Source of the DNA: Candidatus Saccharimonadota bacterium
GTDB taxonomy: Bacteria; Patescibacteriota; Saccharimonadia; Saccharimonadales; Saccharimonadaceae
Assembly: GCA_030528625.1 (NCBI GenBank)
Contig: JAUMYN010000001.1
Location: 124,001 to 188,000, forward strand
Length of the DNA stretch: 64,000 nucleotides
Direction: 5' to 3'
Each line of letters starts with the position of its first letter. The stretch's first letter is position 1. Positions 1 to 64,000 of the stretch are shown here, in pieces. The position numbers and the translations under genes were made by a program. The notes below the pieces were generated by a model. It was not told the origin of the DNA. It saw only the letters and a list, made by a program, of their open reading frames with translations, and searched no databases.

Positions 1-1
1 C

Positions 2-1018
2 CTGTTGACAGTCAGCCACAGGGAGCAATCTGTATCATCGAAGGAGTCTCCGGTAGCGGCCGCGACGACAACTACGGCGTCTGGGCCGGTGGCAGCTAAG
101 GTATCAGTTGATCAGCTGGCGGCGGTCAATGCGGCGACTAACTTGGCCGAGGCAGCCAACCTACCGTCAGCTGGAGAGTTGCGCGAGGCAACCACGACCC
201 TAGCGATCAAGAAAGAGCTGGCGCAGACCGATGCCGAGGTGATTTCCAAGCCGCAGATTATTCAGCCCGAAACTTCGTCGCGCCGTGGCCTGACGAGCTA
301 TGTTACCAAACAAGGCGATACGCTCGAGACGGTAGCGCGTCGGTTCGGTATTTCGACGCAGACCTTGCGCTGGGCCAATAATACTACCTCTGATGCGGTG
401 GAGGCGGGTAAGACGCTAACGGTGCCGACGGTTGATGGCGTGGTGTATACGGTGAAACAAGGCGATACGGTTGAATCGATCGCTACTAAGTACAAGGTCG
501 ATGCCGAACGCGTGGTGTTGTTTAATGATCTTGATCGCACAGCGGCCCTGGCTAAGGACACTCGTTTGGTATTGCCAAATGGTGAATTGCCAGAAAACGA
601 GCGGCCGGGTTATGTGGCACCGCGGGCGCAGCGTTCCTATCGATCTAATAACTCGTCGTATAGCGCTATCCGATCAAGCTACGCACGGGCGTCTGTGGGC
701 AATCGTTACGCGCCAGGCAACTGTACCTGGTATTCGTATGAGCGGCGCTTAGCACTGGGGCGGCCAATCGGTAGCTTCTGGGGGAACGCTAACTCATGGG
801 CAGCGAGTGCCCGGGCGGCTGGGTTTACGGTGAATCGCACCCCAGTGCCAGGGGCAATCTTCCAGACGGCGGCAGGCGGCGGTGGCTATGGTCATGTGGG
901 GATTGTGGAGCGTGTTGAAAATGGACGGGTGTTCGTGAGTGACATGAACTACGGCGGCTATGGCGTGGTAACGCACCGCGAACTGACAAATCCTGGTGCA
1001 TATAATTACATTCACTAA
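2..1018 (+). CDS. LysM-LysM-CHAP peptidoglycan hydrolase, 5' partial
   Basis: Predicted exported murein-binding amidase or endopeptidase. The frame is open at the window edge, so the true start lies upstream; the first in-window start-like codon is a TTG at base 5. Counted from there, an Ala/Thr-rich low-complexity segment is followed by two LysM repeats (about residues 97-141 and 147-192, each opening with a KQGDT core), a Ser/Arg/Tyr-rich linker and a C-terminal CHAP domain (about 235-337). The CHAP domain shows the candidate catalytic Cys in GNCTWYSY and the His in YGHVGIVE. The family cleaves peptide or amide bonds in peptidoglycan. A hairpin terminator follows at once, so this is the last gene of its unit. 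It could serve self-wall remodelling or act on a host wall; the sequence cannot decide. Confidence 0.85.
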   Translation: MLTVSHREQSVSSKESPVAAATTTTASGPVAAKVSVDQLAAVNAATNLAEAANLPSAGELREATTTLAIKKELAQTDAEVISKPQIIQPETSSRRGLTSYVTKQGDTLETVARRFGISTQTLRWANNTTSDAVEAGKTLTVPTVDGVVYTVKQGDTVESIATKYKVDAERVVLFNDLDRTAALAKDTRLVLPNGELPENERPGYVAPRAQRSYRSNNSSYSAIRSSYARASVGNRYAPGNCTWYSYERRLALGRPIGSFWGNANSWAASARAAGFTVNRTPVPGAIFQTAAGGGGYGHVGIVERVENGRVFVSDMNYGGYGVVTHRELTNPGAYNYIH

Positions 1019-1034
1019 AAGAAGGCGGCTGTAT

Positions 1035-1063
1035 AGCGCCCCTGTGATGATGGGGCGCTTTTT
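1035..1063 (+). terminator. Rho-independent terminator
   Basis: Perfect stem AGCGCCCC / GGGGCGCT followed by a T run, just after the LysM/CHAP gene. The T run leads straight into the obgE extended -10 element. Confidence 0.85.
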
Positions 1064-1071
1064 GGTATACT
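1063..1071 (+). promoter_or_regulatory. Extended -10 promoter of obgE
   Basis: TGGTATACT, with six bases between its last T and the obgE ATG. No -35-like hexamer and no ribosome binding site are evident, so a leaderless transcript is predicted. Confidence 0.7.
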
Positions 1072-1077
1072 AGAGGT

Positions 1078-2388
1078 ATGTTTGTTGATGTTGCTAAAGT
1101 GATAGTGCGAGCCGGCCGTGGCGGTAGTGGTGCGGTGAGTTTTCGTCACGAAAAATATGTTGATAAAGGCGGCCCGGACGGCGGCGACGGCGGCCGCGGC
1201 GGCGATGTGATTTTTAAGGCGACCAAGCGGCTGAATACCCTGCTGAAGTTTCGCTATAAACCAGAGCTAGCGGCACAGAATGGGGCGGATGGCGCCAAAC
1301 GCGACAAGCGCGGCCGGAGCGGACAGGCGTTAGTGGTCGAGGTGCCGATGGGGACGATTGTCAAGCGCGACGGTGTAGTGGTGGCCGACTTGACCGAGGA
1401 TGAGCAAGAGGCGGTAGTGGCCAAGGGCGGTGATGGTGGCTTTGGTAATGCGCATTTTAAGTCATCAACTCGTCAGGCGCCGCGCATGGCGGAGTTGGGT
1501 GAGGACGGTGATGAGTTTGAGGCAGAGTTAGAGTTGAAATTGCTGGCCGATGTTGGGTTGGTGGGCTTTCCAAATGCTGGCAAGTCAACATTCTTGAGCG
1601 TCGTGTCGAACGCGAGGCCGGAAATTGCCAACTATGAATTTACCACGCTGACGCCGAATCTGGGCGTGGCGGATGTTGATGACGGCAGCGTGTTGATTGC
1701 GGATATCCCCGGGTTGATTGAGGGCGCGTCGGAAGGAAAGGGCCTGGGTGATCAGTTCCTGCGCCATGTGGAGCGTACAGCGGTGCTGCTGCATATGATT
1801 GACGCGTATAGCGATAATCCGGCCGAGAAATATTTGACAATCCGCCGTGAGTTAGAGAAATATTCAGCGGAACTGGCGGCGCGACCAGAAATTGTTGCCT
1901 TGACGAAGTGCGAGGGACTGGATGATGAGATTATCGCTATGCAGTCGACGGCGCTGCAGCAAGTGACGAATGGTGCGCCGGTGGTGGCGATGTCGTCGCA
2001 GTCGGGTGCTGGCGTCAAGGATGTGCTGCGGCTGCTGCGGCAGGCGGTGGTGGACTATCGAGCGCAGGAGGCTGAAATGGTTGAAGAACTCGGCGATGGT
2101 GTGCCGGTGATTTCACTGGGCGAGGAGCAGCTGGCTGACGCCTGGACGGTGGAGCGACTGGCTGATGAGGTGAATGACGATGACGAGCCGGTAGCGGTCT
2201 TTGTGGTGCGGGGTGCGAAGATTGAGAAGTTTGCTCGCCGGACGAATTTTGAGCAGTACGAGGCGGTGAATCGCCTGCGTGACATTATGAAAAAGCTGGG
2301 TATTACGCACGAGTTGATCCGTCAGGGCGCGGTGGGCGAGAGCCTGGTACGGATTGGCGATAGTGAATTGACGCTGATTGAGCAATAA
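1078..2388 (+). CDS. obgE: GTPase Obg (ribosome-associated)
   Basis: Large-subunit assembly and stress GTPase. The Gly-rich OBG fold is at the N-terminus (about 1-158, with GGxGG repeats). The GTPase domain follows: G1 GFPNAGKST, G3 DIPGLIEGA, G4 TKCE near residue 280, G5 region MSSQSGAGV. A C-terminal OCT domain (about 350-436) completes the family architecture. The 436-residue length is normal. The ATG sits six bases after a TGGTATACT element and has no Shine-Dalgarno sequence. The sbcB-like gene follows after 18 bases and probably shares the transcript. Confidence 0.97.
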   Translation: MFVDVAKVIVRAGRGGSGAVSFRHEKYVDKGGPDGGDGGRGGDVIFKATKRLNTLLKFRYKPELAAQNGADGAKRDKRGRSGQALVVEVPMGTIVKRDGVVVADLTEDEQEAVVAKGGDGGFGNAHFKSSTRQAPRMAELGEDGDEFEAELELKLLADVGLVGFPNAGKSTFLSVVSNARPEIANYEFTTLTPNLGVADVDDGSVLIADIPGLIEGASEGKGLGDQFLRHVERTAVLLHMIDAYSDNPAEKYLTIRRELEKYSAELAARPEIVALTKCEGLDDEIIAMQSTALQQVTNGAPVVAMSSQSGAGVKDVLRLLRQAVVDYRAQEAEMVEELGDGVPVISLGEEQLADAWTVERLADEVNDDDEPVAVFVVRGAKIEKFARRTNFEQYEAVNRLRDIMKKLGITHELIRQGAVGESLVRIGDSELTLIEQ

Positions 2389-2406
2389 CCGCCACGAAGG
2401 AGGGGT

Positions 2407-3819
2407 ATGGCGCAAACATTTTTCTTTTACGATCTGGAAACGAGCGGTCTGAGTCCGCGGCAGGATCGGATTATGCAGTTCGCGGGGCGGCGAACGAATA
2501 TGGACCTGCAGCCGATTGGCGAGCCGGTGAATATCTTAGTGCAGCTGAATGACGATACGCTGCCAGGCCCCGGGGCGCTAATGGTGACGGGGATTACGCC
2601 GCAGAAAACAGTCGAGGAAGGCTATACTGAGGCTGAGTTTGCGCGTATGGTGACGGAAGAATTGTTTACGCCAGAGACGATTGTCGTTGGCTTTAATTCG
2701 GTGCGGTTTGATGACGAGTTTATGCGGCATCTGCTGTGGCGGAATTTTCACGATCCGTATGAGTGGGCCTGGAAGGACGGGCGTAGCCGCTGGGATATGC
2801 TGGATGTAGTGCGGATGACGCGAGCATTGAGGTCAGAAGGAATTGAGTGGCCGGTTGACGACAAGGGCGAGCCGACAAATCGTCTGGAGCTGATTACCAA
2901 GGCAAATGGGATTAGTCATGAGAATGCCCATGATGCGCTGAGTGATGTTAATGCGCTGATTGCAGTGACGAAGTTGATCAAGGAAAAGCAGCCGCAGCTG
3001 TTTGCGTATTTACTGAAACTGCGTGACAAAAAAGCGGTGCAGGCGCTGGTGAATCTGGAGGAGAAAAAGCCGTTTGTCTACACGAGTGGGCGGTATGATA
3101 AGGAGTTTGCCAAGACGACGGTAGCCTTTCCATTGGCGCCAGCGCCGCATGGTAATGTGCTGGTCTATGATCTCAGGTATGACCCAACGCCGTTTATGAA
3201 GCTGAGCGGTGATGAGCTGGCGGCGCGGTTGTTTGCGTCATGGGAGGAGCGTCAGGCTGATGATTTTGTGGCGGTGCCAGTGAAGCAGTTGCAGTATAAT
3301 CGCTGTCCGGCGGTGGCGCCGCTCGGTGTACTGGAGCAGGCGGATGGCTGGGCGAAGGTTGGGCTCGATGCGGCGACAGTGAAAAAGCACCAGGATATAT
3401 TGCTGGCGCATTCTGATTTTGCTGAGCGGCTACGGACGGCGTTTGAGGGACGCTCGGAATTTGCGCCGGCGACTGATCCGGAAGCGCAGCTGTATGATAG
3501 TTTTCTGTCAGATGGCGACCGGGCGCATGTGGCGGCGGTGCGCAATGCTGACGCCAAGCAATTGGCTGATTTCCACCCTGAGTTTCATGATGAGCGGCTG
3601 CCGGGGCTGTTGCTGCATTATAAGGCGCGTAATTTTCCGCGCAGTTTAAGCGAGACAGAGTTGGCGGAATGGGAAGTCTGGCGCGCGGAGCGGTTGCAGC
3701 AGCAGTTACCTGACTTCATGAAATCACTCCAGGAGCTGGCGCAGCAGGGTGCTGATGAGTTTATTTTACAAGAGTTGCAACTGTGGCTGGAAAGTGTGAT
3801 GCCGCTCGCTGAGGCTTAG
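2407..3819 (+). CDS. sbcB: Exodeoxyribonuclease I (SbcB-like)
   Basis: Predicted 3'-5' single-strand DNA exonuclease of the DEDDh family. DEDD exonuclease motifs are readable: FYDLETSGLSP near residue 7 (first Asp and Glu), GFNSVRFDDEF near 97, and HENAHDALSDVNA near 157-170 (His and final Asp). The C-terminal half carries the ExoI-specific region with RYDKEF and PRSLSE-type segments. Length (470) matches E. coli ExoI. Start ATG has AGGAGGGG five bases upstream, typical of an operon-internal gene here. Its last four bases overlap the convergent gene at 3816-4232. ExoI is best known from Gammaproteobacteria. Confidence 0.9.
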   Translation: MAQTFFFYDLETSGLSPRQDRIMQFAGRRTNMDLQPIGEPVNILVQLNDDTLPGPGALMVTGITPQKTVEEGYTEAEFARMVTEELFTPETIVVGFNSVRFDDEFMRHLLWRNFHDPYEWAWKDGRSRWDMLDVVRMTRALRSEGIEWPVDDKGEPTNRLELITKANGISHENAHDALSDVNALIAVTKLIKEKQPQLFAYLLKLRDKKAVQALVNLEEKKPFVYTSGRYDKEFAKTTVAFPLAPAPHGNVLVYDLRYDPTPFMKLSGDELAARLFASWEERQADDFVAVPVKQLQYNRCPAVAPLGVLEQADGWAKVGLDAATVKKHQDILLAHSDFAERLRTAFEGRSEFAPATDPEAQLYDSFLSDGDRAHVAAVRNADAKQLADFHPEFHDERLPGLLLHYKARNFPRSLSETELAEWEVWRAERLQQQLPDFMKSLQELAQQGADEFILQELQLWLESVMPLAEA

Positions 3820-4232
3820 GCCTGGGCTGGTGCGGTCGATAGTGGCGAGGTTGACTTGCTACTTGTGTCCTGAGGATGCTCGGGCAAGGTGTCGAGAATC
3901 GCTAGGAGAGTAGCGCTTATGAGTAAGTCGCCTGAAGAGAGACTCAGATGAGCGGTTTCGGTGTGTTGGCGGCGATCAAGATGACGCTGATGCACGACAC
4001 CAAGTTGTTCGATGATGCGCCAGGACCACTCAATAGCCGGTCGCCAGAGCAGGAGGAGGCTGGGAATAATAACAAACAATAGAATTGTCATAGCGGATGC
4101 CGAAAGATAGATACCAGTATCAGGAATATGTCCCGCAATAAGAAAAATAAAGGCACTATCAATATTGAGCGCCGTCCACACTATGGCGGCGAGGAAGAGC
4201 ATCCAGTAGCTAATAATCGCCCAACGTCCCAT
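3816..4232 (-). CDS. Hypothetical two-to-three-TM membrane protein
   Basis: 138 residues, family not recognised. Two or three hydrophobic segments fall in the first 70 residues (starting ISYWMLFLAAIVWTALNI and a second region ending in LLFVIIPSLLLLW), followed by a polar, Ser/Thr/His-rich tail with no motif. The start fits the local promoter rule: on the minus strand TGCTACAGT ends six bases before the ATG. It converges on the sbcB-like gene with a four-base overlap. Confidence 0.6.
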   Translation of the reverse strand: MGRWAIISYWMLFLAAIVWTALNIDSAFIFLIAGHIPDTGIYLSASAMTILLFVIIPSLLLLWRPAIEWSWRIIEQLGVVHQRHLDRRQHTETAHLSLSSGDLLISATLLAILDTLPEHPQDTSSKSTSPLSTAPAQA

Positions 4233-4391
4233 GCCAGTACTGTAGCATAAAAATAATTATATAACAATCATAAGCTGTTTTCGTCAATTGATGGGGTGCG
4301 GAAAACGGAACTGAGGGTGCGGCTGCGTGCTATAGCACTACAGGTTGAGTACGCCAGATGCCCCGAGGAACTGGAAAAAAATCGTCAAAAA

Positions 4392-4400
4392 TGCTATACT
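4392..4400 (+). promoter_or_regulatory. Extended -10 promoter of uvrA
   Basis: TGCTATACT, one of nine exact plus-strand copies in the window. It lies nine bases before the chosen uvrA ATG. Confidence 0.65.
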
Positions 4401-4409
4401 ACGGCGGAT

Positions 4410-7223
4410 ATGTCCGAGGTGATTCGAGTCAAAGGTGCGCGTGAGCACAATCTGAAAAATGTCGATGTGGAGATTCCGCGTGATAAGCTGGTGGTGATCA
4501 CTGGTCTTTCGGGATCTGGTAAATCCAGCCTAGCCTTTGATACGATTTACGCCGAGGGTCAGCGTCGCTATGTCGAGAGTTTGTCGAGCTATGCCCGGCA
4601 GTTCCTGGGCATCATGGACAAGCCTGATGTTGATAGTATCGAAGGCCTGAGTCCGGCGATTTCAATTGACCAAAAATCCACCAGCCGCAATCCGCGCTCG
4701 ACAGTGGCGACGGTGACGGAGATTTATGACTATTTGCGTCTGCTGTTTGCGCGTATCGGCGTGCCGCACTGCCCGGTGTGTGGGCGAGAAGTGACGCGGC
4801 GTACGGCCGAGGCGATTATCCAGGAGATCGCGAAGCAGTATGATGGGCAACGCATTTTGCTGTTGGCGCCAATCGTCAAGAATAAAAAGGGCGAATTTGC
4901 CCACATTCCGGAGCAGTACCGCCGGCTGGGTTATGCGCGCGTGCGGGTGGACGGCGTGGTGTATGCGCTGGATGAATTTCCGGAGCTGCAAAAGAGCTAT
5001 AAGCACTCCATTGAGTTAGTGGTGGACCGCCTGGCGCTTAGCGAGTCGCTACTGAGCCGCTTGAGCCAGAGTGTGGAGCAGGCGCTGGAGCTGGGCCAGG
5101 GCGTAATTGAGGTGCTGAATGCTGATACGGACGAGCTGAAGACCTTTTCGCAGCGGTATGCCTGCGTGGAGCATCCGGAGGAGGATATTCCGGAGCTGGA
5201 GCCGCGACTGTTTAGCTTTAACGCGCCACAAGGAGCTTGCGCCAGCTGTACTGGCTTGGGGAGTCGGCTAGAAGTTGATCCGGGGCTGGTGCTGAATGAT
5301 AATCTGACCATCGCCGAGGGTGCTATTCGCCCCTACAACCGCATCAATGTTGATAATTTCTATATGAAGAAAATCGCTGCGGTGGCTGAGGCGCATGGTT
5401 TTAGTATGCGCACGCCAGTTGGTGAATTGACGGCTGAGGCGCGACAGAAAGTGCTCTACGGCACGGGCGACCAGAAATATCGCGTTGAGCTCGGCAGCGG
5501 GCGGCATTATGACACGACCTATGAGGGTGTGATTCCGAATCTGGAGCGGCGCTGGAAAGAGACCGATAGTGAATTTATGCGCAAGGACATTGAGCGGTTT
5601 ATGCGACAGCGCGACTGCTTCGTGTGTAAGGGTGCACGCCTCAAGCCAGTGGTGCTGGCGGTAACGGTGCATGGCCTGAATATCATGGATGTGTGTGACC
5701 TGGGCGTGGCGGACGCGCTGGATTTGTTTGAACAGAAATTGCAGTTGACCGAGCAGGAACTGACCATTGCGCGGCTGATCCTGAAGGAAATTACGGCACG
5801 GCTCGGTTTTATGAATAATGTGGGGCTGAGTTATCTAGAGCTTGGTCGGGCGGCTAATACGTTGAGTGGCGGCGAGGCGCAGCGCATTCGGCTGGCGACG
5901 CAGATTGGCTCGGGGCTGCAGGGCGTGCTGTATGTGCTGGATGAACCGTCAATTGGTCTGCATCAGCGCGACAATGACCGGCTGATTAGCACGCTACACC
6001 GCCTGCGCGACCTCGGCAATACCGTGCTGGTGGTGGAGCATGATGAGGATACAATTCGCCAAAGTGATTATTTGATCGATATGGGGCCGGGTGCTGGTTC
6101 GGCAGGCGGCATGGTGGTGGCGCACGGGACGCCAGAGCAGGTGGCGGCCAATACCGAGAGTGTGACGGGGTGCTATTTGTCGGGTGCGGAGAGCATTGCC
6201 GTGCCGAAAAAACGCCGCCCTGTCATGAAGGATCGTCAGCTAGTGGTGCGTGGCGCGCGGGAAAACAACTTGAAAAATATCGATGTCAGGTTTCCGCTGG
6301 GCGTGATGACGGTGGTGTCGGGCGTGTCGGGCAGCGGCAAATCGACACTGGTGAATGACATTGTGGCGAAAGAGCTGGCGGCGCGGCTCAACCGCTCGAC
6401 AGGAGTGCCGGGCGAGCATGATCGGATTGATGGCATCAAGCTGCTGGACAAAGCAATTGTCATTGATCAGTCGCCCATCGGTCGCACACCGCGCTCAAAT
6501 CCCGCGACGTACACTGGTATTTTTACGCCGATTCGTGAACTGTTTGCGGCCACGCCCGAGGCGAATGTCCGCGGCTATAAGGCGGGGCGATTTAGCTTTA
6601 ATGTTAAAGGCGGGCGCTGCGAGCATTGTCAGGGCGATGGCTCGATTAAGATCGAGATGCACTTTTTGCCGGATGTTTATGTGACCTGCGACGAGTGTCA
6701 CGGCAAGCGCTACAATCGCGAGGCGTTGGAGATTAAATACAAAGGCCGGACGATTGCTGATGTGCTGGAAATGACGGTGGAGCAGGCAGCCGAGTTCTTC
6801 GACAGTGTGCCGGCGATTGCGCGTAAACTGCAGACGCTGGTTGACGTGGGCTTGGGTTATATTCGTCTGGGTCAGCCAGCGACCACCTTTTCGGGCGGCG
6901 AAGCGCAGCGCATCAAGCTAGCAACGGAGCTATCCAAGCGTTCCACCGGCAAGACGATGTACATCCTGGACGAACCAACGACAGGCCTTCACTCAGCGGA
7001 TGTCAAGCGCCTGCTCGGCATTTTGCAGCAGCTGGTGGAAGGCGGCAATACGATGATTATCATCGAGCACAATCTCGACGTCATCAAATCGGCCGACTGG
7101 ATCATCGATATGGGACCAGAGGGCGGCCAGGGCGGCGGTACAGTCGTCGCTGAAGGCACGCCAGAGCAAGTGGCGACGGCTGATTCGCCAACGGGTGTGT
7201 ATTTGCGGGGGCTGTTATCGTAG
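4410..7223 (+). CDS. uvrA: Excinuclease ABC subunit A
   Basis: DNA-damage recognition ATPase of nucleotide excision repair. The start at [18 protein letters not shown] matches the usual UvrA N-terminus; the frame is open 38 codons further up, but that extension is not UvrA-like and contains the promoter. Two ABC modules are present: Walker [10 protein letters not shown] and GVSGSGKST, signatures [14 protein letters not shown] and [14 protein letters not shown], Walker [11 protein letters not shown] and [10 protein letters not shown]. Zinc-binding Cys clusters include CPVC, CASC and CEHC...CDEC. About 937 residues, normal. uvrC lies at 18.8 kb; uvrB is not in the window. Confidence 0.98.
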
Positions 7224-7231
7224 GGGCGAAT

Positions 7232-8029
7232 ATGCAGGGGAAGTATGGCGTCCTTCTTCCATTCGCAACCGATGAAAGGGCGCCCAGCCTTGATGCGGCG
7301 ATTGATGATTTGGTGAGGGTGGCTGTCTATCCACTACACCACGTAGAGCTTTGGACGGAGTGTAACGAAGATCAAAGAACTATAGAGCGAACAAAGCAAG
7401 TACTCGGCGAATATGGATTACATTGTACAATTCATGCACCATTTGTCGACTTTACGTTGGCGAGTGCTGATGAGTCGGTGGCTCAAGCGTGTGCTCGGCG
7501 GCTGCAGCAGACTATCTCCTTGGCGGAACAGCTGAATGCTCAGAGTATTGCGATTCATCCGGGTAGCATTGCGGCCTATGAATCACGAAAAGAAGTGATG
7601 CGACGATTCGCCGATAGATTAGAGATTGTCCGTCAAAAGTCGGGTACGACAATTCCGCTCGCCATAGAGAATTTACGGCCAAAGCATCGAGGAGTGCAAC
7701 GTACTTTATTAGACGCTGAAGCCGCGTTTGCTAGTTTAGTGGAAGTATATCCGAATGCTCAGGTGACGCTGGATATTGGGCATGCGCTACAGGCTGGTAT
7801 GGACATCCTCGCGGCTGCTAGAACATACCGCCCACATCTAGGGGCAGTCCACCTGCATGATATTGACCCATACTCCATGCGCAGCCATCGGGCAGTCGGC
7901 TCGGGTGTACTTGAGCGTCATACAGTGCGGGAGTTGCTTGATATAGTGCAGGGTGTGCCGGTAACGATCGAGGTGCTTACGCCTGATGACCTACAGCGAT
8001 CAATGGACTATCTAGGTAATCTAGAGTAG
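7232..8029 (+). CDS. Sugar-phosphate isomerase/epimerase-like TIM barrel
   Basis: 265 residues resembling the xylose-isomerase-like / AP-endonuclease-2 superfamily. Metal-ligand motifs lie in order along the chain: TIHAPFVDF, SIAIHPGS, IAIENLRPK, VTLDIGHA, AVHLHDIDP and IEVL. The alternating His/Glu/Asp placement fits a metal-dependent barrel. The substrate cannot be assigned; an endonuclease IV-like role is possible given the adjacent uvrA, but the classic Nfo zinc set is not clear. The gene starts eight bases after the uvrA stop, so it is probably co-transcribed. Confidence 0.75.
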   Translation: MQGKYGVLLPFATDERAPSLDAAIDDLVRVAVYPLHHVELWTECNEDQRTIERTKQVLGEYGLHCTIHAPFVDFTLASADESVAQACARRLQQTISLAEQLNAQSIAIHPGSIAAYESRKEVMRRFADRLEIVRQKSGTTIPLAIENLRPKHRGVQRTLLDAEAAFASLVEVYPNAQVTLDIGHALQAGMDILAAARTYRPHLGAVHLHDIDPYSMRSHRAVGSGVLERHTVRELLDIVQGVPVTIEVLTPDDLQRSMDYLGNLE

Positions 8030-8037
8030 GGAGTGGA

Positions 8038-8064
8038 AGGGGAAGCTCACTTCCCTAGCTTTTG
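8038..8064 (+). terminator. Probable terminator after the sugar-isomerase-like gene
   Basis: Stem GGGAAG / CTTCCC with a four-base loop, then TAGCTTTTG. A short stem, but well placed before the next promoter. Confidence 0.55.
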
Positions 8065-8078
8065 TCGTGGCGTCAGAT

Positions 8079-8084
8079 TATACT
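8079..8084 (+). promoter_or_regulatory. -10 element of the NUDIX-wHTH gene
   Basis: TATACT with six bases to ATG 8091 and no Shine-Dalgarno sequence. It decides this start over the GTG 24 bases upstream. Confidence 0.65.
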
Positions 8085-8090
8085 GAGGCT

Positions 8091-8801
8091 ATGAGTCATG
8101 AAGCGCATATTCACCCAGCCCAGACCAAAATTTTACGCGAGTTGCTATTTTTGCCATCGGCACGTTTTGCTGATTTGCAAAAGGTGACGTCGCTGGAGAG
8201 TGACCATGTCAAATTCCATGTCAAGCGGCTCGTCGAATTGGGGTACGTCACGAAACAGGAGCGAGGCTACTGCCTGAGTATCAAGGGCAAGGAGTATGCG
8301 AATAAGCTGGATACTGATGCTGGGGTGATTGAGCGGCAGCCAAAAATTGCCGTGATGTTGATCGTTGAGCGTGAACGAGCGGGGCAGAAAGAATATCTTT
8401 TGCAGCAGCGGCTGAAGCATCCGTACTACGGCTTTTGGGGCGCGCCGACTGGCAAGGTTCGTTGGGGCGAATCTATCCCCGAGGCTGCCATGAGAGAGCT
8501 GCGCGAAGAAACAGGCCTGGTGGGCGAATTCCAGCACCGGGGAATTTATCACGAGCGAGTACGGCATGAATCGACAGATGAGATTGTTGAGGACAAAGTG
8601 TTTCACCTGATGTTTTGTCAGGATGCGACAGGCGACATAAAAGAGCAATTTGATGGCGGGCGCAATGCTTGGCGCAGCATGGAAGCAATGCAAAACGAGC
8701 CAAAGAAATATAAAAGTTTTTTGCAGGAAATGTCGGCAGGTATCAATGGGCGGGGCGAGCTGACGGAGTCAATCTACCGCTATGGGGCGCAGGAATTCTG
8801 A
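8091..8801 (+). CDS. NUDIX hydrolase with N-terminal winged helix
   Basis: The N-terminal ~75 residues look like a MarR/ArsR-type winged helix (LRELLFLPSARFADLQ, then VKFHVKRLVELGYV). A NUDIX domain follows with a complete box: G at the start of GKVRWGES, then RELREETG. The box suggests hydrolysis of a nucleoside diphosphate-linked substrate, and the helix suggests DNA or effector binding, so it could be an enzyme, a regulator or both. Unlike the NrtR-type protein at 37.7 kb the catalytic Glu residues are intact. The next gene overlaps by 20 bases and is probably translationally coupled. Confidence 0.82.
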   Translation: MSHEAHIHPAQTKILRELLFLPSARFADLQKVTSLESDHVKFHVKRLVELGYVTKQERGYCLSIKGKEYANKLDTDAGVIERQPKIAVMLIVERERAGQKEYLLQQRLKHPYYGFWGAPTGKVRWGESIPEAAMRELREETGLVGEFQHRGIYHERVRHESTDEIVEDKVFHLMFCQDATGDIKEQFDGGRNAWRSMEAMQNEPKKYKSFLQEMSAGINGRGELTESIYRYGAQEF

Positions 8802-9192
8802 GCCGGTTCGAGCGGTGCTATGCGGGTCCTTTCGGCGTGACCGAACGGGCCTGGCGCAGGCCTATGATGAGCTGGTCTGCACGGGATGCCAGGTGTTATC
8901 GCCGCGACGACTGCGCTTTGACGATGGTGAATTTGTGCGTGATGCAGCCGAGGTAGGGCTGGCAGTGCGAGAGATTGAGGTAATGCATCTGACGGCTATC
9001 GCTCAGGCTGATTTCATCTGGCTGCATGTTCCTGAAGGCCATGTTGGCACTAGCGCCGCCCTTGAAATTGGCTATGCGCTGGCGCACCGCATACCAATTT
9101 TTGCCCGTACGACACCGAGTGATGTTATGCTCCGTGAATTTGTGATGGTCGTGCCGAGCGTCTATGACGCGAGACGTGTGCTGGGGCGGTAA
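8782..9192 (+). CDS. Nucleoside 2-deoxyribosyltransferase-like protein
   Basis: 136 residues with a Rossmann-like N-terminus (VLCGSFRRD) and a later ADFIWLHVPEGHVGTSAALEIGYAL-type region (read from about residue 76), which resembles the catalytic-Glu region of the nucleoside 2-deoxyribosyltransferase/YtoQ superfamily. Members exchange or hydrolyse the N-glycosidic bond of deoxynucleosides or deoxynucleotides. It overlaps the NUDIX gene, suggesting a joint role in nucleotide salvage or sanitation. A second member of the superfamily is at 29.7 kb. Confidence 0.65.
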   Translation: MGRRNSEPVRAVLCGSFRRDRTGLAQAYDELVCTGCQVLSPRRLRFDDGEFVRDAAEVGLAVREIEVMHLTAIAQADFIWLHVPEGHVGTSAALEIGYALAHRIPIFARTTPSDVMLREFVMVVPSVYDARRVLGR

Positions 9193-9837
9193 TTATTTCT
9201 TGCGCTTGAGCAGCACTGACAGCTGCTTTTTGATCATGGCGCGGGTGTTTTCTTGCTTCAGGGCGTGAATGATCATTGGCAGGACAGACAGGAAGATGAT
9301 GATGAGTGCCGCAACTTCGATATTAACACCCGCCTCGGTCAGCGCCTTACCAGCGAAAAAGCCCAGGTAGGTAAAGATGGTTGCCCACAAAATACCACCA
9401 ATGATATTGAATGCCAAAAAGGTGCGGTAGTGCATTTTGCTGGCACCTGCCACGATGGGCGCAAAGGTGCGGACAATTGGTACAAAGCGCGCCAATACCA
9501 CCGTCAGTGAACCGTGCTTTTGGTAGAATTTTTCGGCTTGCAAGAGATATTTTTTCTTGAAAAAGCGCGAGTTTTCTCGCTCAAATAGTTTGCGGCCAAC
9601 GCGGTGGCCAAAGGCATAGCCCACCGAGTCGCCAGCGATTGCCGCGATGATCAGCAGCACCACAAAGAGGTGGATATTGATGGGCAAAATCCCCTGCTGT
9701 ACCATGTAGCCAGCTGTAAATAACAGGCTGTCGCCTGGAAAAATAAAGCCAAACAACAGACCAGACTCGGCGAAGACCACGAATAAAATTGCCAGAACGC
9801 CAAAACTGGCGATAAAGTGAATAAATGCTTCCATCAT
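9193..9837 (-). CDS. DedA-family membrane protein
   Basis: Inner-membrane protein of the DedA/SNARE-associated (VTT) family, implicated in lipid flipping and membrane homeostasis. Diagnostic motifs: FAESGLLFGFIFPGDSLLF near the N-terminus, GDSVGYAFGHRVGR, and the conserved VVLARFVPIVRTFAPIVAG segment. Four to five membrane spans and a basic C-terminus (KKQLSVLLKRKK). The start at the tandem ATGATG is chosen because a TGGTACAAT element precedes it by eight bases and the longer reading adds nothing family-like. Its stop abuts the end of the deoxyribosyltransferase-like gene (convergent). Confidence 0.9.
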   Translation of the reverse strand: MMEAFIHFIASFGVLAILFVVFAESGLLFGFIFPGDSLLFTAGYMVQQGILPINIHLFVVLLIIAAIAGDSVGYAFGHRVGRKLFERENSRFFKKKYLLQAEKFYQKHGSLTVVLARFVPIVRTFAPIVAGASKMHYRTFLAFNIIGGILWATIFTYLGFFAGKALTEAGVNIEVAALIIIFLSVLPMIIHALKQENTRAMIKKQLSVLLKRKK

Positions 9838-9879
9838 ACTTACCGATTGTACCACACATTCGCCTCCAGCCATGAAATC

Positions 9880-9888
9880 TGCTATACT
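9880..9888 (+). promoter_or_regulatory. Extended -10 promoter of rplY
   Basis: TGCTATACT, here 54 bases before the start codon, so this unit has a leader. The leader contains a GGGAG Shine-Dalgarno just before ATG 9943. Confidence 0.65.
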
Positions 9889-9942
9889 AAAAAAGTAATA
9901 TCAATTTTACCTCCGAACAGGTATCCAACGAAAGGGAGAAGT

Positions 9943-10647
9943 ATGGGAGATAAAATTACACTAAATGTGCAGGCGCGCGACGTCCACGGTAAGAAGGTGG
10001 CGCACTTGCGAAAAGAGGGGCTGGTGCCAGGCGTGGTCTATGGCGCAGGTATGGAAGCGGTCAGTGTGCAGGCGGCTGAAGGTGAGGTTGCCAAGGTGTT
10101 CCAGGCAGCGGGCAAGCATACACCAGTACACCTGACAGGTAGTAAGCGGCGCATCGCTATGATCAAGTCGGTTGATCGCCATCCGGCCAAGCACACCATC
10201 CGCCACGTGGCCCTTCATGCGGTGCGGGCTGATGAACCGGTGGTCGCAGAGGTGCCGATTCGCTTGAGTGGCCAGGGCGAGTCTGAGGCTGAGAAGGCAG
10301 GTCTGGTCATCTTACAGGCTATCGAAAAAGTTGAAGTAAAGGCACTGCCGATGGAGCTGCCAGAGGCGCTGGAGGTGTCAATCCTGGAGCTGAAGGAAGC
10401 GGGCGACCGCGTGACCATCGGTGATATTGCGCTACCGGCTGGCGTTGAACTGGTGGATAATGACGACGGCCGCGAAGGCACCGAGGATGATGACGTCACG
10501 GTGCGCGACCTAGTGGTAGCCAGCGTTTACGAGCCAAGCGCCTTGCAGGCTGCCAACGAAGCTGCCGCTGGCGACGCTGAATCAGCGGATGCCGAGGAAG
10601 TAGCAGCTGACAAGGGTGGCGAAGAAGCGCCAAGCGCCGACGCCTAG
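9943..10647 (+). CDS. rplY: Large ribosomal subunit protein bL25 (CTC type)
   Basis: 5S-rRNA-binding protein. The N-terminal L25 domain (about 1-90) begins LNVQARDVHGKKVAHLRKEG and includes LVPGVVYG; the beta domain of the long CTC/TL5 form follows (VEVKALPMELPEALEVS). The C-terminus is a strongly acidic, Ala-rich tail (about 195-234). Start ATG 9943 is preceded by GGGAG and matches the family N-terminus, whereas the longer upstream reading contains the promoter. A hairpin terminator follows. Confidence 0.95.
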   Translation: MGDKITLNVQARDVHGKKVAHLRKEGLVPGVVYGAGMEAVSVQAAEGEVAKVFQAAGKHTPVHLTGSKRRIAMIKSVDRHPAKHTIRHVALHAVRADEPVVAEVPIRLSGQGESEAEKAGLVILQAIEKVEVKALPMELPEALEVSILELKEAGDRVTIGDIALPAGVELVDNDDGREGTEDDDVTVRDLVVASVYEPSALQAANEAAAGDAESADAEEVAADKGGEEAPSADA

Positions 10648-10668
10648 ATTTTCGGGTAAGTACAGCAG

Positions 10669-10698
10669 ACCTCTCGCCTGTTACGGGCGGGAGGTTTT
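10669..10698 (+). terminator. Terminator between rplY and the convergent ABC gene
   Basis: Ten-base stem ACCTCTCGCC / GGCGGGAGGT with one T:G wobble, followed by TTTT. It may serve both converging transcripts. Confidence 0.75.
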
Positions 10699-12505
10699 AT
10701 GATGGCTCGTCGGTGGTCAAAAATCCGCCCGACTGATGCTGCCACAGCTTGGCGTAGTGACCGCCGCGGGCCAGCAGCTCCTCATGGGTACCGTCTTCGA
10801 CGATGCGCCCCTCATCGAGCACCACGATACGATCCATCTTCGCAATGGTACTCAGCCTGTGCGCAATCACAATCGCCGTGCGGTCCTTCATCAAGGTCTC
10901 CAACGACTGCTGAATAAGTTTTTCCGACTCCGAGTCGAGCGCGCTCGTCGCCTCATCCAGCACTAGAATTGGCGCATCTTTGAGAATGGCCCGCGCAATA
11001 GCGATGCGCTGCCGCTGCCCGCCACTGAGTTTGACCCCACGCTCACCGACGACCGTGTCCAGTCCCTGCGGCAGTTTGCTGATAAACTCCAAAGCATGTG
11101 CCTGCTGGGCAGCACGTCGAATCTCCGCCTCGGTTGCATCCAGATTGCCGTACATAATATTGTCGCGCAATGAGCGGTGAAACAGTAGTGGCTCTTGCGG
11201 TACGTAAGCAATCGCTTCACGCAAACTCCGCTGCGACACGCGCCGCACATCTTGCCCGTCAATCTCCAGCGCGCCGCTCGTCACATCATCAAACCGCAGT
11301 AGTAGACGCGTTAGCGTCGTCTTCCCGGAGCCCGACACGCCCACCACGCCGACCTTCTGGCCCGGCTGGATGCTCAGGTTAAACTGTTTTAGCACCATAT
11401 CTTGCCCATCAGGATAACGATAATCGACTTCCTTCAGGTTAATCGCTCCTCTGGAAACGTGCAGTCGCCGGGCGCGCTTGGTGTCGGTGATGGCATTTTC
11501 AGAAAGGAGAATGTCCGTCATCGGCGCCGCCTCTAGAAGGATCTTGTCATAGCCATTCACCAGATCGCCAAGGCTAAAAATTTGCGTGGCGACGCGCTGT
11601 AGATACGCCACTACGAAAATCGCTGCCCCAAGGTCAATCGCTCCATGTAGCAACAGCTGCGCCATCACCGCGATAGCCGCAATCTGCACCCCCGTCATCA
11701 TCAGCAGCCGACCTGATCCTTCGGCCGCCATCAGTCTGAAGTCGCGGTGATGAATATCGCGGTACCGGGCGCTCAGTCTGGCAATCGACGACTGCTCATG
11801 TGCCTCGCGAGCAAACGTTTTGACGATCAAATTATTACTAATGACATCAGCTGTCGCACCATTCAGTTCGGCGATGGTTTCTTTGCGCGCTTTGCGCAGC
11901 GGCGTGCGCAACTTGATAGAGAGGCGCACCTGCGCAAGTAACAGTACTAGAATACCCAGAACGATACCGCCCATTAGCGGGCTATGCAGAAAAATCAGTA
12001 CAATACCGATGCCGAAGGTCAGTAAGAAACGCAAAGTCTGAATGACAAAGAGATTGTGCAGGCTCGTGTAGGCATTGACGAAGTCGAGAAATTTGCCCGT
12101 CAGAGCACCAATTTTCTGCTCAGCAAAAAACGCCTGGTCTTTCATGAGGAGCTGCGCGAGGGTATTGTCTACCAGCGCCTTTCGTACGTGTGCTTCATGC
12201 TAGGTGATAGCCTGAAAACCAATGAAATTGCTGATGACGCCACTTAAGCCAACTATTACTGCCAACCAGAGTAGTTGCGATAACTGTCCGTGATCACCCG
12301 TCGCAAATATCCCGATAGCCAGGGATAGTACATATGGTATGAGGGAATCAAGTAATAGCGCCGCCAACGGTATGCAGATAACAGCGAGCCAGAAACTAAC
12401 GCGGTGCCGTTGCGCCTGTTGCCAATATAGTCGAACCGTCTCCCTGGCGTTGATAGCTTTAGTCTTCGATAAACCCGCCCGACTGATGTTTCCAGAGCGT
12501 AGCAT
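10697..12505 (-). pseudogene. ABC exporter (permease-ATPase), interrupted by in-frame UAG
   Basis: Type I exporter half-transporter of about 602 codons. An N-terminal membrane region (12505-12203) ends in a TAG at 12202-12200. The same frame continues without any shift for 18 codons (HEAHVRKALVDNTLAQLL) into the rest of the permease and a full ATPase: Walker A GVSGSGKTT, Q-loop YVPQEPLLFH, signature KLSGGQRQRIAIA, Walker B ILVLDEATSALD, H-loop IAHRLST. One substitution (for instance CAG to TAG) would account for the break. The ATG at 12145 could give an N-truncated product. The N-terminal start is tentative and overlaps the upstream exporter gene by 47 bases. Not a frameshift. Confidence 0.85.
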
Positions 12506-14237
12506 AGGCCCCTTTCTTTTTGAGTAATGCTGCGTGCGTCCCATCTTCGACAATTGTACCATGTCCCATGACGACGATACGATCCATTTTGGCAATGGTG
12601 CTCAATCGATGCGCAATGACAATCGCCGTACGGTCCTTCATGAGCGTTTCGAGCGACTGCTGAATCAGCTTTTCTGATTCAGAATCAAGGGCTGAAGTCG
12701 CCTCGTCCAGCACCAGAATTGGCGCGTCCTTTAAAATGGCCCGCGCTATGGCGATGCGCTGCCGCTGCCCACCGCTGAGTTTCACGCCGCGTTCGCCAAC
12801 CTCAGTTGCAAATCCATCTTTCAGCTCCATGATAAAGTCGTATGCACCGGCTTTTTTGGCTGCGGTCTCCACTTCAGCGTCCGTCGCCTCAGGCCGTGCA
12901 TAGGCAATATTCTCCCGTACCGAACGGTGAAACAGCAGCGGCTCCTGCGGTACATAGGCGATCTGCGAACGCACACTAGCCTGTGTTACCTCGGCGATAT
13001 CTTGCCCATCGATACGAATCGCTCCGCTGTCAACGTCAGCAAAGCGCAGCAGTAGCTTGGTCAGGGTCGTCTTGCCAGAACCTGATGATCCCACCAGCCC
13101 CACTTTTTCGCCTGGTTGAATGGCCAGTGAAAAATCACGAAACAGCGTTGCGCCTTCGCCTTCATCGTGCGTAAAAGTAATATTATCTACGGTGATTGCG
13201 CCTGAAGTTATGCGCAGCCTAGTATCGCTGCGATCAACCAGTGTCGTATCGCGCGCCAGGATATCGGTCATGGCCCGCGCGTCGCCGATAATATGGTTAT
13301 AGGTGCGCATAATGCCATTGGTATTCCATAGCTCACGCGCCACGGTTGCGGTATAGGTAATGATGAGGTACACCGCCGACACCGACACGATATTATGCTG
13401 CGAGGCGTAGACGGCAAAGGCTACGGCACCAACCTTGAGGGCGGTGTTGATGGTGGAGTAGACGGTGCTGACTTTTAGAAAGCCGCGCATGATGCCCAGC
13501 GAGGCCTGTCGCCAGTCGGTGACGCGGTCGCTGAAGGCTGCCAGCTCGGTCTGCTCGCTGCCTGCGGCCTTGATGGTCATAATGTTTGCCATAGCGTCGG
13601 CTAGGCTGCCGCTCAGCTTATTGCTGGTGTCGGCTTCTTTCTTATTCAGGGCGGCCATAGGCCGGGAGCCGACATATACCACCACTATAAAGATGATGGC
13701 AATGATTGTTAGAAAGACAGCGTACTGCCAAAACAGGGTTGCTAGTATGGCGATAGAACCAACCAGCGAGAGCGCCAGAGGCAATATTGACCACATAATC
13801 ATGTCCCAAAAGCGTTCGGTTGCGCCAGCTAGCTTGCTAGTTTGGCTGACCAGCGATCCACCAAACGTGTTGGCGTGAAAGAACATGGTTTCGTTAGTTA
13901 ATTTACGAAAAATCCGCTGATACATATCGCGCTGCATGGCGGTCTCAAATGTCCAGACCAGATAAATCACTACGCGCCAGCCAATAACTTCCGACCAGAG
14001 CTGACTAAGGCCATAGGCAATCACCAGTGTCCATAGCGCGTTACTGTCAGATAGTCCGCCGTGCTGAATGCTGTCTAGTAGCCGCGCAATCAGCAGCGGG
14101 CCAACAAACATGCCGACACAGAGAGTAAGAGCGGCCACCACGAGAGCAAGGTTGCGTCGGGCTTTATATGGCAGCGATGCGCGGTAGAGTAATGTGATAA
14201 TGTCTCGATTAGTCTTTTTTTCAGAAGTGGTTTTCAA
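12459..14237 (-). CDS. ABC exporter, permease-ATPase fusion
   Basis: 592-residue type I ABC exporter half-transporter: six-span permease (about 1-330), then ATPase with Walker A GSSGSGKTT, Q-loop YVPQEPLLFH, signature KLSGGQRQRIAIA, Walker B ILVLDEATSALD and H-loop IAHRLST. It lies directly upstream of, and overlaps, the related interrupted exporter, so the pair probably forms a heterodimer. From SGGQRQR to DRIVV the two proteins are almost identical although their DNA differs at many third positions. Substrate unknown; lipid, peptide or drug export are all possible for the family. Confidence 0.92.
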   Translation of the reverse strand: MKTTSEKKTNRDIITLLYRASLPYKARRNLALVVAALTLCVGMFVGPLLIARLLDSIQHGGLSDSNALWTLVIAYGLSQLWSEVIGWRVVIYLVWTFETAMQRDMYQRIFRKLTNETMFFHANTFGGSLVSQTSKLAGATERFWDMIMWSILPLALSLVGSIAILATLFWQYAVFLTIIAIIFIVVVYVGSRPMAALNKKEADTSNKLSGSLADAMANIMTIKAAGSEQTELAAFSDRVTDWRQASLGIMRGFLKVSTVYSTINTALKVGAVAFAVYASQHNIVSVSAVYLIITYTATVARELWNTNGIMRTYNHIIGDARAMTDILARDTTLVDRSDTRLRITSGAITVDNITFTHDEGEGATLFRDFSLAIQPGEKVGLVGSSGSGKTTLTKLLLRFADVDSGAIRIDGQDIAEVTQASVRSQIAYVPQEPLLFHRSVRENIAYARPEATDAEVETAAKKAGAYDFIMELKDGFATEVGERGVKLSGGQRQRIAIARAILKDAPILVLDEATSALDSESEKLIQQSLETLMKDRTAIVIAHRLSTIAKMDRIVVMGHGTIVEDGTHAALLKKKGAYATLWKHQSGGFIED

Positions 14238-14453
14238 GAAAATGCTCCTTTAGTATAGTTATGTCGGTAATGGTTCTCAGAGGTTCGGGCAGAGGAACAT
14301 AAGAATAGAGGAACTTGCAGGTAAGTTCATAGGTACACTGTAGTATAGGCTGTAGAGCAGGTATTGTCAACTGTCGATAAAGTGTCGACCGCTCAATATC
14401 GAAAACGCGATACTCATGCAGTCAATAGGCTGGTTTTCAAACGGCACAGTCGC

Positions 14454-14462
14454 TGCTATACT
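14454..14462 (+). promoter_or_regulatory. Extended -10 promoter of the thioredoxin-like gene
   Basis: TGCTATACT with six bases to ATG 14469 and no Shine-Dalgarno site. Confidence 0.65.
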
Positions 14463-14468
14463 GGAGCT

Positions 14469-15005
14469 ATGAAGCGAAAACAGATTATCATTGCAAGCAT
14501 CATTAGTGTTGTAGCCATTGGCGGAGTGGCGGCAGCCGTGTGGCTGCTTCGTCCGCAGGCCCCAGCTAGCGAGTTGGCAATGCGGCAGGACGTGCCGCAG
14601 CAGGTTCCTACGCAGTCTCAATCGGACACTCCGACAACCCCAGTGCCTCAGCAATCGCCTGGTTCGCAGCAGCCAGCCCGTCAAAACAGTGGCCGCTACC
14701 TTGACTACGCCGAGGCGAGCGCCACTGATCGTTCTTACGGCAAGACCATTTTGTTTTTCCATGCTTCATGGTGTAGTGAGTGCAAGGCTTTTGATAAGGT
14801 GCTGCGCGAGGGGCCAATTCCAGCCGGGGTACAGATTTTGAAGGTTGACTATGATAGCCGCCAGGATTTGCGTCAAAAGTACGGTGTGACAAAGCAAAGC
14901 ACCTTTGTCGAGCTGGACGACGATGACGATGATGATCGCGACCATGACATTTGGCTTGGTTATGGCAAGGAAAAGTCGATCAATGCTATTCTGAGAAATC
15001 TATAA
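14469..15005 (+). CDS. Membrane-anchored thioredoxin-fold protein
   Basis: 178 residues: basic N-terminus and one membrane segment (about 5-28, IIIASIISVVAIGGVAAAVW), a Pro/Gln/Ser-rich spacer, then a thioredoxin-like domain (about 90-178) with the redox motif ASWCSECKAF. The active site should face the outside and could reduce or form disulfides in exported proteins. A run of seven Asp (near residue 153) in the C-terminal part is unusual. The start follows the extended -10 by six bases; an in-frame reading 35 codons longer crosses that promoter and is rejected. Confidence 0.82.
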   Translation: MKRKQIIIASIISVVAIGGVAAAVWLLRPQAPASELAMRQDVPQQVPTQSQSDTPTTPVPQQSPGSQQPARQNSGRYLDYAEASATDRSYGKTILFFHASWCSECKAFDKVLREGPIPAGVQILKVDYDSRQDLRQKYGVTKQSTFVELDDDDDDDRDHDIWLGYGKEKSINAILRNL

Positions 15006-15281
15006 GGTATCTGGCCGTTTTTGCCGCGGCTCCTCGTTTACCTCAGTAATTGGCAGCGATGCCGCGCTGATATCCATCGTTTGGGTGAAACGGTCGAGTT
15101 GCTGAAATTTACAGAACTTAATGGGCTGACCGTCGCTGGTCATCGCGCGGTAGTAATGATCAAACTGCCGCGTTTCGCCCTTAAAACTTTTGGCAGTGGT
15201 GGGCTGGTTGATGCGCACGATGTACCAATGGTCATATTCGGCCAAAATTCGCTTCATCTTTGCGTAGTGGTTAAACGCCAT
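15000..15281 (-). CDS. Hypothetical small protein
   Basis: 93 residues, no family recognised. No membrane segment; the middle (YDHWYIVRINQPTTAKSF, then FDHYYRAMTSDGQ) is rich in aromatic and charged residues and the C-terminus is basic and polar. Two in-frame ATGs exist. The downstream one is chosen because it lies six bases after TATACT, whereas the first directly abuts the hexamer. It converges with the thioredoxin-like gene (six-base overlap) and is divergent from the TspO-like gene. Confidence 0.5.
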   Translation of the reverse strand: MAFNHYAKMKRILAEYDHWYIVRINQPTTAKSFKGETRQFDHYYRAMTSDGQPIKFCKFQQLDRFTQTMDISAASLPITEVNEEPRQKRPDTL

Positions 15282-15287
15282 ACCCAT

Positions 15288-15295
15288 AGTATACT
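15288..15295. promoter_or_regulatory. Palindromic divergent -10 (AGTATACT)
   Basis: AGTATACT reads as a -10 hexamer TATACT on both strands. The minus reading is six bases from ATG 15281; the plus reading is 16 bases from ATG 15312, with AGGAGGG between. One symmetric element thus seems to start transcription both ways. Confidence 0.65.
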
Positions 15296-15311
15296 AGAGA
15301 TAGGAGGGTCT

Positions 15312-16160
15312 ATGTGGCTACAAAAATTATTTTCTAAAAAAGTGAAAGAGCAGCGTGGGCTGAAATGGGCCGTGGTGGGTGCCGTGGTGGCGACTATTGC
15401 GGTGAATGCCTATGCTAACATCGCGCGGCTAGGCGGTGCAAATACGGGCGAGATTTCAGCCAGCTACCCAAATTTGTTTACGCCAACAGGCTTGACGTTT
15501 AGCATTTGGAGCGTGATTTATGTGTTGTTGCTGGGCTATACAGTCTATCAATTTGCGGCCGTGCGGCGTAAGGCTGGCTCGCGGCTGGATGAAGGCTTGT
15601 TTACGGCGATCAATCCATGGCTGCTTGTATCGTGTGCGGCAAATATTGGCTGGATGTTCGCCTGGCATTTTCGGGTGATTTGGCTATCGATGATTTGTAT
15701 GCTCGTGCTGTTGATGAGCCTGGCGATGGTGGCACGCAAACTGCACACAGCATTCACCAAGCCGACAACGCGGCAGGATTATCTGTGGGTGCGGCTGCCA
15801 ATTATGGTGTATGTCGGGTGGATTAGCGTGGCAACCATCGCCAATAGTTTTGCGTTGGCGGTGTCGCTTGGTTGGAATGGCACGGGTGCGGATGCTGGCG
15901 GGTGGCTGGCATTCGCCTTGATCGGCGGTGCCTTGATTGGCCTTGTGGCAATGTGGCAGCAGCGTGACGCAGCCTATGGTGCGGTGTTCGTGTGGGCGTA
16001 CGGCGGCATCTTTATCAAGCATCTGGCAGAAAATGGTTACAATGGTGCGTATCCATCAGCCATTGCGCTCTTGGGTGTGTTGGTGCCAGTGTTGGCCAGT
16101 GCGGTGTTATATGTGTTTGTCGGGCAGTGGCAGCTTGAAGCTGGAAAGGGGCGTCGCTAA
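15312..16160 (+). CDS. TspO/MBR-related multi-span membrane protein
   Basis: 282 residues with seven to eight hydrophobic segments. The segment FTPTGLTFSIWSVIYVLLLG strongly resembles the TspO/MBR signature. Classic TspO is about 160 residues with five spans, so this is the larger variant seen in several bacteria. The family binds tetrapyrroles and sterol-like ligands; the ligand here is unknown. Start ATG has AGGAGGG four bases upstream. The stop is directly followed by the msrB GTG, so the two are probably co-transcribed. Confidence 0.72.
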   Translation: MWLQKLFSKKVKEQRGLKWAVVGAVVATIAVNAYANIARLGGANTGEISASYPNLFTPTGLTFSIWSVIYVLLLGYTVYQFAAVRRKAGSRLDEGLFTAINPWLLVSCAANIGWMFAWHFRVIWLSMICMLVLLMSLAMVARKLHTAFTKPTTRQDYLWVRLPIMVYVGWISVATIANSFALAVSLGWNGTGADAGGWLAFALIGGALIGLVAMWQQRDAAYGAVFVWAYGGIFIKHLAENGYNGAYPSAIALLGVLVPVLASAVLYVFVGQWQLEAGKGRR

Positions 16161-16541
16161 GTGCCACCACTCACGCCCGAAGAAGAACGCGTGATTATTC
16201 ATAAGGGCACGGAGCGGGCGTTTATAGGTGTACTTCTGGATGAGAAGCGGACGGGCGTGTACCTTTGCCGGCAGTGCGGCGCGCCGCTGTATCGCTCGGA
16301 TGATAAATTTAGTTCGATGTGCGGCTGGCCAAGTTTTGATGATGAAATTGACGGAGCAGTGACGCGAACGATGGATGCTGACGGGCGGCGGGTGGAGATC
16401 ACGTGTGCGGCCTGTGGCGGACACCTCGGCCATGTGTTTGAGGGCGAGGGTTTGACGCCGAAAAATATCCGACATTGTGTTAATTCGGTGTCGCTCCATT
16501 TCGTGCCTGACGAGACCACGCAGGAGGTGAACGATGCGTAG
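16161..16541 (+). CDS. msrB: Peptide-methionine (R)-S-oxide reductase
   Basis: 126-residue MsrB, which repairs methionine-R-sulfoxide. It keeps the zinc Cys pairs (CRQCG and [12 protein letters not shown]), the substrate-binding CGWPSF segment, and the catalytic Cys in [13 protein letters not shown]. It starts with GTG immediately after the TspO-like stop. The end overlaps the beginning of an msrA remnant by eight bases, the usual arrangement of a coupled msrB-msrA operon. Confidence 0.95.
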
Positions 16542-16635
16542 TATCGTGCTGGGCGGCGGCTGTTTTTGGGGCGTGGAAGAACTGTGCAGTAACTGGCCTT
16601 TTCTGTACTATAATTACTCCCAAAAAGTAATCTAA
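16534..16635 (+). pseudogene. msrA: msrA remnant (5' end only)
   Basis: ATG 16534 reads [17 protein letters not shown], the hallmark MsrA N-terminus including the catalytic Cys in GCFWG. Similarity ends after about 17 codons; the frame then runs through AT-rich, non-homologous sequence to TAA at 16633. No other part of MsrA was found downstream. The breakpoint (about 16584) coincides with the beginning of the AT-rich leader of the XRE/membrane module, which points to a deletion or replacement. Confidence 0.8.
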
Positions 16636-16658
16636 ATATATCTTTTTGCAATTTATAG

Positions 16659-16687
16659 TTGACATTTTGCCAGCAATAGCTTACTAT
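16659..16687 (+). promoter_or_regulatory. Full -35/-10 promoter of the XRE gene
   Basis: TTGACA, 17 bases, TACTAT. It is one of the few consensus -35 boxes in the window and ends five bases before ATG 16693. A dyad ATTACT-N7-AGTAAT at 16613-16631 lies upstream and could be an operator. Confidence 0.75.
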
Positions 16688-16692
16688 TGAAG

Positions 16693-16938
16693 ATGAAAGG
16701 AGATAAGCGATTGTTTGGAAGAAAAGAAAAACAACCCGAGCCAGACAGGCGCCTGAAGCTCGCCCGCACTGCAAAAGGCATGAATCAGGCGGAGCTGGCA
16801 GAAGCGGTTGGCGTGACTCGGCAAACCATCGGGCTAATCGAGCTTGGTCGCTACAATCCAACCCTAAAACTGTGCCTTGCGATTTGCTGGGCGCTTGATA
16901 CAACGTTAGACGAATTATTTTGGGAGGAAATGAGATGA
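16693..16938 (+). CDS. XRE-family HTH regulator (small)
   Basis: 81 residues. A classic Cro/CI-type helix-turn-helix occupies about 18-72: RLKLARTAKGMNQAELAEAV, then TRQTIGLIELGRYNPT and a LDTTLDELF ending. Such short regulators typically repress their own operon with a membrane partner. The stop overlaps the next gene as ATGA, so translation is coupled. A TTG further in (16711) behind AAAGGAG is an alternative start. Confidence 0.88.
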   Translation: MKGDKRLFGRKEKQPEPDRRLKLARTAKGMNQAELAEAVGVTRQTIGLIELGRYNPTLKLCLAICWALDTTLDELFWEEMR

Positions 16939-17423
16939 GCAAATCGCAACAACCGATACAGGATGAGCGTGTCGCTATGGAAGAAAAGAAATATCGCAGC
17001 GAGGCGCTGCTGCTTATCGAGATAGTGCTTGTCTTGTCGATTGTGACGAAAGAATATATCCTGCAGCTGCCACCGGAATCAACGGTAACTGACTGGATAC
17101 TGTTGATTTTAGCAGCTGCTTACCCATTTGTGCGTGGACTATTGGCGGGTGGCGGTGCGGCAACACAGCATACGCCGCAGCGTCGTAGCAAAGTGATTCT
17201 TGGCTTGGTGACGGCATCAGCGGTACCGGCGGCGATTGTGATGCTGCTAAATTATCAACGCTATGGTAACTCAGGTCGAGGCCTATTTGACCCGTATTTG
17301 TTGGCTGTTTTTGGCATTGTGTTTTTGGCAATGATGATCTGCAACACCGCGATATATGGCTTGGCGCAGCTGGGTTCGCGCCGTGCTCAAAAGCGGATTG
17401 ATAAAGAACTTGGCAGAGAATAA
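16935..17423 (+). CDS. Hypothetical four-TM protein paired with the XRE regulator
   Basis: 162 residues, four predicted membrane segments (about 30-47, 56-75, 97-117, 129-150), charged N-terminus and basic C-terminus (RRAQKRIDKELGRE). The specific family is not recognised, but XRE/small-membrane-protein pairs with ATGA overlap are common in Firmicutes. Together with the truncated msrA upstream, the pair looks like an inserted two-gene module. A strong terminator follows. Confidence 0.7.
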   Translation: MSKSQQPIQDERVAMEEKKYRSEALLLIEIVLVLSIVTKEYILQLPPESTVTDWILLILAAAYPFVRGLLAGGGAATQHTPQRRSKVILGLVTASAVPAAIVMLLNYQRYGNSGRGLFDPYLLAVFGIVFLAMMICNTAIYGLAQLGSRRAQKRIDKELGRE

Positions 17424-17440
17424 AGCACAGTAATTCAGTG

Positions 17441-17472
17441 ACCGGCCATGTACTGCATGGCCGGTTTCTTTT
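17441..17472 (+). terminator. Rho-independent terminator
   Basis: Perfect ten-base stem ACCGGCCATG / CATGGCCGGT with a five-base loop, followed by TTCTTTT. The def promoter begins at its end. Confidence 0.88.
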
Positions 17473-17480
17473 GTTATAAT
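17472..17480 (+). promoter_or_regulatory. Extended -10 promoter of def
   Basis: TGTTATAAT with six bases to ATG 17487. Confidence 0.65.
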
Positions 17481-17486
17481 AGCGAC

Positions 17487-18038
17487 ATGGAACTCCTCTC
17501 GCTCACTCGATTTGGTAACCCGGTGTTGCGCGAAAAGGCGCGTGAATTAACGCTGGATGACATTCGCAGCCAGAAAATCCAGCAGCTTATCGCAAACATG
17601 CGGTATACGCTGCGAGAAAATAAATATGGCGTAGGGCTGGCAGCACCGCAGGTCGGCGAAAGTGTGCAGCTGAGCGTTATTGATATCAAGCCGACACCAA
17701 CACGGCCAGAGCTTCAGCTATTTAGCACCATTCTGATCAATCCGAAGATTGTTGCGTATCATGGCGAGTTGGAGCCAATGTGGGAGGGGTGTGTCAGTTG
17801 CGGTTCAAATGACGATATAGTATATGCGCAGGCGATGCGATATCCCGAAGTGACGGTGCAGTGGTTTGATGAGCACGCTTGCCAACAGGAGTAGAGGCTG
17901 AGTGGTTTTGTTGCGCATGTGGCGCAGCATGAGATTGACCACCCTGGTGGCACCTTGTTTGTTGATCGCATTGTGGACTCGACGACTTTTATGATGGCCG
18001 ACGAATATCGCAAGCGGGTCATAGAGCAAAAAACCTAG
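17487..18038 (+). pseudogene. def: Peptide deformylase interrupted by in-frame UAG
   Basis: The reading frame from ATG 17487 encodes deformylase motif 1 (YGVGLAAPQVG) and motif 2 (WEGCVSCGS, metal Cys). It stops at TAG 17892-17894. The same frame continues for 47 codons with RLSGFVAHVAQHEIDHPGG, which is motif 3 (HEIDH, two metal His and the catalytic Glu), and ends at TAG 18036. The truncated product would lack the metal site. A single base change would restore a normal 183-residue enzyme. No other def is seen in the window. Confidence 0.88.
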
Positions 18039-18050
18039 CAAGTGGCACAA

Positions 18051-18686
18051 CTATTGTCTATGGACAAGTTCAGTGCTCAGTGCGGCAATATATTCTGCGG
18101 GGCGTAGCAATAACTCATCGTGTTCGCCGGCCAACAGGATAGTGGGGATGCCGAGCTTCCGCGCCTGTCCAAATCGCGCGGCATGAAAGTACGCGTCCTG
18201 CTCGGTGAGTACTAATATAGCGTTCAGATTATTGGTAGTCGTTGTGTCAAAGCGGCTGATAGCTCTTATATATTGCAGGTTGCCAACTGGGTGACGCATG
18301 AGTTCGCCAAAAGAGCGGGCGTTATACTGTGCGGCCTGCTGTAGTCCCCTGGTGCCGTGGTTACGATATCCTCGCGTGAACATTCCGAGAGTCTTCTTGG
18401 TGGTTGCTACGGTGGCGAGCCAGGCGGCGCTGCATGGCACGGGAGGGTTGTTAGCAATTACCCGCTTGGGAATCGCGCCAGATTGCACTAAGGCCATAAA
18501 TCCAGCAGAATGAGTAATGGCCAAAGCGCCCTCTGCTCGTGCCCGTACTCTTTCGGGGTATTTCATCGCTTGAGCAAACGTCATGGCTTCTAATTCTTTT
18601 ATGCCAAAACCTTCAATTAAGGCAGCACGGAGCGTCTCGTGAGGCTCTGGCTCCAGAAAACCTCCGATATAGGCGATGCGTTCCAT
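18051..18686 (-). CDS. Alpha/beta-hydrolase-fold protein
   Basis: 211 residues. The N-terminal strand ends in IAYIGGF, the nucleophile elbow is ITHSAGFMAL (Ser in HSAG, instead of the common GxSxG), and a late ILLAGEHDELL segment could provide the acidic residue and His. Probably a small esterase, lipase or similar hydrolase; substrate unknown. On the minus strand a TACAAT element lies 16 bases upstream of the ATG. It converges with the broken def gene. Confidence 0.7.
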   Translation of the reverse strand: MERIAYIGGFLEPEPHETLRAALIEGFGIKELEAMTFAQAMKYPERVRARAEGALAITHSAGFMALVQSGAIPKRVIANNPPVPCSAAWLATVATTKKTLGMFTRGYRNHGTRGLQQAAQYNARSFGELMRHPVGNLQYIRAISRFDTTTTNNLNAILVLTEQDAYFHAARFGQARKLGIPTILLAGEHDELLLRPAEYIAALSTELVHRQ

Positions 18687-18752
18687 GGTTTTATTATGAT
18701 ATATTGTAGCAATTATTGCAAGCTATGTCCGCAAACTGCCGCCACGGCGTAG

Positions 18753-18758
18753 TATAAT
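18753..18758 (+). promoter_or_regulatory. -10 element of uvrC
   Basis: TATAAT with seven bases to GTG 18766. No Shine-Dalgarno site, which supports the GTG as a leaderless start. Confidence 0.65.
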
Positions 18759-18765
18759 AATAAGA

Positions 18766-20292
18766 GTGAACCCCAAGCTTCAAGCCAAACTCAAAACCCT
18801 CCCGCGCCGCCCCGGTGTGTATTTTCATAAGTCGGCTGATGGCGAGGTGATTTATGTGGGAAAGGCGGCGGTGCTGCGTCATCGGGTGCGGCAGTATTTT
18901 CAGGATAGCCGGGCACGGGATAATAAAACCATGGCCTTGGTGGCAGAGATTGCCGATACGGACTGGATCGAGACGGAGAGTGAGGTTGACGCGTTGTTTC
19001 TCGAAAGCGAAATGGTCAAGCGCTATATGCCGCGCTACAATGTGCTGCTGCGTGATGATAAATCGCAGAGCTATGTGCGGATTGACATGAAAAACGAGTG
19101 GCCGGTGGTGAGTTTTACGCGCAACCCGGCGGATGATGGTGCGGAGTATTACGGCCCGTTTTATAACGGCTATGCGCTCAAAAAGGCCCTGCGATATTTA
19201 CGCAAAATCTTCCCGTATCTGACGCGTGAACGACGACCAGGGCAAAGCAGGCTGGATGAAGATTTGGGCTTGTCGCCACGGGTGAGTGATGGGCCAGAGG
19301 CGTACAAGGCGAACTTGCGAAAACTCATCAGTTATATCAAGGGTAATCGCAAGACGATTGCGGCGGAGCTCGAGCGGGATATGAAAACCGCGGCAGGGCT
19401 GCACGACTTTGAAAAGGCGGCGAGCTTACGCAATAAACTGCGTGCTATGCAAGAACTCCAGCGGCGAGTTTGTTTCGGCGATAAGGAATTTTTGGACATT
19501 TCGAAAGATAAGGCACTAGCAGATATTGCGGCAATCCTGGGGCTGAAAAACATCCCCGCGCGCATCGAGGGTTATGACATCAGCCATCACGGTGGGCAAC
19601 ATGTGGTCGCCAGCATGGTGGTGTTTACTAATGGTGCCAGTGACCGGGCGGAGTATCGCAAATTCAAAGTCAGCGAAAAAAACGATGATACCGGCAATAT
19701 GTACCAGGTCATTTTGCGGCGGCTCGGCGAGCGTAATCTTAAAAGCTGGGGCAAGCCCGACCTCATGCTCATTGACGGCGGCAAGGGGCAGCTTATGGCG
19801 GCCATCAAAGCGCGTGATGAACGCGACCTAAAAGTTCCGATCGTTAGCATCGCCAAGCGGGAAGAGGAAATTATCATCCATCAGACTGGCTCATTGGTGA
19901 CGGTGCCGCCTCGGCTCAAAGATGCCCGCATCGCTCATGACGGAGATATCACTATCATCAATCTTCATCCCGGCCAAATTAACGCTGGGTCGCACTCCAA
20001 AAACCTGCGTGCCAGCACTCAGTCCTACCGCTATAGTGACATCACCAAGCTGCTTCAGCGTATCCGCGATGAATCGCACCGCTTTGCCGTGAGCTATCAC
20101 ACCACACTGAAGCGTCAGTCGGCTACGAAAAGTCAGCTGGAGGACATCCCCGGCATTGGCCCAAAGACTCGCGCCAAACTGCTGAAGCACTTTGGTAGCC
20201 TCAAGCGGCTACATCAGGCGACAGACGAGGAACTTTGCGCCGTCATCGGGCCGCGCTTGACACTCATACTCCGTCGGCAACTTGGCGAATAG
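18766..20292 (+). CDS. uvrC: Excinuclease ABC subunit C
   Basis: Dual-incision nuclease of excision repair. GIY-YIG domain at the N-terminus (GVYFHK...VIYVGKA), UVR/UvrB-binding segment near 200-235 (LHDFEKAASLRNKLRAM), RNase H-like endonuclease domain (GYDISHHGG, LMLIDGGKGQL), and a C-terminal helix-hairpin-helix (DIPGIGPKTRAKLLKHFGS). At 508 residues it is about 100 shorter than E. coli UvrC but all domains are present. GTG start. Confidence 0.97.
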   Translation: MNPKLQAKLKTLPRRPGVYFHKSADGEVIYVGKAAVLRHRVRQYFQDSRARDNKTMALVAEIADTDWIETESEVDALFLESEMVKRYMPRYNVLLRDDKSQSYVRIDMKNEWPVVSFTRNPADDGAEYYGPFYNGYALKKALRYLRKIFPYLTRERRPGQSRLDEDLGLSPRVSDGPEAYKANLRKLISYIKGNRKTIAAELERDMKTAAGLHDFEKAASLRNKLRAMQELQRRVCFGDKEFLDISKDKALADIAAILGLKNIPARIEGYDISHHGGQHVVASMVVFTNGASDRAEYRKFKVSEKNDDTGNMYQVILRRLGERNLKSWGKPDLMLIDGGKGQLMAAIKARDERDLKVPIVSIAKREEEIIIHQTGSLVTVPPRLKDARIAHDGDITIINLHPGQINAGSHSKNLRASTQSYRYSDITKLLQRIRDESHRFAVSYHTTLKRQSATKSQLEDIPGIGPKTRAKLLKHFGSLKRLHQATDEELCAVIGPRLTLILRRQLGE

Positions 20293-20313
20293 GCGTCCAT
20301 TCTGGCTATGCTA

Positions 20314-20322
20314 TGGTATACT
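20314..20322 (+). promoter_or_regulatory. Extended -10 promoter of the pilin operon
   Basis: TGGTATACT with seven bases to ATG 20330. It heads a run of four closely spaced genes. Confidence 0.65.
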
Positions 20323-20329
20323 ATAAAGT

Positions 20330-20689
20330 ATGCAAAAGGGATTTACTGTTATTGAGTTGATCACGATCATTGTTGTGATCGCTATTTTGGCGACGCTGAG
20401 CACTTTCGCCTATCGCGGTTGGCGCCAGGATACGATCAAACGGGCTATCGCTTCGGACTTGCGGGCGGCAGCTAGCTCAATGGAACAGGAAAAGAATTTT
20501 AGCGATAATCCGAGCGCTCCTTATCCTGACAAACTGCCAGCATCATTTAAGAGCAACTCAACCAATATTTCCGTTTATATTCAAAACCATGGAAAGGATT
20601 TTTGCCTTGAGGGGGTGAGCGGTAATCCCGCGCTGAAATACCACATTAGAAATCAGCGCGACGAAGTGACCGCTGGAGGGTGCACGTAG
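20330..20689 (+). CDS. Type IV pilin-like prepilin
   Basis: 119 residues with a short leader and a prepilin peptidase site: QKG / FTVIELITIIVVIAILA, including the Glu at +5 of the mature protein. The rest is a small globular domain with two Cys near the C-terminus (FCLEG and GGCT), a possible disulfide loop. Type IV pili are used by Saccharibacteria for motility and host contact. No assembly genes are adjacent; the downstream neighbours are a membrane protein and secG. Confidence 0.88.
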   Translation: MQKGFTVIELITIIVVIAILATLSTFAYRGWRQDTIKRAIASDLRAAASSMEQEKNFSDNPSAPYPDKLPASFKSNSTNISVYIQNHGKDFCLEGVSGNPALKYHIRNQRDEVTAGGCT

Positions 20690-20692
20690 ACA

Positions 20693-21088
20693 ATGAATCA
20701 ACAGTTTGCAATATTTTTGGTGCGTTGGGCGCTTAATTCGCTCGGTATTTGGGTGGCAGTGCGGCTGTTTGGGCCGGCGGACACGATGGCGGCTTCGTCA
20801 ACAGCTGTGGCAACCTTTGTGCTGGCTGGTCTGGTCTTTTCGCTTATCAATTCAGTACTTAAGCCGATCATCACCATTTTGTCGCTGCCGTTTATTTTAC
20901 TGACCCTGGGGCTGTTTACTCTGGTAGTCAATGGCGTAGTAGTCTATGTATCACTGTTATTGGTGCCAGGGCTGCATATGACATTCGCAGACTCGATTCT
21001 TGCCGGAATTGTCCTAAGTTTGGTAAACTATATAGTAAGCGGCGCTTTTGATACCAGTCTAAGGAGGGCGCCTAAAAACGAGGAGTAG
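20693..21088 (+). CDS. Phage-holin-4-like membrane protein (YvlD type)
   Basis: 131 residues, four membrane segments. The pattern SLINSVLKPIITILSLPFIL followed by LGLFTLVVNGVVVY is characteristic of the mycobacteriophage Gp11/YvlD family (phage_holin_4). Chromosomal members are of unknown function and are not evidence of prophage. Four bases separate it from the pilin gene and from secG, so an operon is likely. Confidence 0.85.
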   Translation: MNQQFAIFLVRWALNSLGIWVAVRLFGPADTMAASSTAVATFVLAGLVFSLINSVLKPIITILSLPFILLTLGLFTLVVNGVVVYVSLLLVPGLHMTFADSILAGIVLSLVNYIVSGAFDTSLRRAPKNEE

Positions 21089-21092
21089 TGCT

Positions 21093-21323
21093 ATGGAAGC
21101 AATTTTACCGTATATCACATTAGGGTCAGCGTTTCTGATGATCGTTGCCGTGCTCTTGCAGCAACGTGGCGCTAGTTTGGGCGCTGGTTTTGGCGCTTCG
21201 GGTGAATTATTTACGACGCGGCGCGGCTTTGATAAAAACCTGTTTGATGCGACCATCGTCTTCGCTGTTATTTTCGTTGTGTCAATTTTGGCCAGCATGC
21301 TTCTGCCTGGCCTCAAGGGCTAA
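21093..21323 (+). CDS. secG: Preprotein translocase subunit SecG
   Basis: 76 residues with two membrane spans flanking the Gly-rich loop SLGAGFGASGELFTTRRGFD, as in SecG of the SecYEG channel. The second helix is FVVSILASMLL. The operon position between two exported or membrane proteins is fitting. Confidence 0.88.
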   Translation: MEAILPYITLGSAFLMIVAVLLQQRGASLGAGFGASGELFTTRRGFDKNLFDATIVFAVIFVVSILASMLLPGLKG

Positions 21324-21326
21324 CCT

Positions 21327-23129
21327 ATGCCGCTGCAACGTCCGCCGCTGCCAAGCGCTGATCGATTGAAGCGCCCCTTGCTCTCAAAGAAACTACTTGG
21401 CAAGCGCGTCAAGAAGATTGAAAAGCGCACCCTGCGCCATGCGCGTCGTTTTGTGGTGGCGCGGCTGAGTCGGTTGGCCGAGGTGCGGCGGCATGTCATT
21501 GGCTGGCTGGCTTTGGTGATGCTGCTGGTCGGACTGAGCGCTGCGCAATGGTGGTCGTTCCATACGAGCGTAACTCACCAGGCCTATGAGGCTGGCGGCG
21601 CCTATTCTGAAGGGGTGCTTGGCCCGCTGGAAACGGTAAATCCGCTGTTCGCTCGCTCCAGTGCTGAGCGTTCAGCGGCTAGGCTATTGTTTGCTAGTCT
21701 GTATCAGTACGACGATACGGGGCATATTCACGGTGATTTAGCGGAGCGCGTCGTGATAAACAGTGCTGAGACCGAGTATACGGTGACGCTCAAGCCGCAG
21801 CTGCGCTGGTCGGATGGCCGTCCGATCACGGCGGCTGATGTGGTCTTTACGGTTGGATTATTGCAAAACCCCGAAGCTCGTACTGAGATAGCTGGCTGGC
21901 AGACGATTCGCGCTCAGGCGGTGGACGAGCGAACGGTGAAATTTCACCTCCCGGCATCCTATGCGCCATTCATGCATGCGCTGACCTTTCCAGTGCTGCC
22001 GCGCCACCATCTGGCACAGGTCAAGCCGTCCGAGCTGCGCGAGCACGCCTCGAGTAGTATGGCGGTTAGTAGCGGGCCGTTTACGCTGCGACGCGTCCAG
22101 AATGTCACCATTGACGGTAGTAAGAAAATCGCTCACCTGTCGGCAAACCCGCATTATCACCGGGCACCGCTTAAGCTAGAGCGCTTTCAGCTGTATGTGT
22201 ATAGCACTAAGGACGAGATTGTCAAGGGGTTGAAGACAAATGAAATTATGGCAACGCCAGAGCTGGCTTACGCTGATGTGCCTGAAGAAACGCGCCGGTC
22301 GTACCGTGTCACTACGCATACGCTGAACGACGGCGTGTACGCACTCTTTAATATGCAGAGCCAATCTATAAAATCACTGAAAGTGCGCCAAGCCTTGGCG
22401 CTAAGTGTTGATCGTCAGAAGCTGCGAGAGCAGCTGAGTAGTGAGGTTCGGCCGTTGGATGGGCCAGTACTGGCCTCGAGCGTTGAGGCGGCCCTGCCTC
22501 CGGGAGTGGCTCATGATGAGAATAAAGCGCGCACACTGCTTGACGAGGAGGGCTGGCGGTTACATGACGGCCAGCGCAAACGAGAACAGCGGGTACTTAC
22601 CATAGACATGGTGGTATTGAGAGGCGGTTCACAGGAAAAAGCGGCGCAGTTTTTGGCGGAAACGTGGCGTCGGACATTGGCGATAACGGTTGAGGTGAAG
22701 GTGATTGATCCAGCGGATGCGACGCAGAACGTTCTGCAAACCGTGCTGCGGCCGCGTAATTTTGATGTATTGGTGTATGAACTGGTTTTGGGCGGCGATC
22801 CAGACGTGTTTGCCTACTGGCATTCGTCACAGGCGACGCAGGCGGGGTTGAATTTTGCCAATTATAACAATGTGGTGGCTGATGATGCGCTGGCCAGCGG
22901 GCGTGCCAAGCTGAGTGCCAAGCAGCGTGCCGATCGCTATGCGGCATTTGTCAAGCGTTGGCAGGCTGATGTGCCAGCGGTGGCGCTGTATCGGCCGACA
23001 GTGGAATACATCAAATCGCCAACGGTTCGATCGCTTCATGAGCGCACCGAGTTGGTGTACGCAGCCGATCGTTACTACACAATTGCCGACTGGGCAGTGC
23101 GCCAGAACACCGTTTACAAAACACCGTAG
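21327..23129 (+). CDS. Peptide-type ABC substrate-binding protein (SBP family 5)
   Basis: 600 residues. A long basic N-terminus (about 1-60) and one membrane segment (LVMLLVGLSAAQWW) anchor the protein instead of a lipobox. The DppA/OppA fold follows: LETVNPLF, LRWSDGRPITAADVVFTV, and VRQALALSVDRQKL. The family delivers oligopeptides to ABC importers. No permease or ATPase genes are adjacent. Starts three bases after secG. Confidence 0.88.
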   Translation: MPLQRPPLPSADRLKRPLLSKKLLGKRVKKIEKRTLRHARRFVVARLSRLAEVRRHVIGWLALVMLLVGLSAAQWWSFHTSVTHQAYEAGGAYSEGVLGPLETVNPLFARSSAERSAARLLFASLYQYDDTGHIHGDLAERVVINSAETEYTVTLKPQLRWSDGRPITAADVVFTVGLLQNPEARTEIAGWQTIRAQAVDERTVKFHLPASYAPFMHALTFPVLPRHHLAQVKPSELREHASSSMAVSSGPFTLRRVQNVTIDGSKKIAHLSANPHYHRAPLKLERFQLYVYSTKDEIVKGLKTNEIMATPELAYADVPEETRRSYRVTTHTLNDGVYALFNMQSQSIKSLKVRQALALSVDRQKLREQLSSEVRPLDGPVLASSVEAALPPGVAHDENKARTLLDEEGWRLHDGQRKREQRVLTIDMVVLRGGSQEKAAQFLAETWRRTLAITVEVKVIDPADATQNVLQTVLRPRNFDVLVYELVLGGDPDVFAYWHSSQATQAGLNFANYNNVVADDALASGRAKLSAKQRADRYAAFVKRWQADVPAVALYRPTVEYIKSPTVRSLHERTELVYAADRYYTIADWAVRQNTVYKTP

Positions 23130-23141
23130 GGCCGCTATAAT
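23113..23141 (+). promoter_or_regulatory. Promoter of the tRNA-Leu/tRNA-Cys unit
   Basis: TTTACA, 17 bases, TATAAT, ending 10 bases before the tRNA 5' end. It overlaps the last codons of the peptide-binding protein gene. Confidence 0.75.
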
Positions 23142-23151
23142 GGGTGGTGAT

Positions 23152-23238
23152 GCGGGCGTGGCGGAATTGGTAGACGCGCTAGCTTGAGGGGCTAGTGGCC
23201 TTTGGGCCGTGGAAGTTCAAGTCTTCTCGCTCGCACCA
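23152..23238 (+). tRNA. tRNA-Leu (GAG)
   Basis: Acceptor stem GCGGGCG / CGCTCGC with one G:U pair, discriminator A and encoded CCA. Anticodon stem CTAGC / GCTAG encloses loop TTGAGGG (anticodon GAG). A long variable arm (TGGCCTTTGGGCCGT) confirms a class II tRNA. Confidence 0.93.
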
Positions 23239-23247
23239 TGGGTATTC

Positions 23248-23321
23248 GGCGCGTTGGCGGAGCGGTTACGCAGAGGTCTGCAAAACCTTTTAGACGAGTT
23301 CGACTCTCGTACGTGCCTCCA
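23248..23321 (+). tRNA. tRNA-Cys (GCA)
   Basis: Acceptor stem GGCGCGT / ACGTGCC, discriminator U (the Cys identity base) and encoded CCA. Anticodon stem GAGGT / ACCTT with loop CTGCAAA gives anticodon GCA. It follows tRNA-Leu after nine bases. Confidence 0.93.
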
Positions 23322-23332
23322 AGTACATGAGC

Positions 23333-23358
23333 AAAACACCCAGCAACGCGGGTGTTTT
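23333..23358. terminator. Terminator after tRNA-Cys, probably bidirectional
   Basis: Nine-base stem AAAACACCC / GGGTGTTTT. A/T flanks on both sides let it also end the convergent hydrolase transcript. Confidence 0.85.
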
Positions 23359-23947
23359 ATCTGTTTTTACTCAATAGGCCAATCAGTTCTGGAAAATCTG
23401 GTCCGATAAAATGATGTCGGTCGGCAAATATATGGAAATGAGCGGTCGGCAGATCAGCTTGGAATTTCGCTAACTCCTCAAATGGCACGACGGGATCATC
23501 CTGGCTGTGGTAAAGATGTATTGCAGCGGCGCTTTGCTCCAGTCCAGTCGCGCTGTCCAGGCGAAAGCTACCATAATCATGCTCCGGCGCATCATAACCA
23601 CCCGCTACCAGATGCAACTGTCGCACTGGTCGCGCCAGCGGTCGCTCGTGCAAGTACTTTGCTAAAAACATCGCGCCTAATGAATGACCAATTAGCCGCA
23701 CATCATCACCGAAAAACGGTATTATTTTCTCAAACCAGATAGCCCACTCGTTAAACTGGGCATTGGCGCTGTTGGGCATGGTGGGCAGTAGTACATCAGC
23801 GTCTGGAAACGCCGTGATAATAGCTTCGCTCCAGCGTTTTTTCGGTAGCAGTCGTTGATAATCCAGCTCGCGCGCCCGCAGATCTGCTAGATAGGCCTGG
23901 TGGCTCTTGAAGCTATCGCCGCCATGAATCAGTACAATTTGCTTCAT
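23357..23947 (-). CDS. Alpha/beta hydrolase (RBBP9/YdeN-like)
   Basis: 196 residues. N-terminal strand and oxyanion segment VLIHGGDSF, nucleophile elbow LIGHSLGAMF, acid region HSQDDPVVPFEEL, and a C-terminal HHF with the candidate catalytic His. The compact size and motif layout fit the serine hydrolase RBBP9/YdeN group, substrate unknown. The start lies six bases after a TATACT that is half of a symmetric AGTATACT shared with tRNA-Leu(UAA). Confidence 0.82.
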   Translation of the reverse strand: MKQIVLIHGGDSFKSHQAYLADLRARELDYQRLLPKKRWSEAIITAFPDADVLLPTMPNSANAQFNEWAIWFEKIIPFFGDDVRLIGHSLGAMFLAKYLHERPLARPVRQLHLVAGGYDAPEHDYGSFRLDSATGLEQSAAAIHLYHSQDDPVVPFEELAKFQADLPTAHFHIFADRHHFIGPDFPELIGLLSKNR

Positions 23948-23953
23948 ATCTAT

Positions 23954-23961
23954 AGTATACT
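23954..23961. promoter_or_regulatory. Palindromic divergent -10 (AGTATACT)
   Basis: The second AGTATACT of the window placed between divergent genes. The minus-strand reading is six bases from ATG 23947; the plus-strand reading ends eight bases before the 5' end of tRNA-Leu. Confidence 0.65.
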
Positions 23962-23969
23962 ATGAACAG

Positions 23970-24055
23970 GCGCGAGTGGCGGAATAGGTAGACGCGAGGG
24001 ACTTAAAATCCCTTGGCCAAAAGCCGTGCGGGTTCGATTCCCGCCTTGCGCACCA
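23970..24055 (+). tRNA. tRNA-Leu (UAA)
   Basis: Acceptor stem GCGCGAG / CTTGCGC with one G:U pair, discriminator A and encoded CCA. Anticodon stem AGGGA / TCCCT with loop CTTAAAA (anticodon TAA). Long variable arm typical of tRNA-Leu. Confidence 0.93.
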
Positions 24056-24074
24056 TAGGGCTATAGCAGCCGTA

Positions 24075-24083
24075 TGCTATACT
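24075..24083 (+). promoter_or_regulatory. Extended -10 promoter of lemA
   Basis: TGCTATACT, 35 bases before the ATG. The leader holds an AAAGGGGG ribosome binding site, so this is a leadered exception. Confidence 0.65.
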
Positions 24084-24118
24084 AATAAAGTAACCAACTA
24101 TAACAAAGGGGGCGTATC

Positions 24119-24688
24119 ATGCCAGCATGGTTAATCGTTCTGATTGTTATCGGCGTACTACTGGTACTGCTGGTGGCGTTTTTGATCGGGACATACAACA
24201 GCTTAGTCAAACTTAAAAATCGCGTCGAGGAAGCGTGGAGCGACATTACCGTCCAGCTAAAGCGCCGCACTGACCTGATTCCAAATTTGGTCAACTCGGT
24301 GAAGGGCTATGCCAAGCACGAGAAGGCGGTCTTTGAGCGAGTAACTGAAGCTCGTTCGGCCATCATGGAGGCTAAGGGTGTGGCCGAGACGGCGCAGGCC
24401 GAGAATATGCTTGAGGGCGCACTCAAGAGCTTGTTCGCGGTGGCTGAGGCCTATCCTGACCTCAAGGCCAACCAGAACTTTATGCATTTGCAGCAAGAAC
24501 TGGTCGATACCGAAGATAAGATTCAGGCGTCGCGCCGCTTCTATAACGGCGGGGTGCGCGATCTGAACACTAAGATTCAGACCTTCCCAGTTAATATTGT
24601 GGCAGGTATGTTCGGCTTCCAGTCGCGCGAATTCTTCGAGGTGGCCGATCGCGCCAGTGTCGAGAATCCAGTCGAGGTACAATTCTAA
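24119..24688 (+). CDS. lemA: LemA family protein
   Basis: 189 residues: N-terminal membrane helix ([19 protein letters not shown]), then the LemA helical domain with [18 protein letters not shown], the [18 protein letters not shown] segment and [12 protein letters not shown]. Function unresolved; lemA is frequently next to the membrane protease gene htpX, as here. It has its own leadered promoter and a terminator, separating it from htpX transcriptionally. Confidence 0.95.
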
Positions 24689-24706
24689 ACTCGAGCCATC
24701 AAACTC

Positions 24707-24738
24707 AAACCGCTCGCTGTCTTTGGCGGGCGGTTTTT
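24707..24738 (+). terminator. Terminator between lemA and htpX
   Basis: Eleven-base stem AAACCGCTCGC / GCGGGCGGTTT (one wobble) plus T run. The last T is the first base of the htpX TGCTATACT. Confidence 0.8.
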
Positions 24739-24746
24739 GCTATACT
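24738..24746 (+). promoter_or_regulatory. Extended -10 promoter of htpX
   Basis: TGCTATACT with seven bases to ATG 24754, fused to the preceding terminator. Confidence 0.65.
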
Positions 24747-24753
24747 GGATGAT

Positions 24754-25629
24754 ATGTATAGTGCAATTTCTCATAACAAACGAAATACCTTGCTGATCAT
24801 GGCGGTATTTGTCGCCATTATCGGCATTATCGGCGTAGTGGTCGGCATGGTTAACAATAATTATTCTCTGTCACTCATCATCGTGGGATGCGCCATGCTG
24901 TATGCATGGCTACAGTATTTTTTGGCTGGCAAGCTGGCCATGGCGATGACTGGTGCGGTGGAAATCCAAAAGAGCGATGCGCCAGAGCTATGGCGGGTGG
25001 TGGAGAATTTGGCAATTACCGCTGGCATGCCAATGCCGAAGGTCTATTTGATTGACGACCCCGCTCCCAATGCGTTTGCGACCGGCCGCGATCCACAGCA
25101 TGCGATTGTCGGGGTAACGACGGGCCTGCTGGGGATTATGAATAAGCGCGAGCTGGAGGCGGTGATGGCTCACGAGATGAGCCACGTGCGCAATTATGAC
25201 ATTCGCGTCAGTATGGTGGCATTTGGTCTGGTGAGTGCTATCGGATTGCTGGCCGATATTGCGCTGCGCATGATGTTTTTTGGCAATGATCGCGACCGCA
25301 ACGTCCATCCGCTGGTGTATGTGCTGGGCTTTGCGGTGGTGATTTTGGCGCCGATTCTCGCAACCATCACTCAGTTGGCGGTGAGCCGTCAGCGGGAATA
25401 TCTGGCCGATGCCTCGGGGGCGCTGCTGACGCGCGATAGCGAGGGTCTGGCGATGGCGCTTGAAAAGTTGCAGAGTCACGGCAGGCCGATGCAGCGTCAG
25501 AGTTCATCGACGGCTAATTTGTTCATGAATAACCCGTTGCAGCCGGGCTTTTTCGCCAAGCTATTTAGCACGCATCCGCCGCTTGAGGATCGTATTGCCC
25601 GCCTAAGGCAGAATGCTGCAAAGATGTAG
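24754..25629 (+). CDS. htpX: Membrane zinc protease HtpX
   Basis: 291-residue M48B protease that degrades damaged membrane proteins. Two N-terminal membrane spans, the zinc motif VMAHEMSHVRNYD (HExxH), two further spans, and the third ligand region REYLADASGALLTR. C-terminal ends STHPPLEDRIARL, typical of HtpX. The following gene begins two bases after its stop. Confidence 0.96.
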   Translation: MYSAISHNKRNTLLIMAVFVAIIGIIGVVVGMVNNNYSLSLIIVGCAMLYAWLQYFLAGKLAMAMTGAVEIQKSDAPELWRVVENLAITAGMPMPKVYLIDDPAPNAFATGRDPQHAIVGVTTGLLGIMNKRELEAVMAHEMSHVRNYDIRVSMVAFGLVSAIGLLADIALRMMFFGNDRDRNVHPLVYVLGFAVVILAPILATITQLAVSRQREYLADASGALLTRDSEGLAMALEKLQSHGRPMQRQSSSTANLFMNNPLQPGFFAKLFSTHPPLEDRIARLRQNAAKM

Positions 25630-25631
25630 TC

Positions 25632-26735
25632 ATGGCCAAGAAGCAGCAGCCAACTCCCTCGCGATCCGCCTCGTCGCCCAGGAACACAAAGGAAGCGCAA
25701 AAAATTTCCTCGCAGCGCCAATCAGGCGTACTGCGTCGGCGAGCGTCTACCCTGAGACGACGATATCAGCGCTATCTGGAGCGCCGGCCGCATCGCAGTT
25801 TTCGACGCAGCAGGCGACGGGACTATCAGCGATCGATGGGGCTGCCCGGCTATTGGGCGCTCTCGGTGCGGGCTGGAGCGCTGTTGTGGCGGCATCGGGC
25901 GGTTTTTGCGGGGCTGGCGTTGGTGTATGCGGCGTTGATGCTACTGGTATCGAGCAGTATGCCGCAAGATGCTTACACTCAGCTGCGCGAGGCGGTTGAG
26001 CAGTCGCGCGAAGAGGGGGCGATTGACGGCGTTGCGGCAACTATGACCGTGGTCTGGGGCGTGGTGATTGGCCAACTTTCTGGTACCACGTCAGGTATCG
26101 CTGGTTCGTCGCAGGTGATGACGGCGCTGTTTGGGTTGTATGCCTGGTTGGCGGCTACGTGGATGACCAGGGCATTGCTTGCGAAGCACCGGCCCAAGGT
26201 GCGGGACAGTCTGTATAATTCTGGCGCTCCAGTTGTGGCGCTGTTAGTACTGGTGTTAATTGCTCTGGCGCAGCTGTTGCCGGCTGTATTAGCGGTGATT
26301 ATTTACGGTGCGGCTGACGCCTCGGGCGTGTTGGCGCAGACTATTGTGTTGATGTTGGCGGGCGGAATGACGATACTGCTGGTGGTGTTGTCGCTTTATT
26401 GGGCGACAAGCACGATGTTAGCGATGACTATCGTGACCCTGCCTGGGATGTATCCGCTGGAGGCGCTGCGCCTGGCCGGGGATGTCGTACAGGGGAGGCG
26501 TATGCGATTGTTGCTGCGTCTGGCGTGGCTCCTGGTGCTCCTGGCGCTTCTGTGGTTAGCGGTGTTGGTGCCGATGATTATGCTTGACGGTGCGCTCAAA
26601 GCAGCTATGCCAGCGCTGGAGTGGCTGCCGCTGGTGCCGCTGACGGCACTAGGGCTACTGGCGGTCAGTATTGTTGGTACGGCAGTGTACAATTACCTCT
26701 TGTATCGCACCATCGTGGAGTCCGACGATGCTTGA
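25632..26735 (+). CDS. Hypothetical membrane protein with Arg-rich N-terminus
   Basis: 367 residues, family not recognised. The first 70 residues are very basic and Ser/Arg-rich (for example RRRASTLRRRYQRYLERRP); about six membrane spans follow. No catalytic motif is seen. It could be a membrane protein with a nucleic-acid- or lipid-contacting cytoplasmic tail, but this is only inferred from charge. It is packed between htpX and ligA (overlap of eight bases with ligA). Confidence 0.65.
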   Translation: MAKKQQPTPSRSASSPRNTKEAQKISSQRQSGVLRRRASTLRRRYQRYLERRPHRSFRRSRRRDYQRSMGLPGYWALSVRAGALLWRHRAVFAGLALVYAALMLLVSSSMPQDAYTQLREAVEQSREEGAIDGVAATMTVVWGVVIGQLSGTTSGIAGSSQVMTALFGLYAWLAATWMTRALLAKHRPKVRDSLYNSGAPVVALLVLVLIALAQLLPAVLAVIIYGAADASGVLAQTIVLMLAGGMTILLVVLSLYWATSTMLAMTIVTLPGMYPLEALRLAGDVVQGRRMRLLLRLAWLLVLLALLWLAVLVPMIMLDGALKAAMPALEWLPLVPLTALGLLAVSIVGTAVYNYLLYRTIVESDDA

Positions 26736-28749
26736 GTTAGAACAGACCAGGCAGCGGATTGCTAAGCTCAGAGCGTTGATCGATGATTACCGCTATCACT
26801 ATCACGTGCTAGACGAATCAATTATGAGCGAGGCGGCGGCCGATAGCTTAAAACATGAATTAGCGCAGTTGGAAGAGCGATTCCCCGAACTGATTACGCC
26901 CGACAGTCCGACCCAACGGGTGGCCGGTCAGGCGTTGGATAAATTTACCAAAGTAACCCACCGAACACCGATGATTAGCCTCGGTGATGTGTTTGACCGC
27001 GCCGAAGTGGCCGCCTGGATGGAGCGGATGCAGCGGCTAATGCCCGAGGTGTCGGAGGAGTTCTTGTGCGACATCAAGATGGATGGGTTGGCCTGCGCGC
27101 TGACGTATGAGGACGGCGTGCTGGTACGGGCGGTGACGCGCGGCGACAGTCGGGTGGGTGAAGATGTAACCATGAATGTGCGCACTATTCAGAATGTGCC
27201 GCTGCGCCTTCGGGACAATCAAAAGTTTGCTCATTTTTTGCGCGGGCGAACCGAGGTGCGCGGTGAAATTGTCATGTACAAGGAGGATTTTGCGCAGCTT
27301 AATGAGCGTCGCCGTCAGGCGGGGCAGCCTGAGTTTGCTAATCCGCGCAACCTGGCAGCTGGCACTATTCGCCAGCTGGATCCGCGGGTGGTCGCCGAAC
27401 GGCCGCTGCATTTTGTGGGCTATGATATTTTGCGGGACAACCCAGACGATACGCCGACCGTTGCCTTTGGCTACGCGATGATGACCGAGCTGGGCTTTGA
27501 GACCAGTCGTTTGACGCAGGTGGCGCGCGGGCTGGACGAGGTGATGCAGTATATCACTCATCTTGATGCCTTGCGGGGCGAGCTGAAGTTCAACACGGAC
27601 GGCGCAGTGATCAAGCTAAACGACCGGGCGCAGTTTGCTGAGTTGGGGGTGGTGGGTAAGACGCCGCGGGCTGCGGTGGCCTATAAATTTGCTGCCGAAG
27701 AAGCTACGACGGTAGTGCGCGACATTGTGATTTCCATCGGTCGAACCGGCGCGGCTACCCCAGTGGCGGTGTTTGATCCGGTACAGGTGGCTGGCACGAC
27801 GGTGCAGCACGCCAGTCTGCATAACGCGGACGAAATTGCTCGGTTGGATGTGCGGCGCGGCGATACAGTGATTATTTACAAAGCGGGTGATATTATCCCG
27901 CAGGTGGAGCGGGTGCTTATCGAGTTGCGGCCAGACGGTACCAAGCCGATCGACTATCCAGCGGAGCTGGCCCGGCAATATCCGGAGCTGGAATTTGTGC
28001 GTCCTGTGGGCGAGGCGGTCTATCGCGTCAAGGGACTGACTGGCCCGCTGATTGTGAAGCGCGCTGTGCAGCACTTTGCTTCCAAGGGGGCGCTGGACAT
28101 TGATACCTTGGGCGAGAAAAATGTCGAGGCGCTGGTCGATGCCGGGCTGGTGGGCGATGTCGCGGACATCTACCTGTTGGAAAAAGCGCAGCTATTAGGC
28201 TTGGAGCGCTTTGCGGAGGTTTCGGCGCAGAAATTGCTCGACGCTATCGCTGTGAAGAAGCGTCCGCCGCTGGAAAAGTTTTTATTTGGCCTGGGAATTC
28301 GTCACGTTGGTGCGCAAACAGCGATTGATCTAGCCGGTCATTTTCAAAGTATGGAGAAGTTAGCGCAGGCGACCATGGATGAGCTGCGGGCGGTGGATGG
28401 TGTGGGCGAGATTGTCGCCGAGTCTATCATGGCGTGGTTTGCCGATGAGGATAATCTGGTGCTACTAGAGAAACTTACCCGCCTTGGTGTTACACCCCAG
28501 TTTGAGCAAAAAACAGGAGCATTGGTTGGCCAGAGTTTCGTTATCACCGGCACCTTGCGGTCGATGAGCCGCGACGTAGCGGCTGATAAAGTTCGTGCTT
28601 TGGGCGGCACCTTCCAAGCCAGCGTCGGCAAGGATACAACCTATCTGGTGGCTGGCGGTAAGGTCGGTGCCGGTAAACTCGCCAAGGCGCAGCAATACAG
28701 CACCAAAGTCATCGACGAGGCGCAGTTTTTGACATTGCTACAAACGTAA
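26728..28749 (+). CDS. ligA: NAD-dependent DNA ligase
   Basis: 673-residue LigA joining nicked DNA using NAD+. Adenylation domain with the catalytic Lys in CDIKMDGLA (KxDG), an OB fold, a zinc-finger-like region that reads YPELEFVRPVGEAVYRVKG and lacks the usual four-Cys set, helix-hairpin-helix repeats, and a C-terminal BRCT (SFVITGTLRSMSRDVAADKV). The missing zinc-finger cysteines are noteworthy. Start chosen at MLELEQTRQRIAKL, which matches family N-termini and overlaps the upstream gene by eight bases. Its use of NAD+ connects with the NAD-salvage locus at 32-38 kb. Confidence 0.95.
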   Translation: MLELEQTRQRIAKLRALIDDYRYHYHVLDESIMSEAAADSLKHELAQLEERFPELITPDSPTQRVAGQALDKFTKVTHRTPMISLGDVFDRAEVAAWMERMQRLMPEVSEEFLCDIKMDGLACALTYEDGVLVRAVTRGDSRVGEDVTMNVRTIQNVPLRLRDNQKFAHFLRGRTEVRGEIVMYKEDFAQLNERRRQAGQPEFANPRNLAAGTIRQLDPRVVAERPLHFVGYDILRDNPDDTPTVAFGYAMMTELGFETSRLTQVARGLDEVMQYITHLDALRGELKFNTDGAVIKLNDRAQFAELGVVGKTPRAAVAYKFAAEEATTVVRDIVISIGRTGAATPVAVFDPVQVAGTTVQHASLHNADEIARLDVRRGDTVIIYKAGDIIPQVERVLIELRPDGTKPIDYPAELARQYPELEFVRPVGEAVYRVKGLTGPLIVKRAVQHFASKGALDIDTLGEKNVEALVDAGLVGDVADIYLLEKAQLLGLERFAEVSAQKLLDAIAVKKRPPLEKFLFGLGIRHVGAQTAIDLAGHFQSMEKLAQATMDELRAVDGVGEIVAESIMAWFADEDNLVLLEKLTRLGVTPQFEQKTGALVGQSFVITGTLRSMSRDVAADKVRALGGTFQASVGKDTTYLVAGGKVGAGKLAKAQQYSTKVIDEAQFLTLLQT

Positions 28750-28750
28750 C

Positions 28751-29557
28751 TTACTCCTCCAACTTCGTAATGTAACGGTTAAACCCGCCCTCGCTGGCGA
28801 TGACCTGACCGGTGATCCATGACGAGTAGTCGCTTTGTAAAAAATGTACCAGCCGCGCTGCATCGTCTGGTATACCCCAGCGGCCAGCCGGAAAGAGCCG
28901 TGCCGCCGCCGCGTATGATGCATCGAACACATAGCCGGTATCAGTCGGGCCGGGATTGATACAATTGACCTGAATATTTGATGGAGCCAACGCTGCGGCA
29001 AGTTGTCGACATAGGCCGATTGTCGCGTCTTTTGAGACTGCGTAGGCGATTTCGTCAACCATAGGACCAAGGTACTGTCCGCTGGTGAACAAGGTGATGG
29101 CGCCGCGCCGTCCTTCGGGTAGCTGCGCCGCGAAAGCTTGTACCATGAGCATGGTTGCTTGGACATTAACCGTCAGATGGGCGCTAATATCTGCCGCAGT
29201 CCACTGGCCGATCGGCCGCTGGGTTGAATAGGCATGGTTGACCACCAGTCCGTCCAGCCTGCCGTGAATAGTACGTGCCGCGTTAATGATACTTTCAGGC
29301 TTACCGGCAGCGGCGAGGTCAGATGACGGTAGGCAATGCGCCGAATGCTGCTTAGTAGTTAATTCGGCTGCAAGCGACTGACCAAATGCTGCGGCTGCGT
29401 CCGGATAGCCAGACGTCTGGTCGTAAGTTGTGTTGCCATGAAATACGACGCTTGCTCCAGCGCGCACCAGGCGCTTGACGATGCCGGCACCAATGCCTCT
29501 CGGCCGGCTCACGCCCGTCACAAAAACAACTTTATCATGCAGTGACAATTCACTCAT
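28751..29557 (-). CDS. Short-chain dehydrogenase/reductase
   Basis: 268 residues with SDR landmarks: cofactor motif TGVSRPRGIGAG, the VNHAYS strand end in place of NNAG, the catalytic-type YAVSK segment (YxxxK), and a C-terminal INPGPTDTGYV. The family oxidises or reduces alcohols/ketones with NAD(P)(H); the substrate is unknown. The ATG is preceded on the minus strand by AGGAGGAT and belongs to a leadered transcript. Convergent with ligA. Confidence 0.85.
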   Translation of the reverse strand: MSELSLHDKVVFVTGVSRPRGIGAGIVKRLVRAGASVVFHGNTTYDQTSGYPDAAAAFGQSLAAELTTKQHSAHCLPSSDLAAAGKPESIINAARTIHGRLDGLVVNHAYSTQRPIGQWTAADISAHLTVNVQATMLMVQAFAAQLPEGRRGAITLFTSGQYLGPMVDEIAYAVSKDATIGLCRQLAAALAPSNIQVNCINPGPTDTGYVFDASYAAAARLFPAGRWGIPDDAARLVHFLQSDYSSWITGQVIASEGGFNRYITKLEE

Positions 29558-29670
29558 AAATATCCTCCTCAAGTGGTGAAGTAATGACATGTGATAATGA
29601 AGGAGGATGTGTTACATACTCCCAGTATACCAGATTTGCGCATATCATCGAAATGCGCCATACTGTCTAT

Positions 29671-30039
29671 ATGCCCATGAATCTTTATATCGCAGGAAAA
29701 AACCTTGTTCGTGCGTCGCGCGTCGGTGAAAAGTTACAGCGTGCCGGATATACCATCCCGTATAATTGGTATGACAACTATACCGATGATGAAACAAATC
29801 TCAGTCCAGCTGATGAGGTCGCAGCAATCCGCGCAGCGGATGCACTGATTTATCTCTGGGAGGCCGACCAGGAGAGTGCGCGTTACGAAGCCGGCATGGC
29901 GATAGCGCTCGAAAAACCAATCATAGTCGTCCATAAGGCCCCGAGCTGGTTTTTGCAGTTACCACAAGTTCGGGCGGTGGCGAGTGATGATGAGATTATG
30001 GGTGCGCTTGCGGTGCTGCGCCAGGAGCTGCTTTCATGA
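29671..30039 (+). CDS. Nucleoside 2-deoxyribosyltransferase-like protein
   Basis: 122 residues beginning MPMNLYIAGKN, a Rossmann-type start. Later segments ADALIYLWEADQESARYEAG and MAIALEKPIIVV follow the family pattern (Asp/Glu near the Glu that attacks the sugar). Start selected because CATACT ends six bases before the ATG. The stop overlaps the next gene as ATGA. With the neighbouring pyrophosphatases it suggests deoxynucleotide salvage or sanitation. Related to the gene at 8.8 kb. Confidence 0.65.
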   Translation: MPMNLYIAGKNLVRASRVGEKLQRAGYTIPYNWYDNYTDDETNLSPADEVAAIRAADALIYLWEADQESARYEAGMAIALEKPIIVVHKAPSWFLQLPQVRAVASDDEIMGALAVLRQELLS

Positions 30040-30992
30040 TTCGCTTCTACCTCAAAAAACTAGTCCGAGATAAGGTAATTGACAAATGTCTGAGCGACCC
30101 CGAGGTACTCCATTCTTCGTATCGCACATTGGATGATCAGGCGTTTCGCTTTGAACTGCGCCGCAAGCTGCATGAAGAGGCGGACGAAATTCCACTGGAT
30201 GACACTGACCGTGCGGTGGTGCTTGAAGAGCTGGCTGATACGCAGGAGGTACTTGATGCGTTGCGGCAGAGTTTTGGGTTTTCCGAGGACGAACTATGCC
30301 GGGCGATGGAGCAAAAGCGACGCGACAAAGGCGGTTTTACCAAGCGACACTATATTGAGTACCATGACTTGGCAGATGATAGTCAGTGGGTAACGTTATT
30401 TCGCGCCCAACCGGAAAAATATCGCGAAGAGAGGGCGTGCGAGCTGCCGCTGTTCATCACTGGTAATCAACACAAGGCCGATTATCTTTCACAGCTACTC
30501 GATATTCCGCTACAGCACCAAAAACTGTCGCTCGATGAAATCCAATCGACCAGCCTCGAAGAAATTGTCGAACACAAGGTACGTCAGGCATACGAGGCGG
30601 TAAAGCGGCCGGTGCTGGTGGAGGACACGGCGCTCTGCTTGACGGGGCTGCACGGGCTGCCTGGTCCGTTCATCAAGTTTTTTCTTGAGGCGCCCGACGG
30701 CCTTGAGGCGCTTTGCCGTATGGCGGATGGGATCGCGACGCGTCAAGCGCACACTGCCTGCGTGTTTGGTTACTATGACGGTCATGAGATCAAGCTATTT
30801 CGTGGTGGCATGCCCGGTAGTATCGCTGAGTCGCCGCGGGGGAGCGGCGGCTATGGCTGGGATAAAATTTTTTGTCCCGATGGCTATGGTGGCCGCACGC
30901 GGGCTGAATTGAACAGAGAAGAAGACCACGCCACCTATGTCGCCACCAAACCAATCGCTAAACTGCGCGCTTTCTTGCAAAACCGCGTATAA
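30036..30992 (+). CDS. MazG-like/Ham1 fusion: two NTP pyrophosphatase domains
   Basis: 318 residues, apparently a fusion. The N-terminal part (about 1-115) resembles the all-alpha MazG/HisE-like pyrophosphohydrolases: YLKKLVRDKVIDK, KLHEEADEIPLD, and LEELADTQEVLDALRQSFG with the expected acidic spacing. The C-terminal part (about 138-315) is a Ham1/RdgB-type purine NTP pyrophosphatase: FITGNQHKADYL, VEDTALCLTGLHGLPGPFIK, and SGGYGWDKIFCP. Both families hydrolyse NTPs to NMPs plus pyrophosphate, removing non-canonical nucleotides. Coupled to the previous gene by a four-base overlap. The frame is continuous. Confidence 0.82.
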   Translation: MIRFYLKKLVRDKVIDKCLSDPEVLHSSYRTLDDQAFRFELRRKLHEEADEIPLDDTDRAVVLEELADTQEVLDALRQSFGFSEDELCRAMEQKRRDKGGFTKRHYIEYHDLADDSQWVTLFRAQPEKYREERACELPLFITGNQHKADYLSQLLDIPLQHQKLSLDEIQSTSLEEIVEHKVRQAYEAVKRPVLVEDTALCLTGLHGLPGPFIKFFLEAPDGLEALCRMADGIATRQAHTACVFGYYDGHEIKLFRGGMPGSIAESPRGSGGYGWDKIFCPDGYGGRTRAELNREEDHATYVATKPIAKLRAFLQNRV

Positions 30993-31000
30993 TGTATCAT

Positions 31001-31570
31001 ATGAAGCAGCGTATTGCGTTTATCACGGGCAATCCCCGGAAAGCTGAAGAGGCGACGGCGGTGCTGGCGACATACGACGTTGCTGTTGAGATTATGGCGC
31101 TCGACATCGATGAGATTCAACATCACGACCCGCTGGAAATCACCAAAGCCAAAGCGCGCGCGGCGTATCAAAAAGCTAAGCGTCCGATTGTCGTTAACGA
31201 CGTCAGCTGGGAAATTCCGGCACTGAACGGCTTTCCGGGCGGCTACATGAAGGATGTCTGCCGGTGATTGTCAACTGAGGATTTTTTGGCGCTGATGCAA
31301 GACAAAGCCGATAAAACCATCATCGCTCACGACGTAGTAACGTATTATGACGGGAAAGATGTGCGACTATTTACCAGCAGGCAGTCAGGGTATTTCATCG
31401 ACCAGCCGCGTGGTAATGATACACATCCGCACCACTCGGTGATTGTTATGCGTGGTAACAACGGGCGAACTATTGCCGAAGTTGTGAATGCGCGCATGGC
31501 GGGCGAAGCGGTCGAAGTCGGTAATTACGAACATTGGCAAAAGTTTGGAGAGTGGTTTGCAGCACAGTAA
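31001..31570 (+). pseudogene. Ham1-like NTP pyrophosphatase, interrupted by in-frame UGA
   Basis: Second Ham1-like gene. It starts IAFITGNPRKAEEA seven bases after a TATAAT. The Ham1 pattern continues with VVNDVSWEIPALNGFPGGYM. At 31265-31267 the codon after DVCR is TGA, then the frame goes on LSTEDFLALMQDKADKTI to the end at 31570. A Trp is plausible at that position (TGG to TGA). The N-terminal fragment alone would lack the C-terminal half of the fold. It may be decaying because the fusion protein upstream covers the function. Confidence 0.82.
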
Positions 31571-31583
31571 TGATAAGCTTCGT

Positions 31584-31991
31584 ATGCTACTACAGGTTGG
31601 CGTAAAAGCACTTATTATAAATGACAAGGGGCAGTATTTATTCTTGCGTCGTAGCCTGCAAAAATATCCTGACCTCGATCAGCAGTGGGATATTCCTGGC
31701 GGTCGTATCAGCCCTGGCGAGGCGCTACCTAAGGCGCTTAGCCGTGAAGTAAAAGAAGAGACTGGCCTTGAGATTGTTGGCGAGCCACGACTTTTAGCGG
31801 CTCAGGATATATTTATTTTTGCTGCACAAAAGCATGTGGTTCGTTTAACGTATCAAGTGTCGGCGAGCGGTGACATCACTTTGAGCGATGAACACGATGA
31901 ATATCGCTGGATGGAGCTTGATCAGGCGTGCAGCCAGCCTGGACTTGATGAGTATGTACGGCGAGTTGTCGACGAGAGGCAGGCTGACTAG
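31584..31991 (+). CDS. NUDIX hydrolase
   Basis: 135 residues. Complete NUDIX box: GGRISPGEALPKALSREVKE followed by ETGLEI. The N-terminal strand VGVKALIINDKGQYLFLRR is typical of (d)NTP or nucleotide-sugar hydrolases. Start uncertain: ATG 31584 fits the fold and a TTG at 31557 is the alternative; neither has a clear ribosome site. Last member of the nucleotide sanitation cluster. Confidence 0.85.
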   Translation: MLLQVGVKALIINDKGQYLFLRRSLQKYPDLDQQWDIPGGRISPGEALPKALSREVKEETGLEIVGEPRLLAAQDIFIFAAQKHVVRLTYQVSASGDITLSDEHDEYRWMELDQACSQPGLDEYVRRVVDERQAD

Positions 31992-32040
31992 TTGATTCCT
32001 CGCGCTCGCAGCAGCCAGAATTGCCATACAGCCGCCTGGT

Positions 32041-32049
32041 TGCTATACT
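32041..32049 (+). promoter_or_regulatory. Extended -10 promoter of the seven-TM gene
   Basis: TGCTATACT with six bases to ATG 32056. Confidence 0.65.
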
Positions 32050-32055
32050 CTCCCT

Positions 32056-32805
32056 ATGCGTACAAATATGAAAGACTTACGACTTAGTTGCTTTTCACCG
32101 CCGGTGATGATTGCGACCTTTGCTATTGAAATGGTGCTGGCGGTGCATACGCTGTGGCGCTATAAACTAAATCCCGTATCGCGCGTGGCGACGGTGCTAC
32201 TGGTGTGTTTGGCGGCGTTTCAATTGGCGGAATACAATGTCTGTGAAGGTACGGTGTTGTTTGATAGTGCAGGCTGGGCGCGGCTTGGTCATGTGGCAAT
32301 TACGCTACTGCCGCCGCTGGGCATTCATCTGATTGCCCGCATGTCAGGCGATGCGCGTCGCTGGCCGGTGCTTGGCGCGTATGGACTGGGTGCGGTGTTC
32401 GTGTCGTATTTCTTGCTGGCAACGGGCGGTATTTCAGCCGGTGCTTGCCTCGGTAATTATGTGATTTTTGAGCAGGGTCACGGCACGGGTCTGTGGTATG
32501 GCGTGTATTACTACGGATTGTTATTTGCTGGTATCGGTTATGCCTATATGATGAGTCGTCAGGCTGCGCCGCATATTAAGCGTGCGCTGAAGGTGTTGAT
32601 CGTTGGCTACGCAGCGTTTATGGCGCCAACCACATTGGTGAATATCATTGATCCGTCAACAATTGCTGGCATTCCGTCAATTATGTGCGGTTTTGCGGTG
32701 ATTCTGGCGCTGATCCTGTCGGGCTTTGTGCTGCCAGAGTGGCATGGCGTGAGACGAGGGCGGTTGGCTGGTCGGAGGGCTGGCGCCCCAGAGCGCGCTG
32801 AATAA
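32056..32805 (+). CDS. Hypothetical seven-TM membrane protein
   Basis: 249 residues, seven hydrophobic segments from about 18 to 228, no soluble domain. The layout recalls the 7TM sensor regions of bacterial histidine kinases, but no kinase follows, so the function is open. The C-terminal tail (GVRRGRLAGRRAGAPERAE) is basic. The last 125 bases lie opposite the 3' end of the kinase-NUDIX gene, an overlap large enough that one stop codon may be secondary. Confidence 0.65.
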   Translation: MRTNMKDLRLSCFSPPVMIATFAIEMVLAVHTLWRYKLNPVSRVATVLLVCLAAFQLAEYNVCEGTVLFDSAGWARLGHVAITLLPPLGIHLIARMSGDARRWPVLGAYGLGAVFVSYFLLATGGISAGACLGNYVIFEQGHGTGLWYGVYYYGLLFAGIGYAYMMSRQAAPHIKRALKVLIVGYAAFMAPTTLVNIIDPSTIAGIPSIMCGFAVILALILSGFVLPEWHGVRRGRLAGRRAGAPERAE

Positions 32806-34123
32806 GCCAGTAATGCGAACCATATAACTCGTCGGGCGTGAGTGTGTTAATCGGCAGCCATGTGGCATTAGTGGCGTCATCACCGGCCTGTGCGGGTTGC
32901 GGCGCATCGACACGCCACAGGCAGGCGGTGGTGCTTGGCCAGGATTGCCTGGTGCTGCGTGGATCGGCGACGAGGCCGTGATAGATGAGGGTCGGCTCTT
33001 CGCTGGGTGCCAATAATCCCGTTTCTTCCTGTAGCTCACGCCGGGCGGCCGTTATGGCACCTTCGCTGTTATCAACAAACCCACCCGGCAGCGCCCACTG
33101 CCCGGTGTCGCGCCGCTGAATCATGAGAATGCGCGGCGTAGGCTCGTTGGTGATGAGTATTGCATCGGCAGTTGGATTGGCGCCGTCGTGCCACAGCTGC
33201 CCACGCCCTTCTGGTAGTTTGATAAGTATATCAAGCAGCGGAGAGGTACGCCGCAATAGTTCGCACGCGGCGATACTGGAGGCGATTTGCTGCTCGCGTA
33301 CGCGCGGGTCTGGGCCGGCAGGATAGGTGCTGTGCGCCAGCCAAAACCCAATGAGCAGCAGCGCGTGCACTGGATTAAAGCGCGCAAGATATGGCGCGAC
33401 ATCGTGGCCGTATTTATGTAAATCAATCAGCAGGGCGGTGTGGTCGGCGTCTACTAAGCCGGCGCTCGCCCAACTCCAATCCACTAAGCGTACGCCATGC
33501 TCCGCATGCCAAGCGATGTTTGATTGACGACAGTCGTGATGAGCTAGGTGAGTCGGCTCGGCAGTTTCTAATAGTGCTGCGATGTAGCGGTGCGCACCAA
33601 TGATCGCCCGCAGATCTGCCGCTGCATTACCGCCCATCGCGTCCAGATGCGCCATCACTGCCTCCTCTCGCGGCGCCATATCGCCCCAGCCCTCTTTCAG
33701 TAGTGTATCGTGTGAGGCGCGAATTTCTGGATGGTCAGCGGTAATATTCGGCAGGGCATCAAGCGCTGCAAAAGCATCATTGATATAGCGATCGGTGGCG
33801 TCATATGGCGCGCGCCACTGCCAGCCGTCATCGGGTCGCAGCGCCGCAAGTATAAGACAGTCCGCTGTCGCGTCATATGAATGTGCCGGCGTATACGGAT
33901 AGTTCTGTGCCGCCAGCTGGTCATACACCGCCGCCTCTTTTTCAAGATAGAGGCGTGCATGCCCGGTACGCTCGGGGTCGCAATTGGCGGTTGGCTGCCA
34001 TTGTTTAATAAACTGTCGCTCGCTGCCGCCGCCAACAATACACTTTCGATATGGCATATGGCCGCCGGTTACTTCTTGCGCCATATGTTCCATTGTAGCA
34101 CCGTTATGGGGTCTACGTTCCAT
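32681..34123 (-). CDS. APH-like kinase fused to a NUDIX domain
   Basis: 480 residues. The N-terminal ~310 resemble the aminoglycoside/choline kinase fold: catalytic loop LAHHDCRQSNIAW (HxDxxxxN) and metal motif VRLVDWSWASAG. The C-terminal domain carries an intact NUDIX box (GGFVDNSEGAITAARRELQE then ETG). The substrate is unknown; its place directly after pncB, three bases behind the pncB stop, suggests a phosphorylation/hydrolysis step in NAD or nucleoside salvage. A second start is possible: TGCTACAAT ends seven bases before ATG 34084. The final 35 residues look unstructured and overlap the convergent gene. Confidence 0.75.
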   Translation of the reverse strand: MERRPHNGATMEHMAQEVTGGHMPYRKCIVGGGSERQFIKQWQPTANCDPERTGHARLYLEKEAAVYDQLAAQNYPYTPAHSYDATADCLILAALRPDDGWQWRAPYDATDRYINDAFAALDALPNITADHPEIRASHDTLLKEGWGDMAPREEAVMAHLDAMGGNAAADLRAIIGAHRYIAALLETAEPTHLAHHDCRQSNIAWHAEHGVRLVDWSWASAGLVDADHTALLIDLHKYGHDVAPYLARFNPVHALLLIGFWLAHSTYPAGPDPRVREQQIASSIAACELLRRTSPLLDILIKLPEGRGQLWHDGANPTADAILITNEPTPRILMIQRRDTGQWALPGGFVDNSEGAITAARRELQEETGLLAPSEEPTLIYHGLVADPRSTRQSWPSTTACLWRVDAPQPAQAGDDATNATWLPINTLTPDELYGSHYWLIQRALGRQPSDQPTALVSRHATLAAQSPTGSAPESPQNRT

Positions 34124-34126
34124 GGG

Positions 34127-35338
34127 TTAGGCCGCCTCGCTATACTGCTCAAGGTGCGACAAATATCGCTGAATATCCTCCGGCGCGCCCATATGCTTGC
34201 CTGCATCGTCACTCAGCTTCACCGTACCGTGGCCATTGGCGCGTACCGCCTTGGCGACAATATTCATGCCCGGTAGTCCCATGTTATTGACCGCATTGCC
34301 GCCAATACCAAATGCTACATTGATCTGTCCGTCAAAATACTCAGCCAAACCAACCGCTTTTTCCGGCGTTAAGCTATTGCTGAAAAATAGCGTACGCATC
34401 AGTGGATTAATGCCGCGGCGCCCCAGCGCCTGAATAATCCGCCGACCAATCACCCGCTCGTCGCCCGAATCAATACGGTAACTCTGCACGGCGTCATACT
34501 GCTCCGGCGTCATGGCTGAGAGCGTAAAATCAGTAGTAAAAGTATCAGTCAGCGCCACTGGCATACTCGGGAACCGCTCGAGCCAATCATCAATCACGCG
34601 CAACTGGCCATTCACCGCCACGCCGCCGCGCTCCTCCTCCAGTGCCGCATACACCATGGCTAGCTCATGCGCATTAGTGCCGACCGCTGGCACGCCGTAC
34701 TTCGCCGCCAAATGAGGGTTTGATGTGCCGAGGAAATTTTCCGGGCATTCAGTCACGAACCGCTCCACGGCATGATCTTGCCACTCGCTGCTAAACCGCC
34801 GCCGCGTGCCAAATTCAGCAAATTTGACTTGCGGGTGGTTACGCAACAGGGAAATCATATCACTCAGGCGCCGGTCTCCTTTATTCCATACTTCACTCAT
34901 CGTCAGCCCGACTGATCCCATCAGTCGTGGATAGTAAAGCTCTGGCAATGTTGCCAGCATGGGGATTTCCCACAGTGATGTATCATTCCATCGGCCAGTG
35001 GTTTCCGCTGTTAAGTCGTTATTCGCCGGATCAAGACTGACAGTGATTTCTGGTAGCTGCATATTCTCAAGATAAGTCAAAAACTCCTCGGAGTAATCTT
35101 TGCCTTCTTGACGCCGCAGCTGTTCAATTTCGTTCGGCGTGATGCGCAGAGTGCGGCGCAACTCGTCGTAGCGCTCCTGCAACTCTTCGGGCGCAATGTG
35201 ATTCGCCAGCCGCATAGTGTCGGCCTTGCGATTGGTTAGCCAAAAAGTCACCTCGGCGTCAGGCTCTTGATCGTGAATCAGTTGCCCCATGGGAAACTTA
35301 TATTGATCTTGATAGTCGGTAAAACGCGTAGTTTCCAT
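34127..35338 (-). CDS. pncB: Nicotinate phosphoribosyltransferase
   Basis: 403 residues. Makes nicotinate mononucleotide from nicotinate and PRPP, the committed Preiss-Handler step. Recognisable segments: TDYQDQYKFPMGQLI at the N-terminus, FAEFGTRRRFS, GTSNPHLAAKYGVPAVGTNA, and TDTFTTDF. The ATG follows the pncA stop directly, so they form one operon. pncA supplies the nicotinate. Confidence 0.95.
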   Translation of the reverse strand: METTRFTDYQDQYKFPMGQLIHDQEPDAEVTFWLTNRKADTMRLANHIAPEELQERYDELRRTLRITPNEIEQLRRQEGKDYSEEFLTYLENMQLPEITVSLDPANNDLTAETTGRWNDTSLWEIPMLATLPELYYPRLMGSVGLTMSEVWNKGDRRLSDMISLLRNHPQVKFAEFGTRRRFSSEWQDHAVERFVTECPENFLGTSNPHLAAKYGVPAVGTNAHELAMVYAALEEERGGVAVNGQLRVIDDWLERFPSMPVALTDTFTTDFTLSAMTPEQYDAVQSYRIDSGDERVIGRRIIQALGRRGINPLMRTLFFSNSLTPEKAVGLAEYFDGQINVAFGIGGNAVNNMGLPGMNIVAKAVRANGHGTVKLSDDAGKHMGAPEDIQRYLSHLEQYSEAA

Positions 35339-36043
35339 TTAGGCCTCCAATCGCTCCATAAGCTCGTCACTCGTTGTGATAATTGCGCCAGCCTGCTGCA
35401 TGGCGGCAATTGCCCGGTCTCCGTCGCCGCATGCCAGATTGACAGCGCGCATCGCATCACTCAGCACATATATCTGCGCCCATTCATGGTCGGTCGCCCC
35501 GGCCAGATCAAGCACCGTTGCCTTGACGCAGTAATCCGTCGCCAGACCCATGACAATCAGCAGCGTTCGCTTGCCGATCTTTTGATTGCGCTCTACGGCG
35601 TCTTGAATATATGTTTCAACGGTCTGTAGTGCTGCCGGCTGGCCATCGCCCGCCGTTTCAATTATCGCTTCAGCGCCAGAATAGCCATCGTCCTCATTGC
35701 TCATGCCCTTGCTGGCAATTAGGTCGGCTGGCGCCAACCTCAAATCTGAATGGAGCGCCGCACCTTCCGCGCCTTGCGGTCGACTAAGGATGTCAGGGTA
35801 GGTGACGCAGTGGACTGGCCACGGGCCGCCGTTGGTATCGAAGTGCCTGGTTTCGGGATTGTGTTTGTCGCGAGTAAATATCACTTGGCCGCCTTGGTTT
35901 CGTGTCCATTCGGTGATGGCGTTGGTTGGGGCGATAATGTCGTCACCGCCCGCTACCCCCAGTGCCCCGCCAGGGAAGAAGTCGTTTTGTTCGTCCACTA
36001 CAATGGCAATTGGTGTGCCGTAGTCTCGTTCTTGAAGCGTCAT
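35339..36043 (-). CDS. pncA: Nicotinamidase (isochorismatase-like)
   Basis: 234 residues. Deamidates nicotinamide to nicotinate. Catalytic Asp in VVDEQNDFFPGGAL, metal-site motif RDKHNPETRHF, and the nucleophile Cys in MGLATDYCVKATVLD, all in the expected order. First gene of the minus-strand NAD-salvage operon; GAGGAT precedes the ATG. Expression is likely controlled by the dyads in 36074-36120, which overlap its promoter. Confidence 0.95.
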   Translation of the reverse strand: MTLQERDYGTPIAIVVDEQNDFFPGGALGVAGGDDIIAPTNAITEWTRNQGGQVIFTRDKHNPETRHFDTNGGPWPVHCVTYPDILSRPQGAEGAALHSDLRLAPADLIASKGMSNEDDGYSGAEAIIETAGDGQPAALQTVETYIQDAVERNQKIGKRTLLIVMGLATDYCVKATVLDLAGATDHEWAQIYVLSDAMRAVNLACGDGDRAIAAMQQAGAIITTSDELMERLEA

Positions 36044-36073
36044 GGCATATCCTCCGTTCTTTATGTGTATTAT

Positions 36074-36120
36074 TTACACTAAGTACAGTGTAATGCATAG
36101 TTAGTGTAAAGTCAACACTA
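36074..36120. promoter_or_regulatory. Candidate NrtR operators in the NAD-salvage divergent region
   Basis: Two dyads built from one half-site. TTACACT-N6-AGTGTAA (36074-36093) and TAGTGT-N7-ACACTA (36102-36120). The first covers the -10 of the pncA promoter. The second covers its -35 and sits upstream of the -10 for the rightward gene. A regulator bound here would control both directions. The best candidate is the NrtR-type protein encoded at 37.7 kb; this link is inferred. Confidence 0.65.
36087..36115 (-). promoter_or_regulatory. Promoter of the pncA-pncB operon
   Basis: On the minus strand TTGACT, 17 bases, TACACT: a full -35/-10 promoter, unusual for this window. It is interleaved with the dyads and is followed by a leader with GGAGGAT. 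Confidence 0.75.
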
Positions 36121-36142
36121 TTTTTTCTATACCAATTCGCGT

Positions 36143-36148
36143 TATAAT
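36143..36148 (+). promoter_or_regulatory. -10 element of the nucleotidyltransferase-methyltransferase gene
   Basis: TATAAT with six bases to ATG 36155. No -35 similarity and no Shine-Dalgarno site. Confidence 0.65.
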
Positions 36149-36154
36149 AACCCC

Positions 36155-37705
36155 ATGACAGTACGCTATATTCTCTTTCCCGGCCGTCACCATATCGTGA
36201 CGAAATTTCAGATTGATTATTTACGCCAATTACTGACGCAGCACCCGGAGGCGCAGATTGTTTGGGCGATTACATCAGCTGACCATACTGGTACCCAGCG
36301 CAATCCGATTCCGGGCTATCGCCGTCTTGGTATGATTGAGGCGGCGGCTCAGGCAAGCGATCTTGGCGGTATGACCTACATGATTCCAAATCGTACGCCA
36401 AAGGCTGATTTTGTGCATTATCTCATCGAGGAGATCCGCACCCAGACGGGCGGCCGGTTAGCGATGACACCGAAGAATACGATCATCGCCTGTTCAACGC
36501 CAGCATTGATCGCGGCATATCAAGCGCACGGTTTTACGGTGGAGACAGTTGAACTCAGTACCGAAGCGCTGCGGCCATGGGATATTGTGGAGCGTATGAT
36601 CGCGGTGGGTGAGGATTGGCAGACGGACGAAGCATTGATCAGGCTGATTGACCCAGCGGCGCTAGCATATTATCGGCGCTATGACATCGCCCGCTACATC
36701 CAGTCGGTGTATGCTGATCCGCTAGTCAGTAGTGATGATGGTGACATTACAGTGTCGCGTGATTATGCCAGCTACCGTGCGGCGTTTGAGGATAATGCGT
36801 GGCGCAAGGTGCAGGACATCGCAGCGTTTGTACAGCCAGGGAGGATCATTGATGTGGGATGCGCCACCGGGCAAACTATTAAACTGCTTGCTACCGATCA
36901 GCCGCGGCTATTTGAATCGGATTTTTATGGCGTTGAAGTGGCGCGCCCGCTGTATGAAATTTGCCAGCAGCGCAAAGCGAACGGCGAATTTGGTGACGCC
37001 AATGTTTATTTCTATCAGCGTAATATTATGCAAAGCGAACTGTTTGAGGATAATTCAATCAATACCGTCATCACCATGGCGCTGACGCATGAGATTGAAT
37101 CGTATCTCGGCAGGTCAGAGCTGACGGCATTTTTGCGACGGGTATACGACATGTTAGCGCCGGGCGGTGTCTATATTAACTATGATGTGGTCGGGCCGGA
37201 TCAGCCTGACGATATGGTGTATGTACTGTTCAACGAGGCTGACGGGCAGCCACTGCCAGACAATCAGCCGCTTATCCGCGCGACGCCCGAGGAGCTGGGG
37301 CGATTATCGTCGTCGGCGCGGTTTCGGCAGTTTTTACATGATTTTCGTGCTGAGGAAGGCGAATCGCATGCGACTGAGTGGCGGGTGATTGACGGACAAG
37401 AGTATGTCTATATGCCGCGGCGGCTACTGTATGAGTTTTTGGCCAAAAAGGACTATGTGAATAGTTGGTATAGTGAAATGCACGAAACATTTTGCTTCTT
37501 TACGCATGACGAGTGGCGCCAGGCGCTTGACGCGGCGGGCTTGATGTGCGGCGATGGCACACGGCCAGTGCAAAATCAGTGGCTGATCGATAATCGCTTT
37601 GCGCCAGCAGCGAAAGTGTACCGCATGAATCAAGACGGCGTATTGGCGCCGGACGATTGGTCGTGGACAAATACATTATTGGTGGCACATAAGCCTGTAG
37701 ATTAA
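36155..37705 (+). CDS. NMN-adenylyltransferase-like domain fused to a SAM methyltransferase
   Basis: 516 residues. The N-terminal ~175 align by eye with NadM/NMNAT-type nucleotidyltransferases: start YILFPGR, a middle SADHTGTQRNPIPGYRRLGM, and LSTEALRPWDIVERMI where the family has its ISxTxIR motif. The (H/T)xGH catalytic motif reads TKFQ (residues 16-19), so the key His and Gly are missing. The C-terminal half is a class I SAM methyltransferase: IIDVGCATGQT (about 230), a YGVEVARP strand and MLAPGGVYINYD. Divergent from pncA with shared operators. NAD-related modification is a guess; an active adenylyltransferase is doubtful. Confidence 0.72.
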   Translation: MTVRYILFPGRHHIVTKFQIDYLRQLLTQHPEAQIVWAITSADHTGTQRNPIPGYRRLGMIEAAAQASDLGGMTYMIPNRTPKADFVHYLIEEIRTQTGGRLAMTPKNTIIACSTPALIAAYQAHGFTVETVELSTEALRPWDIVERMIAVGEDWQTDEALIRLIDPAALAYYRRYDIARYIQSVYADPLVSSDDGDITVSRDYASYRAAFEDNAWRKVQDIAAFVQPGRIIDVGCATGQTIKLLATDQPRLFESDFYGVEVARPLYEICQQRKANGEFGDANVYFYQRNIMQSELFEDNSINTVITMALTHEIESYLGRSELTAFLRRVYDMLAPGGVYINYDVVGPDQPDDMVYVLFNEADGQPLPDNQPLIRATPEELGRLSSSARFRQFLHDFRAEEGESHATEWRVIDGQEYVYMPRRLLYEFLAKKDYVNSWYSEMHETFCFFTHDEWRQALDAAGLMCGDGTRPVQNQWLIDNRFAPAAKVYRMNQDGVLAPDDWSWTNTLLVAHKPVD

Positions 37706-38376
37706 AAATCAGTATGTAATGCCGTCAGTGTTGGTTGGTGGAAAGCATAGAGCTTAGCCGGACGATGTGCACCATTGCGCTGCATATGACCGGTTTCGTG
37801 AATCATATCAAGGCTGGCGATTTTCTTACGGAAATTACGCTTGTCAAGCGGCTGGCCCAGCACAGCTTCATAGGTTTGCTGTAGGTCAGACAGGGTAAAT
37901 GTCGCTGGCAACAAACCGAAAGCAATCGTGGTGTAGTGTAGCTTGCCGGCCAGTCTTTTGCGCGCGAGTGCGATGATTTCCGCATGATCATATGCCAGCG
38001 TCGGTAGCTCGTCAACTGGCCAGAACTGGGCATTATGAGGCGCGCCGTCACAGTTGATCACCGTGCCCAGCGCCATATAGACCACCGACACCGCATGGCC
38101 GCGCGGGTCCCGTGCCACCGTGTCAAATGTATACAGCTGCTCCATATGCTGCGCGTCAGCGTCCAACGATACGCCGGTTTTGGCGAGTGTTACCGCCATA
38201 ATGGCATCAACTGTCGTCTGACCTTGGCTGCAATACCCGCCCGGCAGCGCCCACTCCCCGGCAAATGGCTCGCGTGGCCGCTGATGGAGTAATACCTCTA
38301 GTCCGCCAGCACCCACCTGAAACACCACGGCATCAACCGTTAGTGTTGGCGGGGTGTAGGGCGAAGCGTGTGTCAC
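37702..38376 (-). CDS. NrtR-type transcriptional regulator (degenerate NUDIX plus winged helix)
   Basis: 224 residues. N-terminal NUDIX fold whose box has lost its catalytic residues: after GGYCSQGQTT comes MAVTLAKTG where enzymes have REXXEE. The C-terminal domain is winged-helix-like (YTTIAFGLLPATFTLSDLQQ, then KRNFRRKIASLDMIHETG and RPAKLYAF), the layout of NrtR regulators, which repress NAD biosynthesis genes and sense ADP-ribose or related molecules. The neighbouring pncA/pncB genes support this. It begins with GTG; TAAACT lies six bases upstream. It overlaps the 3' end of the fusion gene by four bases. Confidence 0.85.
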   Translation of the reverse strand: MTHASPYTPPTLTVDAVVFQVGAGGLEVLLHQRPREPFAGEWALPGGYCSQGQTTVDAIMAVTLAKTGVSLDADAQHMEQLYTFDTVARDPRGHAVSVVYMALGTVINCDGAPHNAQFWPVDELPTLAYDHAEIIALARKRLAGKLHYTTIAFGLLPATFTLSDLQQTYEAVLGQPLDKRNFRKKIASLDMIHETGHMQRNGAHRPAKLYAFHQPTLTALHTDF

Positions 38377-38390
38377 ATCATTAGTTTAAC

Positions 38391-38409
38391 GCAGCTCTTA
38401 TATAGCTGC
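38391..38409. promoter_or_regulatory. Dyad upstream of the nrtR-like gene
   Basis: GCAGCT-N7-AGCTGC, symmetric, 15 bases upstream of the GTG and just beyond its -10. It could be an operator or a small hairpin. It differs from the TTACACT dyads, so autoregulation through the same motif is not supported. Confidence 0.4.
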
Positions 38410-38568
38410 AACTTTATGCTATTGAATACGCTTGCGCTTTTTGTGTCAACGGTGCATAATAAAGCATGAGCTGGTACGCATAGGGGCATTTCCTATGCTG
38501 CCATCCAACACAAACAACAGAAATTGCCCCGGGTGGGCGCGTAACAGCTCTTTTTCGATTATATTAAT

Positions 38569-38586
38569 AGCGCCGATCATGGCGCT
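38569..38586. promoter_or_regulatory. Dyad upstream of the MurF-like gene
   Basis: AGCGCC-GATCAT-GGCGCT ending just before the TGCTATGAT element (38589-38597). Its position over the spacer/-35 area makes it a candidate operator. No T run follows, so a terminator is unlikely. Confidence 0.4.
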
Positions 38587-38603
38587 TATGCTATGATAAG
38601 CAT

Positions 38604-39929
38604 ATGTTCAGAAACTCATTTGCCAAGAAATTGGTGCGCTACACTCGAGAATTTTTTGCGCATCATCCAGAGGTAAAGCTCATCGCAGTGACGGGCAGTG
38701 CTGGCAAGACCAGCGCCAAGATGGCTGTTGCTACGGTGCTGAGCCGACAGTATGCGGTGGGCATGACAGAAGCTGAGCCGAACTCGCAGCTACAGGTACT
38801 GTTACAAATTATGGGGGTGCGCTATCCTGATACGCCCGAGGCGCAATGGGGTTGGCGGCAGCGCCGACAGCTGCTCAAGGCCGTCAAGCGCCGCGCTCGC
38901 GCCGAGCGCCCCGAAGTGCAGGTGATTGTACAGGAATTTAATGCTAGCGATCTTGGCTATATGGAGTGGTTTCGGTCAGTGGTGCTGCCGGACATCGCTG
39001 TTATCACCTCGGTAACAACGGGGCGGATGCTGGTAGATCATGCGGTCGAGGCGGTGGCGCGCGAAATGCTGACAATGGCAAATCACGCTCGGTTTGCGCT
39101 CATCAATCGCGACGATATCGACGGGCGATTTGCTGCTTTTTTGACCAACCCGCAGCTCAGCACCTACGGTACGACAAGTGTCGCTGAGTATTATTTTCAG
39201 CAGCAATCGTTTTCGCCAGAAGATGGCTATCAGGGGCGGGTGTATGGGCCGGACTGTCCAGATGGCATTGCCGCTACACTGAGCTTATTAGGCGAGCATA
39301 ACCTGCGTCCAGCGGTGGCGGCAGTGGCGGTGGGATTGCGGCTCGGTGTTTCGCCGCAGCATATTGCCGAAGGGCTGTCGCTGCTGCGGCCGTTGCCAGG
39401 ACGAATGCAGCTGCTAAGGGGTGCTGATGACACTTGGTTGATTGATGATAGCTACAGCTCGTCGCCGCTGACCGCCTCTAGCGCGCTGCAAACGCTGTAT
39501 GAAATCGAGACGCCGCAGCGTATTGCGGTACTGGGGACGATGAACGGGTTGCGCGAGTCTGCGCCGCAAGGGCATGCTGCACTGGGCGCGGAATGTTCGC
39601 CAGAGCTGCTTGATTGGGTGGTGACGGTGGGCGATATGGCAAATCAGCATCTGGCACCGGCTGCCCGTCAAAAGGGCTGTCAGGTCAAAACCTGCCGCGA
39701 TGCTATTGAGGCGGGCGCTTTTGTCCGCGAGAAACTACGACCGCGCGGTGTAGCACTTTTCAAGGGCTCAAGCGGCGGCGTGTGGCTGGAAGAGGCGGTC
39801 AAGAATAACTTGCGTAGTCTGGCTGATGAATCGCGGTTGGTGCGCCAGTCGACCGCATGGTTGGCTCATAAAGCTGCCTTCTTTTCACGCTTTCAAGATA
39901 GTGCTACAATAAAACAGAAGTCTAAATAG
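38604..39929 (+). CDS. Mur ligase family protein (MurF-like)
   Basis: 441 residues. ATP-binding motif AVTGSAGKTSAK, a middle domain with ALINRDDID, and a C-terminal domain with LLRPLPGRMQLLRG and WLIDDSYSSSPLTASSALQ, all of which are MurF-style. MurF adds D-Ala-D-Ala to the UDP-muramoyl tripeptide. Sequence reading cannot exclude another Mur-type ligase. The ATG is six bases from TGCTATGAT. A Ser/Lys C-terminal tail is extra. Confidence 0.82.
   Translation: MFRNSFAKKLVRYTREFFAHHPEVKLIAVTGSAGKTSAKMAVATVLSRQYAVGMTEAEPNSQLQVLLQIMGVRYPDTPEAQWGWRQRRQLLKAVKRRARAERPEVQVIVQEFNASDLGYMEWFRSVVLPDIAVITSVTTGRMLVDHAVEAVAREMLTMANHARFALINRDDIDGRFAAFLTNPQLSTYGTTSVAEYYFQQQSFSPEDGYQGRVYGPDCPDGIAATLSLLGEHNLRPAVAAVAVGLRLGVSPQHIAEGLSLLRPLPGRMQLLRGADDTWLIDDSYSSSPLTASSALQTLYEIETPQRIAVLGTMNGLRESAPQGHAALGAECSPELLDWVVTVGDMANQHLAPAARQKGCQVKTCRDAIEAGAFVREKLRPRGVALFKGSSGGVWLEEAVKNNLRSLADESRLVRQSTAWLAHKAAFFSRFQDSATIKQKSK
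39902..39910 (+). promoter_or_regulatory. Extended -10 promoter inside the MurF-like gene end
   Basis: TGCTACAAT within the last codons of the MurF-like gene, 31 bases before ATG 39942, whose leader contains TAGGAGGAG. Confidence 0.55.
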
Positions 39930-39941
39930 GAGGAGTAGAAT

Positions 39942-41096
39942 ATGGACGAAAAATCAACTCAGGCTGTCGCGCCAGCACCGCAACCAGCGGATCAGCAGCC
40001 GATTATGAATGTCGTGCAGCCACCAAAGAAGCGCCGCACTGGTCTCATCATCGGCATTGTCACTGGGTCGGTGGTGCTCGTGGCGTTAATTGTGTTGACG
40101 CTGCTGTACTTTTTGTGGTGGCAGAACCCGCAGCGCATGGTGAACAATGCTGTCGCACAGTTGGCGCTTACTAAAAAAGGCGTCGTAAGCGGTAAGTTGA
40201 CTGCTGAAAACGACGAACTAAGCATGACTGTGGATTTCAAGGGGGTAAGTAATGCGCCGAAGTCCTCAGCAGAAGCCGATCTTACGGTGAAGTTTAAGGA
40301 GCAGCCGTCGCTTGGCGAAGTTCAGCTCAAGCTCGAGACGGTGGTGGCCGACAGCGAGACAATGTATGTTAAGGTTGACGGTCTGATGACGCTGCTCCGC
40401 AAGGCGCTGGGCAGCAGCTTTACGTTGGACGGCGGGCTTGGCGGCACCTCATATTCACGGTCGGAAGTGCAGATGCTGAGCGTCTTGGGTCCGGTAGTGC
40501 GAAAAGCTGATGGCAACTGGGTAAAAATTTCTACCAAGAACCTGACGGGTGTTGATGCTAACTCTGACTGCGTGACTGGCCTGATGAAGAAGCTACAGAG
40601 CAACGACAAAGCGCGGCAGGAGCTGGCCGATATCTATCGCAAGAACGGCTTCCTGGTTGTCAAGCGATCAATCGAGGATAAGAACGGCGCACGCGGCTTT
40701 GAAATTGACCTCAAGAGCGATGCAGCCAAGGACAAGGCTAAAAAGTTCGCCGAAGAATTGGATAAGACTGATGTCGGTCGCGACCTCAAACGCTGTTTCG
40801 AGAAAGACAGCACTCGTGATGGTGCGTCAAAAAAGACCGCTGCTGACAATGCGACACTAAAGATCTGGGTTGACGGCTGGTCGCATACGCTGCGTTCGGT
40901 TGAGCTAAGCGGTAGTCAAGATGGAACGAAGATTTCGATGAGCTTTGATCTACAGCTCGACAAAGAACAGGAGGTGAAAGTACCGACCGATGCCAAGGAT
41001 CTCAAAGAAGTTCTAGGGCCGCTCAATAGCATGCTCAACAGGGGCAGCGAAACCACCAACACTGACACCGACATCGATATAGAGGAGCAAATTTAG
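39942..41096 (+). CDS. Hypothetical membrane-anchored extracytoplasmic protein
   Basis: 384 residues. A Pro/Gln-rich cytoplasmic start and KKRR are followed by one membrane helix (about 34-58). The large outer domain has regular beta-rich segments (VVSGKLTAENDELSMTVDF, then AEADLTVKFKEQPSLGEVQL) and alternating Lys/Asp. The layout resembles LppX/DUF-type carrier proteins, but no family is recognised. Two Cys (in NSDCVT and KRCFEK) could form a disulfide. AGGAGGAG precedes the ATG. Confidence 0.65.
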   Translation: MDEKSTQAVAPAPQPADQQPIMNVVQPPKKRRTGLIIGIVTGSVVLVALIVLTLLYFLWWQNPQRMVNNAVAQLALTKKGVVSGKLTAENDELSMTVDFKGVSNAPKSSAEADLTVKFKEQPSLGEVQLKLETVVADSETMYVKVDGLMTLLRKALGSSFTLDGGLGGTSYSRSEVQMLSVLGPVVRKADGNWVKISTKNLTGVDANSDCVTGLMKKLQSNDKARQELADIYRKNGFLVVKRSIEDKNGARGFEIDLKSDAAKDKAKKFAEELDKTDVGRDLKRCFEKDSTRDGASKKTAADNATLKIWVDGWSHTLRSVELSGSQDGTKISMSFDLQLDKEQEVKVPTDAKDLKEVLGPLNSMLNRGSETTNTDTDIDIEEQI

Positions 41097-41106
41097 CCGC
41101 TCAGTA

Positions 41107-41115
41107 TGGTATACT
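41107..41115 (+). promoter_or_regulatory. Extended -10 promoter of leuS
   Basis: TGGTATACT with seven bases to ATG 41123. Confidence 0.65.
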
Positions 41116-41122
41116 ACCATAC

Positions 41123-43954
41123 ATGAAACGATACAATCCGACCGAGATCGAACAGAAATGGCAAGCTCAGTGGGAGGCTGAGGGGACGTATGTAGTGAAC
41201 CTGCACGACACGACTCGTCCCAAATACTATAGTCTCAGCATGCTTCCTGGCATCACTGGCGCGGGCATTCACATCGGTCACGGTCGGACTTTTCAGTTTG
41301 CCGACATCAAGGCGCGATTTAAGCGCCAGCAGGGCTACAATACCTATCATCCGATCGGTTGGGATAGTTTTGGGTTGCCGGTGGAGAATTACGCTATCAA
41401 GGTCGGCAAAACGCCGCGCAAAGCTCACGATGACGCCAAGGAAAATTTCAAAACGCAGCTCAAGCGTCTGGGCTATAGTTATGATTGGACCAAGGAAATT
41501 TCCACCGCTGATCCTGAGTACTACAAATGGACGCAGTGGATTTTTACGCAGCTGTATAAACATGATTTAGCGTATCAGAAGGAGCAGCCACAGTGGTGGT
41601 GTGACACCGACAACACTGTACTAGCCAATGAGCAGGTCGAGGGCGGCAAGTGTTGGCGCTGCGGCAACCCAGTGTCGAAGCGCAACCTCAAGCAGTGGTT
41701 TTTCCGCATCACCGCCTATGCCGACGAAATCTTGGAGGCGACCGACGCGCTGGACTGGACGGAAATGGTCAAAACCATGCAGAAAAATTGGATCGGCCGT
41801 TCGGTTGGGGCTGGGGTTGAGTTTATGCTTGATCTCAAGCCGGCTGATTCTTTGAAGTTTACGCCAGAACTAACCAAACAAATTATTGCTGGTAGCAAAA
41901 CCAGCACCATTCGGTGCGAGTCAAAAAACCTGAAAGTAGGCGATATCGCCGAGCTGATGACGCGGGACGGCGAGATGGTGTCGTCGTTTGGCTATGCCAA
42001 GATCACCAAGGTGCAACAGCTGTCGCTACGAGATATTCCGAATGATATGCCAGGCCAAGCCTGGTACGCTAGCGATGAGGCCAAGCTAGAGGACTACCGA
42101 GCAGCCTATGGCGACTACGTGACGCTTGATAGCATGTTCTGGATATATCAGCTGAGCTACTTCCCGCCAATTACCGTCTTTACCACGCGTCCTGATACTT
42201 TGTTTGGTGCTAGTTATATCGCCCTGGCACCAGAACATCCATTGGTGTCGCGGCTCACCAGTAGCGACGCTCGTGCCAAAGTTGAGGCATACATAGCTCA
42301 GGCTGCCGCCAAATCCGATGTCGAGCGCCAAGAAAACAAAGATAAAACTGGGGTGTTTACTGATAGCTACGCTATCAATCCAGTCAACGGCCAAAAATTG
42401 CCAATTTGGGTGGCGGACTATGTGCTGAGTGGTTACGGCACGGGTGCGGTGATGGCGGTGCCGGCCCATGATGAGCGCGACCTGGCGTTTGCTGAAAAGT
42501 TTAATCTGCCGGTGGTGCGCGTTATTGACACGCCGGAGACCTCGGATGACACAGGTTGCTACACTGGCGAGGGTGAGCTGGTCAATTCTGGCCGCTTTGA
42601 CGGTATGCGCTCAGAAGAAGCACGCGAAGAAATTGTTGCGTGGCTGGAGCAGCAGGGAACGGGCAGGTCGGAGACGACCTATAAAATGCGCGATTGGTTG
42701 ATTTCTCGCCAGCGCTACTGGGGCGCGCCAATTCCCATCGTTCATGTCGAGGGACGCGCGCCAATCGCCGTGGCCGACGAATGCTTGCCGGTCATTCTGC
42801 CAGAAGTAGAGAATTTCAAGCCGACTGGCGGCAACACCTCTGTCCTGGCGCAAGTTGATGACTGGGTGCGCGTCTGGGTCAACATCGAAACTGGCCAGAC
42901 TGCGCCAATCACGGGGCCAAAACCTGCGGGTGACGCTTGGGTGGAAGGACAGCGCGAAACTGACACGCTGGACGGCTATGCCTGTTCAAGTTGGTACTTC
43001 CTGCGATACCTCGATCCGTTCAATGGCCAGCAGGCCTGGGATCCCGAGATTATCAAGCATTGGGCGCCAGTTGATTATTACAACGGCGCCGACCACGCCG
43101 TGGCGCACCTGCTGTACAGCCGTTTTTGGATGCGCTTTTTCCATAAGCTCGGCCTGGTGCCGACACCTGAGCCATTCAAGCGCATGATGTATAACGCCTA
43201 CATCATGGCGCCGGACGGCCAAAAAATGAGCAAATCCAAAGGTAATGTTATCGACCCGATGGAAATTATGGACAGCGGCTACGGCGCGGATGCTTTGCGT
43301 GTGTATGAGATGTTTATCGCGCCATACGACATGGATGCGCCGTGGGATACGCGCGGCGTGCCGGGGACGTATCGCTTTTTGAATCGAGTGTGGAATGTGG
43401 CGCAGGAGTTTGCGGAGCATGACGCTGCTCGCGAACACTCCGCAGCCTCTGTTGGAGGAGGTGATGCCGCCGCCGATCTCCTGCGTCTCACCCACGCCAC
43501 CATAAAAAAAGTCACTCGTGACATTGAAGATGAGAAGTTCAACACGGCCGTGGCGGCGATGATGGAGATGGTGAACGGACTGTACAAGCTAAAGGACGCG
43601 CACGGTTTTGCCAACGAGGAAGCGTGGCGCTTTGCTCTGGAAAGCTTGCTGCAAATCTTGGCGCCATTTGCACCGCACCTCACCGAAGAATTGTGGCATG
43701 AACTCGGTCACACCGACAGCATTCACGTCGACCACTGGCCAAAGTGGGACGAGGCGTATCTGGCGGCTGATACCATGACGATCATTGTGCAGGTCAACGG
43801 CAAACTGCGCGCCAAACTCGAACTCCCCGCTGATACTGATCAAGCGGCGGTAGAGGCGGCGGCTCTGGCCGACGAACACGTCGCACGATTTGTCACTGGC
43901 ACGCCGAGAAAGGTGATTTACCTGCCAGGCAAGCTGGTGAATATCGTTGTGTAG
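41123..43954 (+). CDS. leuS: Leucyl-tRNA synthetase with inserted ASCH-like domain
   Basis: 943 residues. Class I synthetase: GIHIGHGRTFQFADIKARF (HIGH) and KMSKSKGNVIDP (KMSKS), CP1 editing domain with TRPDTLFGASY, and zinc-type CWRCG. Between residues about 236 and 345, just before the editing domain, lies an extra ~110-residue segment absent from usual LeuRS. Its pattern IIAGSKTSTIRCESKNLKVG and later FGYAKITKVQQLSLRDIP resembles an ASCH (PUA-like RNA-binding) domain. The frame is unbroken, so this is a genuine insertion in the protein. Confidence 0.95.
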   Translation: MKRYNPTEIEQKWQAQWEAEGTYVVNLHDTTRPKYYSLSMLPGITGAGIHIGHGRTFQFADIKARFKRQQGYNTYHPIGWDSFGLPVENYAIKVGKTPRKAHDDAKENFKTQLKRLGYSYDWTKEISTADPEYYKWTQWIFTQLYKHDLAYQKEQPQWWCDTDNTVLANEQVEGGKCWRCGNPVSKRNLKQWFFRITAYADEILEATDALDWTEMVKTMQKNWIGRSVGAGVEFMLDLKPADSLKFTPELTKQIIAGSKTSTIRCESKNLKVGDIAELMTRDGEMVSSFGYAKITKVQQLSLRDIPNDMPGQAWYASDEAKLEDYRAAYGDYVTLDSMFWIYQLSYFPPITVFTTRPDTLFGASYIALAPEHPLVSRLTSSDARAKVEAYIAQAAAKSDVERQENKDKTGVFTDSYAINPVNGQKLPIWVADYVLSGYGTGAVMAVPAHDERDLAFAEKFNLPVVRVIDTPETSDDTGCYTGEGELVNSGRFDGMRSEEAREEIVAWLEQQGTGRSETTYKMRDWLISRQRYWGAPIPIVHVEGRAPIAVADECLPVILPEVENFKPTGGNTSVLAQVDDWVRVWVNIETGQTAPITGPKPAGDAWVEGQRETDTLDGYACSSWYFLRYLDPFNGQQAWDPEIIKHWAPVDYYNGADHAVAHLLYSRFWMRFFHKLGLVPTPEPFKRMMYNAYIMAPDGQKMSKSKGNVIDPMEIMDSGYGADALRVYEMFIAPYDMDAPWDTRGVPGTYRFLNRVWNVAQEFAEHDAAREHSAASVGGGDAAADLLRLTHATIKKVTRDIEDEKFNTAVAAMMEMVNGLYKLKDAHGFANEEAWRFALESLLQILAPFAPHLTEELWHELGHTDSIHVDHWPKWDEAYLAADTMTIIVQVNGKLRAKLELPADTDQAAVEAAALADEHVARFVTGTPRKVIYLPGKLVNIVV

Positions 43955-44016
43955 CGCTTTTTGACTGACAGGCTAGTACCCCCTGAAGGGATGCTATGGT
44001 GTTGGATTATTACTCT

Positions 44017-44460
44017 CTATTTTTTGCGCTGATCATCAATACTAGTCTCGATAGAAGGAGCATTGAGGGCGAAACCTCCATCTGCGATGGAAAACGGCTG
44101 TCGCAAAAAATTGATAGTGACAGTGGTGCCATTAGGGAGAATCGTGTCTTTTAGGTCATAATTACATTGATCCTTGTCTGCAACATGTCCGTGCTTTTCG
44201 GCAAGTTCGGCAACAGCATCGCAGACCGCTGGCCCTGGCTTGTTGCCGTTTTCGACATTGACAGAGGTGGTATCAATGACTCGAGGGGTGTTTAGGTGGT
44301 TGATACCAGTCACTCCTCCTGTTACTGCAAAAGCGGCTATTACCCCCATAAAAAAGGCTGTAGTAGTCGACTTATCTACCTTTGCGCCCAAGAATTCAGG
44401 GGCCTTATTGCCATTAGCTGCTAAGCTATGTAAATTGTGCTTATTACGAGATTCACTCAT
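44017..44460 (-). CDS. Hypothetical single-TM protein
   Basis: 147 residues. Cytoplasmic start MSESRNKHNLHSL, one membrane helix (about 38-58, TTTAFFMGVIAAFAVTGGVTG), then an outer domain with two Cys (AVCDAV and DQCNYD). No family recognised. The ATG is seven bases after a TAGTAT on the minus strand; the in-frame extension upstream runs into the rpmF region and is rejected. Divergent from rpmF. Confidence 0.6.
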   Translation of the reverse strand: MSESRNKHNLHSLAANGNKAPEFLGAKVDKSTTTAFFMGVIAAFAVTGGVTGINHLNTPRVIDTTSVNVENGNKPGPAVCDAVAELAEKHGHVADKDQCNYDLKDTILPNGTTVTINFLRQPFSIADGGFALNAPSIETSIDDQRKK

Positions 44461-44536
44461 ACCACCGATACTAACACAAACCCCATAAAAAGTCAAGCAT
44501 TTTGCGGTAAAACCTTGAGTAATGCGCCGAAAAACG

Positions 44537-44542
44537 CTATAA
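44537..44542 (+). promoter_or_regulatory. -10 element of the rpmF-nusB-rnc operon
   Basis: TATAAT, 42 bases before the rpmF ATG. The leader contains AAGGAG 8 bases before the start. Confidence 0.6.
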
Positions 44543-44584
44543 TGGACCCAAGTGTTACTATAAACCGAAAAAGGAGATTGTTTT

Positions 44585-44734
44585 ATGGCACAACCAAAAA
44601 AGCATAGCAGCCCGCGTAAGACGGGGTTGCGCCGCAGCCACTTGGTACTAAAGCTGGCGCGCCGTGTCAACGCGACGTCGCCGGTGAAGGCAAAGACCAC
44701 CAAGCGTGAAACGGGCAAAGCCCAGGCCAACTAA
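44585..44734 (+). CDS. rpmF: Large ribosomal subunit protein bL32, short form
   Basis: 49 residues starting MAQPKKHSSPRKTGLRRSHL, the conserved bL32 N-terminus (Met-Ala-x-Pro-Lys, basic, ending in RRSHL). The usual C-terminal zinc ribbon with two CxxC pairs is absent; the end is Lys/Thr/Ala-rich. Length is about ten residues less than typical. Upstream AAGGAG fits a ribosome site. It leads a compact group rpmF-nusB-NUDIX-rnc. Confidence 0.85.
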   Translation: MAQPKKHSSPRKTGLRRSHLVLKLARRVNATSPVKAKTTKRETGKAQAN

Positions 44735-44752
44735 AGAAAGCGAAGCAAACGC

Positions 44753-45208
44753 ATGGCTTCCAACCGTCATCTGGGGCGAATCGTTGCTCTGCAAACGCTC
44801 TACGAATACGAATTTCGTACGCAAGTCGATGATCAGACCGCTTGTTTTCGGGATATTTTGCGCAGAAATTTGCAAAAATACAAGTCGTCGGTCGATGATA
44901 CGGCCTTTGTTGAGGCGCTGGTGGCTGGCGTAGTAGAGCACCAGTCGGAACTAGACGAGCTGCTGACACCTCTGGCGCCAGAATGGCCGCTGGACAGGAT
45001 TGCGCGGATTGATCGGGCAGTGCTCAGGCTGGGCATGTATGAGCTGCGCTATTCACCGAGCGTACCGCCAAAGGTGGTGATTAACGAGGCGGTAGAGCTG
45101 GCCAAAGCGTTTGGTTCGGATAACTCGGGGAAATTTGTGAACGGCGTGCTTGGCACGGCGTATCGCACCCTTTCGGAGGATGCCGACAATGAAGAAAAGC
45201 AACTTTGA
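44753..45208 (+). CDS. nusB: Transcription antitermination factor NusB
   Basis: 151 residues. All-helical RNA-binding protein of rRNA antitermination complexes. Family segments: SNRHLGRIVALQTLYEYEF at the N-terminus, IARIDRAVLRLGMYEL, VPPKVVINEAVELAKAFG, and KFVNGVLG. The next gene overlaps by 20 bases. Confidence 0.95.
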   Translation: MASNRHLGRIVALQTLYEYEFRTQVDDQTACFRDILRRNLQKYKSSVDDTAFVEALVAGVVEHQSELDELLTPLAPEWPLDRIARIDRAVLRLGMYELRYSPSVPPKVVINEAVELAKAFGSDNSGKFVNGVLGTAYRTLSEDADNEEKQL

Positions 45209-45686
45209 TAGCATAAAAAAGTATTTTGGTGGCCGCAAAAAGCCGTCAATTCAAGAAATTGTCCGCGAGCCGACCGCTGGCGGCGTGGTATTTCGACGCA
45301 ATGCCAAGGGCGAGGCGGAGTTTTTGCTGTACCAGGATGCGCGTGACCGCTGGACGATTCCTAAGGGGCATATTGAGCCGGGCGAGTCGGCTCAGGCGGC
45401 GGCTAAGCGCGAAGTGGGCGAAGAGGCTGGTCTGAAGAATGTCGAGGTCATCGGCTGGCTGGGCAAGATCAACTTTCGCTATCGGCGGGTGGATAAACTA
45501 GTGTTGATCAGCCAGCAGGTGTATCTTATTAAGGCGCTCGATCCAAATGAACAGCTGAAAAAAGAGGAATGGATGAATGGCCTGCGGTGGTTCACTTTTC
45601 ACGAGGCGCTGGACGAGATTGAGTACGAGGATATTGGCAAACTGATCTTGTTGGCGATGAAACGGATTCGACAGGAGAATTTGTAG
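45189..45686 (+). CDS. NUDIX hydrolase
   Basis: 165 residues. A short basic N-terminus, then AGGVVFRRNAKGEAEFLLYQ and an intact NUDIX box: GHIEPGESAQAAAKREVGEE followed by AG. The box resembles Ap4A or ADP-ribose pyrophosphatases more than MutT, but the substrate cannot be told. It overlaps nusB and abuts rnc, so co-expression with RNA-processing genes is likely. Confidence 0.87.
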   Translation: MKKSNFDSIKKYFGGRKKPSIQEIVREPTAGGVVFRRNAKGEAEFLLYQDARDRWTIPKGHIEPGESAQAAAKREVGEEAGLKNVEVIGWLGKINFRYRRVDKLVLISQQVYLIKALDPNEQLKKEEWMNGLRWFTFHEALDEIEYEDIGKLILLAMKRIRQENL

Positions 45687-46403
45687 ATGAGTGGTATGAA
45701 TTTGGCGCCCTATCAGGAGTTTGCCCGTGAGCGTCTTGGGTTTGAATTCACAAACCTTGATCTATTAGTAACAGCGCTGACGCATCGCAGCTATGTTAAT
45801 GAACATAAATCAGTCAGCGAGCACAATGAGCGATTGGAATTTCTGGGTGACGCGGTATTGGAGTTGGTAGTAACGAAGTATTTGTACGAGCATTTTACCG
45901 AGCCAGAGGGGGTGTTGACAGCCTGGCGAGCGGCTCTGGTGCGCACTGAAAGCATTGGCGCGGCTGGCGAGGCGCTGGGGTATGGGCCGTTACTGCGGAT
46001 GTCAAAGGGCGAGAAAAATGGTTCGGAGCGGGCCAGGTTGCAGATGATGGCGAATGCATTTGAAGCGGTGATTGGTGCGATTTATCTGGAGCGAGGATTC
46101 GCGGCAGCCCAAGAGGTGATTGCGCAATATATCTTAAGCAAGCTGGACGCTATTTTGGCTTCTGGCAGTTGGCGCGACCCCAAGTCGCATCTTCAGGAAC
46201 TGTCACAGCGTATTGATAATCACACGCCGGTCTACAAGGTACTGGGCGAAGAAGGGCCTGATCACGACAAGGTGTTTCGGATCGGTGTGTTTGTGGGCGA
46301 GCGGCTGATGGGTACCGGACTGGGGCCATCCAAGCAGGCAGGGCAACAGGCGGCCGCCGAGCGGGCAATCGCGGCGTATCAGGCGCAAGAGGCCCCTCGC
46401 TAG
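45687..46403 (+). CDS. rnc: Ribonuclease III
   Basis: 238 residues. Cuts double-stranded RNA during rRNA and mRNA maturation. The signature HNERLEFLGDAVLELVV contains the catalytic acidic cluster and a later AFEAVIGAIYLERGF gives the second Asp/Glu pair region. The C-terminal dsRNA-binding domain runs from about 160 (DPKSHLQELSQ) to GPSKQAGQQAAAERAIAAY. The ATG directly follows the NUDIX stop. Confidence 0.97.
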   Translation: MSGMNLAPYQEFARERLGFEFTNLDLLVTALTHRSYVNEHKSVSEHNERLEFLGDAVLELVVTKYLYEHFTEPEGVLTAWRAALVRTESIGAAGEALGYGPLLRMSKGEKNGSERARLQMMANAFEAVIGAIYLERGFAAAQEVIAQYILSKLDAILASGSWRDPKSHLQELSQRIDNHTPVYKVLGEEGPDHDKVFRIGVFVGERLMGTGLGPSKQAGQQAAAERAIAAYQAQEAPR

Positions 46404-46429
46404 CCAGGGTTTGCACCGAGAAGCGCTTG

Positions 46430-46438
46430 TGCTATACT
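46430..46438 (+). promoter_or_regulatory. Extended -10 promoter of the KH-protein gene
   Basis: TGCTATACT, 33 bases before the ATG. The leader holds AGGAGGAGGGG, so the gene is translated from a leadered mRNA. Confidence 0.65.
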
Positions 46439-46471
46439 GAAGGCACAGCATAATCCAGGAGGAGGGGCAGA

Positions 46472-46861
46472 ATGTCAACGATTGACCAGCAATTTGTAGA
46501 GTATATTATCAAATCACTTGTCGAGCATCCGGACGACGTGATTGTTGAGCGGCTGATTGACGAAAAGGGAGTATTACTTACCCTGACGGTCAATCCAGAG
46601 GATTTGGGGCGAGTGATCGGCAAGCGCGGCGGCACGGCGCAAAGCGTGCGGACGCTGCTGAGGGCGCTGGGCACCAAGAATGATGCGCGTTACAACTTAA
46701 AAATCGTCAACAATGACGGTTTTACCGGCTCACAGCAGCAATCGCAGAGCGATGATGATGCGATTGTGGACAACTCAACAGATGAGCCTGTGGAAAGTGG
46801 CTCATCATATGCCGAAAATGCTCGAAAAGAGCTTGCGGAACTCGACGACCTTGATATATAA
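46472..46861 (+). CDS. KH-domain RNA-binding protein (KhpA-like)
   Basis: 129 residues. Residues 1-80 match the KhpA/YlqC family: QFVEYIIKSLVEHPDDV then the KH GxxG loop in RVIGKRGGTAQSVRTLLRAL. A polar, acidic tail (Gln/Ser/Asp-rich) extends the protein by about 45 residues over the usual 75-80. KhpA and its partner bind small RNAs and mRNAs in Gram-positive bacteria. AGGAGGAGGGG precedes the ATG. Confidence 0.88.
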   Translation: MSTIDQQFVEYIIKSLVEHPDDVIVERLIDEKGVLLTLTVNPEDLGRVIGKRGGTAQSVRTLLRALGTKNDARYNLKIVNNDGFTGSQQQSQSDDDAIVDNSTDEPVESGSSYAENARKELAELDDLDI

Positions 46862-46898
46862 TCATAAACAAGTTCAAGCACGGACTATGCGAGAACGA

Positions 46899-46932
46899 GC
46901 TCTATGCGAGCAACGGGTATCCCGTTGAGAGC
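46899..46932 (+). other. Two-part hairpin in the KH/trmD intergenic region
   Basis: Inner perfect stem CAACGGG-tat-CCCGTTG (46911-46927) framed by an outer GCTCT / AGAGC pair. No T run follows. It lies in the 3' region of the KH gene upstream of a separate terminator, so it may stabilise the transcript or mark a small RNA. Confidence 0.4.
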
Positions 46933-46944
46933 CTTATTTGTGCT

Positions 46945-46981
46945 AAAAAACCGCCACTGGTGTATACCGAGGCGGTTTTTT
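46945..46981 (+). terminator. Rho-independent terminator before trmD
   Basis: Eleven-base stem AAAAAACCGCC / GGCGGTTTTTT. The trmD promoter begins three bases later. Confidence 0.88.
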
Positions 46982-46983
46982 GG

Positions 46984-46992
46984 TGCTATACT
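46984..46992 (+). promoter_or_regulatory. Extended -10 promoter of trmD
   Basis: TGCTATACT with seven bases to ATG 47000, directly behind a terminator. Confidence 0.65.
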
Positions 46993-46999
46993 AGAACAG

Positions 47000-47689
47000 A
47001 TGAGACGATTTCAAGTAATTACGCTGTTTCCCGAGATGTTTCCTGGCGTATTTGAGCAGTCGATGCTGTGGAAGGCGCAGAAAGATGGTATTGTGCGGTT
47101 GGAGACGGTGGATCTTCGGCAGTTCGGTCTCGGGCCGCGTCGCCAGGTGGATGATACGCCGTATGGCGGCGGCGATGGGATGCTGTTGATGATCGAGCCG
47201 TTGTGGAAGGCAGTGGAGTATGCCAGGGCGCAGGATCCGACGGCGCGGGTGGTGCTAATGAGTCCGCGCGGCCAGCGCTGGCGTCAGGCGATGGCGCAGA
47301 CCGAAGCCGCGAAAGAGCATGGTTATATTTTTATTTGCGGGCGCTACGAGGGTGTGGATGAGCGGATTATGGAGTTGGTAGATGAGTGCTGGAGTATCGG
47401 CGACATGGTGCTGACGGGTGGCGAGCTGCCGGCGATGACGATGATCGATAGCATCGTGCGGCTGCTGCCGGGTGTATTGGGCGGCGAAACCAGCGCGGTG
47501 ATCGAAAGTTTCTCGGACGGCGAGACGCTGGAGTATCCGCAGTACACGCGGCCGGAGGAGTTTCGGGGACTGCGGGTGCCAGAGGTACTACTGAGCGGCC
47601 ACCACGGCAAGATTGCCGAGTGGCGTAGCGCAGCGTCGGCGCGACTGACGGCGCAAAAACACAATCACTACGGAAAATCCCCTCAGTAG
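47000..47689 (+). CDS. trmD: tRNA (guanine-37-N1)-methyltransferase
   Basis: 229 residues. SPOUT-fold enzyme that methylates G37 and prevents frameshifting. Motifs: FPEMFPGVFEQSM, PYGGGDGMLL, VLMSPRGQRW, FICGRYEGVDERI, and SIGDMVLTGGELPAM (trefoil knot), all family-typical. Start chosen after TGCTATACT (seven bases); an in-frame longer reading crosses the terminator. It is not in the usual rimM-trmD-rplS operon. Confidence 0.97.
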   Translation: MRRFQVITLFPEMFPGVFEQSMLWKAQKDGIVRLETVDLRQFGLGPRRQVDDTPYGGGDGMLLMIEPLWKAVEYARAQDPTARVVLMSPRGQRWRQAMAQTEAAKEHGYIFICGRYEGVDERIMELVDECWSIGDMVLTGGELPAMTMIDSIVRLLPGVLGGETSAVIESFSDGETLEYPQYTRPEEFRGLRVPEVLLSGHHGKIAEWRSAASARLTAQKHNHYGKSPQ

Positions 47690-47698
47690 AGGGGGTTT
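47676..47698 (+). terminator. Terminator after trmD
   Basis: Stem AATCCCCTC / GAGGGGGTT with a four-base loop overlapping the last codons. Weak T run. Confidence 0.55.
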
Positions 47699-47865
47699 CG
47701 CGTGTTGTGGTGGATGTCGTAGAGCGAAAGAAACTGTGTTGGTGTTTGTGTTTGTTACGTTCGCTTGTTGCTACTGTACGGCTTTTTATGAAAAAGCGCA
47801 AGAGGTTTGGTAAAAAATACAACATGCTTGAGCTTTGGCGGATAGCCCGGTATACTGAAGGTAAG

Positions 47866-48303
47866 ATGAAACGACGCAAAGGTATCGCCTGTCCAGCGAC
47901 GCAGCAGTTACTGCGCTGGCTGCTGGCAGGGTATGTATTATTGATGCTGCTGGGCCAGCTGTTTACCTTTGAAAAATTCCCAGGTTTGATAAGCCCTGTC
48001 TTGGGTGATGGGCTGGCGGCTGGCATGGCGATCGCGCTGGTGTTGGCAGAGTTGCTGGCGTTACCGTTTTGGTTGGATATGGTGGTGGCGTCATGGCTGC
48101 GGCAGCTCAGCCGCTGGGCTGGCGGCGCGGCATTGCTGCTGCTGGCAGTTGTCGAGTGGGCTGCCCAGCAACAGGGGGTATCGGCGTTGTTTGGAGCGAC
48201 TTTGGAGCTGCCGAGCGGCGGCTGGTTGGCGACACTGATCACCGCCTTGATGGTGTTGGCACTGTGGGCGGTCTGGCCAGTTGCCAAACAAAGCAAAAAG
48301 TGA
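47866..48303 (+). CDS. Hypothetical four-TM protein
   Basis: 145 residues beginning MKRRKGIACPATQQLLRW, with four hydrophobic segments and a short basic tail. It has a DoxX-like feel but no diagnostic motif, so it is unassigned. TATACT ends nine bases before this ATG. A longer frame begins at 47707 but its first 53 residues contain the promoter and look random. Confidence 0.6.
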   Translation: MKRRKGIACPATQQLLRWLLAGYVLLMLLGQLFTFEKFPGLISPVLGDGLAAGMAIALVLAELLALPFWLDMVVASWLRQLSRWAGGAALLLLAVVEWAAQQQGVSALFGATLELPSGGWLATLITALMVLALWAVWPVAKQSKK

Positions 48304-48316
48304 AATAATACCACTA

Positions 48317-49246
48317 ATGGAGGTGGTATCTCATCAGGCGGATGGCGAGCGCTGCGCGTACTCGCTGCGGCAGCGTGTGCGGCGGGGTATGACATGGGTG
48401 GCGCTTGGCGCCATGCTGCTGACTATGGAGCGGGGCGGGGAGCCTTTTGGCGAAGTGCCGTACCTGCCGGGTTCATATGTGGTTGCCATGGGTGATTCGA
48501 TTACGTCTGGCGAGGGTAATCCGCCGTTTATGGCGGGGACGGCTGGCCAGTGTAATCGCAGTACGGCGGCCTATCCTCAGCAGCTGGCCGATCGCTACGG
48601 GTTTGGGCTGAAAAATGTGGCTTGTTCGGGGGCGAACATTGATGATATAGCGCAAGGGAAGTTTGGCGAGCCGGGGCAGCTGGACGCGCTGGATTCGACA
48701 GTGCGACTGGTGTTTATTACCGCGGGGATTAGCGAAACGCATCTGTATGATTTTGCGGTGCGTTGTACGGAAGGAGATCGGTGCGAAAGCGGTGTTGATC
48801 CGGCGACGGACGAAGCACTTGATCGGCAGCGTCAGCATACGCCGCCCCGGCTGGCAGCGCTCTATGTGCGGATTGCCCAGCAAGCACCGCAGGCAGATAT
48901 TTTTGTAGTGCAGTATCCTCAGTTGGCGAATAGCCAAGACGGCTGCCTGTTGCCAGGTTTTCCTAACCTGAGCCGGACAACTGAGCGGTATATAGCGGCG
49001 ACTAATCAGGCGATACTTCAGGCAGTTCAGCAGGCAAATGCTGAGCTGGGCGCGGAGCGGATTATTGTTGTACCTTCGGCCCAGCGGAGCGCCTGCCAGC
49101 GACCACTGACGACAGTATGGTGGACGAATGAGCAGAATCCCACCGGTATGGCTCATCCGAATACCAGCGGCCACTTCTTTATCGCGGCTGCGGTAGCGGA
49201 GCAGATGACGCGCCATTGCGACAAGGTTGCTGCCCGTCGCTGTTAG
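48317..49246 (+). CDS. Secreted or anchored SGNH/GDSL hydrolase
   Basis: 309 residues. A membrane or signal segment near residues 25-37 (MTWVALGAMLLTM) precedes the catalytic domain: block I VVAMGDSITSGEGN (nucleophile Ser), an NVACSGANIDDI segment (block II), and AHPNTSGH (block V His). Pairs of Cys suggest disulfides in an exported enzyme. The family includes esterases and lipases acting on lipids or polysaccharide esters. The start is uncertain (ATG 48317 or ATG 48389). Confidence 0.82.
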   Translation: MEVVSHQADGERCAYSLRQRVRRGMTWVALGAMLLTMERGGEPFGEVPYLPGSYVVAMGDSITSGEGNPPFMAGTAGQCNRSTAAYPQQLADRYGFGLKNVACSGANIDDIAQGKFGEPGQLDALDSTVRLVFITAGISETHLYDFAVRCTEGDRCESGVDPATDEALDRQRQHTPPRLAALYVRIAQQAPQADIFVVQYPQLANSQDGCLLPGFPNLSRTTERYIAATNQAILQAVQQANAELGAERIIVVPSAQRSACQRPLTTVWWTNEQNPTGMAHPNTSGHFFIAAAVAEQMTRHCDKVAARRC

Positions 49247-49261
49247 TCAACCAAAAAAGCG
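49244..49261 (+). repeat. 18-bp direct repeat, left copy
   Basis: TAGTCAACCAAAAAAGCG, identical to 53803-53820. It straddles the SGNH stop codon and the following terminator and marks the left edge of the AT-richer defence island. Confidence 0.8.
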
Positions 49262-49288
49262 AAGCAAGGCGCTCCGCGTTTTTGTTTG
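49255..49288. terminator. Terminator after the SGNH hydrolase gene
   Basis: Imperfect stem GCGAAGC / GCTCCGC (one mismatch) between an A run and a T run, so it can act on either strand. Confidence 0.6.
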
Positions 49289-49516
49289 TTCCCCGAGCTA
49301 TTACATAAAAGCCGATTCTTTGATAATATTATAATTACTGTTGTGCAAAGCTATAATTTTCTGCTACGCACACGTTTAATAACTACTGTCTATACTAAAT
49401 GCTACGATTAATTAAAATAAGACAATATCAGGGCAAAAATAATCTAATACGGGTAAAATTAGTATGTTTTCATGGTATGTTAAATGGTGATGTCGTATCT
49501 GGCTTGGGGACGCTGT

Positions 49517-50362
49517 ATGGATAGTCTTGAAGTTCAGACAGCGCTTATTCTTGGTGATTGCCTTGAGGAGTTGAAAAAGTTAGAAGCGAAATCCGTAAAT
49601 CTAATTGTTACTTCGCCGCCCTATGCCGACCAACGTACTAGTACGTATGGCGGCATAAAACCCGATAAGTATGTCGAATGGTTTATCCCAATTGCGGCAG
49701 AGCTAAAGCGGGTACTAAAAGATGACGGTACTTTTATTCTCAACATCAAGGAGCGCGTCGCAAATGGCGAGAGACACACATATGTCCTTGAACTTATACA
49801 GGCCCTACGCGAGCAAGGTTGGTTATGGACCGAGGAATTTATTTGGCATAAGAAAAATAGCCATCCTGGTAAATGGCCAAACCGATTTCGCGACAGCTGG
49901 GAGCGACTTTTGCAGTTCAATCTTGATAGAAAATTTGCTATGTACCAAGATGCGGTTATGGTGCCAGTTGGGGACTGGAGTAAGGCACGACTCAAAAACC
50001 TAAGTGAAACTGACAAGCGACGAGATAATTCCAAAGTCGGTAGTGGATTTGGTAAAAACATCTCAAATTGGGTAGGCCGCGATATGGTTTACCCAAGCAA
50101 CGTTCTTTACCTTGCGCCTGAGGCCGGCAATAAAAGTCACAGTGCCGTATTTCCTGAGAGCTTGCCAGAGTGGTTTATTAAATTGTTTACTAAAGAAGGT
50201 GACTTGGTGCTTGACCCCTTTGTTGGGTCCGGAACCACCAGCGTAGTTGCCAAGCGATTGAAACGTAGCAGTATTGGTATAGATTTGATGCAAGAATATA
50301 TAGATTATGCAAAGGAAAGGATCGAGAAAATCGATGACAAGCAACTCTCAATTGGACTATAG
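49517..50362 (+). CDS. DNA methyltransferase (N4-cytosine/N6-adenine, beta-type order)
   Basis: 281 residues. Motif IV TSPPYADQR is near residue 37 and the SAM-binding motif I DPFVGSGTTSVVAKRL near 230, giving the beta-class order. Ser-Pro-Pro-Tyr favours N4-cytosine or beta N6-adenine methylation. Start at ATG 49517 has GGGGA seven bases upstream; a longer in-frame ATG at 49484 is less likely. The next gene overlaps by 29 bases. Protective half of a restriction-modification pair. Codons are AT-richer than in flanking genes. Confidence 0.88.
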   Translation: MDSLEVQTALILGDCLEELKKLEAKSVNLIVTSPPYADQRTSTYGGIKPDKYVEWFIPIAAELKRVLKDDGTFILNIKERVANGERHTYVLELIQALREQGWLWTEEFIWHKKNSHPGKWPNRFRDSWERLLQFNLDRKFAMYQDAVMVPVGDWSKARLKNLSETDKRRDNSKVGSGFGKNISNWVGRDMVYPSNVLYLAPEAGNKSHSAVFPESLPEWFIKLFTKEGDLVLDPFVGSGTTSVVAKRLKRSSIGIDLMQEYIDYAKERIEKIDDKQLSIGL

Positions 50363-51074
50363 CACTCTTTCAAAGTTTATAACAACGAATTTGGTTGAGC
50401 CATTTTACAAGGATCGATTTAATAAGCTAGATGAAGTGCGCCTAATGTCGGTTTTGCGGCGGAAAAATCCGTATCTATTCAAGACAAAAAATGTTCAGAC
50501 AGCTGAACAACTTGTGCGGCAAATTCTCGATGCATATTTGTCATCGCGCGAGGAAACCGTCTTTGGAACATATCTTGAACAGCTTTCCATCCACGTCTGT
50601 AGCCTGGTGTATGGTGGGCGCAAATCTGCCGCTGAAGGAATTGATATGGAGTTCGAAAAAGACGGAAATTACTATCTAGTCGCAATCAAAAGTGGCCCAA
50701 ACTGGGCAAATAGCAGCCAAATAAGCAAAATGAAAGCCAACTTTCGGACTGCGAAGCGTGTTCTGGGAACAAATAGCCGAAAACAAAATGTCGTCGCTGT
50801 AAACGGCTGTTGTTATGGTAAAGATGGTACACCTGATAAGGGGGAATATTTGAAGTTATGCGGCCAACGTTACTGGGAGTTTATTTCTGGCGATAGTAAT
50901 CTCTATCTTGAAATGATCAAACCACTCGGACAGCAAGTCAAGGAAAAAGACGAGCAATTCGAGGAGCGTTATGTTCAGAAGGTCAACGAGATGGCGCAGC
51001 AAATGCTCAATGAGTTTTGTAAAAATGGGCTTATTGATTGGGAGAAGTTAGTTAAGTTTAACTCTGGAAAGTAA
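50334..51074 (+). CDS. PmeII-like type II restriction endonuclease
   Basis: 246 residues. The core reads GGRKSAAEGIDMEFEKDG then YYLVAIKSGPNWANSSQISK, a PD-(D/E)xK-like arrangement with Asp followed by AIK. NVVAVNGCCYG comes later. The set recalls the PmeII family of type II nucleases. The recognition site cannot be inferred. Start ATG has AAGGA upstream and overlaps the methyltransferase, consistent with coupled expression. Confidence 0.75.
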   Translation: MTSNSQLDYSTLSKFITTNLVEPFYKDRFNKLDEVRLMSVLRRKNPYLFKTKNVQTAEQLVRQILDAYLSSREETVFGTYLEQLSIHVCSLVYGGRKSAAEGIDMEFEKDGNYYLVAIKSGPNWANSSQISKMKANFRTAKRVLGTNSRKQNVVAVNGCCYGKDGTPDKGEYLKLCGQRYWEFISGDSNLYLEMIKPLGQQVKEKDEQFEERYVQKVNEMAQQMLNEFCKNGLIDWEKLVKFNSGK

Positions 51075-53669
51075 ATGGTATATCGCATGAGCAATAGTGA
51101 ACGAGGATCAGTGTGGCGAAAATGGGATCTGCATATTCATTCCCCCGCTACCCACATGCGCAATGGGTATGGCTCAACGACACACGATCAGTTCATAAAA
51201 AAGTTACAAGAAAAGGAACTGAGTGCGATAGGGCTGACTAACTATTTTAATTTTACCGATGATGACTTTACTCTAAAGAGCGCTTTAGAAAAAGCCGGTA
51301 TAGCGGTCTTTCTAAATCTAGAAATCAGACTATCCTATCAGAATAAAGAAGATGATTGCTGCGACCTTCACATTATATTTGATCCTGAGGTAAGCAGGAC
51401 TGATATGGAGGATTTCCTTACTCAGTTGAAAGTAAATGTTAACGGTAACGAAAAACTAGCAAAAAATCTATCCTCAGGTCACGATTTTATTAAAGCCACT
51501 GTTGAGCTAGATGATCTAAGAAAAGTGCTAAATGAAGAGTCTCTTGGATTGAAAAATAAGTATATGATTGGTTTTCTGTCGCGCGGCAAGGGTAGTGGAC
51601 GTACAAGCTCTAATTATGAAAAAATCGCTAAACATTCTCATTTTTTGATTCATTCTTCTGATAAAATAGCCAATATCGAAGAAGACAGGGCCTATTGGCT
51701 CGGAGAGAATAAGCCGCTGCTCCAAAGTAGCGACGCTCATGACATCAATCAAATTGGTGAAAAATATAGCTGGATTAAAGCCGATTTGGCATTTGATGGC
51801 TTAAGGCAGGTGTTGTACGAACCAGATGAACGCATCGCCATCCAAGAGCGCAACCCTAACGACTCAAAAACGGAAAGGCTCATGATTGACTGTGTAGCAT
51901 ATGTCAATCATGACGGCAGCAATGAGAAGATCAAGCTTAATAGCAACTTGAATTCTATTATTGGATCGAGAGGTTCTGGAAAATCAACACTGCTTAAAAA
52001 TATTGCTAAAACCATTGATCCTGAAGAGTTTAGCGAAAGAGACAAAAAATCGCCTTACGATCTAGCCAATTTTGAGGTGACATGGAAAGACGGTCAAGTA
52101 AACGGCGGAAGGGCTGAAAGCCCAAAAAGTATATTTTACATCCCGCAAAACTATTTAAGCGCTTTAGCATACGATGACGGCGAGCGTTCCGACGAAAGAG
52201 ACGCCTTCCTTACTCAGCTGCTAAAGAAAAATGAATGTTTCGCTAATGCAATACAATCTTTTGATAGCTTTGTCTCAAAAAATAAAGTACATATAGAAGA
52301 GCTGATTCAGAAACTACTCGATAACCGCGATACTATTCGCGAAAATACCTCCCTCCTGAAGAAACAAGGCTCAAAAGCAGAAATTGAGCAAGAGAAAGAG
52401 CAAAAGCAGCAACAATTAAAGAAGTACAAAGTCGGTGAAATATCCGAAAGCGACATCAAGAAATATTCTGCTTCTCAGACCGCGATCTCCGCCATAAAGA
52501 AGTCGATAAATGTCCTCAGTCAAGACAAGGATATACTAGGCTCTCTTCATAAATCTGGTGCGAATATTTTTATATCTGACCAAGAATTTAGCTTACTCTC
52601 GCAAGACCGACAAGAGCTGATCCAGCAAGAGTTAAAAAAACGTAGCAAAGCTAGCCTAAGACAACTAATACACAAGGAGTTGTCAGCTATTGACAACCAG
52701 ATTAAAAAGCTTAGCAAAAATCTTCTTGATAACGAAAAGATTTCCAAGGAGCTTGGAGAACAAATCAAAAAAAGTAAGGCGCTTGATGACTTAACGAAAG
52801 AAATATCTAGCCTTGACAAAAGTTTGAGTGCCGTTAAATTGTTAACCGAACAACTAGATAAGGCTAAAGAAGAGGAAGTAACTACGATTGATTTGTTGGT
52901 AAAAGCGTATGATGAGTTCGAGAATCAACAATCTATCGCTTACAAGACTATTAAATTCGATGAGAAATTCTCGTTTTTAAGTGTACGCATTGTAGCTAGG
53001 TACAATACGCTGGATTTAAAAAGATTTGTCGAAAGATATATCAATACCAGGGACACTAGCCAGGCTATCAAAAAAGAAAGTGACATTATGAATCTATTCA
53101 GCGATAGGCCAGAGAAGTTAGGTTCCAATACGGTCAGAAAAATAATCACTGGTCTGTTGAATAATCAAATTATTCCAAAAGTTGATGCAAAGAAAGACAT
53201 CAGTATAGTTCTTTCGCAGCTCCTAAAGAATCGATTTGAAATTGACTACCTAAATTCCGTAAGGACAAAAGATGGTATAACACATTTTAAAGACATGACG
53301 GGTGGACAAAAAGCTATTGCACTACTTGAACTAATTTTTAGACTTGACGATGAGAAATATCCAATTCTCATAGATCAACCCGAAGATGATCTTGATGTAA
53401 GCGGTGTTGCTAATGATTTAGTCGATTTTATACTGACCGAGAAAAAGGACAGGCAGATAATCATAGTTTCTCATAATGCAAGTTTAGTTATATGCGCCGA
53501 CACAGAAAACGTGATTGTTTCTAATATGAAAATTGAATCTGGCAATAGGCTGTCATTCAAGTACGCCACTGGCTCAATCGAGAATCTCGATAGGCGCAAA
53601 GACATAATCAATGTTCTTGAGGGTGGAGAGCCCGCCCTAAGAAAACGAATGGAAAAATTGAGTATTTAG
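51075..53669 (+). CDS. PHP-domain/SMC-like AAA ATPase (TrlF type)
   Basis: 864 residues. N-terminal PHP phosphoesterase-like domain: WDLHIHSPATH near residue 17 and LLQSSDAHDINQIGEKYSW near 217, with metal-binding His/Asp. Then an ABC/SMC-type ATPase split by a coiled coil: Walker A IIGSRGSGKSTLLKNIA (about 295), long Lys/Glu/Gln-rich helices (about 410-640), signature DMTGGQKAIALLELIF, and Walker B ILIDQPEDDLD. This matches the family annotated as TrlF-like ATPases. It follows the endonuclease stop without a gap, so it is part of the same operon and likely an anti-phage component. Confidence 0.85.
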   Translation: MVYRMSNSERGSVWRKWDLHIHSPATHMRNGYGSTTHDQFIKKLQEKELSAIGLTNYFNFTDDDFTLKSALEKAGIAVFLNLEIRLSYQNKEDDCCDLHIIFDPEVSRTDMEDFLTQLKVNVNGNEKLAKNLSSGHDFIKATVELDDLRKVLNEESLGLKNKYMIGFLSRGKGSGRTSSNYEKIAKHSHFLIHSSDKIANIEEDRAYWLGENKPLLQSSDAHDINQIGEKYSWIKADLAFDGLRQVLYEPDERIAIQERNPNDSKTERLMIDCVAYVNHDGSNEKIKLNSNLNSIIGSRGSGKSTLLKNIAKTIDPEEFSERDKKSPYDLANFEVTWKDGQVNGGRAESPKSIFYIPQNYLSALAYDDGERSDERDAFLTQLLKKNECFANAIQSFDSFVSKNKVHIEELIQKLLDNRDTIRENTSLLKKQGSKAEIEQEKEQKQQQLKKYKVGEISESDIKKYSASQTAISAIKKSINVLSQDKDILGSLHKSGANIFISDQEFSLLSQDRQELIQQELKKRSKASLRQLIHKELSAIDNQIKKLSKNLLDNEKISKELGEQIKKSKALDDLTKEISSLDKSLSAVKLLTEQLDKAKEEEVTTIDLLVKAYDEFENQQSIAYKTIKFDEKFSFLSVRIVARYNTLDLKRFVERYINTRDTSQAIKKESDIMNLFSDRPEKLGSNTVRKIITGLLNNQIIPKVDAKKDISIVLSQLLKNRFEIDYLNSVRTKDGITHFKDMTGGQKAIALLELIFRLDDEKYPILIDQPEDDLDVSGVANDLVDFILTEKKDRQIIIVSHNASLVICADTENVIVSNMKIESGNRLSFKYATGSIENLDRRKDIINVLEGGEPALRKRMEKLSI

Positions 53670-53802
53670 CGATTCTTTGAGCGCTTGCTCCCGACTCGGC
53701 TTTGCTGAGCGCGGCTCCGTCTAACTTGCTAATAATGTAAGAAAATGAGTTTGGGCTTCACCCATCGTTCTCGAATTTGACCCAGGCTTCATTCAGGGCT
53801 TG

Positions 53803-53820
53803 TAGTCAACCAAAAAAGCG
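53803..53820 (+). repeat. 18-bp direct repeat, right copy
   Basis: TAGTCAACCAAAAAAGCG, same orientation as 49244-49261. Read on the minus strand it is the T run of the tRNA-Gln terminator. Confidence 0.8.
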
Positions 53821-53835
53821 CCCATTCGGGCGACA
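53811..53835 (-). terminator. Terminator of tRNA-Gln
   Basis: On the minus strand CGCCCG-aat-GGGCG stem, then CTTTTTTGG. It lies 22 bases beyond the tRNA 3' end. Confidence 0.8.
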
Positions 53836-53856
53836 ATTTGAATGTAATCTCTAAAA

Positions 53857-53930
53857 TGGCTGGGGATGAGGGATTCGAACCCCCGATCACGGGACCAGAA
53901 CCCGTTGCCTTACCGCTTGGCCAATCCCCA
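53857..53930 (-). tRNA. tRNA-Gln (CUG)
   Basis: Acceptor TGGGGAT / ATCCCCA, discriminator G and encoded CCA. Anticodon stem ACGGG / CCCGT with loop TTCTGGT gives CTG, and GGTTCGAAT is the T loop. The U1-A72 acceptor pair is typical for tRNA-Gln. It is not an amber suppressor (anticodon CUA). Confidence 0.93.
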
Positions 53931-54007
53931 GTGCACTAGTTATTGTACTACGACGCCGTCAAAAAGGCAAGATGGCATTGCCGCTAAAACCGCGTATAAT
54001 AAAAAGC

Positions 54008-54481
54008 ATGGAAACTGTCATAAAGCTTGTAGCTGACGGGCTGGTAATACCAGTGGCGCTGATCAGCACCTTTGCTTTATTGCGCTATGTGCCGCGCGGC
54101 CATCGCTATCAAGTATATGCACGGGTGCTGATGGCTGGGTTGACAGCCTATGTGGCGGCGAAAATTATCGGGCTGCTGTATCAGCCGGAATTGCTGCGGC
54201 CTTTTGAACGGCTGGGCGTAGAGGCGAGCGCTTCGTTTTTGAATAATCCGGGATTTCCGTCCGACCATGCGCTGTTTGTGACGGCGCTGACACTGGCGGT
54301 GTGGTTCGGGACGCGGCGGCGCTGGTTGGCGCTGATCTGCGCGCTGCTATCGCTGGCGGTGTGCGTTGGGCGAGTGGTGGCTTTGGTGCACACACCGCTG
54401 GATGTTATTGGTGGAGTAGTAATCGCGTGCCTAGGAGTAGTATGGTATCTTCGTATGCCAGCCCAGGCGCGCCGAAATTAG
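54008..54481 (+). CDS. PAP2-superfamily phosphatase
   Basis: 157 residues with four to five membrane spans. The phosphatase signature is readable: a PSDHA motif (in GFPSDHALF) and, later, VGRVVALVHTPLDVIGG with the conserved Arg, His and Asp. The usual PSGH is PSDH here. Probably dephosphorylates undecaprenyl pyrophosphate or phosphatidic acid-type lipids. The ATG is seven bases after TATAAT. Confidence 0.85.
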   Translation: METVIKLVADGLVIPVALISTFALLRYVPRGHRYQVYARVLMAGLTAYVAAKIIGLLYQPELLRPFERLGVEASASFLNNPGFPSDHALFVTALTLAVWFGTRRRWLALICALLSLAVCVGRVVALVHTPLDVIGGVVIACLGVVWYLRMPAQARRN

Positions 54482-54526
54482 GTACTAGATTTGCCTGGCG
54501 TGCAATTTGGTGATAAAATCCTAAGC

Positions 54527-55024
54527 ATGGGAGTGATTGAAAAAGTATTTCGTGAAGAACCGTCGGAATATGTATACCATATGAGCCTGGCGGCCTTTTG
54601 GCGACTAGTAGCAGTGACGGCTGGTGCTGGGCTGGCGACGTGGGCCTTGGCGACAGCACTGGACAAGTGGGTGATCGCCAGCGTGTTTTGCTCGGAGGCG
54701 ACGGCGAATCTGTCGATGTGCGCCAGTAGTGCCAGTCTGGGCGGCGCGACAGCAACGGTGCTGGTCGGGGTGATGATGGTGCCATTCTTGGTGATGCTTG
54801 GGGTGCGGCGACCGCTTTTGGTGGTAGTGGCGGCAACCATCGCGCTGTGGGAGGTGCCGCAATGGTTGAGCGGATCGTGGTTGCTGGCAGCCGGGACGGC
54901 GATAGTGGCCTATGCGGCGGTATATACGGCGCTGGTGTGGCTCAATCGGATTCGCGGCAATGCCGGGGCCTTACTGTGTCTTGCGCTGTTTGTACTACTG
55001 GCACGAGTTGTGATTGCGCTGTAG
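54527..55024 (+). CDS. Hypothetical four-to-five-TM protein
   Basis: 165 residues, hydrophobic throughout, with a short polar N-terminus (MGVIEKVFREEPSEYVYHM) and two Cys in the first extramembrane loop (VFCSEA and SMCASS). No family recognised. TAAAAT ends seven bases before the ATG. It sits between the PAP2 gene and rmuC. Confidence 0.55.
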   Translation: MGVIEKVFREEPSEYVYHMSLAAFWRLVAVTAGAGLATWALATALDKWVIASVFCSEATANLSMCASSASLGGATATVLVGVMMVPFLVMLGVRRPLLVVVAATIALWEVPQWLSGSWLLAAGTAIVAYAAVYTALVWLNRIRGNAGALLCLALFVLLARVVIAL

Positions 55025-55027
55025 GCT

Positions 55028-55036
55028 TGCTACACT
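55028..55036 (+). promoter_or_regulatory. Extended -10 promoter of rmuC
   Basis: TGCTACACT with six bases to ATG 55043. Confidence 0.65.
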
Positions 55037-55042
55037 GAAACT

Positions 55043-56110
55043 ATGGAAATACTGATAGCGATATTGATTGTGGCCGTCGTTGGTTTGGCGGTCTTAGTAG
55101 TAATGTTGATGACCCGGGTGAGCGAACTACGGCAAGGCTCGTCGGTGGATTTGCTAAAAACCGATATGGTGGAGCTGGGGCGGACGATTGCGCGGCTGAA
55201 TGAGTCGGTTGGCGAGAAGCTGGAGCGTAGCAATACGCAGGTGCAGACATCAGTGCAGAAGCAGCTGTCGGAGAGTGCCAAGTTAGTGGCGGACGTGACA
55301 CAGCGGCTGGCGAAACTTGACGAAACGAATAGGCGGGTGGTCGATGTGGCAGATGAGCTGAAGACGCTGCAAAATGTCTTGTCCAACCCGAAGCAGCGCG
55401 GTGTGTTCGGCGAGTTTTATTTGGAGTCGGTGCTGGACAATGTCTTGCCGGCCACGCAATACCAGATGCAGTATCGCTTTCAGGACGGCGAAATTGTTGA
55501 TGCGGCGGTGTTTTTAGATAAGGGAAAGATCCTGCCGATTGACAGCAAGTTTAGCCTGGAAAATTATAACCGGATGATTAATGCCGAGGATAAGGCGCAG
55601 CGAGAGGCGCTGCTCGGGCGAGTGAAGATGGATTTGAAGGGGCGGATTGATGAAACTGCCAAGTATATTCGCCCCGCAGAAGGGACGATGGACTTTGCCT
55701 TTATGTTTATTCCGTCGGAGTCGCTGTATTATGATTTACTGATTAATAATGTCGGTACGGGCGGTAGTTCGCGTGATTTGATTGAGTATGCCTTCCGCGA
55801 CAAACGAGTGATTATCGTCAGCCCGACCAGTTTTTTGGCGTATCTCCAGACGGTGCTACAGGGGCTGCGTAGTTTGCAGATTGAGGAGCAGGCGCGCGAC
55901 ATTCAGGTGCGTGTGGGGCTGCTCGGTACGCACATCAAGAAGTTTGACGAGCTGATGAATAAAATGGGTAAGTCGCTATCAACTACGGTGAATCACTATA
56001 ATAATTCGTATAAAGAGCTGGCCAAGATTGATAAAGATGTGGTGAAAATTGCTGGGAGCGACAAGCAGGCTGAGCCGTTGTTGGTGGACCGGCCACAGCA
56101 GGGAGAATAA
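55043..56110 (+). CDS. rmuC: DNA recombination protein RmuC
   Basis: 355 residues. One N-terminal membrane helix (about 2-22), a coiled-coil region (about 25-110), and a nuclease-like domain with PKQRGVFGEFYLESVLDNVL, an ILPIDSKFSLENY segment and later VIIVSPTSFLAYLQTV. RmuC limits recombination at inverted repeats in E. coli. The shape and motif order are as expected. Confidence 0.93.
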   Translation: MEILIAILIVAVVGLAVLVVMLMTRVSELRQGSSVDLLKTDMVELGRTIARLNESVGEKLERSNTQVQTSVQKQLSESAKLVADVTQRLAKLDETNRRVVDVADELKTLQNVLSNPKQRGVFGEFYLESVLDNVLPATQYQMQYRFQDGEIVDAAVFLDKGKILPIDSKFSLENYNRMINAEDKAQREALLGRVKMDLKGRIDETAKYIRPAEGTMDFAFMFIPSESLYYDLLINNVGTGGSSRDLIEYAFRDKRVIIVSPTSFLAYLQTVLQGLRSLQIEEQARDIQVRVGLLGTHIKKFDELMNKMGKSLSTTVNHYNNSYKELAKIDKDVVKIAGSDKQAEPLLVDRPQQGE

Positions 56111-56111
56111 A

Positions 56112-56138
56112 AATCCCCCGCCAGATAGGCGAGGGATT
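56112..56138. terminator. Bidirectional terminator between rmuC and the aquaporin gene
   Basis: Stem AATCCCCCGCC / GGCGAGGGATT with one mismatch. On the minus strand it is followed by TTTTTATT, so it mainly ends the aquaporin transcript. Confidence 0.75.
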
Positions 56139-56159
56139 CGGTGTGCCGCGTGCGACTGT

Positions 56160-57125
56160 TTAGGCTGATTCTTCAGTCTTAGTGCGGTAGTTCACCAGTA
56201 GAAATAGATTGCCGCCTAGTGCAGCACCGACCAGGGTCGCTGCAATTACTTCCAGGCCAAGGCGCGTGTACGCCTTTTCGTTTTTCTGCGCTGCTGGCGC
56301 ATTGCTTTGCAGCTGGCTTTCGGTCTTTTCGGTGACTGCCAGGGCAACAGCTGGGTTTAGTGTAGCGCCGCCGATGTAGACCTCGCGAGGATAGCTGCGC
56401 TCTTTTTGCTCAGTGTTTGTCGTAGTGAGTAATTTTTCCTGCTCGGCCTGGTGCTTCGTGACCGCCGCGTTTTGGACATAGGGTAGCAGCGTGCCGGCTA
56501 CCAACAGGCCGACAGTAAGCGACATACCGATAGCAACTGCCATAGTGCTCTGCTTGAGGTTGCTACGTTGGAGCGCTGCGGCGATGCCAAACATAAAGAC
56601 GGCCATACCAACCAGTTCAACGCCAAAGATCCCCCATGAGAAGGTGGTGAATTGGTCAAAGTGGAGCGCAAAACCACCGCCCGACAGGCTGCCGATGAGG
56701 ACAACGGCTGCCATGGCACCGAGGAACTGCGATGCCCAGTAAAACGGTACGAGTACTGTCTTGAGCTTGCGCATCGACCAGAGGCCAAATGTAACTGCTG
56801 GGTTGATATGCGAGCCAGAAATTGCCCCGACGGCCATTACCATCAGCATCAGGGTGAGACCGACATAGAACGGCGCCATGAAATAAGCTGAGAATAGCGC
56901 GACTAGTGTCAATACAAAGGTGCCGATTGTTTCGGCAACCACAATGTTGACGAGGTTGTTCGGCAGCGACGTATCAAGCTTTTTGCTACGCCGTGCTGTT
57001 GCTGCGACTGCCTTTGGTTTGATGATACGTGTCACGGTTGTGGCAGCGGCCTTCTTTGGTGCAGGCTTTTCGGTCGCCCGAGCCGCCGGCTTGGTGGTTT
57101 TTTTCGTTGGCTTTTTGGTAGCCAT
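56160..57125 (-). CDS. MIP/aquaporin-family channel with basic N-terminal tail
   Basis: 321 residues. Six membrane helices with both NPA boxes: GSHINPAVTFG and GATLNPAVALA. The first ~50 residues are a Lys/Ala/Pro/Thr-rich tail resembling histone H1-like sequences (starting ATKKPTKKTTKPAARATEKP). The loop before the second NPA box carries an insert of about 30 charged residues (EQEKLLTTTNTEQKERSY). Water or small neutral solute transport is likely; selectivity cannot be read. AGGAGGG lies upstream on the minus strand. Confidence 0.88.
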   Translation of the reverse strand: MATKKPTKKTTKPAARATEKPAPKKAAATTVTRIIKPKAVAATARRSKKLDTSLPNNLVNIVVAETIGTFVLTLVALFSAYFMAPFYVGLTLMLMVMAVGAISGSHINPAVTFGLWSMRKLKTVLVPFYWASQFLGAMAAVVLIGSLSGGGFALHFDQFTTFSWGIFGVELVGMAVFMFGIAAALQRSNLKQSTMAVAIGMSLTVGLLVAGTLLPYVQNAAVTKHQAEQEKLLTTTNTEQKERSYPREVYIGGATLNPAVALAVTEKTESQLQSNAPAAQKNEKAYTRLGLEVIAATLVGAALGGNLFLLVNYRTKTEESA

Positions 57126-57169
57126 AATTCCCTCCTTATAGTAGTATTATCACTTATTATAGCATAATC

Positions 57170-57178
57170 TGCTATACT
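57170..57178 (+). promoter_or_regulatory. Extended -10 promoter of the pheS unit
   Basis: TGCTATACT with seven bases to ATG 57186. Confidence 0.65.
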
Positions 57179-57185
57179 GTGGGAT

Positions 57186-57419
57186 ATGGGATTATTTATC
57201 AGCCAAAACGACACGCGCAGCAAATTGCAGGAAAAAATTGCTGCCGATTTGCAAGCAAAGGTCAAGCAGGTACAGGCGGGCGATGCCTCGTTTGACGGCG
57301 CCGAAGACATCGGCTATCTTGAGGGTACCAAACAGACGACGACCCTGGCATGGGCCTGGATCATTATTGCTATTATGGCAGCGGTGGTCGTGGGATTGTT
57401 TTTGATGCAGGGGCGATGA
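57186..57419 (+). CDS. Hypothetical tail-anchored small protein
   Basis: 77 residues. A polar helical N-terminal part (LQEKIAADLQAKVKQVQAGD) and one C-terminal membrane helix (about 55-74). No family recognised. The start is seven bases after TGCTATACT. It shares a transcript with pheS, which starts one base after its stop. Confidence 0.6.
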   Translation: MGLFISQNDTRSKLQEKIAADLQAKVKQVQAGDASFDGAEDIGYLEGTKQTTTLAWAWIIIAIMAAVVVGLFLMQGR

Positions 57420-57420
57420 G

Positions 57421-58464
57421 ATGGAACGGCTGGAGACAATACGACACACTCTATTAATGCGCCTGGCACAGACGGCTGAACCGCGCAGTGTGCTCAGGGC
57501 AGCGGAATTAAAAGAGCTGTATGGCACCATCTCGACGCTGCCGACAGAAGAGCGGGCCGCTTTTGGGCAGGCGATAAACGCCCTCAAAGAGGAGCTGACG
57601 GCAGCAGTGGCAGCGCGCGAGGCAGAGCTGGCGGCGGTGAGCCTGCCGCCGATTGATGTGACAGCGCCGATGGATGTAAATGCGGAGATCCCGCCGCTAC
57701 TGCCAAGCGATCAAGGGACAATCCACCCGTTGATGCGTGAAATTGAACGGATTTCTGATATTTTCAACCGCATGGGCTATGTAGTGGAAGAATCGCGCGA
57801 GATTGACGACCAATTTCATATGTTTGAGAGCCTGAACTTTCCGAAAGGGCATCCAGCGCGTGATGATTACGACACCTTTATGACGGAAGAAACTGACGGC
57901 AACGGCGACCGGCTGATTGCGCCAGCGCATACTTCAACGATGCAAAACCGTGTGCTGAAAAAGTATGCCGAGAATTTAGCGAAGGGCGAGGCAATTGCGG
58001 CTATTGTGCCCGACCGGGTGTTTCGCAATGAGGATCTGGATGCTCGACACGAACACACATTTTATCAAGTAGAGGGAGTGTACGTTGCCAAAGGTGTCAA
58101 TGTTGGTAATTTGATCGCTACGTTGCAGGAGTTTTTGCAGGAATATTACGGCAAAAAATTGGACGTGCGAGTCAATCCATTTTACTTTCCATTCACCGAG
58201 CCAAGCTTTGAATTTGCCTTGAGCTGCCCGTTTTGTGAAGGCAAAAATCCGGATTGCAAAGTGTGTTCGGGCGAAGGTTGGATAGAGCTGCTCGGTTGCG
58301 GTATGATTCACCCGAATGTGCTGCGCGCTGCCGATATCGATCCGGCCAAGTACACCGGCTTTGCCTTTGGCTGCGGCATCGACCGCCTGGTGATGATGAA
58401 ATACGGCATCGAAGACGTGCGACACTTTGAAAGCGGCAAGCTGGACTTTTTGGGGCAGTTTTAA
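57421..58464 (+). CDS. pheS: Phenylalanyl-tRNA synthetase alpha subunit
   Basis: 347 residues. Class II catalytic subunit: motif 1 region GTIHPLMREIERISDIFNRM, motif 2 region VPDRVFRNEDLDARHEHTFY, motif 3 GCGIDRLVMMKYGI. Between motifs 2 and 3 there is a CPFCEGKNPDCKVC knuckle (two CxxC pairs), seen in many bacterial PheS of CPR type and perhaps binding zinc. The N-terminal coiled coil for tRNA is present (about 1-80). pheT lies four genes downstream. Confidence 0.96.
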   Translation: MERLETIRHTLLMRLAQTAEPRSVLRAAELKELYGTISTLPTEERAAFGQAINALKEELTAAVAAREAELAAVSLPPIDVTAPMDVNAEIPPLLPSDQGTIHPLMREIERISDIFNRMGYVVEESREIDDQFHMFESLNFPKGHPARDDYDTFMTEETDGNGDRLIAPAHTSTMQNRVLKKYAENLAKGEAIAAIVPDRVFRNEDLDARHEHTFYQVEGVYVAKGVNVGNLIATLQEFLQEYYGKKLDVRVNPFYFPFTEPSFEFALSCPFCEGKNPDCKVCSGEGWIELLGCGMIHPNVLRAADIDPAKYTGFAFGCGIDRLVMMKYGIEDVRHFESGKLDFLGQF

Positions 58465-58507
58465 GAGGACTGGGTAACGGAAAGACTCTGGCGAGAAAAC
58501 GTTTGAT

Positions 58508-58756
58508 ATGCGCGTGGCGGACTTTGACGTGCGGCCAGGTGACATTTTGGAGCAAATTGAAGTGGGGCACGACGGCGTGCCGACGGGCCGCAAGGTGCGC
58601 CATGTTGTCGGCGAGGTGCTGCGCACAAAGGACATTGATTTTTGGGCCGCGGAAGATATTGAGCAATATGGATACCAGGTGATGTCATTGCTGCCGTTAC
58701 CTCAAGAGATTAAGGTCGATGAGGAGCGCGGTTGTTTTCATGGCGATACTGTGTAA
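58508..58756 (+). CDS. Hypothetical small protein
   Basis: 82 residues, no family recognised. It begins MRVADFDVRPGDILEQIEVG and has an alternating charged/hydrophobic pattern without membrane segments. No clear ribosome site upstream. It lies 43 bases after pheS and 44 before the HIT gene. Coding status is supported mainly by fit and spacing. Confidence 0.45.
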   Translation: MRVADFDVRPGDILEQIEVGHDGVPTGRKVRHVVGEVLRTKDIDFWAAEDIEQYGYQVMSLLPLPQEIKVDEERGCFHGDTV

Positions 58757-58800
58757 GAATAAAAGAGATAGATAAGCATGAGCATTCACCGAGGAGGGGC

Positions 58801-59250
58801 ATGAACCGCACAATTTTTGACGATATCGTAGAAGGCAAGATGAAATCCTGGAGGGTTTGGGAGGATGAGAACTTCCTGGCGTTTTTGACGCCGTTTCCCA
58901 ATACGCCAGGTGTTACTGTGGTGATCCCGAAGGAAAATCCGGGGGATTATATTTTTCAGATTGACGATCAGTTGTATGATGAATTTATGCGCGCGGTGCG
59001 CACTGTGGCAAAGCGCCTCGAGCAGGCTTTTGACACGCCGCGAGTTGCCCTGGTGTTTGAGGGCACCGGTGTGGCGCATGTCCACGCCAAGCTGTATCCG
59101 CTGCATGGTGAATTGGGCGGGCGAACGGATGTTTGGAGCGAGAATGCCGAATTTAATGAGCAGTACAAGGGGTGGCTTACCACTACCGAAGGCCCGCGCA
59201 TGGACGATGCTCAGCTGGATGCAATCCAGGCGAAGATCGTGGGTGCATAA
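58801..59250 (+). CDS. HIT-family nucleotide hydrolase or transferase
   Basis: 149 residues. The histidine-triad motif reads VAHVHAKLYP: the first two His, including the expected nucleophile, are kept, but the third His is Lys. N-terminal IFDDIVEGKMKSWRVWEDEN and FPNTPGVTVVIPKEN match HIT proteins such as HinT. Substrates are purine nucleoside phosphoramidates or dinucleotides in the family. GAGGAGGGGC precedes the ATG. Confidence 0.85.
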   Translation: MNRTIFDDIVEGKMKSWRVWEDENFLAFLTPFPNTPGVTVVIPKENPGDYIFQIDDQLYDEFMRAVRTVAKRLEQAFDTPRVALVFEGTGVAHVHAKLYPLHGELGGRTDVWSENAEFNEQYKGWLTTTEGPRMDDAQLDAIQAKIVGA

Positions 59251-59263
59251 ACGAGGTAGGCGA

Positions 59264-59593
59264 ATGTCAACACAAGGGCGCCTGCGAGAGTTTTTTGAGG
59301 CGGAAAATCGGCGAGATTGGGCGCGGTATCGCCAATTTCTGCATCCTGAGGTTACGTGGCGGCTGCACGGTGATAATGAGAAAATAATACGAGGAATCAA
59401 GGACTATCTGGAGACGATACAGCGGGCGTATCAAGGCGTTGAGGTGCAATTTCGCTGCGAGCATATGTTCACGTCGCGCGACGGCCAGCGCATCGTCAGT
59501 TACTTGGTCGATGACGAAGGCAGGCGCTCGGTTGATATTTTTGAATTCAAAGATGGGCTGATATATAAAGAGTACGAGTTCCTACTACAGTGA
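59264..59593 (+). CDS. SnoaL/NTF2-like protein
   Basis: 109 residues. Short alpha+beta cone fold pattern: FFEAENRRDWARYRQFLHPE, then VTWRLHGDNEKIIRGIKDYL and a VDIFEFKDGLIYKEYEF ending, as in the SnoaL-like polyketide cyclase/NTF2 superfamily. Function cannot be assigned. Begins 14 bases after the HIT stop; GAGGTAGG is a plausible ribosome site. Confidence 0.7.
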   Translation: MSTQGRLREFFEAENRRDWARYRQFLHPEVTWRLHGDNEKIIRGIKDYLETIQRAYQGVEVQFRCEHMFTSRDGQRIVSYLVDDEGRRSVDIFEFKDGLIYKEYEFLLQ

Positions 59594-59667
59594 CGGTAGA
59601 GCTGAGAGAACGATATTTACCATTATCGTGATATAATAAAAAGACAAGAAAAGGAGGAGTAAGGACT

Positions 59668-60186
59668 ATGATTAGTATCGTAACGGGTAGCGCACGCCCG
59701 AATAACGTGAGCGAAGCACTGGCAAACGAGGTGTTGCGAGTGTGCAAGGACGCTGATGTCGAAGTGCAGGTTATCAATCTGCGTGAGCTGGATCTGCCAT
59801 TCGTTAATTCACCAATGCCGCCAAGCAGCCCTGATTTTACCATCACCGACGAAAAGGTGCAGCAGTGGCATGACGCAGTGAGTGCAAGCGACGGGATGAT
59901 TTTCTTGACGCCAACTTACAACTACCAGCCAAGTGCAGTGCTGAAGAATGCGATTGACTGGCTGTATACGCCATGGGCCGAGAAGCCGGTGGCGGTGATT
60001 GGCTACAGCTGGGGTGAAGATAAGGCAAGCGAGCCGCTACTTGAAACATTGTTGAAGCAGGTTAATGCGTCAGTTGCGGCCGAATCAGTTCACTTGCGTT
60101 TTACTGCAGACATCGCACCGGATGGATCACTGCTTGACGCTGCTCGGTTTGACGAAGTGGTGACGTCACTCGTAAAAGCACTATAA
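59668..60186 (+). CDS. NAD(P)H-dependent FMN reductase-like flavoprotein
   Basis: 172 residues. Flavodoxin-like fold: SIVTGSARPNNVSEALANEV (phosphate-binding loop), LRELDLPFVNSPMPP, and the FLTPTYNYQPSAVLKNAIDW signature of the NADPH-dependent FMN reductase (Pfam FMN_red) family. Probably a quinone or azo-type reductase. The leader has AAAGGAGGAG just before the ATG and a -10 TATAAT. Confidence 0.88.
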   Translation: MISIVTGSARPNNVSEALANEVLRVCKDADVEVQVINLRELDLPFVNSPMPPSSPDFTITDEKVQQWHDAVSASDGMIFLTPTYNYQPSAVLKNAIDWLYTPWAEKPVAVIGYSWGEDKASEPLLETLLKQVNASVAAESVHLRFTADIAPDGSLLDAARFDEVVTSLVKAL

Positions 60187-60211
60187 GCTACAAGTCGCAC
60201 ATTCGCAAAAT

Positions 60212-60236
60212 CAGCCGTTACTACAGCGGCTGGTTT
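60212..60236 (+). terminator. Probable weak terminator before pheT
   Basis: Stem CAGCCG / CGGCTG followed by GTTT. It runs into the pheT promoter. Confidence 0.5.
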
Positions 60237-60244
60237 GCTATAAT
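60236..60244 (+). promoter_or_regulatory. Extended -10 promoter of pheT
   Basis: TGCTATAAT with eight bases to ATG 60253. Confidence 0.65.
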
Positions 60245-60252
60245 GGGAATGT

Positions 60253-62769
60253 ATGAAAGTAAATCTTGATATTGTACAGCAGCTGGTTGGGTTTGAACTG
60301 CCAGCAGTCGATGAGATCGTCGAGCGGGTCAATGCGCGATTGGGCGGCGTTGAGGCGGTGATTGACCTGGGGCAAAAATACCAAGGTGCGCGTATCGTGC
60401 GAGTGGTTGAGTGCGAAAAGCATCCGAACGCCGACCGCTTGAGCGTGACGAAAATTGATGACGGCGGTGTGGTGGCCGATGTGCCGCGTGATGAAAACGG
60501 CCTAGTGCAGGTGGTGTGTGGTGCGCCAAATGTGCATGCCGATATGTGGGCGATTTGGCTACCGCCAAAGAGCGTGGTGCCGGCCAGTGTCGACGAAGGT
60601 GAGCCGTTTGTCCTGGATGCGCGGCCGCTGCGTGGCGTACTGAGTCAAGGAATGTTGGCGGCGGCGGATGAGTTGGCCATCGGCACGGATCATGATGGCA
60701 TCGTGGAAATCACCGAGCGGGATATGCCGCAGGGGCAGACGCTGAGCGCTGGTGCTGACTTTGCCAAGGTGTTTGGGCTGAAGGGTCATGTGCTCGAGAT
60801 TGAAAATAAGATGTTTACCCATCGACCAGACTGCTTTGGGCAACTGGGCGTGGCGCGAGAGATTGCTGGCATTTTCGGCCAGCCGTTTACGAGCCCAGAC
60901 TGGTACAATGTCATCCAGGAATTTGCCGAAGCTTCGGGCCTAGAGCTGGACATCTTTAACGACGATACCTCGCTGGTATCAAGCCTCGAATTTGTAGTAC
61001 TACAGAACATCGCGGTCGGCCCCAGCCCGCTGTGGTTGCAGTGTCAGCTGGTGGCGATGGGCGGCAAGCCGATTAATAATGTGGTGGATGCTACAAATTA
61101 TATGATGTTGATGACGGCGCAGCCAACACACGCCTATGATTATGATAAGCTGCATGGTCAGACTATCGGCGCGCGCCTGGCGCGGGCAGACGAAACGGTG
61201 CGGCTACTGAACGGCAAGAGCTACGAGCTGACGAGTGACGATATTGTCATAGCTGATGCCGAGGGGCCAATTGGCCTGGCCGGCATTATGGGCGGTGCCG
61301 ACACTGAAGTGAGCGCTGAAACGACGCGCGTGGTACTGGAGTGCGCTACGTTTGATATGTATGCGCTGCGACGCACGGCCATGCGTCACGGCATCTTTAC
61401 GGACGCTTTGGCGCGCTTTAATAAGGGCCAGTCGCCGCTGCAGACCAGTCCAGTACTTAGGCGGCTTATGGAGTTAATTGGCGGCCGGCAAGCCAGTCCG
61501 GTACTGTTTCATCACGCCGCGTCACTGCCGCATGTGCTGACTGATGGCTTGCGCCGTGCTGGTGGCATGACGGTGCCGCCGGGCTTCGTTGAGGAGCGGC
61601 TGGGTGTGGCGTTACCTGATGCTGACATGCAGACGCTGCTACGTAATGTAGAGTTTTTAGCTGAAAATGCTCGTGAATATGGCGAAGAGGGCTTGATGAT
61701 CTACGTGCCGTTTTGGCGGCAGGATATTGCATTGACGGAGGATATCGTAGAGGAAATTGGTCGGCTGTACGGTTTTGATGCACTGCCGCGTGAGTTGCCG
61801 CGCCGCAGTAGCGCGCCAGCACCCAAGAATACGCGCCGCGAACTCAAGCAAGCAGTCCGCGACAGCCTGTCTCGCGCTGGTGCAAATGAAGTGCTGTCGT
61901 ATAGTTTTGTGCATGAGCACGTACTCGCCAAAGCCGAACAAGATGCAGCGCAGGCTTATAAACTATCCAACGCACTTAGCCCTGATTTACAGTATTATCG
62001 TCTGACGGTACTGCCGAGCCTGCTTGATAAGGTGCACATGAATATCAAGGCGGGGCACGACGAGTTTGCGCTGTTTGAGATGGGTAAGGGTCATAACAAG
62101 CGACGCGGTGCAGGTCAGGATGGGTTGCCTGGGGCCGACAGTTTCACCGATATAGTGTATGCCGCCAAAAAACCGCAGAGCGGCGCGCCGTTTTATCGAG
62201 TCAGACGGCTGGTTGAACAATTGGCGCGCGACTTGGGGTTTCGGCCAGTGTTCGTACCGATTGAGCAGGCGCTCAGTGATCCACTGGCGGCACCATTTGA
62301 TCAGGCGCGCAGTGCGCTAGTGGAGACGAGCGACGGGCAGCGTATCGGTCTGGTTGGTGAACTCAAGCAATCAGTGATGAAGCAATTCAAGCTCCCGCAA
62401 TACACGGCCGCGGCGACACTGGATACGGCTGGTTTGGAGCGGGCCTATTTGGCGCGACGTACCATGTATCAACCGCTGAGCCGCTATCCGTCAACTTCGC
62501 AAGATATGTCGCTGCGGGTGCCAACCGCCTGTCGTTTTGGCGAGCTACAGGCAGTGCTGGAGCAGGCGATCAGCGAGCAGACGGACATATCAGTCCAGTT
62601 GCAGCCGCTTGCCGTCTATCAACCGCATCAGGACGCCGACACCAAGACGCTGACCTTCCGTCTGACGTTTACGTCACCTCAACAGACATTGAGTGATGCG
62701 GTCGTGGCGCCGATCATGCAGCGATTGGCGGCAGCGGCCCGTCAGCAGTGCCAAGCGGAGCTGGCCTGA
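60253..62769 (+). CDS. pheT: Phenylalanyl-tRNA synthetase beta subunit
   Basis: 838 residues, near the normal length. The N-terminal tRNA-binding domain (EMAP-like, about 39-160: QGARIVRVVECEKHPNADRL) is followed by the B3/B4 region carrying the editing site (VDATNYMM), B5 domains, and the C-terminal anticodon-binding FDX-ACB domain (YPSTSQDMSLRVP). It is transcribed from its own promoter, apart from pheS. TGATG links its stop to the next start. Confidence 0.97.
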   Translation: MKVNLDIVQQLVGFELPAVDEIVERVNARLGGVEAVIDLGQKYQGARIVRVVECEKHPNADRLSVTKIDDGGVVADVPRDENGLVQVVCGAPNVHADMWAIWLPPKSVVPASVDEGEPFVLDARPLRGVLSQGMLAAADELAIGTDHDGIVEITERDMPQGQTLSAGADFAKVFGLKGHVLEIENKMFTHRPDCFGQLGVAREIAGIFGQPFTSPDWYNVIQEFAEASGLELDIFNDDTSLVSSLEFVVLQNIAVGPSPLWLQCQLVAMGGKPINNVVDATNYMMLMTAQPTHAYDYDKLHGQTIGARLARADETVRLLNGKSYELTSDDIVIADAEGPIGLAGIMGGADTEVSAETTRVVLECATFDMYALRRTAMRHGIFTDALARFNKGQSPLQTSPVLRRLMELIGGRQASPVLFHHAASLPHVLTDGLRRAGGMTVPPGFVEERLGVALPDADMQTLLRNVEFLAENAREYGEEGLMIYVPFWRQDIALTEDIVEEIGRLYGFDALPRELPRRSSAPAPKNTRRELKQAVRDSLSRAGANEVLSYSFVHEHVLAKAEQDAAQAYKLSNALSPDLQYYRLTVLPSLLDKVHMNIKAGHDEFALFEMGKGHNKRRGAGQDGLPGADSFTDIVYAAKKPQSGAPFYRVRRLVEQLARDLGFRPVFVPIEQALSDPLAAPFDQARSALVETSDGQRIGLVGELKQSVMKQFKLPQYTAAATLDTAGLERAYLARRTMYQPLSRYPSTSQDMSLRVPTACRFGELQAVLEQAISEQTDISVQLQPLAVYQPHQDADTKTLTFRLTFTSPQQTLSDAVVAPIMQRLAAAARQQCQAELA

Positions 62770-64000
62770 TGCGTTGGCTCATGAAAAGTCTCGGCTATGC
62801 TCGCGGCATGGGATGGTATTATCTTGGCGTGAGCGTCTGCTCGATCTTGGTGGCCCTGACTGGCATCGCAATTCCATTTGTGATCGCTCATGCAACGACA
62901 CTGATGGTGGCGGCTATCGAGGGACAGGCGGTTGGCGTGGCACACGTGCTGTGGCTGGCGGCATTGTTGCTAGCGCTTGACGTGGCCAATACGCTGATTC
63001 GCAATCTCGGCGGCTACTGGGGTGATATTATGTCGACCAAGCTCAAGGCGCAGCTGTCGACGCAGTACTATCATCATCTGCTCGGTTTGCCGCAAAGTTA
63101 TTTTGATGGCGAGCTGACGGGTACGATTATCAACCGACTAAATCGAGCCATCACCGAGCTGAGCCAGTTTCTCAATATGTTCGCCAATAGCTTTTTCCAG
63201 CTGCTACTTACCACCGTCATCACCATCGGCATCGTCATCGGCTACAGTCTGGAGCTGGCGGCGCTGATTATCATCATGTACCCGCTGTTTTTGTGGTTGA
63301 CTGCGCTCACTAGCAAGCGGTGGCAGCACTTTCAGTCGCGCAAAAATCACGAAACTGATCGGGCGAGCGGACGGTTTGCCGAAGTGGTGTCGCAAATCAA
63401 GGTGGTCAAAAGTTACGTCAGGGAGAGCCTGGAGTATCGGCACTTCACCAAGCGCTACCGTAAAACCATCGCCGTAACCCGTAAGCAGTCGCGCTATTGG
63501 CACATCATGGATGTGATTCGTGGCGTGGTGCTGAGCGTTATCTTCTTCCTGATGTTTGCCTATATTTTTGTGCAAACGGCGGCGGGGCGTTTTTCGATCG
63601 GTGACATGGTGCTGTTGATTACGCTAATCAATAATCTGCGCATGCCGCTATTTAATATGAGCTTCATTGTCGATCATTTTCAGAAAGCCATGGCCGGCAG
63701 CAAGGATTTTATCAAGGCGATGGAACGGCAGCCGGAATTGCAGGACGCCAAGGATGCCGGCGAGCTGGTGGTACAGCGCGGCGCAGTGGCGTTTCGCGGA
63801 GTGTCATTTCGCTATGCCAGCGTGCCGCATCATCCAGTGCTGCATGATGTGTCCTTTACGATCAAACCGGGCGAACACGTGGCGTTGGTTGGCGAGTCGG
63901 GCGGCGGCAAGACGACAATTACCAATCTACTGATGCGGCTGTATGAGGTGGATGAGGGTGAAATCACGATTGACGACACGCCGATTACTGCGGTAACTCA
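62769..64000 (+). CDS. ABC exporter (permease-ATPase), 3' partial
   Basis: The frame runs from ATG 62769 off the right edge, at least 410 residues. The stop of pheT overlaps it as TGATG. The N-terminal half has the membrane segments of a type I exporter. Near 63890 the ATPase begins with VALVGESGGGKTT (Walker A), after an FRGVSFRYASVPHHP segment. It lacks its Q-loop, signature and Walker B in this window. A third exporter gene distinct from the pair at 10.7-14.2 kb. Confidence 0.9.
   Translation, partial: MRWLMKSLGYARGMGWYYLGVSVCSILVALTGIAIPFVIAHATTLMVAAIEGQAVGVAHVLWLAALLLALDVANTLIRNLGGYWGDIMSTKLKAQLSTQYYHHLLGLPQSYFDGELTGTIINRLNRAITELSQFLNMFANSFFQLLLTTVITIGIVIGYSLELAALIIIMYPLFLWLTALTSKRWQHFQSRKNHETDRASGRFAEVVSQIKVVKSYVRESLEYRHFTKRYRKTIAVTRKQSRYWHIMDVIRGVVLSVIFFLMFAYIFVQTAAGRFSIGDMVLLITLINNLRMPLFNMSFIVDHFQKAMAGSKDFIKAMERQPELQDAKDAGELVVQRGAVAFRGVSFRYASVPHHPVLHDVSFTIKPGEHVALVGESGGGKTTITNLLMRLYEVDEGEITIDDTPITAVT

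Follow-up and report, generated by a model that had tools for sequence, protein, structure and literature searches.

A peptide deformylase gene of Candidatus Saccharimonadota bacterium, def2, is split by an in-frame TAG, and we consider it very probable that the stop arose recently by nonsense mutation in an accessory paralogue that the cell can spare, that is, ordinary gene decay. The genome has 788,276 bases in 6 contigs and is 99.99% complete. The gene lies in a stretch of 64,000 nucleotides (C3:124001-188000), called the window here, and coordinates without a contig name count from its first base.

The interrupted def2 gene

The TAG at 17892-17894 stands in the frame opened by the ATG at 17487 and divides a peptide deformylase frame (17487-18038, + strand), which stays open downstream of it until a second TAG at 18036-18038. 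The features are as follows.

17475-17480, + strand: TATAAT, a -10-like hexamer 6 nt ahead of the ATG, apparent leaderless-type start of def2
17487-18038, + strand: def2, the accessory peptide deformylase gene, broken; 184 codons with both the inner and the final TAG counted; PF01327 match with one TAG inside
17487-17894, + strand: upstream part of def2, 135 codons that include motifs 1 and 2, closed by the TAG; PF01327 match, 3.6e-27
17628-17651, + strand: motif 1, GVGLAAPQ, read from the translation
17784-17798, + strand: motif 2, EGCVS, read from the translation
17892-17894, + strand: in-frame TAG, read from the sequence and from the PF01327 match that contains it
17895-18038, + strand: part of def2 after the stop, 47 codons plus the final TAG; PF01327 match on its own, 1.2e-6
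17925-17942, + strand: motif 3, QHEIDH, beyond the stop and followed by PG, read from the translation and the alignment

The piece before the stop (135 residues) matches PF01327 with 95.3 bits (profile positions 4-121 of 156), and the downstream piece (47 residues) does so alone with 28.7 bits (positions 126-153); both are above the curated cut-off of 22.8 bits. The homology on the two sides of the TAG is not due to chance. A sequence-only reading of this DNA had described a deformylase split by UAG, with motifs 1 and 2 before the stop and HEIDH after it in the same frame, and the profile matches and the translation bear this out. The three motifs, which we take to be deformylase motifs 1, 2 and 3, follow one another in order, yet the TAG falls between motif 2 and QHEIDH, and no single open frame holds them all. 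Among the matches listed from the 120 genomes searched, its own included, def2 is the sole case of an inner stop in a PF01327 match.

We assume that the cysteine of EGCVS binds the metal and that QHEIDH supplies two metal-binding histidines and the catalytic glutamate. A product truncated at the TAG would not contain this last motif and should therefore be inactive. A restart after the inner TAG was considered by eye and rejected, as any product of the short remaining frame would be without motifs 1 and 2.

The stop aside, def2 looks little eroded and no worse than unbroken copies. Of the alignment columns with 90% conservation or more within the def2 clade, it departs at one (rank 24 of 39). 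Right after QHEIDH it has PG, each residue of which occurs at its column in 0 of the 88 other aligned rows, perhaps a faint sign of decay. So little erosion would be in keeping with a mutation of recent date, with a base error and with occasional readthrough alike.

An intact deformylase beside fmt and a patchy second clade

A PF01327 profile search of the genome returned two genes, the broken def2 and an uninterrupted copy, def1 (C3:536779-537252; 1.5e-44), which retains EGCLS and QHEIDH. Directly downstream of def1 lies fmt (C3:537362-537877; 3.1e-34), which has no stop either. The existence of another copy had been among the possibilities raised from the sequence, together with the proposal to search the genome for a second def and for fmt; both genes are there and intact, and since an intact def elsewhere had been named as the mark of ordinary decay, the result points that way.

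The motif 1 of the fmt-linked deformylase is altered in this genus (L001:1420-2064), reading ISAALAAVQ as against YGVGLAAPQ in def2. Four genomes of the same genus (G001-G004) have one PF01327 match each, which the tree places in the fmt-linked clade, so the fmt-linked type can evidently serve alone despite its altered motif 1. It would also do the housekeeping work in the present genome.

In the deformylase tree (89 rows), the fmt-linked genes form a clade of 40 rows with support 100/100, apart from a def2 clade of 39 rows (100/98) plus a divergent copy from G005. At all 40 sampled loci of the fmt-linked clade fmt lies within the fetched flank. Near the other def2 loci it was found at 1 of 38 (L044, in G067), and that locus also carries an fmt-clade deformylase. 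def2 is present in 43 of the 394 family genomes, this one included (E<=1e-20), and 38 of the 40 def2-bearing genomes searched again have a second PF01327 gene, the exceptions being G008 and G010, 76% complete. def2 is a separate, patchily held accessory clade. Of the papers listed by a literature search on peptide deformylase in Saccharibacteria, none dealt with such a second clade by its title or abstract. A search of genome contigs brought up just three relatives (43-55% identity), none of them another assembly of the species. When a possible recent origin of def2 from phage was examined, 138 phage records matched, all below 60% identity and the best-ranked at 38.5%, with no close source among them.

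The locus upstream of uvrC differs among relatives. G002, of the same genus, keeps the order msrB, msrA, HTH gene, DUF6773 gene and, further on, uvrC, and immediately upstream of uvrC, where the window has def2, all that is left of the gene is its last 20 or so residues, at 70% identity (44 of 55 nt). In G007, also of this genus, an uninterrupted def2 is likewise found upstream of uvrC. G005 is the genome closest to the present one by its fmt-linked def; no def2 match was found there between DUF6773 and uvrC, and its def2 copy, divergent at 36% identity, is some 11 kb away from uvrC. We infer that def2 is probably ancestral at the locus upstream of uvrC and is being lost. The gene is in two pieces in G148, where the frame is broken with a TGA inside, and the copy in G035 is missing the stretch with motif 1. 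On these comparisons def2 appears to have been lost or broken repeatedly, the break in G148 being independent of the one in the window. A def2-like copy in G005 (L034, G005:C3:142111-142614) is fast-evolving, with DGC replacing EGC in motif 2.

Other observations concern the neighbouring genes. At 16534-16632 the msrA that follows msrB is reduced to its first 20 codons or so plus unrelated sequence, and between 16584 and 16617 it lacks some 450 bases that G005 has. Both G005 and G002 have a full-length msrA at the msrB locus; none was found in the present genome by PF01625 at E<=0.001. The neighbouring ABC transporter genes at 10697-12145 and 12459-14237 (- strand) share a long stretch, identical by eye, in their ATPase domains, as might be seen after a recent duplication or gene conversion.

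TANAAT hexamers stand 6-11 nt before the start codons of open frames in 14 cases (17475-17489, 18753-18768, 36155, 60253 and others), more than the 2-11 per 6-nt bin at other spacings; this excess would be compatible with some of the genes having a leaderless start. It had been suggested that widespread leaderless initiation, if real, makes the question of formylation more interesting. The start of def2 does look leaderless, with TATAAT, 6 nt and ATG; the link to formylation is not needed, because the intact def-fmt pair can serve both formylation and deformylation.

Decoding of UAG and competing explanations

If the TAG is a nonsense mutation, translation would end at 17892-17894 and give a 135-residue product without QHEIDH, presumably unable to bind the catalytic metal. 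Housekeeping would fall to the fmt-linked deformylase, leaving def2 spare; because def2 is spare, the mutation would be tolerated, and the gene would be on its way out.

The main rival is a sequencing or assembly error, with def2 in truth an intact second deformylase. We regard this as unlikely, although a single base would be enough and the rest of def2 is as conserved as its unbroken relatives. The error would have to be a substitution and not the homopolymer indel that PMC9600527 gives as typical of nanopore assemblies, which would speak against an error if this genome were such an assembly. Relatives have lost or broken def2 as well, at this locus or within its clade, and of the other genes checked in this genome (def1, fmt, prfA and the second TIGR00019 match) none has an inner stop.

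The remaining explanations take the TAG as real and differ in how it is decoded or why it is tolerated. RF1 is present (prfA, 467.9 bits against the TIGR00019 cut-off of 423.25), no CUA anticodon was found among the 44 tRNAs of the genome (RF00005 search, then ARAGORN on all 44 loci), and TAG terminates 24 of the 59 window ORFs of at least 100 aa, a set picked by length, largely non-overlapping and including the broken def2. Genome-wide recoding of UAG, a suppressor tRNA and loss of RF1 are rejected on these three results. The probability that UAG encodes an amino acid throughout the genome is therefore practically nil, any general reassignment being already refuted and nothing beyond this one codon speaking for it. 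Readthrough of the stop had also been proposed; at a limited rate it would yield a little of the second deformylase in full length, and both halves of def2 can indeed still be recognised, with the frame open beyond the stop. RF1 and the tRNA set speak against it, however, the other def2 copies, as aligned, have no stop at the corresponding position, and the PG after QHEIDH is unique to the window copy; we hold it to be very unlikely. Even less probable is a recent leaky or conditional UAG that keeps the spare deformylase very low, or made by readthrough only, in this bacterium of a host-dependent lineage. As for a loss of formylation that made deformylase superfluous, no point in its favour was found, and it is contradicted by fmt and the second def, both uninterrupted and adjoining one another in this genome, which leaves it extremely improbable. 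A recent nonsense mutation in a spare gene is thus the reading that we prefer.

A CCA-bearing tRNA at L129:1501-1574 (G000:C3:376367-376440) is called tRNA-Phe with anticodon AAA by ARAGORN; judged by eye, its position 33 is C and not U. It adjoins a normal tRNA-Phe(GAA). In G005 it is 93% identical and has the anticodon AAA too; no full-length match was found in the other 7 genomes of the genus.

Comparison with known systems

Since this genome keeps its formylation and deformylation genes uninterrupted, the stop in def2 tells nothing unusual about initiation in the lineage. In Saccharibacteria there is a second deformylase clade of patchy occurrence, which seems to have suffered repeated loss or breakage. 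Like peptide deformylase in general (PF01327, def), def2 matches the family in both halves and has motifs 1-3 in order; unlike it, def2 has a stop between motif 2 and motif 3 that leaves no product with the whole active site. Bacillus subtilis (def/ykrB) has an accessory second deformylase beside the fmt-linked def. The present genome resembles it in having two deformylase genes, one of them adjoining fmt, and differs in that its non-fmt copy is broken. Bacterial nonsense pseudogenes of redundant paralogues share with def2 the stop in one copy, the intact copy elsewhere and the remnants in relatives, and no notable difference separates them from it. def2 is very probably a case of ordinary pseudogene formation.

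Follow-up and report, generated by a model that had tools for sequence, protein, structure and literature searches.

The leucyl-tRNA synthetase (LeuRS) encoded in the window, by which we mean the whole stretch of 64,000 nucleotides analysed here (G000:C3:124001-188000), contains a complete ASCH domain, which belongs to the YqfB branch, folds on its own and is located at the exposed tip of the first CP1 hairpin. Judging from the sequences, we tentatively regard this insert as an accessory ASCH domain with a nucleoside pocket, which would have been gained by in-frame insertion and would move among leuS genes with LeuRS as its carrier. We give this reading nearly an even chance.

An ASCH domain inside an otherwise canonical LeuRS

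The host gene is a bacterial leuS that scores above the cut-off of TIGR00396. The initial annotation had described the enzyme as otherwise canonical, and its HIGH, KMSKS and editing motifs are indeed intact:

41123..43954, + strand: leuS, leucyl-tRNA synthetase, 943 aa (TIGR00396, 923 bits; Pfam domains)
41270..41281, + strand: HIGH motif, residues 50-53 (sequence; near-invariant columns of the LeuRS alignment)
42182..42199, + strand: TTRPDT editing-site motif, residues 354-359, right after the hairpin return strand (sequence; invariant alignment columns)
43223..43237, + strand: KMSKS motif, residues 701-705 (sequence; LeuRS alignment)

A full-length model retains the LeuRS fold (mean pLDDT 88.7), with LeuRS structures as its best matches. 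In this small Patescibacteria genome (788,276 bases, estimated to be 99.99% complete) the window LeuRS had no match above about 70 bits besides itself, and no further LeuRS came to light. As the sole LeuRS found in a near-complete genome, the enzyme must presumably function with its insert.

Comparison with the LeuRS of G005, a member of the same genus (833 aa, 91% identical), revealed a net gain of 110 residues in the window enzyme, all of it in one place and in the context WIGRSxGAxVEF...[insert]...ITVFTTRPDT. The insert had been placed at residues 236-345 with a length of about 110. The length holds, but the bounds do not, as the ASCH domain proper spans residues 242-347 and is flanked by short linkers. 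Nor does it lie just before CP1, as had been proposed. In the full-length model the domain is joined to strands 226-237 and 350-354 and is thus part of the first CP1 hairpin, whose return strand passes directly to TTRPDT:

41801..41833, + strand: first CP1-root hairpin strand, approximately residues 227-237, preceding the insert (AlphaFold2 strand 226-237; LeuRS alignment)
41834..41845, + strand: 5' linker, residues 238-241 (LKPA) (from comparison to G005, a sister without the insert)
41846..42163, + strand: inserted ASCH domain, residues 242-347 (PF04266; AlphaFold2; Foldseek to YqfB; homologous inserts)
42164..42169, + strand: 3' linker, residues 348-349 (PP) (from comparison to G005, a sister without the insert)

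The suggestion that this segment is ASCH/PUA-like was borne out by profile and structure searches. The ASCH profile PF04266 (cut-off 21.2 bits) matched the insert alone with 26.9 bits (E 8e-6) and the whole protein with 22.6 bits. An AlphaFold2 run drawing on 55 related domains returned a model of the domain with a pLDDT of 96.5 and a pTM of 0.86. When this model was compared with solved structures by Foldseek, the best matches were E. coli YqfB (9kyf/9kyh; E 4e-6, TM 0.72/0.80), followed by ZmASCH and then by other ASCH structures, placing the insert within the ASCH/PUA-like beta-barrel fold. The initial annotation had asked whether the segment might be a variant of some known LeuRS insertion; this was rejected, since the alignment to the best solved LeuRS covers both flanks of the insert but does not extend across it. 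An intein-like element was likewise rejected by ends and content: the segment runs D242...F347, followed by the PP linker and I350, it neither starts with Cys/Ser nor ends with HN-C/S/T, and a Pfam search of the insert found no intein or endonuclease.

Pocket residues shared with YqfB

Replacing K21, T24 or R26 of YqfB by alanine kills activity, and the E74A mutation lowers turnover on N4-acetylcytidine (ac4C) 1000-fold, with Glu74 as the proposed acid (PMC6972931). An hhalign comparison paired these YqfB residues with K259, T262 and R264 and with the glutamate in a GHE motif, and the corresponding window features are:

41897..41914, + strand: K259-T-S-T262-I-R264, equivalents of YqfB Lys21, Thr24 and Arg26 (insert alignment; hhalign to YqfB)
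42056..42061, + strand: Q312-A313, a position occupied by His-Glu in the 11 remaining LeuRS inserts, whose Glu aligns to YqfB Glu74 (alignment; hhalign)

The Lys, Thr and Arg equivalents are kept in all 12 LeuRS inserts of the alignment. An equivalent of Glu74 appears in 11 of them, the window alone having Gln-Ala, so that Ala313 seems to stand where the YqfB-type general acid would be expected. A YqfB-type pocket is therefore likely in these inserts as far as alignment can tell. Most carriers would retain a YqfB-like site, and that of the window is expected to be much weaker: with the general acid replaced by alanine, catalysis should be strongly reduced, leaving at most binding. The window insert also falls well below the cut-off of the NCBIfam equivalog NF003443 (19.6 bits versus 93).

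Distribution of carriers

An ASCH domain is present in the LeuRS of 8/393 genomes of the class (G000, G016, G183, G307, G453, G455, G423 and G429). Sampling the phylum (n=380) added G625, with ASCH in LeuRS, and G668, with ASCH in a valyl-tRNA synthetase (ValRS):

L173:991-3675, + strand: valyl-tRNA synthetase of G668 with ASCH inserted after ...STLGWP (PF04266)

Scanning contigs of 84,980 species genomes gave 7 loci, all of them LeuRS carriers, by means of two narrow peptide patterns from which absence outside Patescibacteria does not follow. New among these were HM.17, a WHONDRS bin and Candidatus Uhrbacteria RIFCSPLOWO2_01_FULL_47_17, the last belonging to another class than the window genome. 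The insert thus recurs across relatives, and all 12 LeuRS cases, from independent genomes, have it at the same hairpin. The majority of relatives' LeuRSs are without an ASCH domain, including those of all six same-genus relatives with a readable hairpin (G001-G005 and G008).

The nearest relatives of the insert are standalone ASCH proteins of about 110 aa and ASCH-RNase HI fusions from the same phylum, and no relative turned up in one scan of viral contigs. The fusion, with ASCH at the N-terminus, is conserved (L101:722-1522, + strand; L069, L074, L098, L099 and about 15 others) and spans several families of Saccharibacteria-type genomes; in one genome (L180) ASCH and RNase HI are encoded by neighbouring genes. 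At L198 (1404-1730, + strand) a standalone ASCH gene is located about 65 bases upstream of ileS on the same strand. For several standalone ASCH genes of the insert's subfamily (L177, L184 and L193), Nudix-like genes also lie no more than about 2 kb away.

Insert and host gene differ in history

A tree of 55 ASCH domains placed 11 of the 12 LeuRS inserts in one clade (support 100/99), with the G625 insert and the G668 ValRS insert outside it. The separate placement of these two makes at least two insertions into synthetases likely. By contrast, carriers are scattered among non-carriers in a LeuRS tree built without the insert columns. Joint descent of insert and LeuRS would predict one group made up of G016, G307 and G453, and another in which G000 joins G183, G455, HM17 and WHONDRS. 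Approximately unbiased (AU) tests on the inserts rejected both groupings (p 0.002 and 0.014), and on this ground we rejected plain vertical inheritance of the insert together with its host. Of two further LeuRS-like groupings, one was weakly rejected (p 0.044) and one was not rejected (p 0.233). Identities of insert and core are weakly correlated (r 0.14, 54 pairs). One insert clade, set against scattered carriers and the AU rejections, indicates that the history of the insert differs from that of its host gene. We read these trees as movement of the insert independently of LeuRS, with frequent loss; many losses combined with some transfer may account for the pattern in its place.

The dN/dS ratio between G307 and G453 is 0.18 for the insert and 0.055 for the LeuRS core, so the insert is under purifying selection and is less constrained than its host. 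In the window, GC3 of the insert (0.62) matches that of the rest of the gene (0.64), and a search for signs that the LeuRS flanks had moved together with the insert gave nothing significant. Together, these two results give no sign of a very recent arrival.

Occupants of two CP1 sites

The first CP1 hairpin can hold other domains. It contains a Nudix domain in G010, G014, G029 and G416 (loci L032, L059, L062 and L209, the last being G416), and in G414 (L226) an unrelated segment of 124 residues with no significant Pfam match. At a second CP1 site, about 125 residues further on and after VID (G005 residue 365), Nudix was found in 28 of 88 LeuRSs, a non-random sample to which carriers and their sisters had been added on purpose (examples are L034, L036, L094, L108 and L231-L237). 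Nudix identity was checked by Pfam with one insert per site, both matching PF00293. A recognisable Nudix box is present in 23 of 31 Nudix-type inserts (28 from the second site and 3 from the first), which represent several distinct Nudix lineages. Three genomes, G183, G455 and G429, combine ASCH at the first site with Nudix at the second. A 120-residue insert at a third site, after PIPIVNCQSC in G048 (L103), resembles ASCH by eye (GKKS..R and a GD turn); Pfam and hhalign did not support this identity and it was left uncounted.

Two standalone Nudix-like genes also flank the leuS region of the window (45150-45686, + strand, and 37702-38376, - strand). One of them follows a nusB-like gene, an order that recurs downstream of leuS in L108, L109 and L111.

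With relatives carrying ASCH, Nudix or nothing at the exact same spot, LeuRS seems to be a docking platform for swappable domains. In a wider form of this idea, the class Ia synthetases of Patescibacteria, and LeuRS in particular, would offer fixed sites to interchangeable nucleotide-handling domains (ASCH, Nudix and at least one other), which would pass between lineages on their own rather than with the synthetase and add house-cleaning or sensing functions to an essential enzyme. We hold this generalisation to be plausible, though clearly short of an even bet.

Possible roles of the inserted domain

In the scenario we favour, a small standalone ASCH gene of Patescibacteria would have been inserted in frame into leuS, and the domain would then have spread to, and been lost from, other leuS genes by recombination; Nudix domains would have moved likewise at both CP1 sites. 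Being at an exposed hairpin tip, such an insert would leave LeuRS folding and working as usual. The least certain steps concern function: ASCH might be retained as an accessory domain that binds N4-acylcytidine-like or related modified nucleosides and, in most carriers, might hydrolyse them as well, LeuRS serving as a constantly made carrier. This reading draws on the agreement of Pfam, AlphaFold2 and Foldseek on ASCH/YqfB, the invariant Lys-Thr-Arg set and the purifying selection, and on the Nudix inserts, which are also nucleotide-handling domains and mostly keep their box. TmcA (PF13718), the maker of ac4C, is absent from all 15 genomes searched, including the window genome and eight further carriers. 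This argues against self-made ac4C, and an endogenous source was rejected; imported nucleosides or another substrate remain. Counting against an accessory role are the window copy without a catalytic Glu and the faster evolution of the insert than of the core, as expected of weakly used cargo. The lack of a significant co-transfer signal in the LeuRS flanks counts against the proposed movement.

The same observations could mean that the hairpin simply tolerates insertion, and that ASCH or Nudix comes and goes while giving LeuRS and the cell little or nothing. Sporadic occurrence (six readable same-genus relatives without the insert), low frequency (8/393 class genomes), three kinds of occupant at one site (Nudix, ASCH and the G414 segment), the apparent loss of the catalytic Glu in the window and an insert dN/dS three times that of the core all fit this explanation. 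It sits less well with a dN/dS of 0.18, which is still purifying, with pocket residues invariant over phylum-level divergence, and with the acquisition of nucleotide-handling enzymes instead of random domains. We consider it unlikely, though worth serious weight.

Contact with tRNA-Leu was one possibility raised in the initial annotation. A PUA-like ASCH domain could touch the tRNA or help to place its 3' end, altering charging or editing. RNA binding is frequent among PUA-like folds, and the hairpin return strand leads straight to the TTRPDT editing motif. Members of the family also occur fused to RNase HI, within a ValRS and, in one genome, just upstream of ileS. ZmASCH binds and cuts single-stranded RNA (PMC5615036), whereas the closest fold match is YqfB, and in YqfB-type proteins nucleic-acid binding was not detected (PMC9599836). 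Moreover, the LeuRSs of most relatives work without ASCH, and Nudix at the same hairpin suggests that no tRNA task is common to the occupants. A tRNA-directed role appears rather improbable.

We see only a small chance that the domain is a ligand sensor, in which a nucleoside bound in the ASCH pocket would shift CP1 movement and tune charging or editing to nucleotide supply. Its position on the hairpin at the root of CP1, a mobile domain, would suit this, as would a window copy that keeps Lys-Thr-Arg and has lost the acid Glu, as an enzyme-derived sensor might; its sporadic presence between close relatives speaks against it. An assembly chimera or annotation artefact, suggested by nothing more than absence from the sister species, was rejected and has a negligible probability, as the frame is open and stop-free, 12 LeuRSs in independent assemblies carry ASCH at the same codon position of the same hairpin, and the insert matches its gene in GC3.

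Novelty and comparison with known systems

We found no paper in the open-access literature describing ASCH or Nudix inside LeuRS, in agreement with the earlier remark that no description of an ASCH domain embedded in LeuRS was known. In a recent survey of domain insertion, the editing domain of LeuRS is itself counted as an inserted module, and there is no mention of ASCH or Nudix (PMC13114784). ASCH, Nudix and domain insertion are each of an already known kind; what appears new, as a variation on these, is that a single LeuRS hairpin takes up different domains interchangeably. In the usual account of synthetase evolution, appended domains are stable and lineage-wide. By contrast, one hairpin of an essential single-copy enzyme here holds ASCH, Nudix, another domain or nothing among relatives. 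This makes it testable whether symbionts with reduced genomes use synthetases as carriers for nucleotide-handling enzymes. Substrates are known for very few ASCH domains, and what these domains act on becomes testable as well. For practical purposes, both CP1 insertion sites must be masked when LeuRS serves for phylogeny or annotation in Patescibacteria.

The window enzyme shares all core domains and motifs with the LeuRSs of T. thermophilus (2bte/1h3n) and E. coli (4aq7), its best full-length fold matches; the difference is that the best-matching solved LeuRS aligns without the approximately 110 inserted residues (query gap 237-350). E. coli YqfB, an N4-acetylcytidine amidohydrolase (9kyf, 9kyh and 1te7), has in common with the inserts the fold, the Lys-Thr-Arg pocket and, in 11 of 12 cases, the Glu. 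However, identity is only about 20%, YqfB is a standalone protein, and the window copy has Ala at the catalytic Glu. The Zymomonas mobilis ZmASCH, a ribonuclease specific for single-stranded RNA (5guq and 5y6b), also has the ASCH fold (Foldseek E about 1e-5). ZmASCH is standalone and has a Tyr47/Lys53/Ser128 site in its cleft.

Like the insert, inteins and homing elements occupy a single conserved site sporadically and out of step with the gene tree. Unlike them, the insert has no splicing residues at its ends and no endonuclease, and ASCH stays in the folded protein. The BEAN and HABAS insertion domains of RNA polymerase (PMC11515920) are similar in being small homologous domains inserted repeatedly, at several sites, into a large essential enzyme. 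The polymerase domains are reported to follow the tree of life, whereas the LeuRS inserts are scattered with respect to the host gene tree and are of enzyme type.
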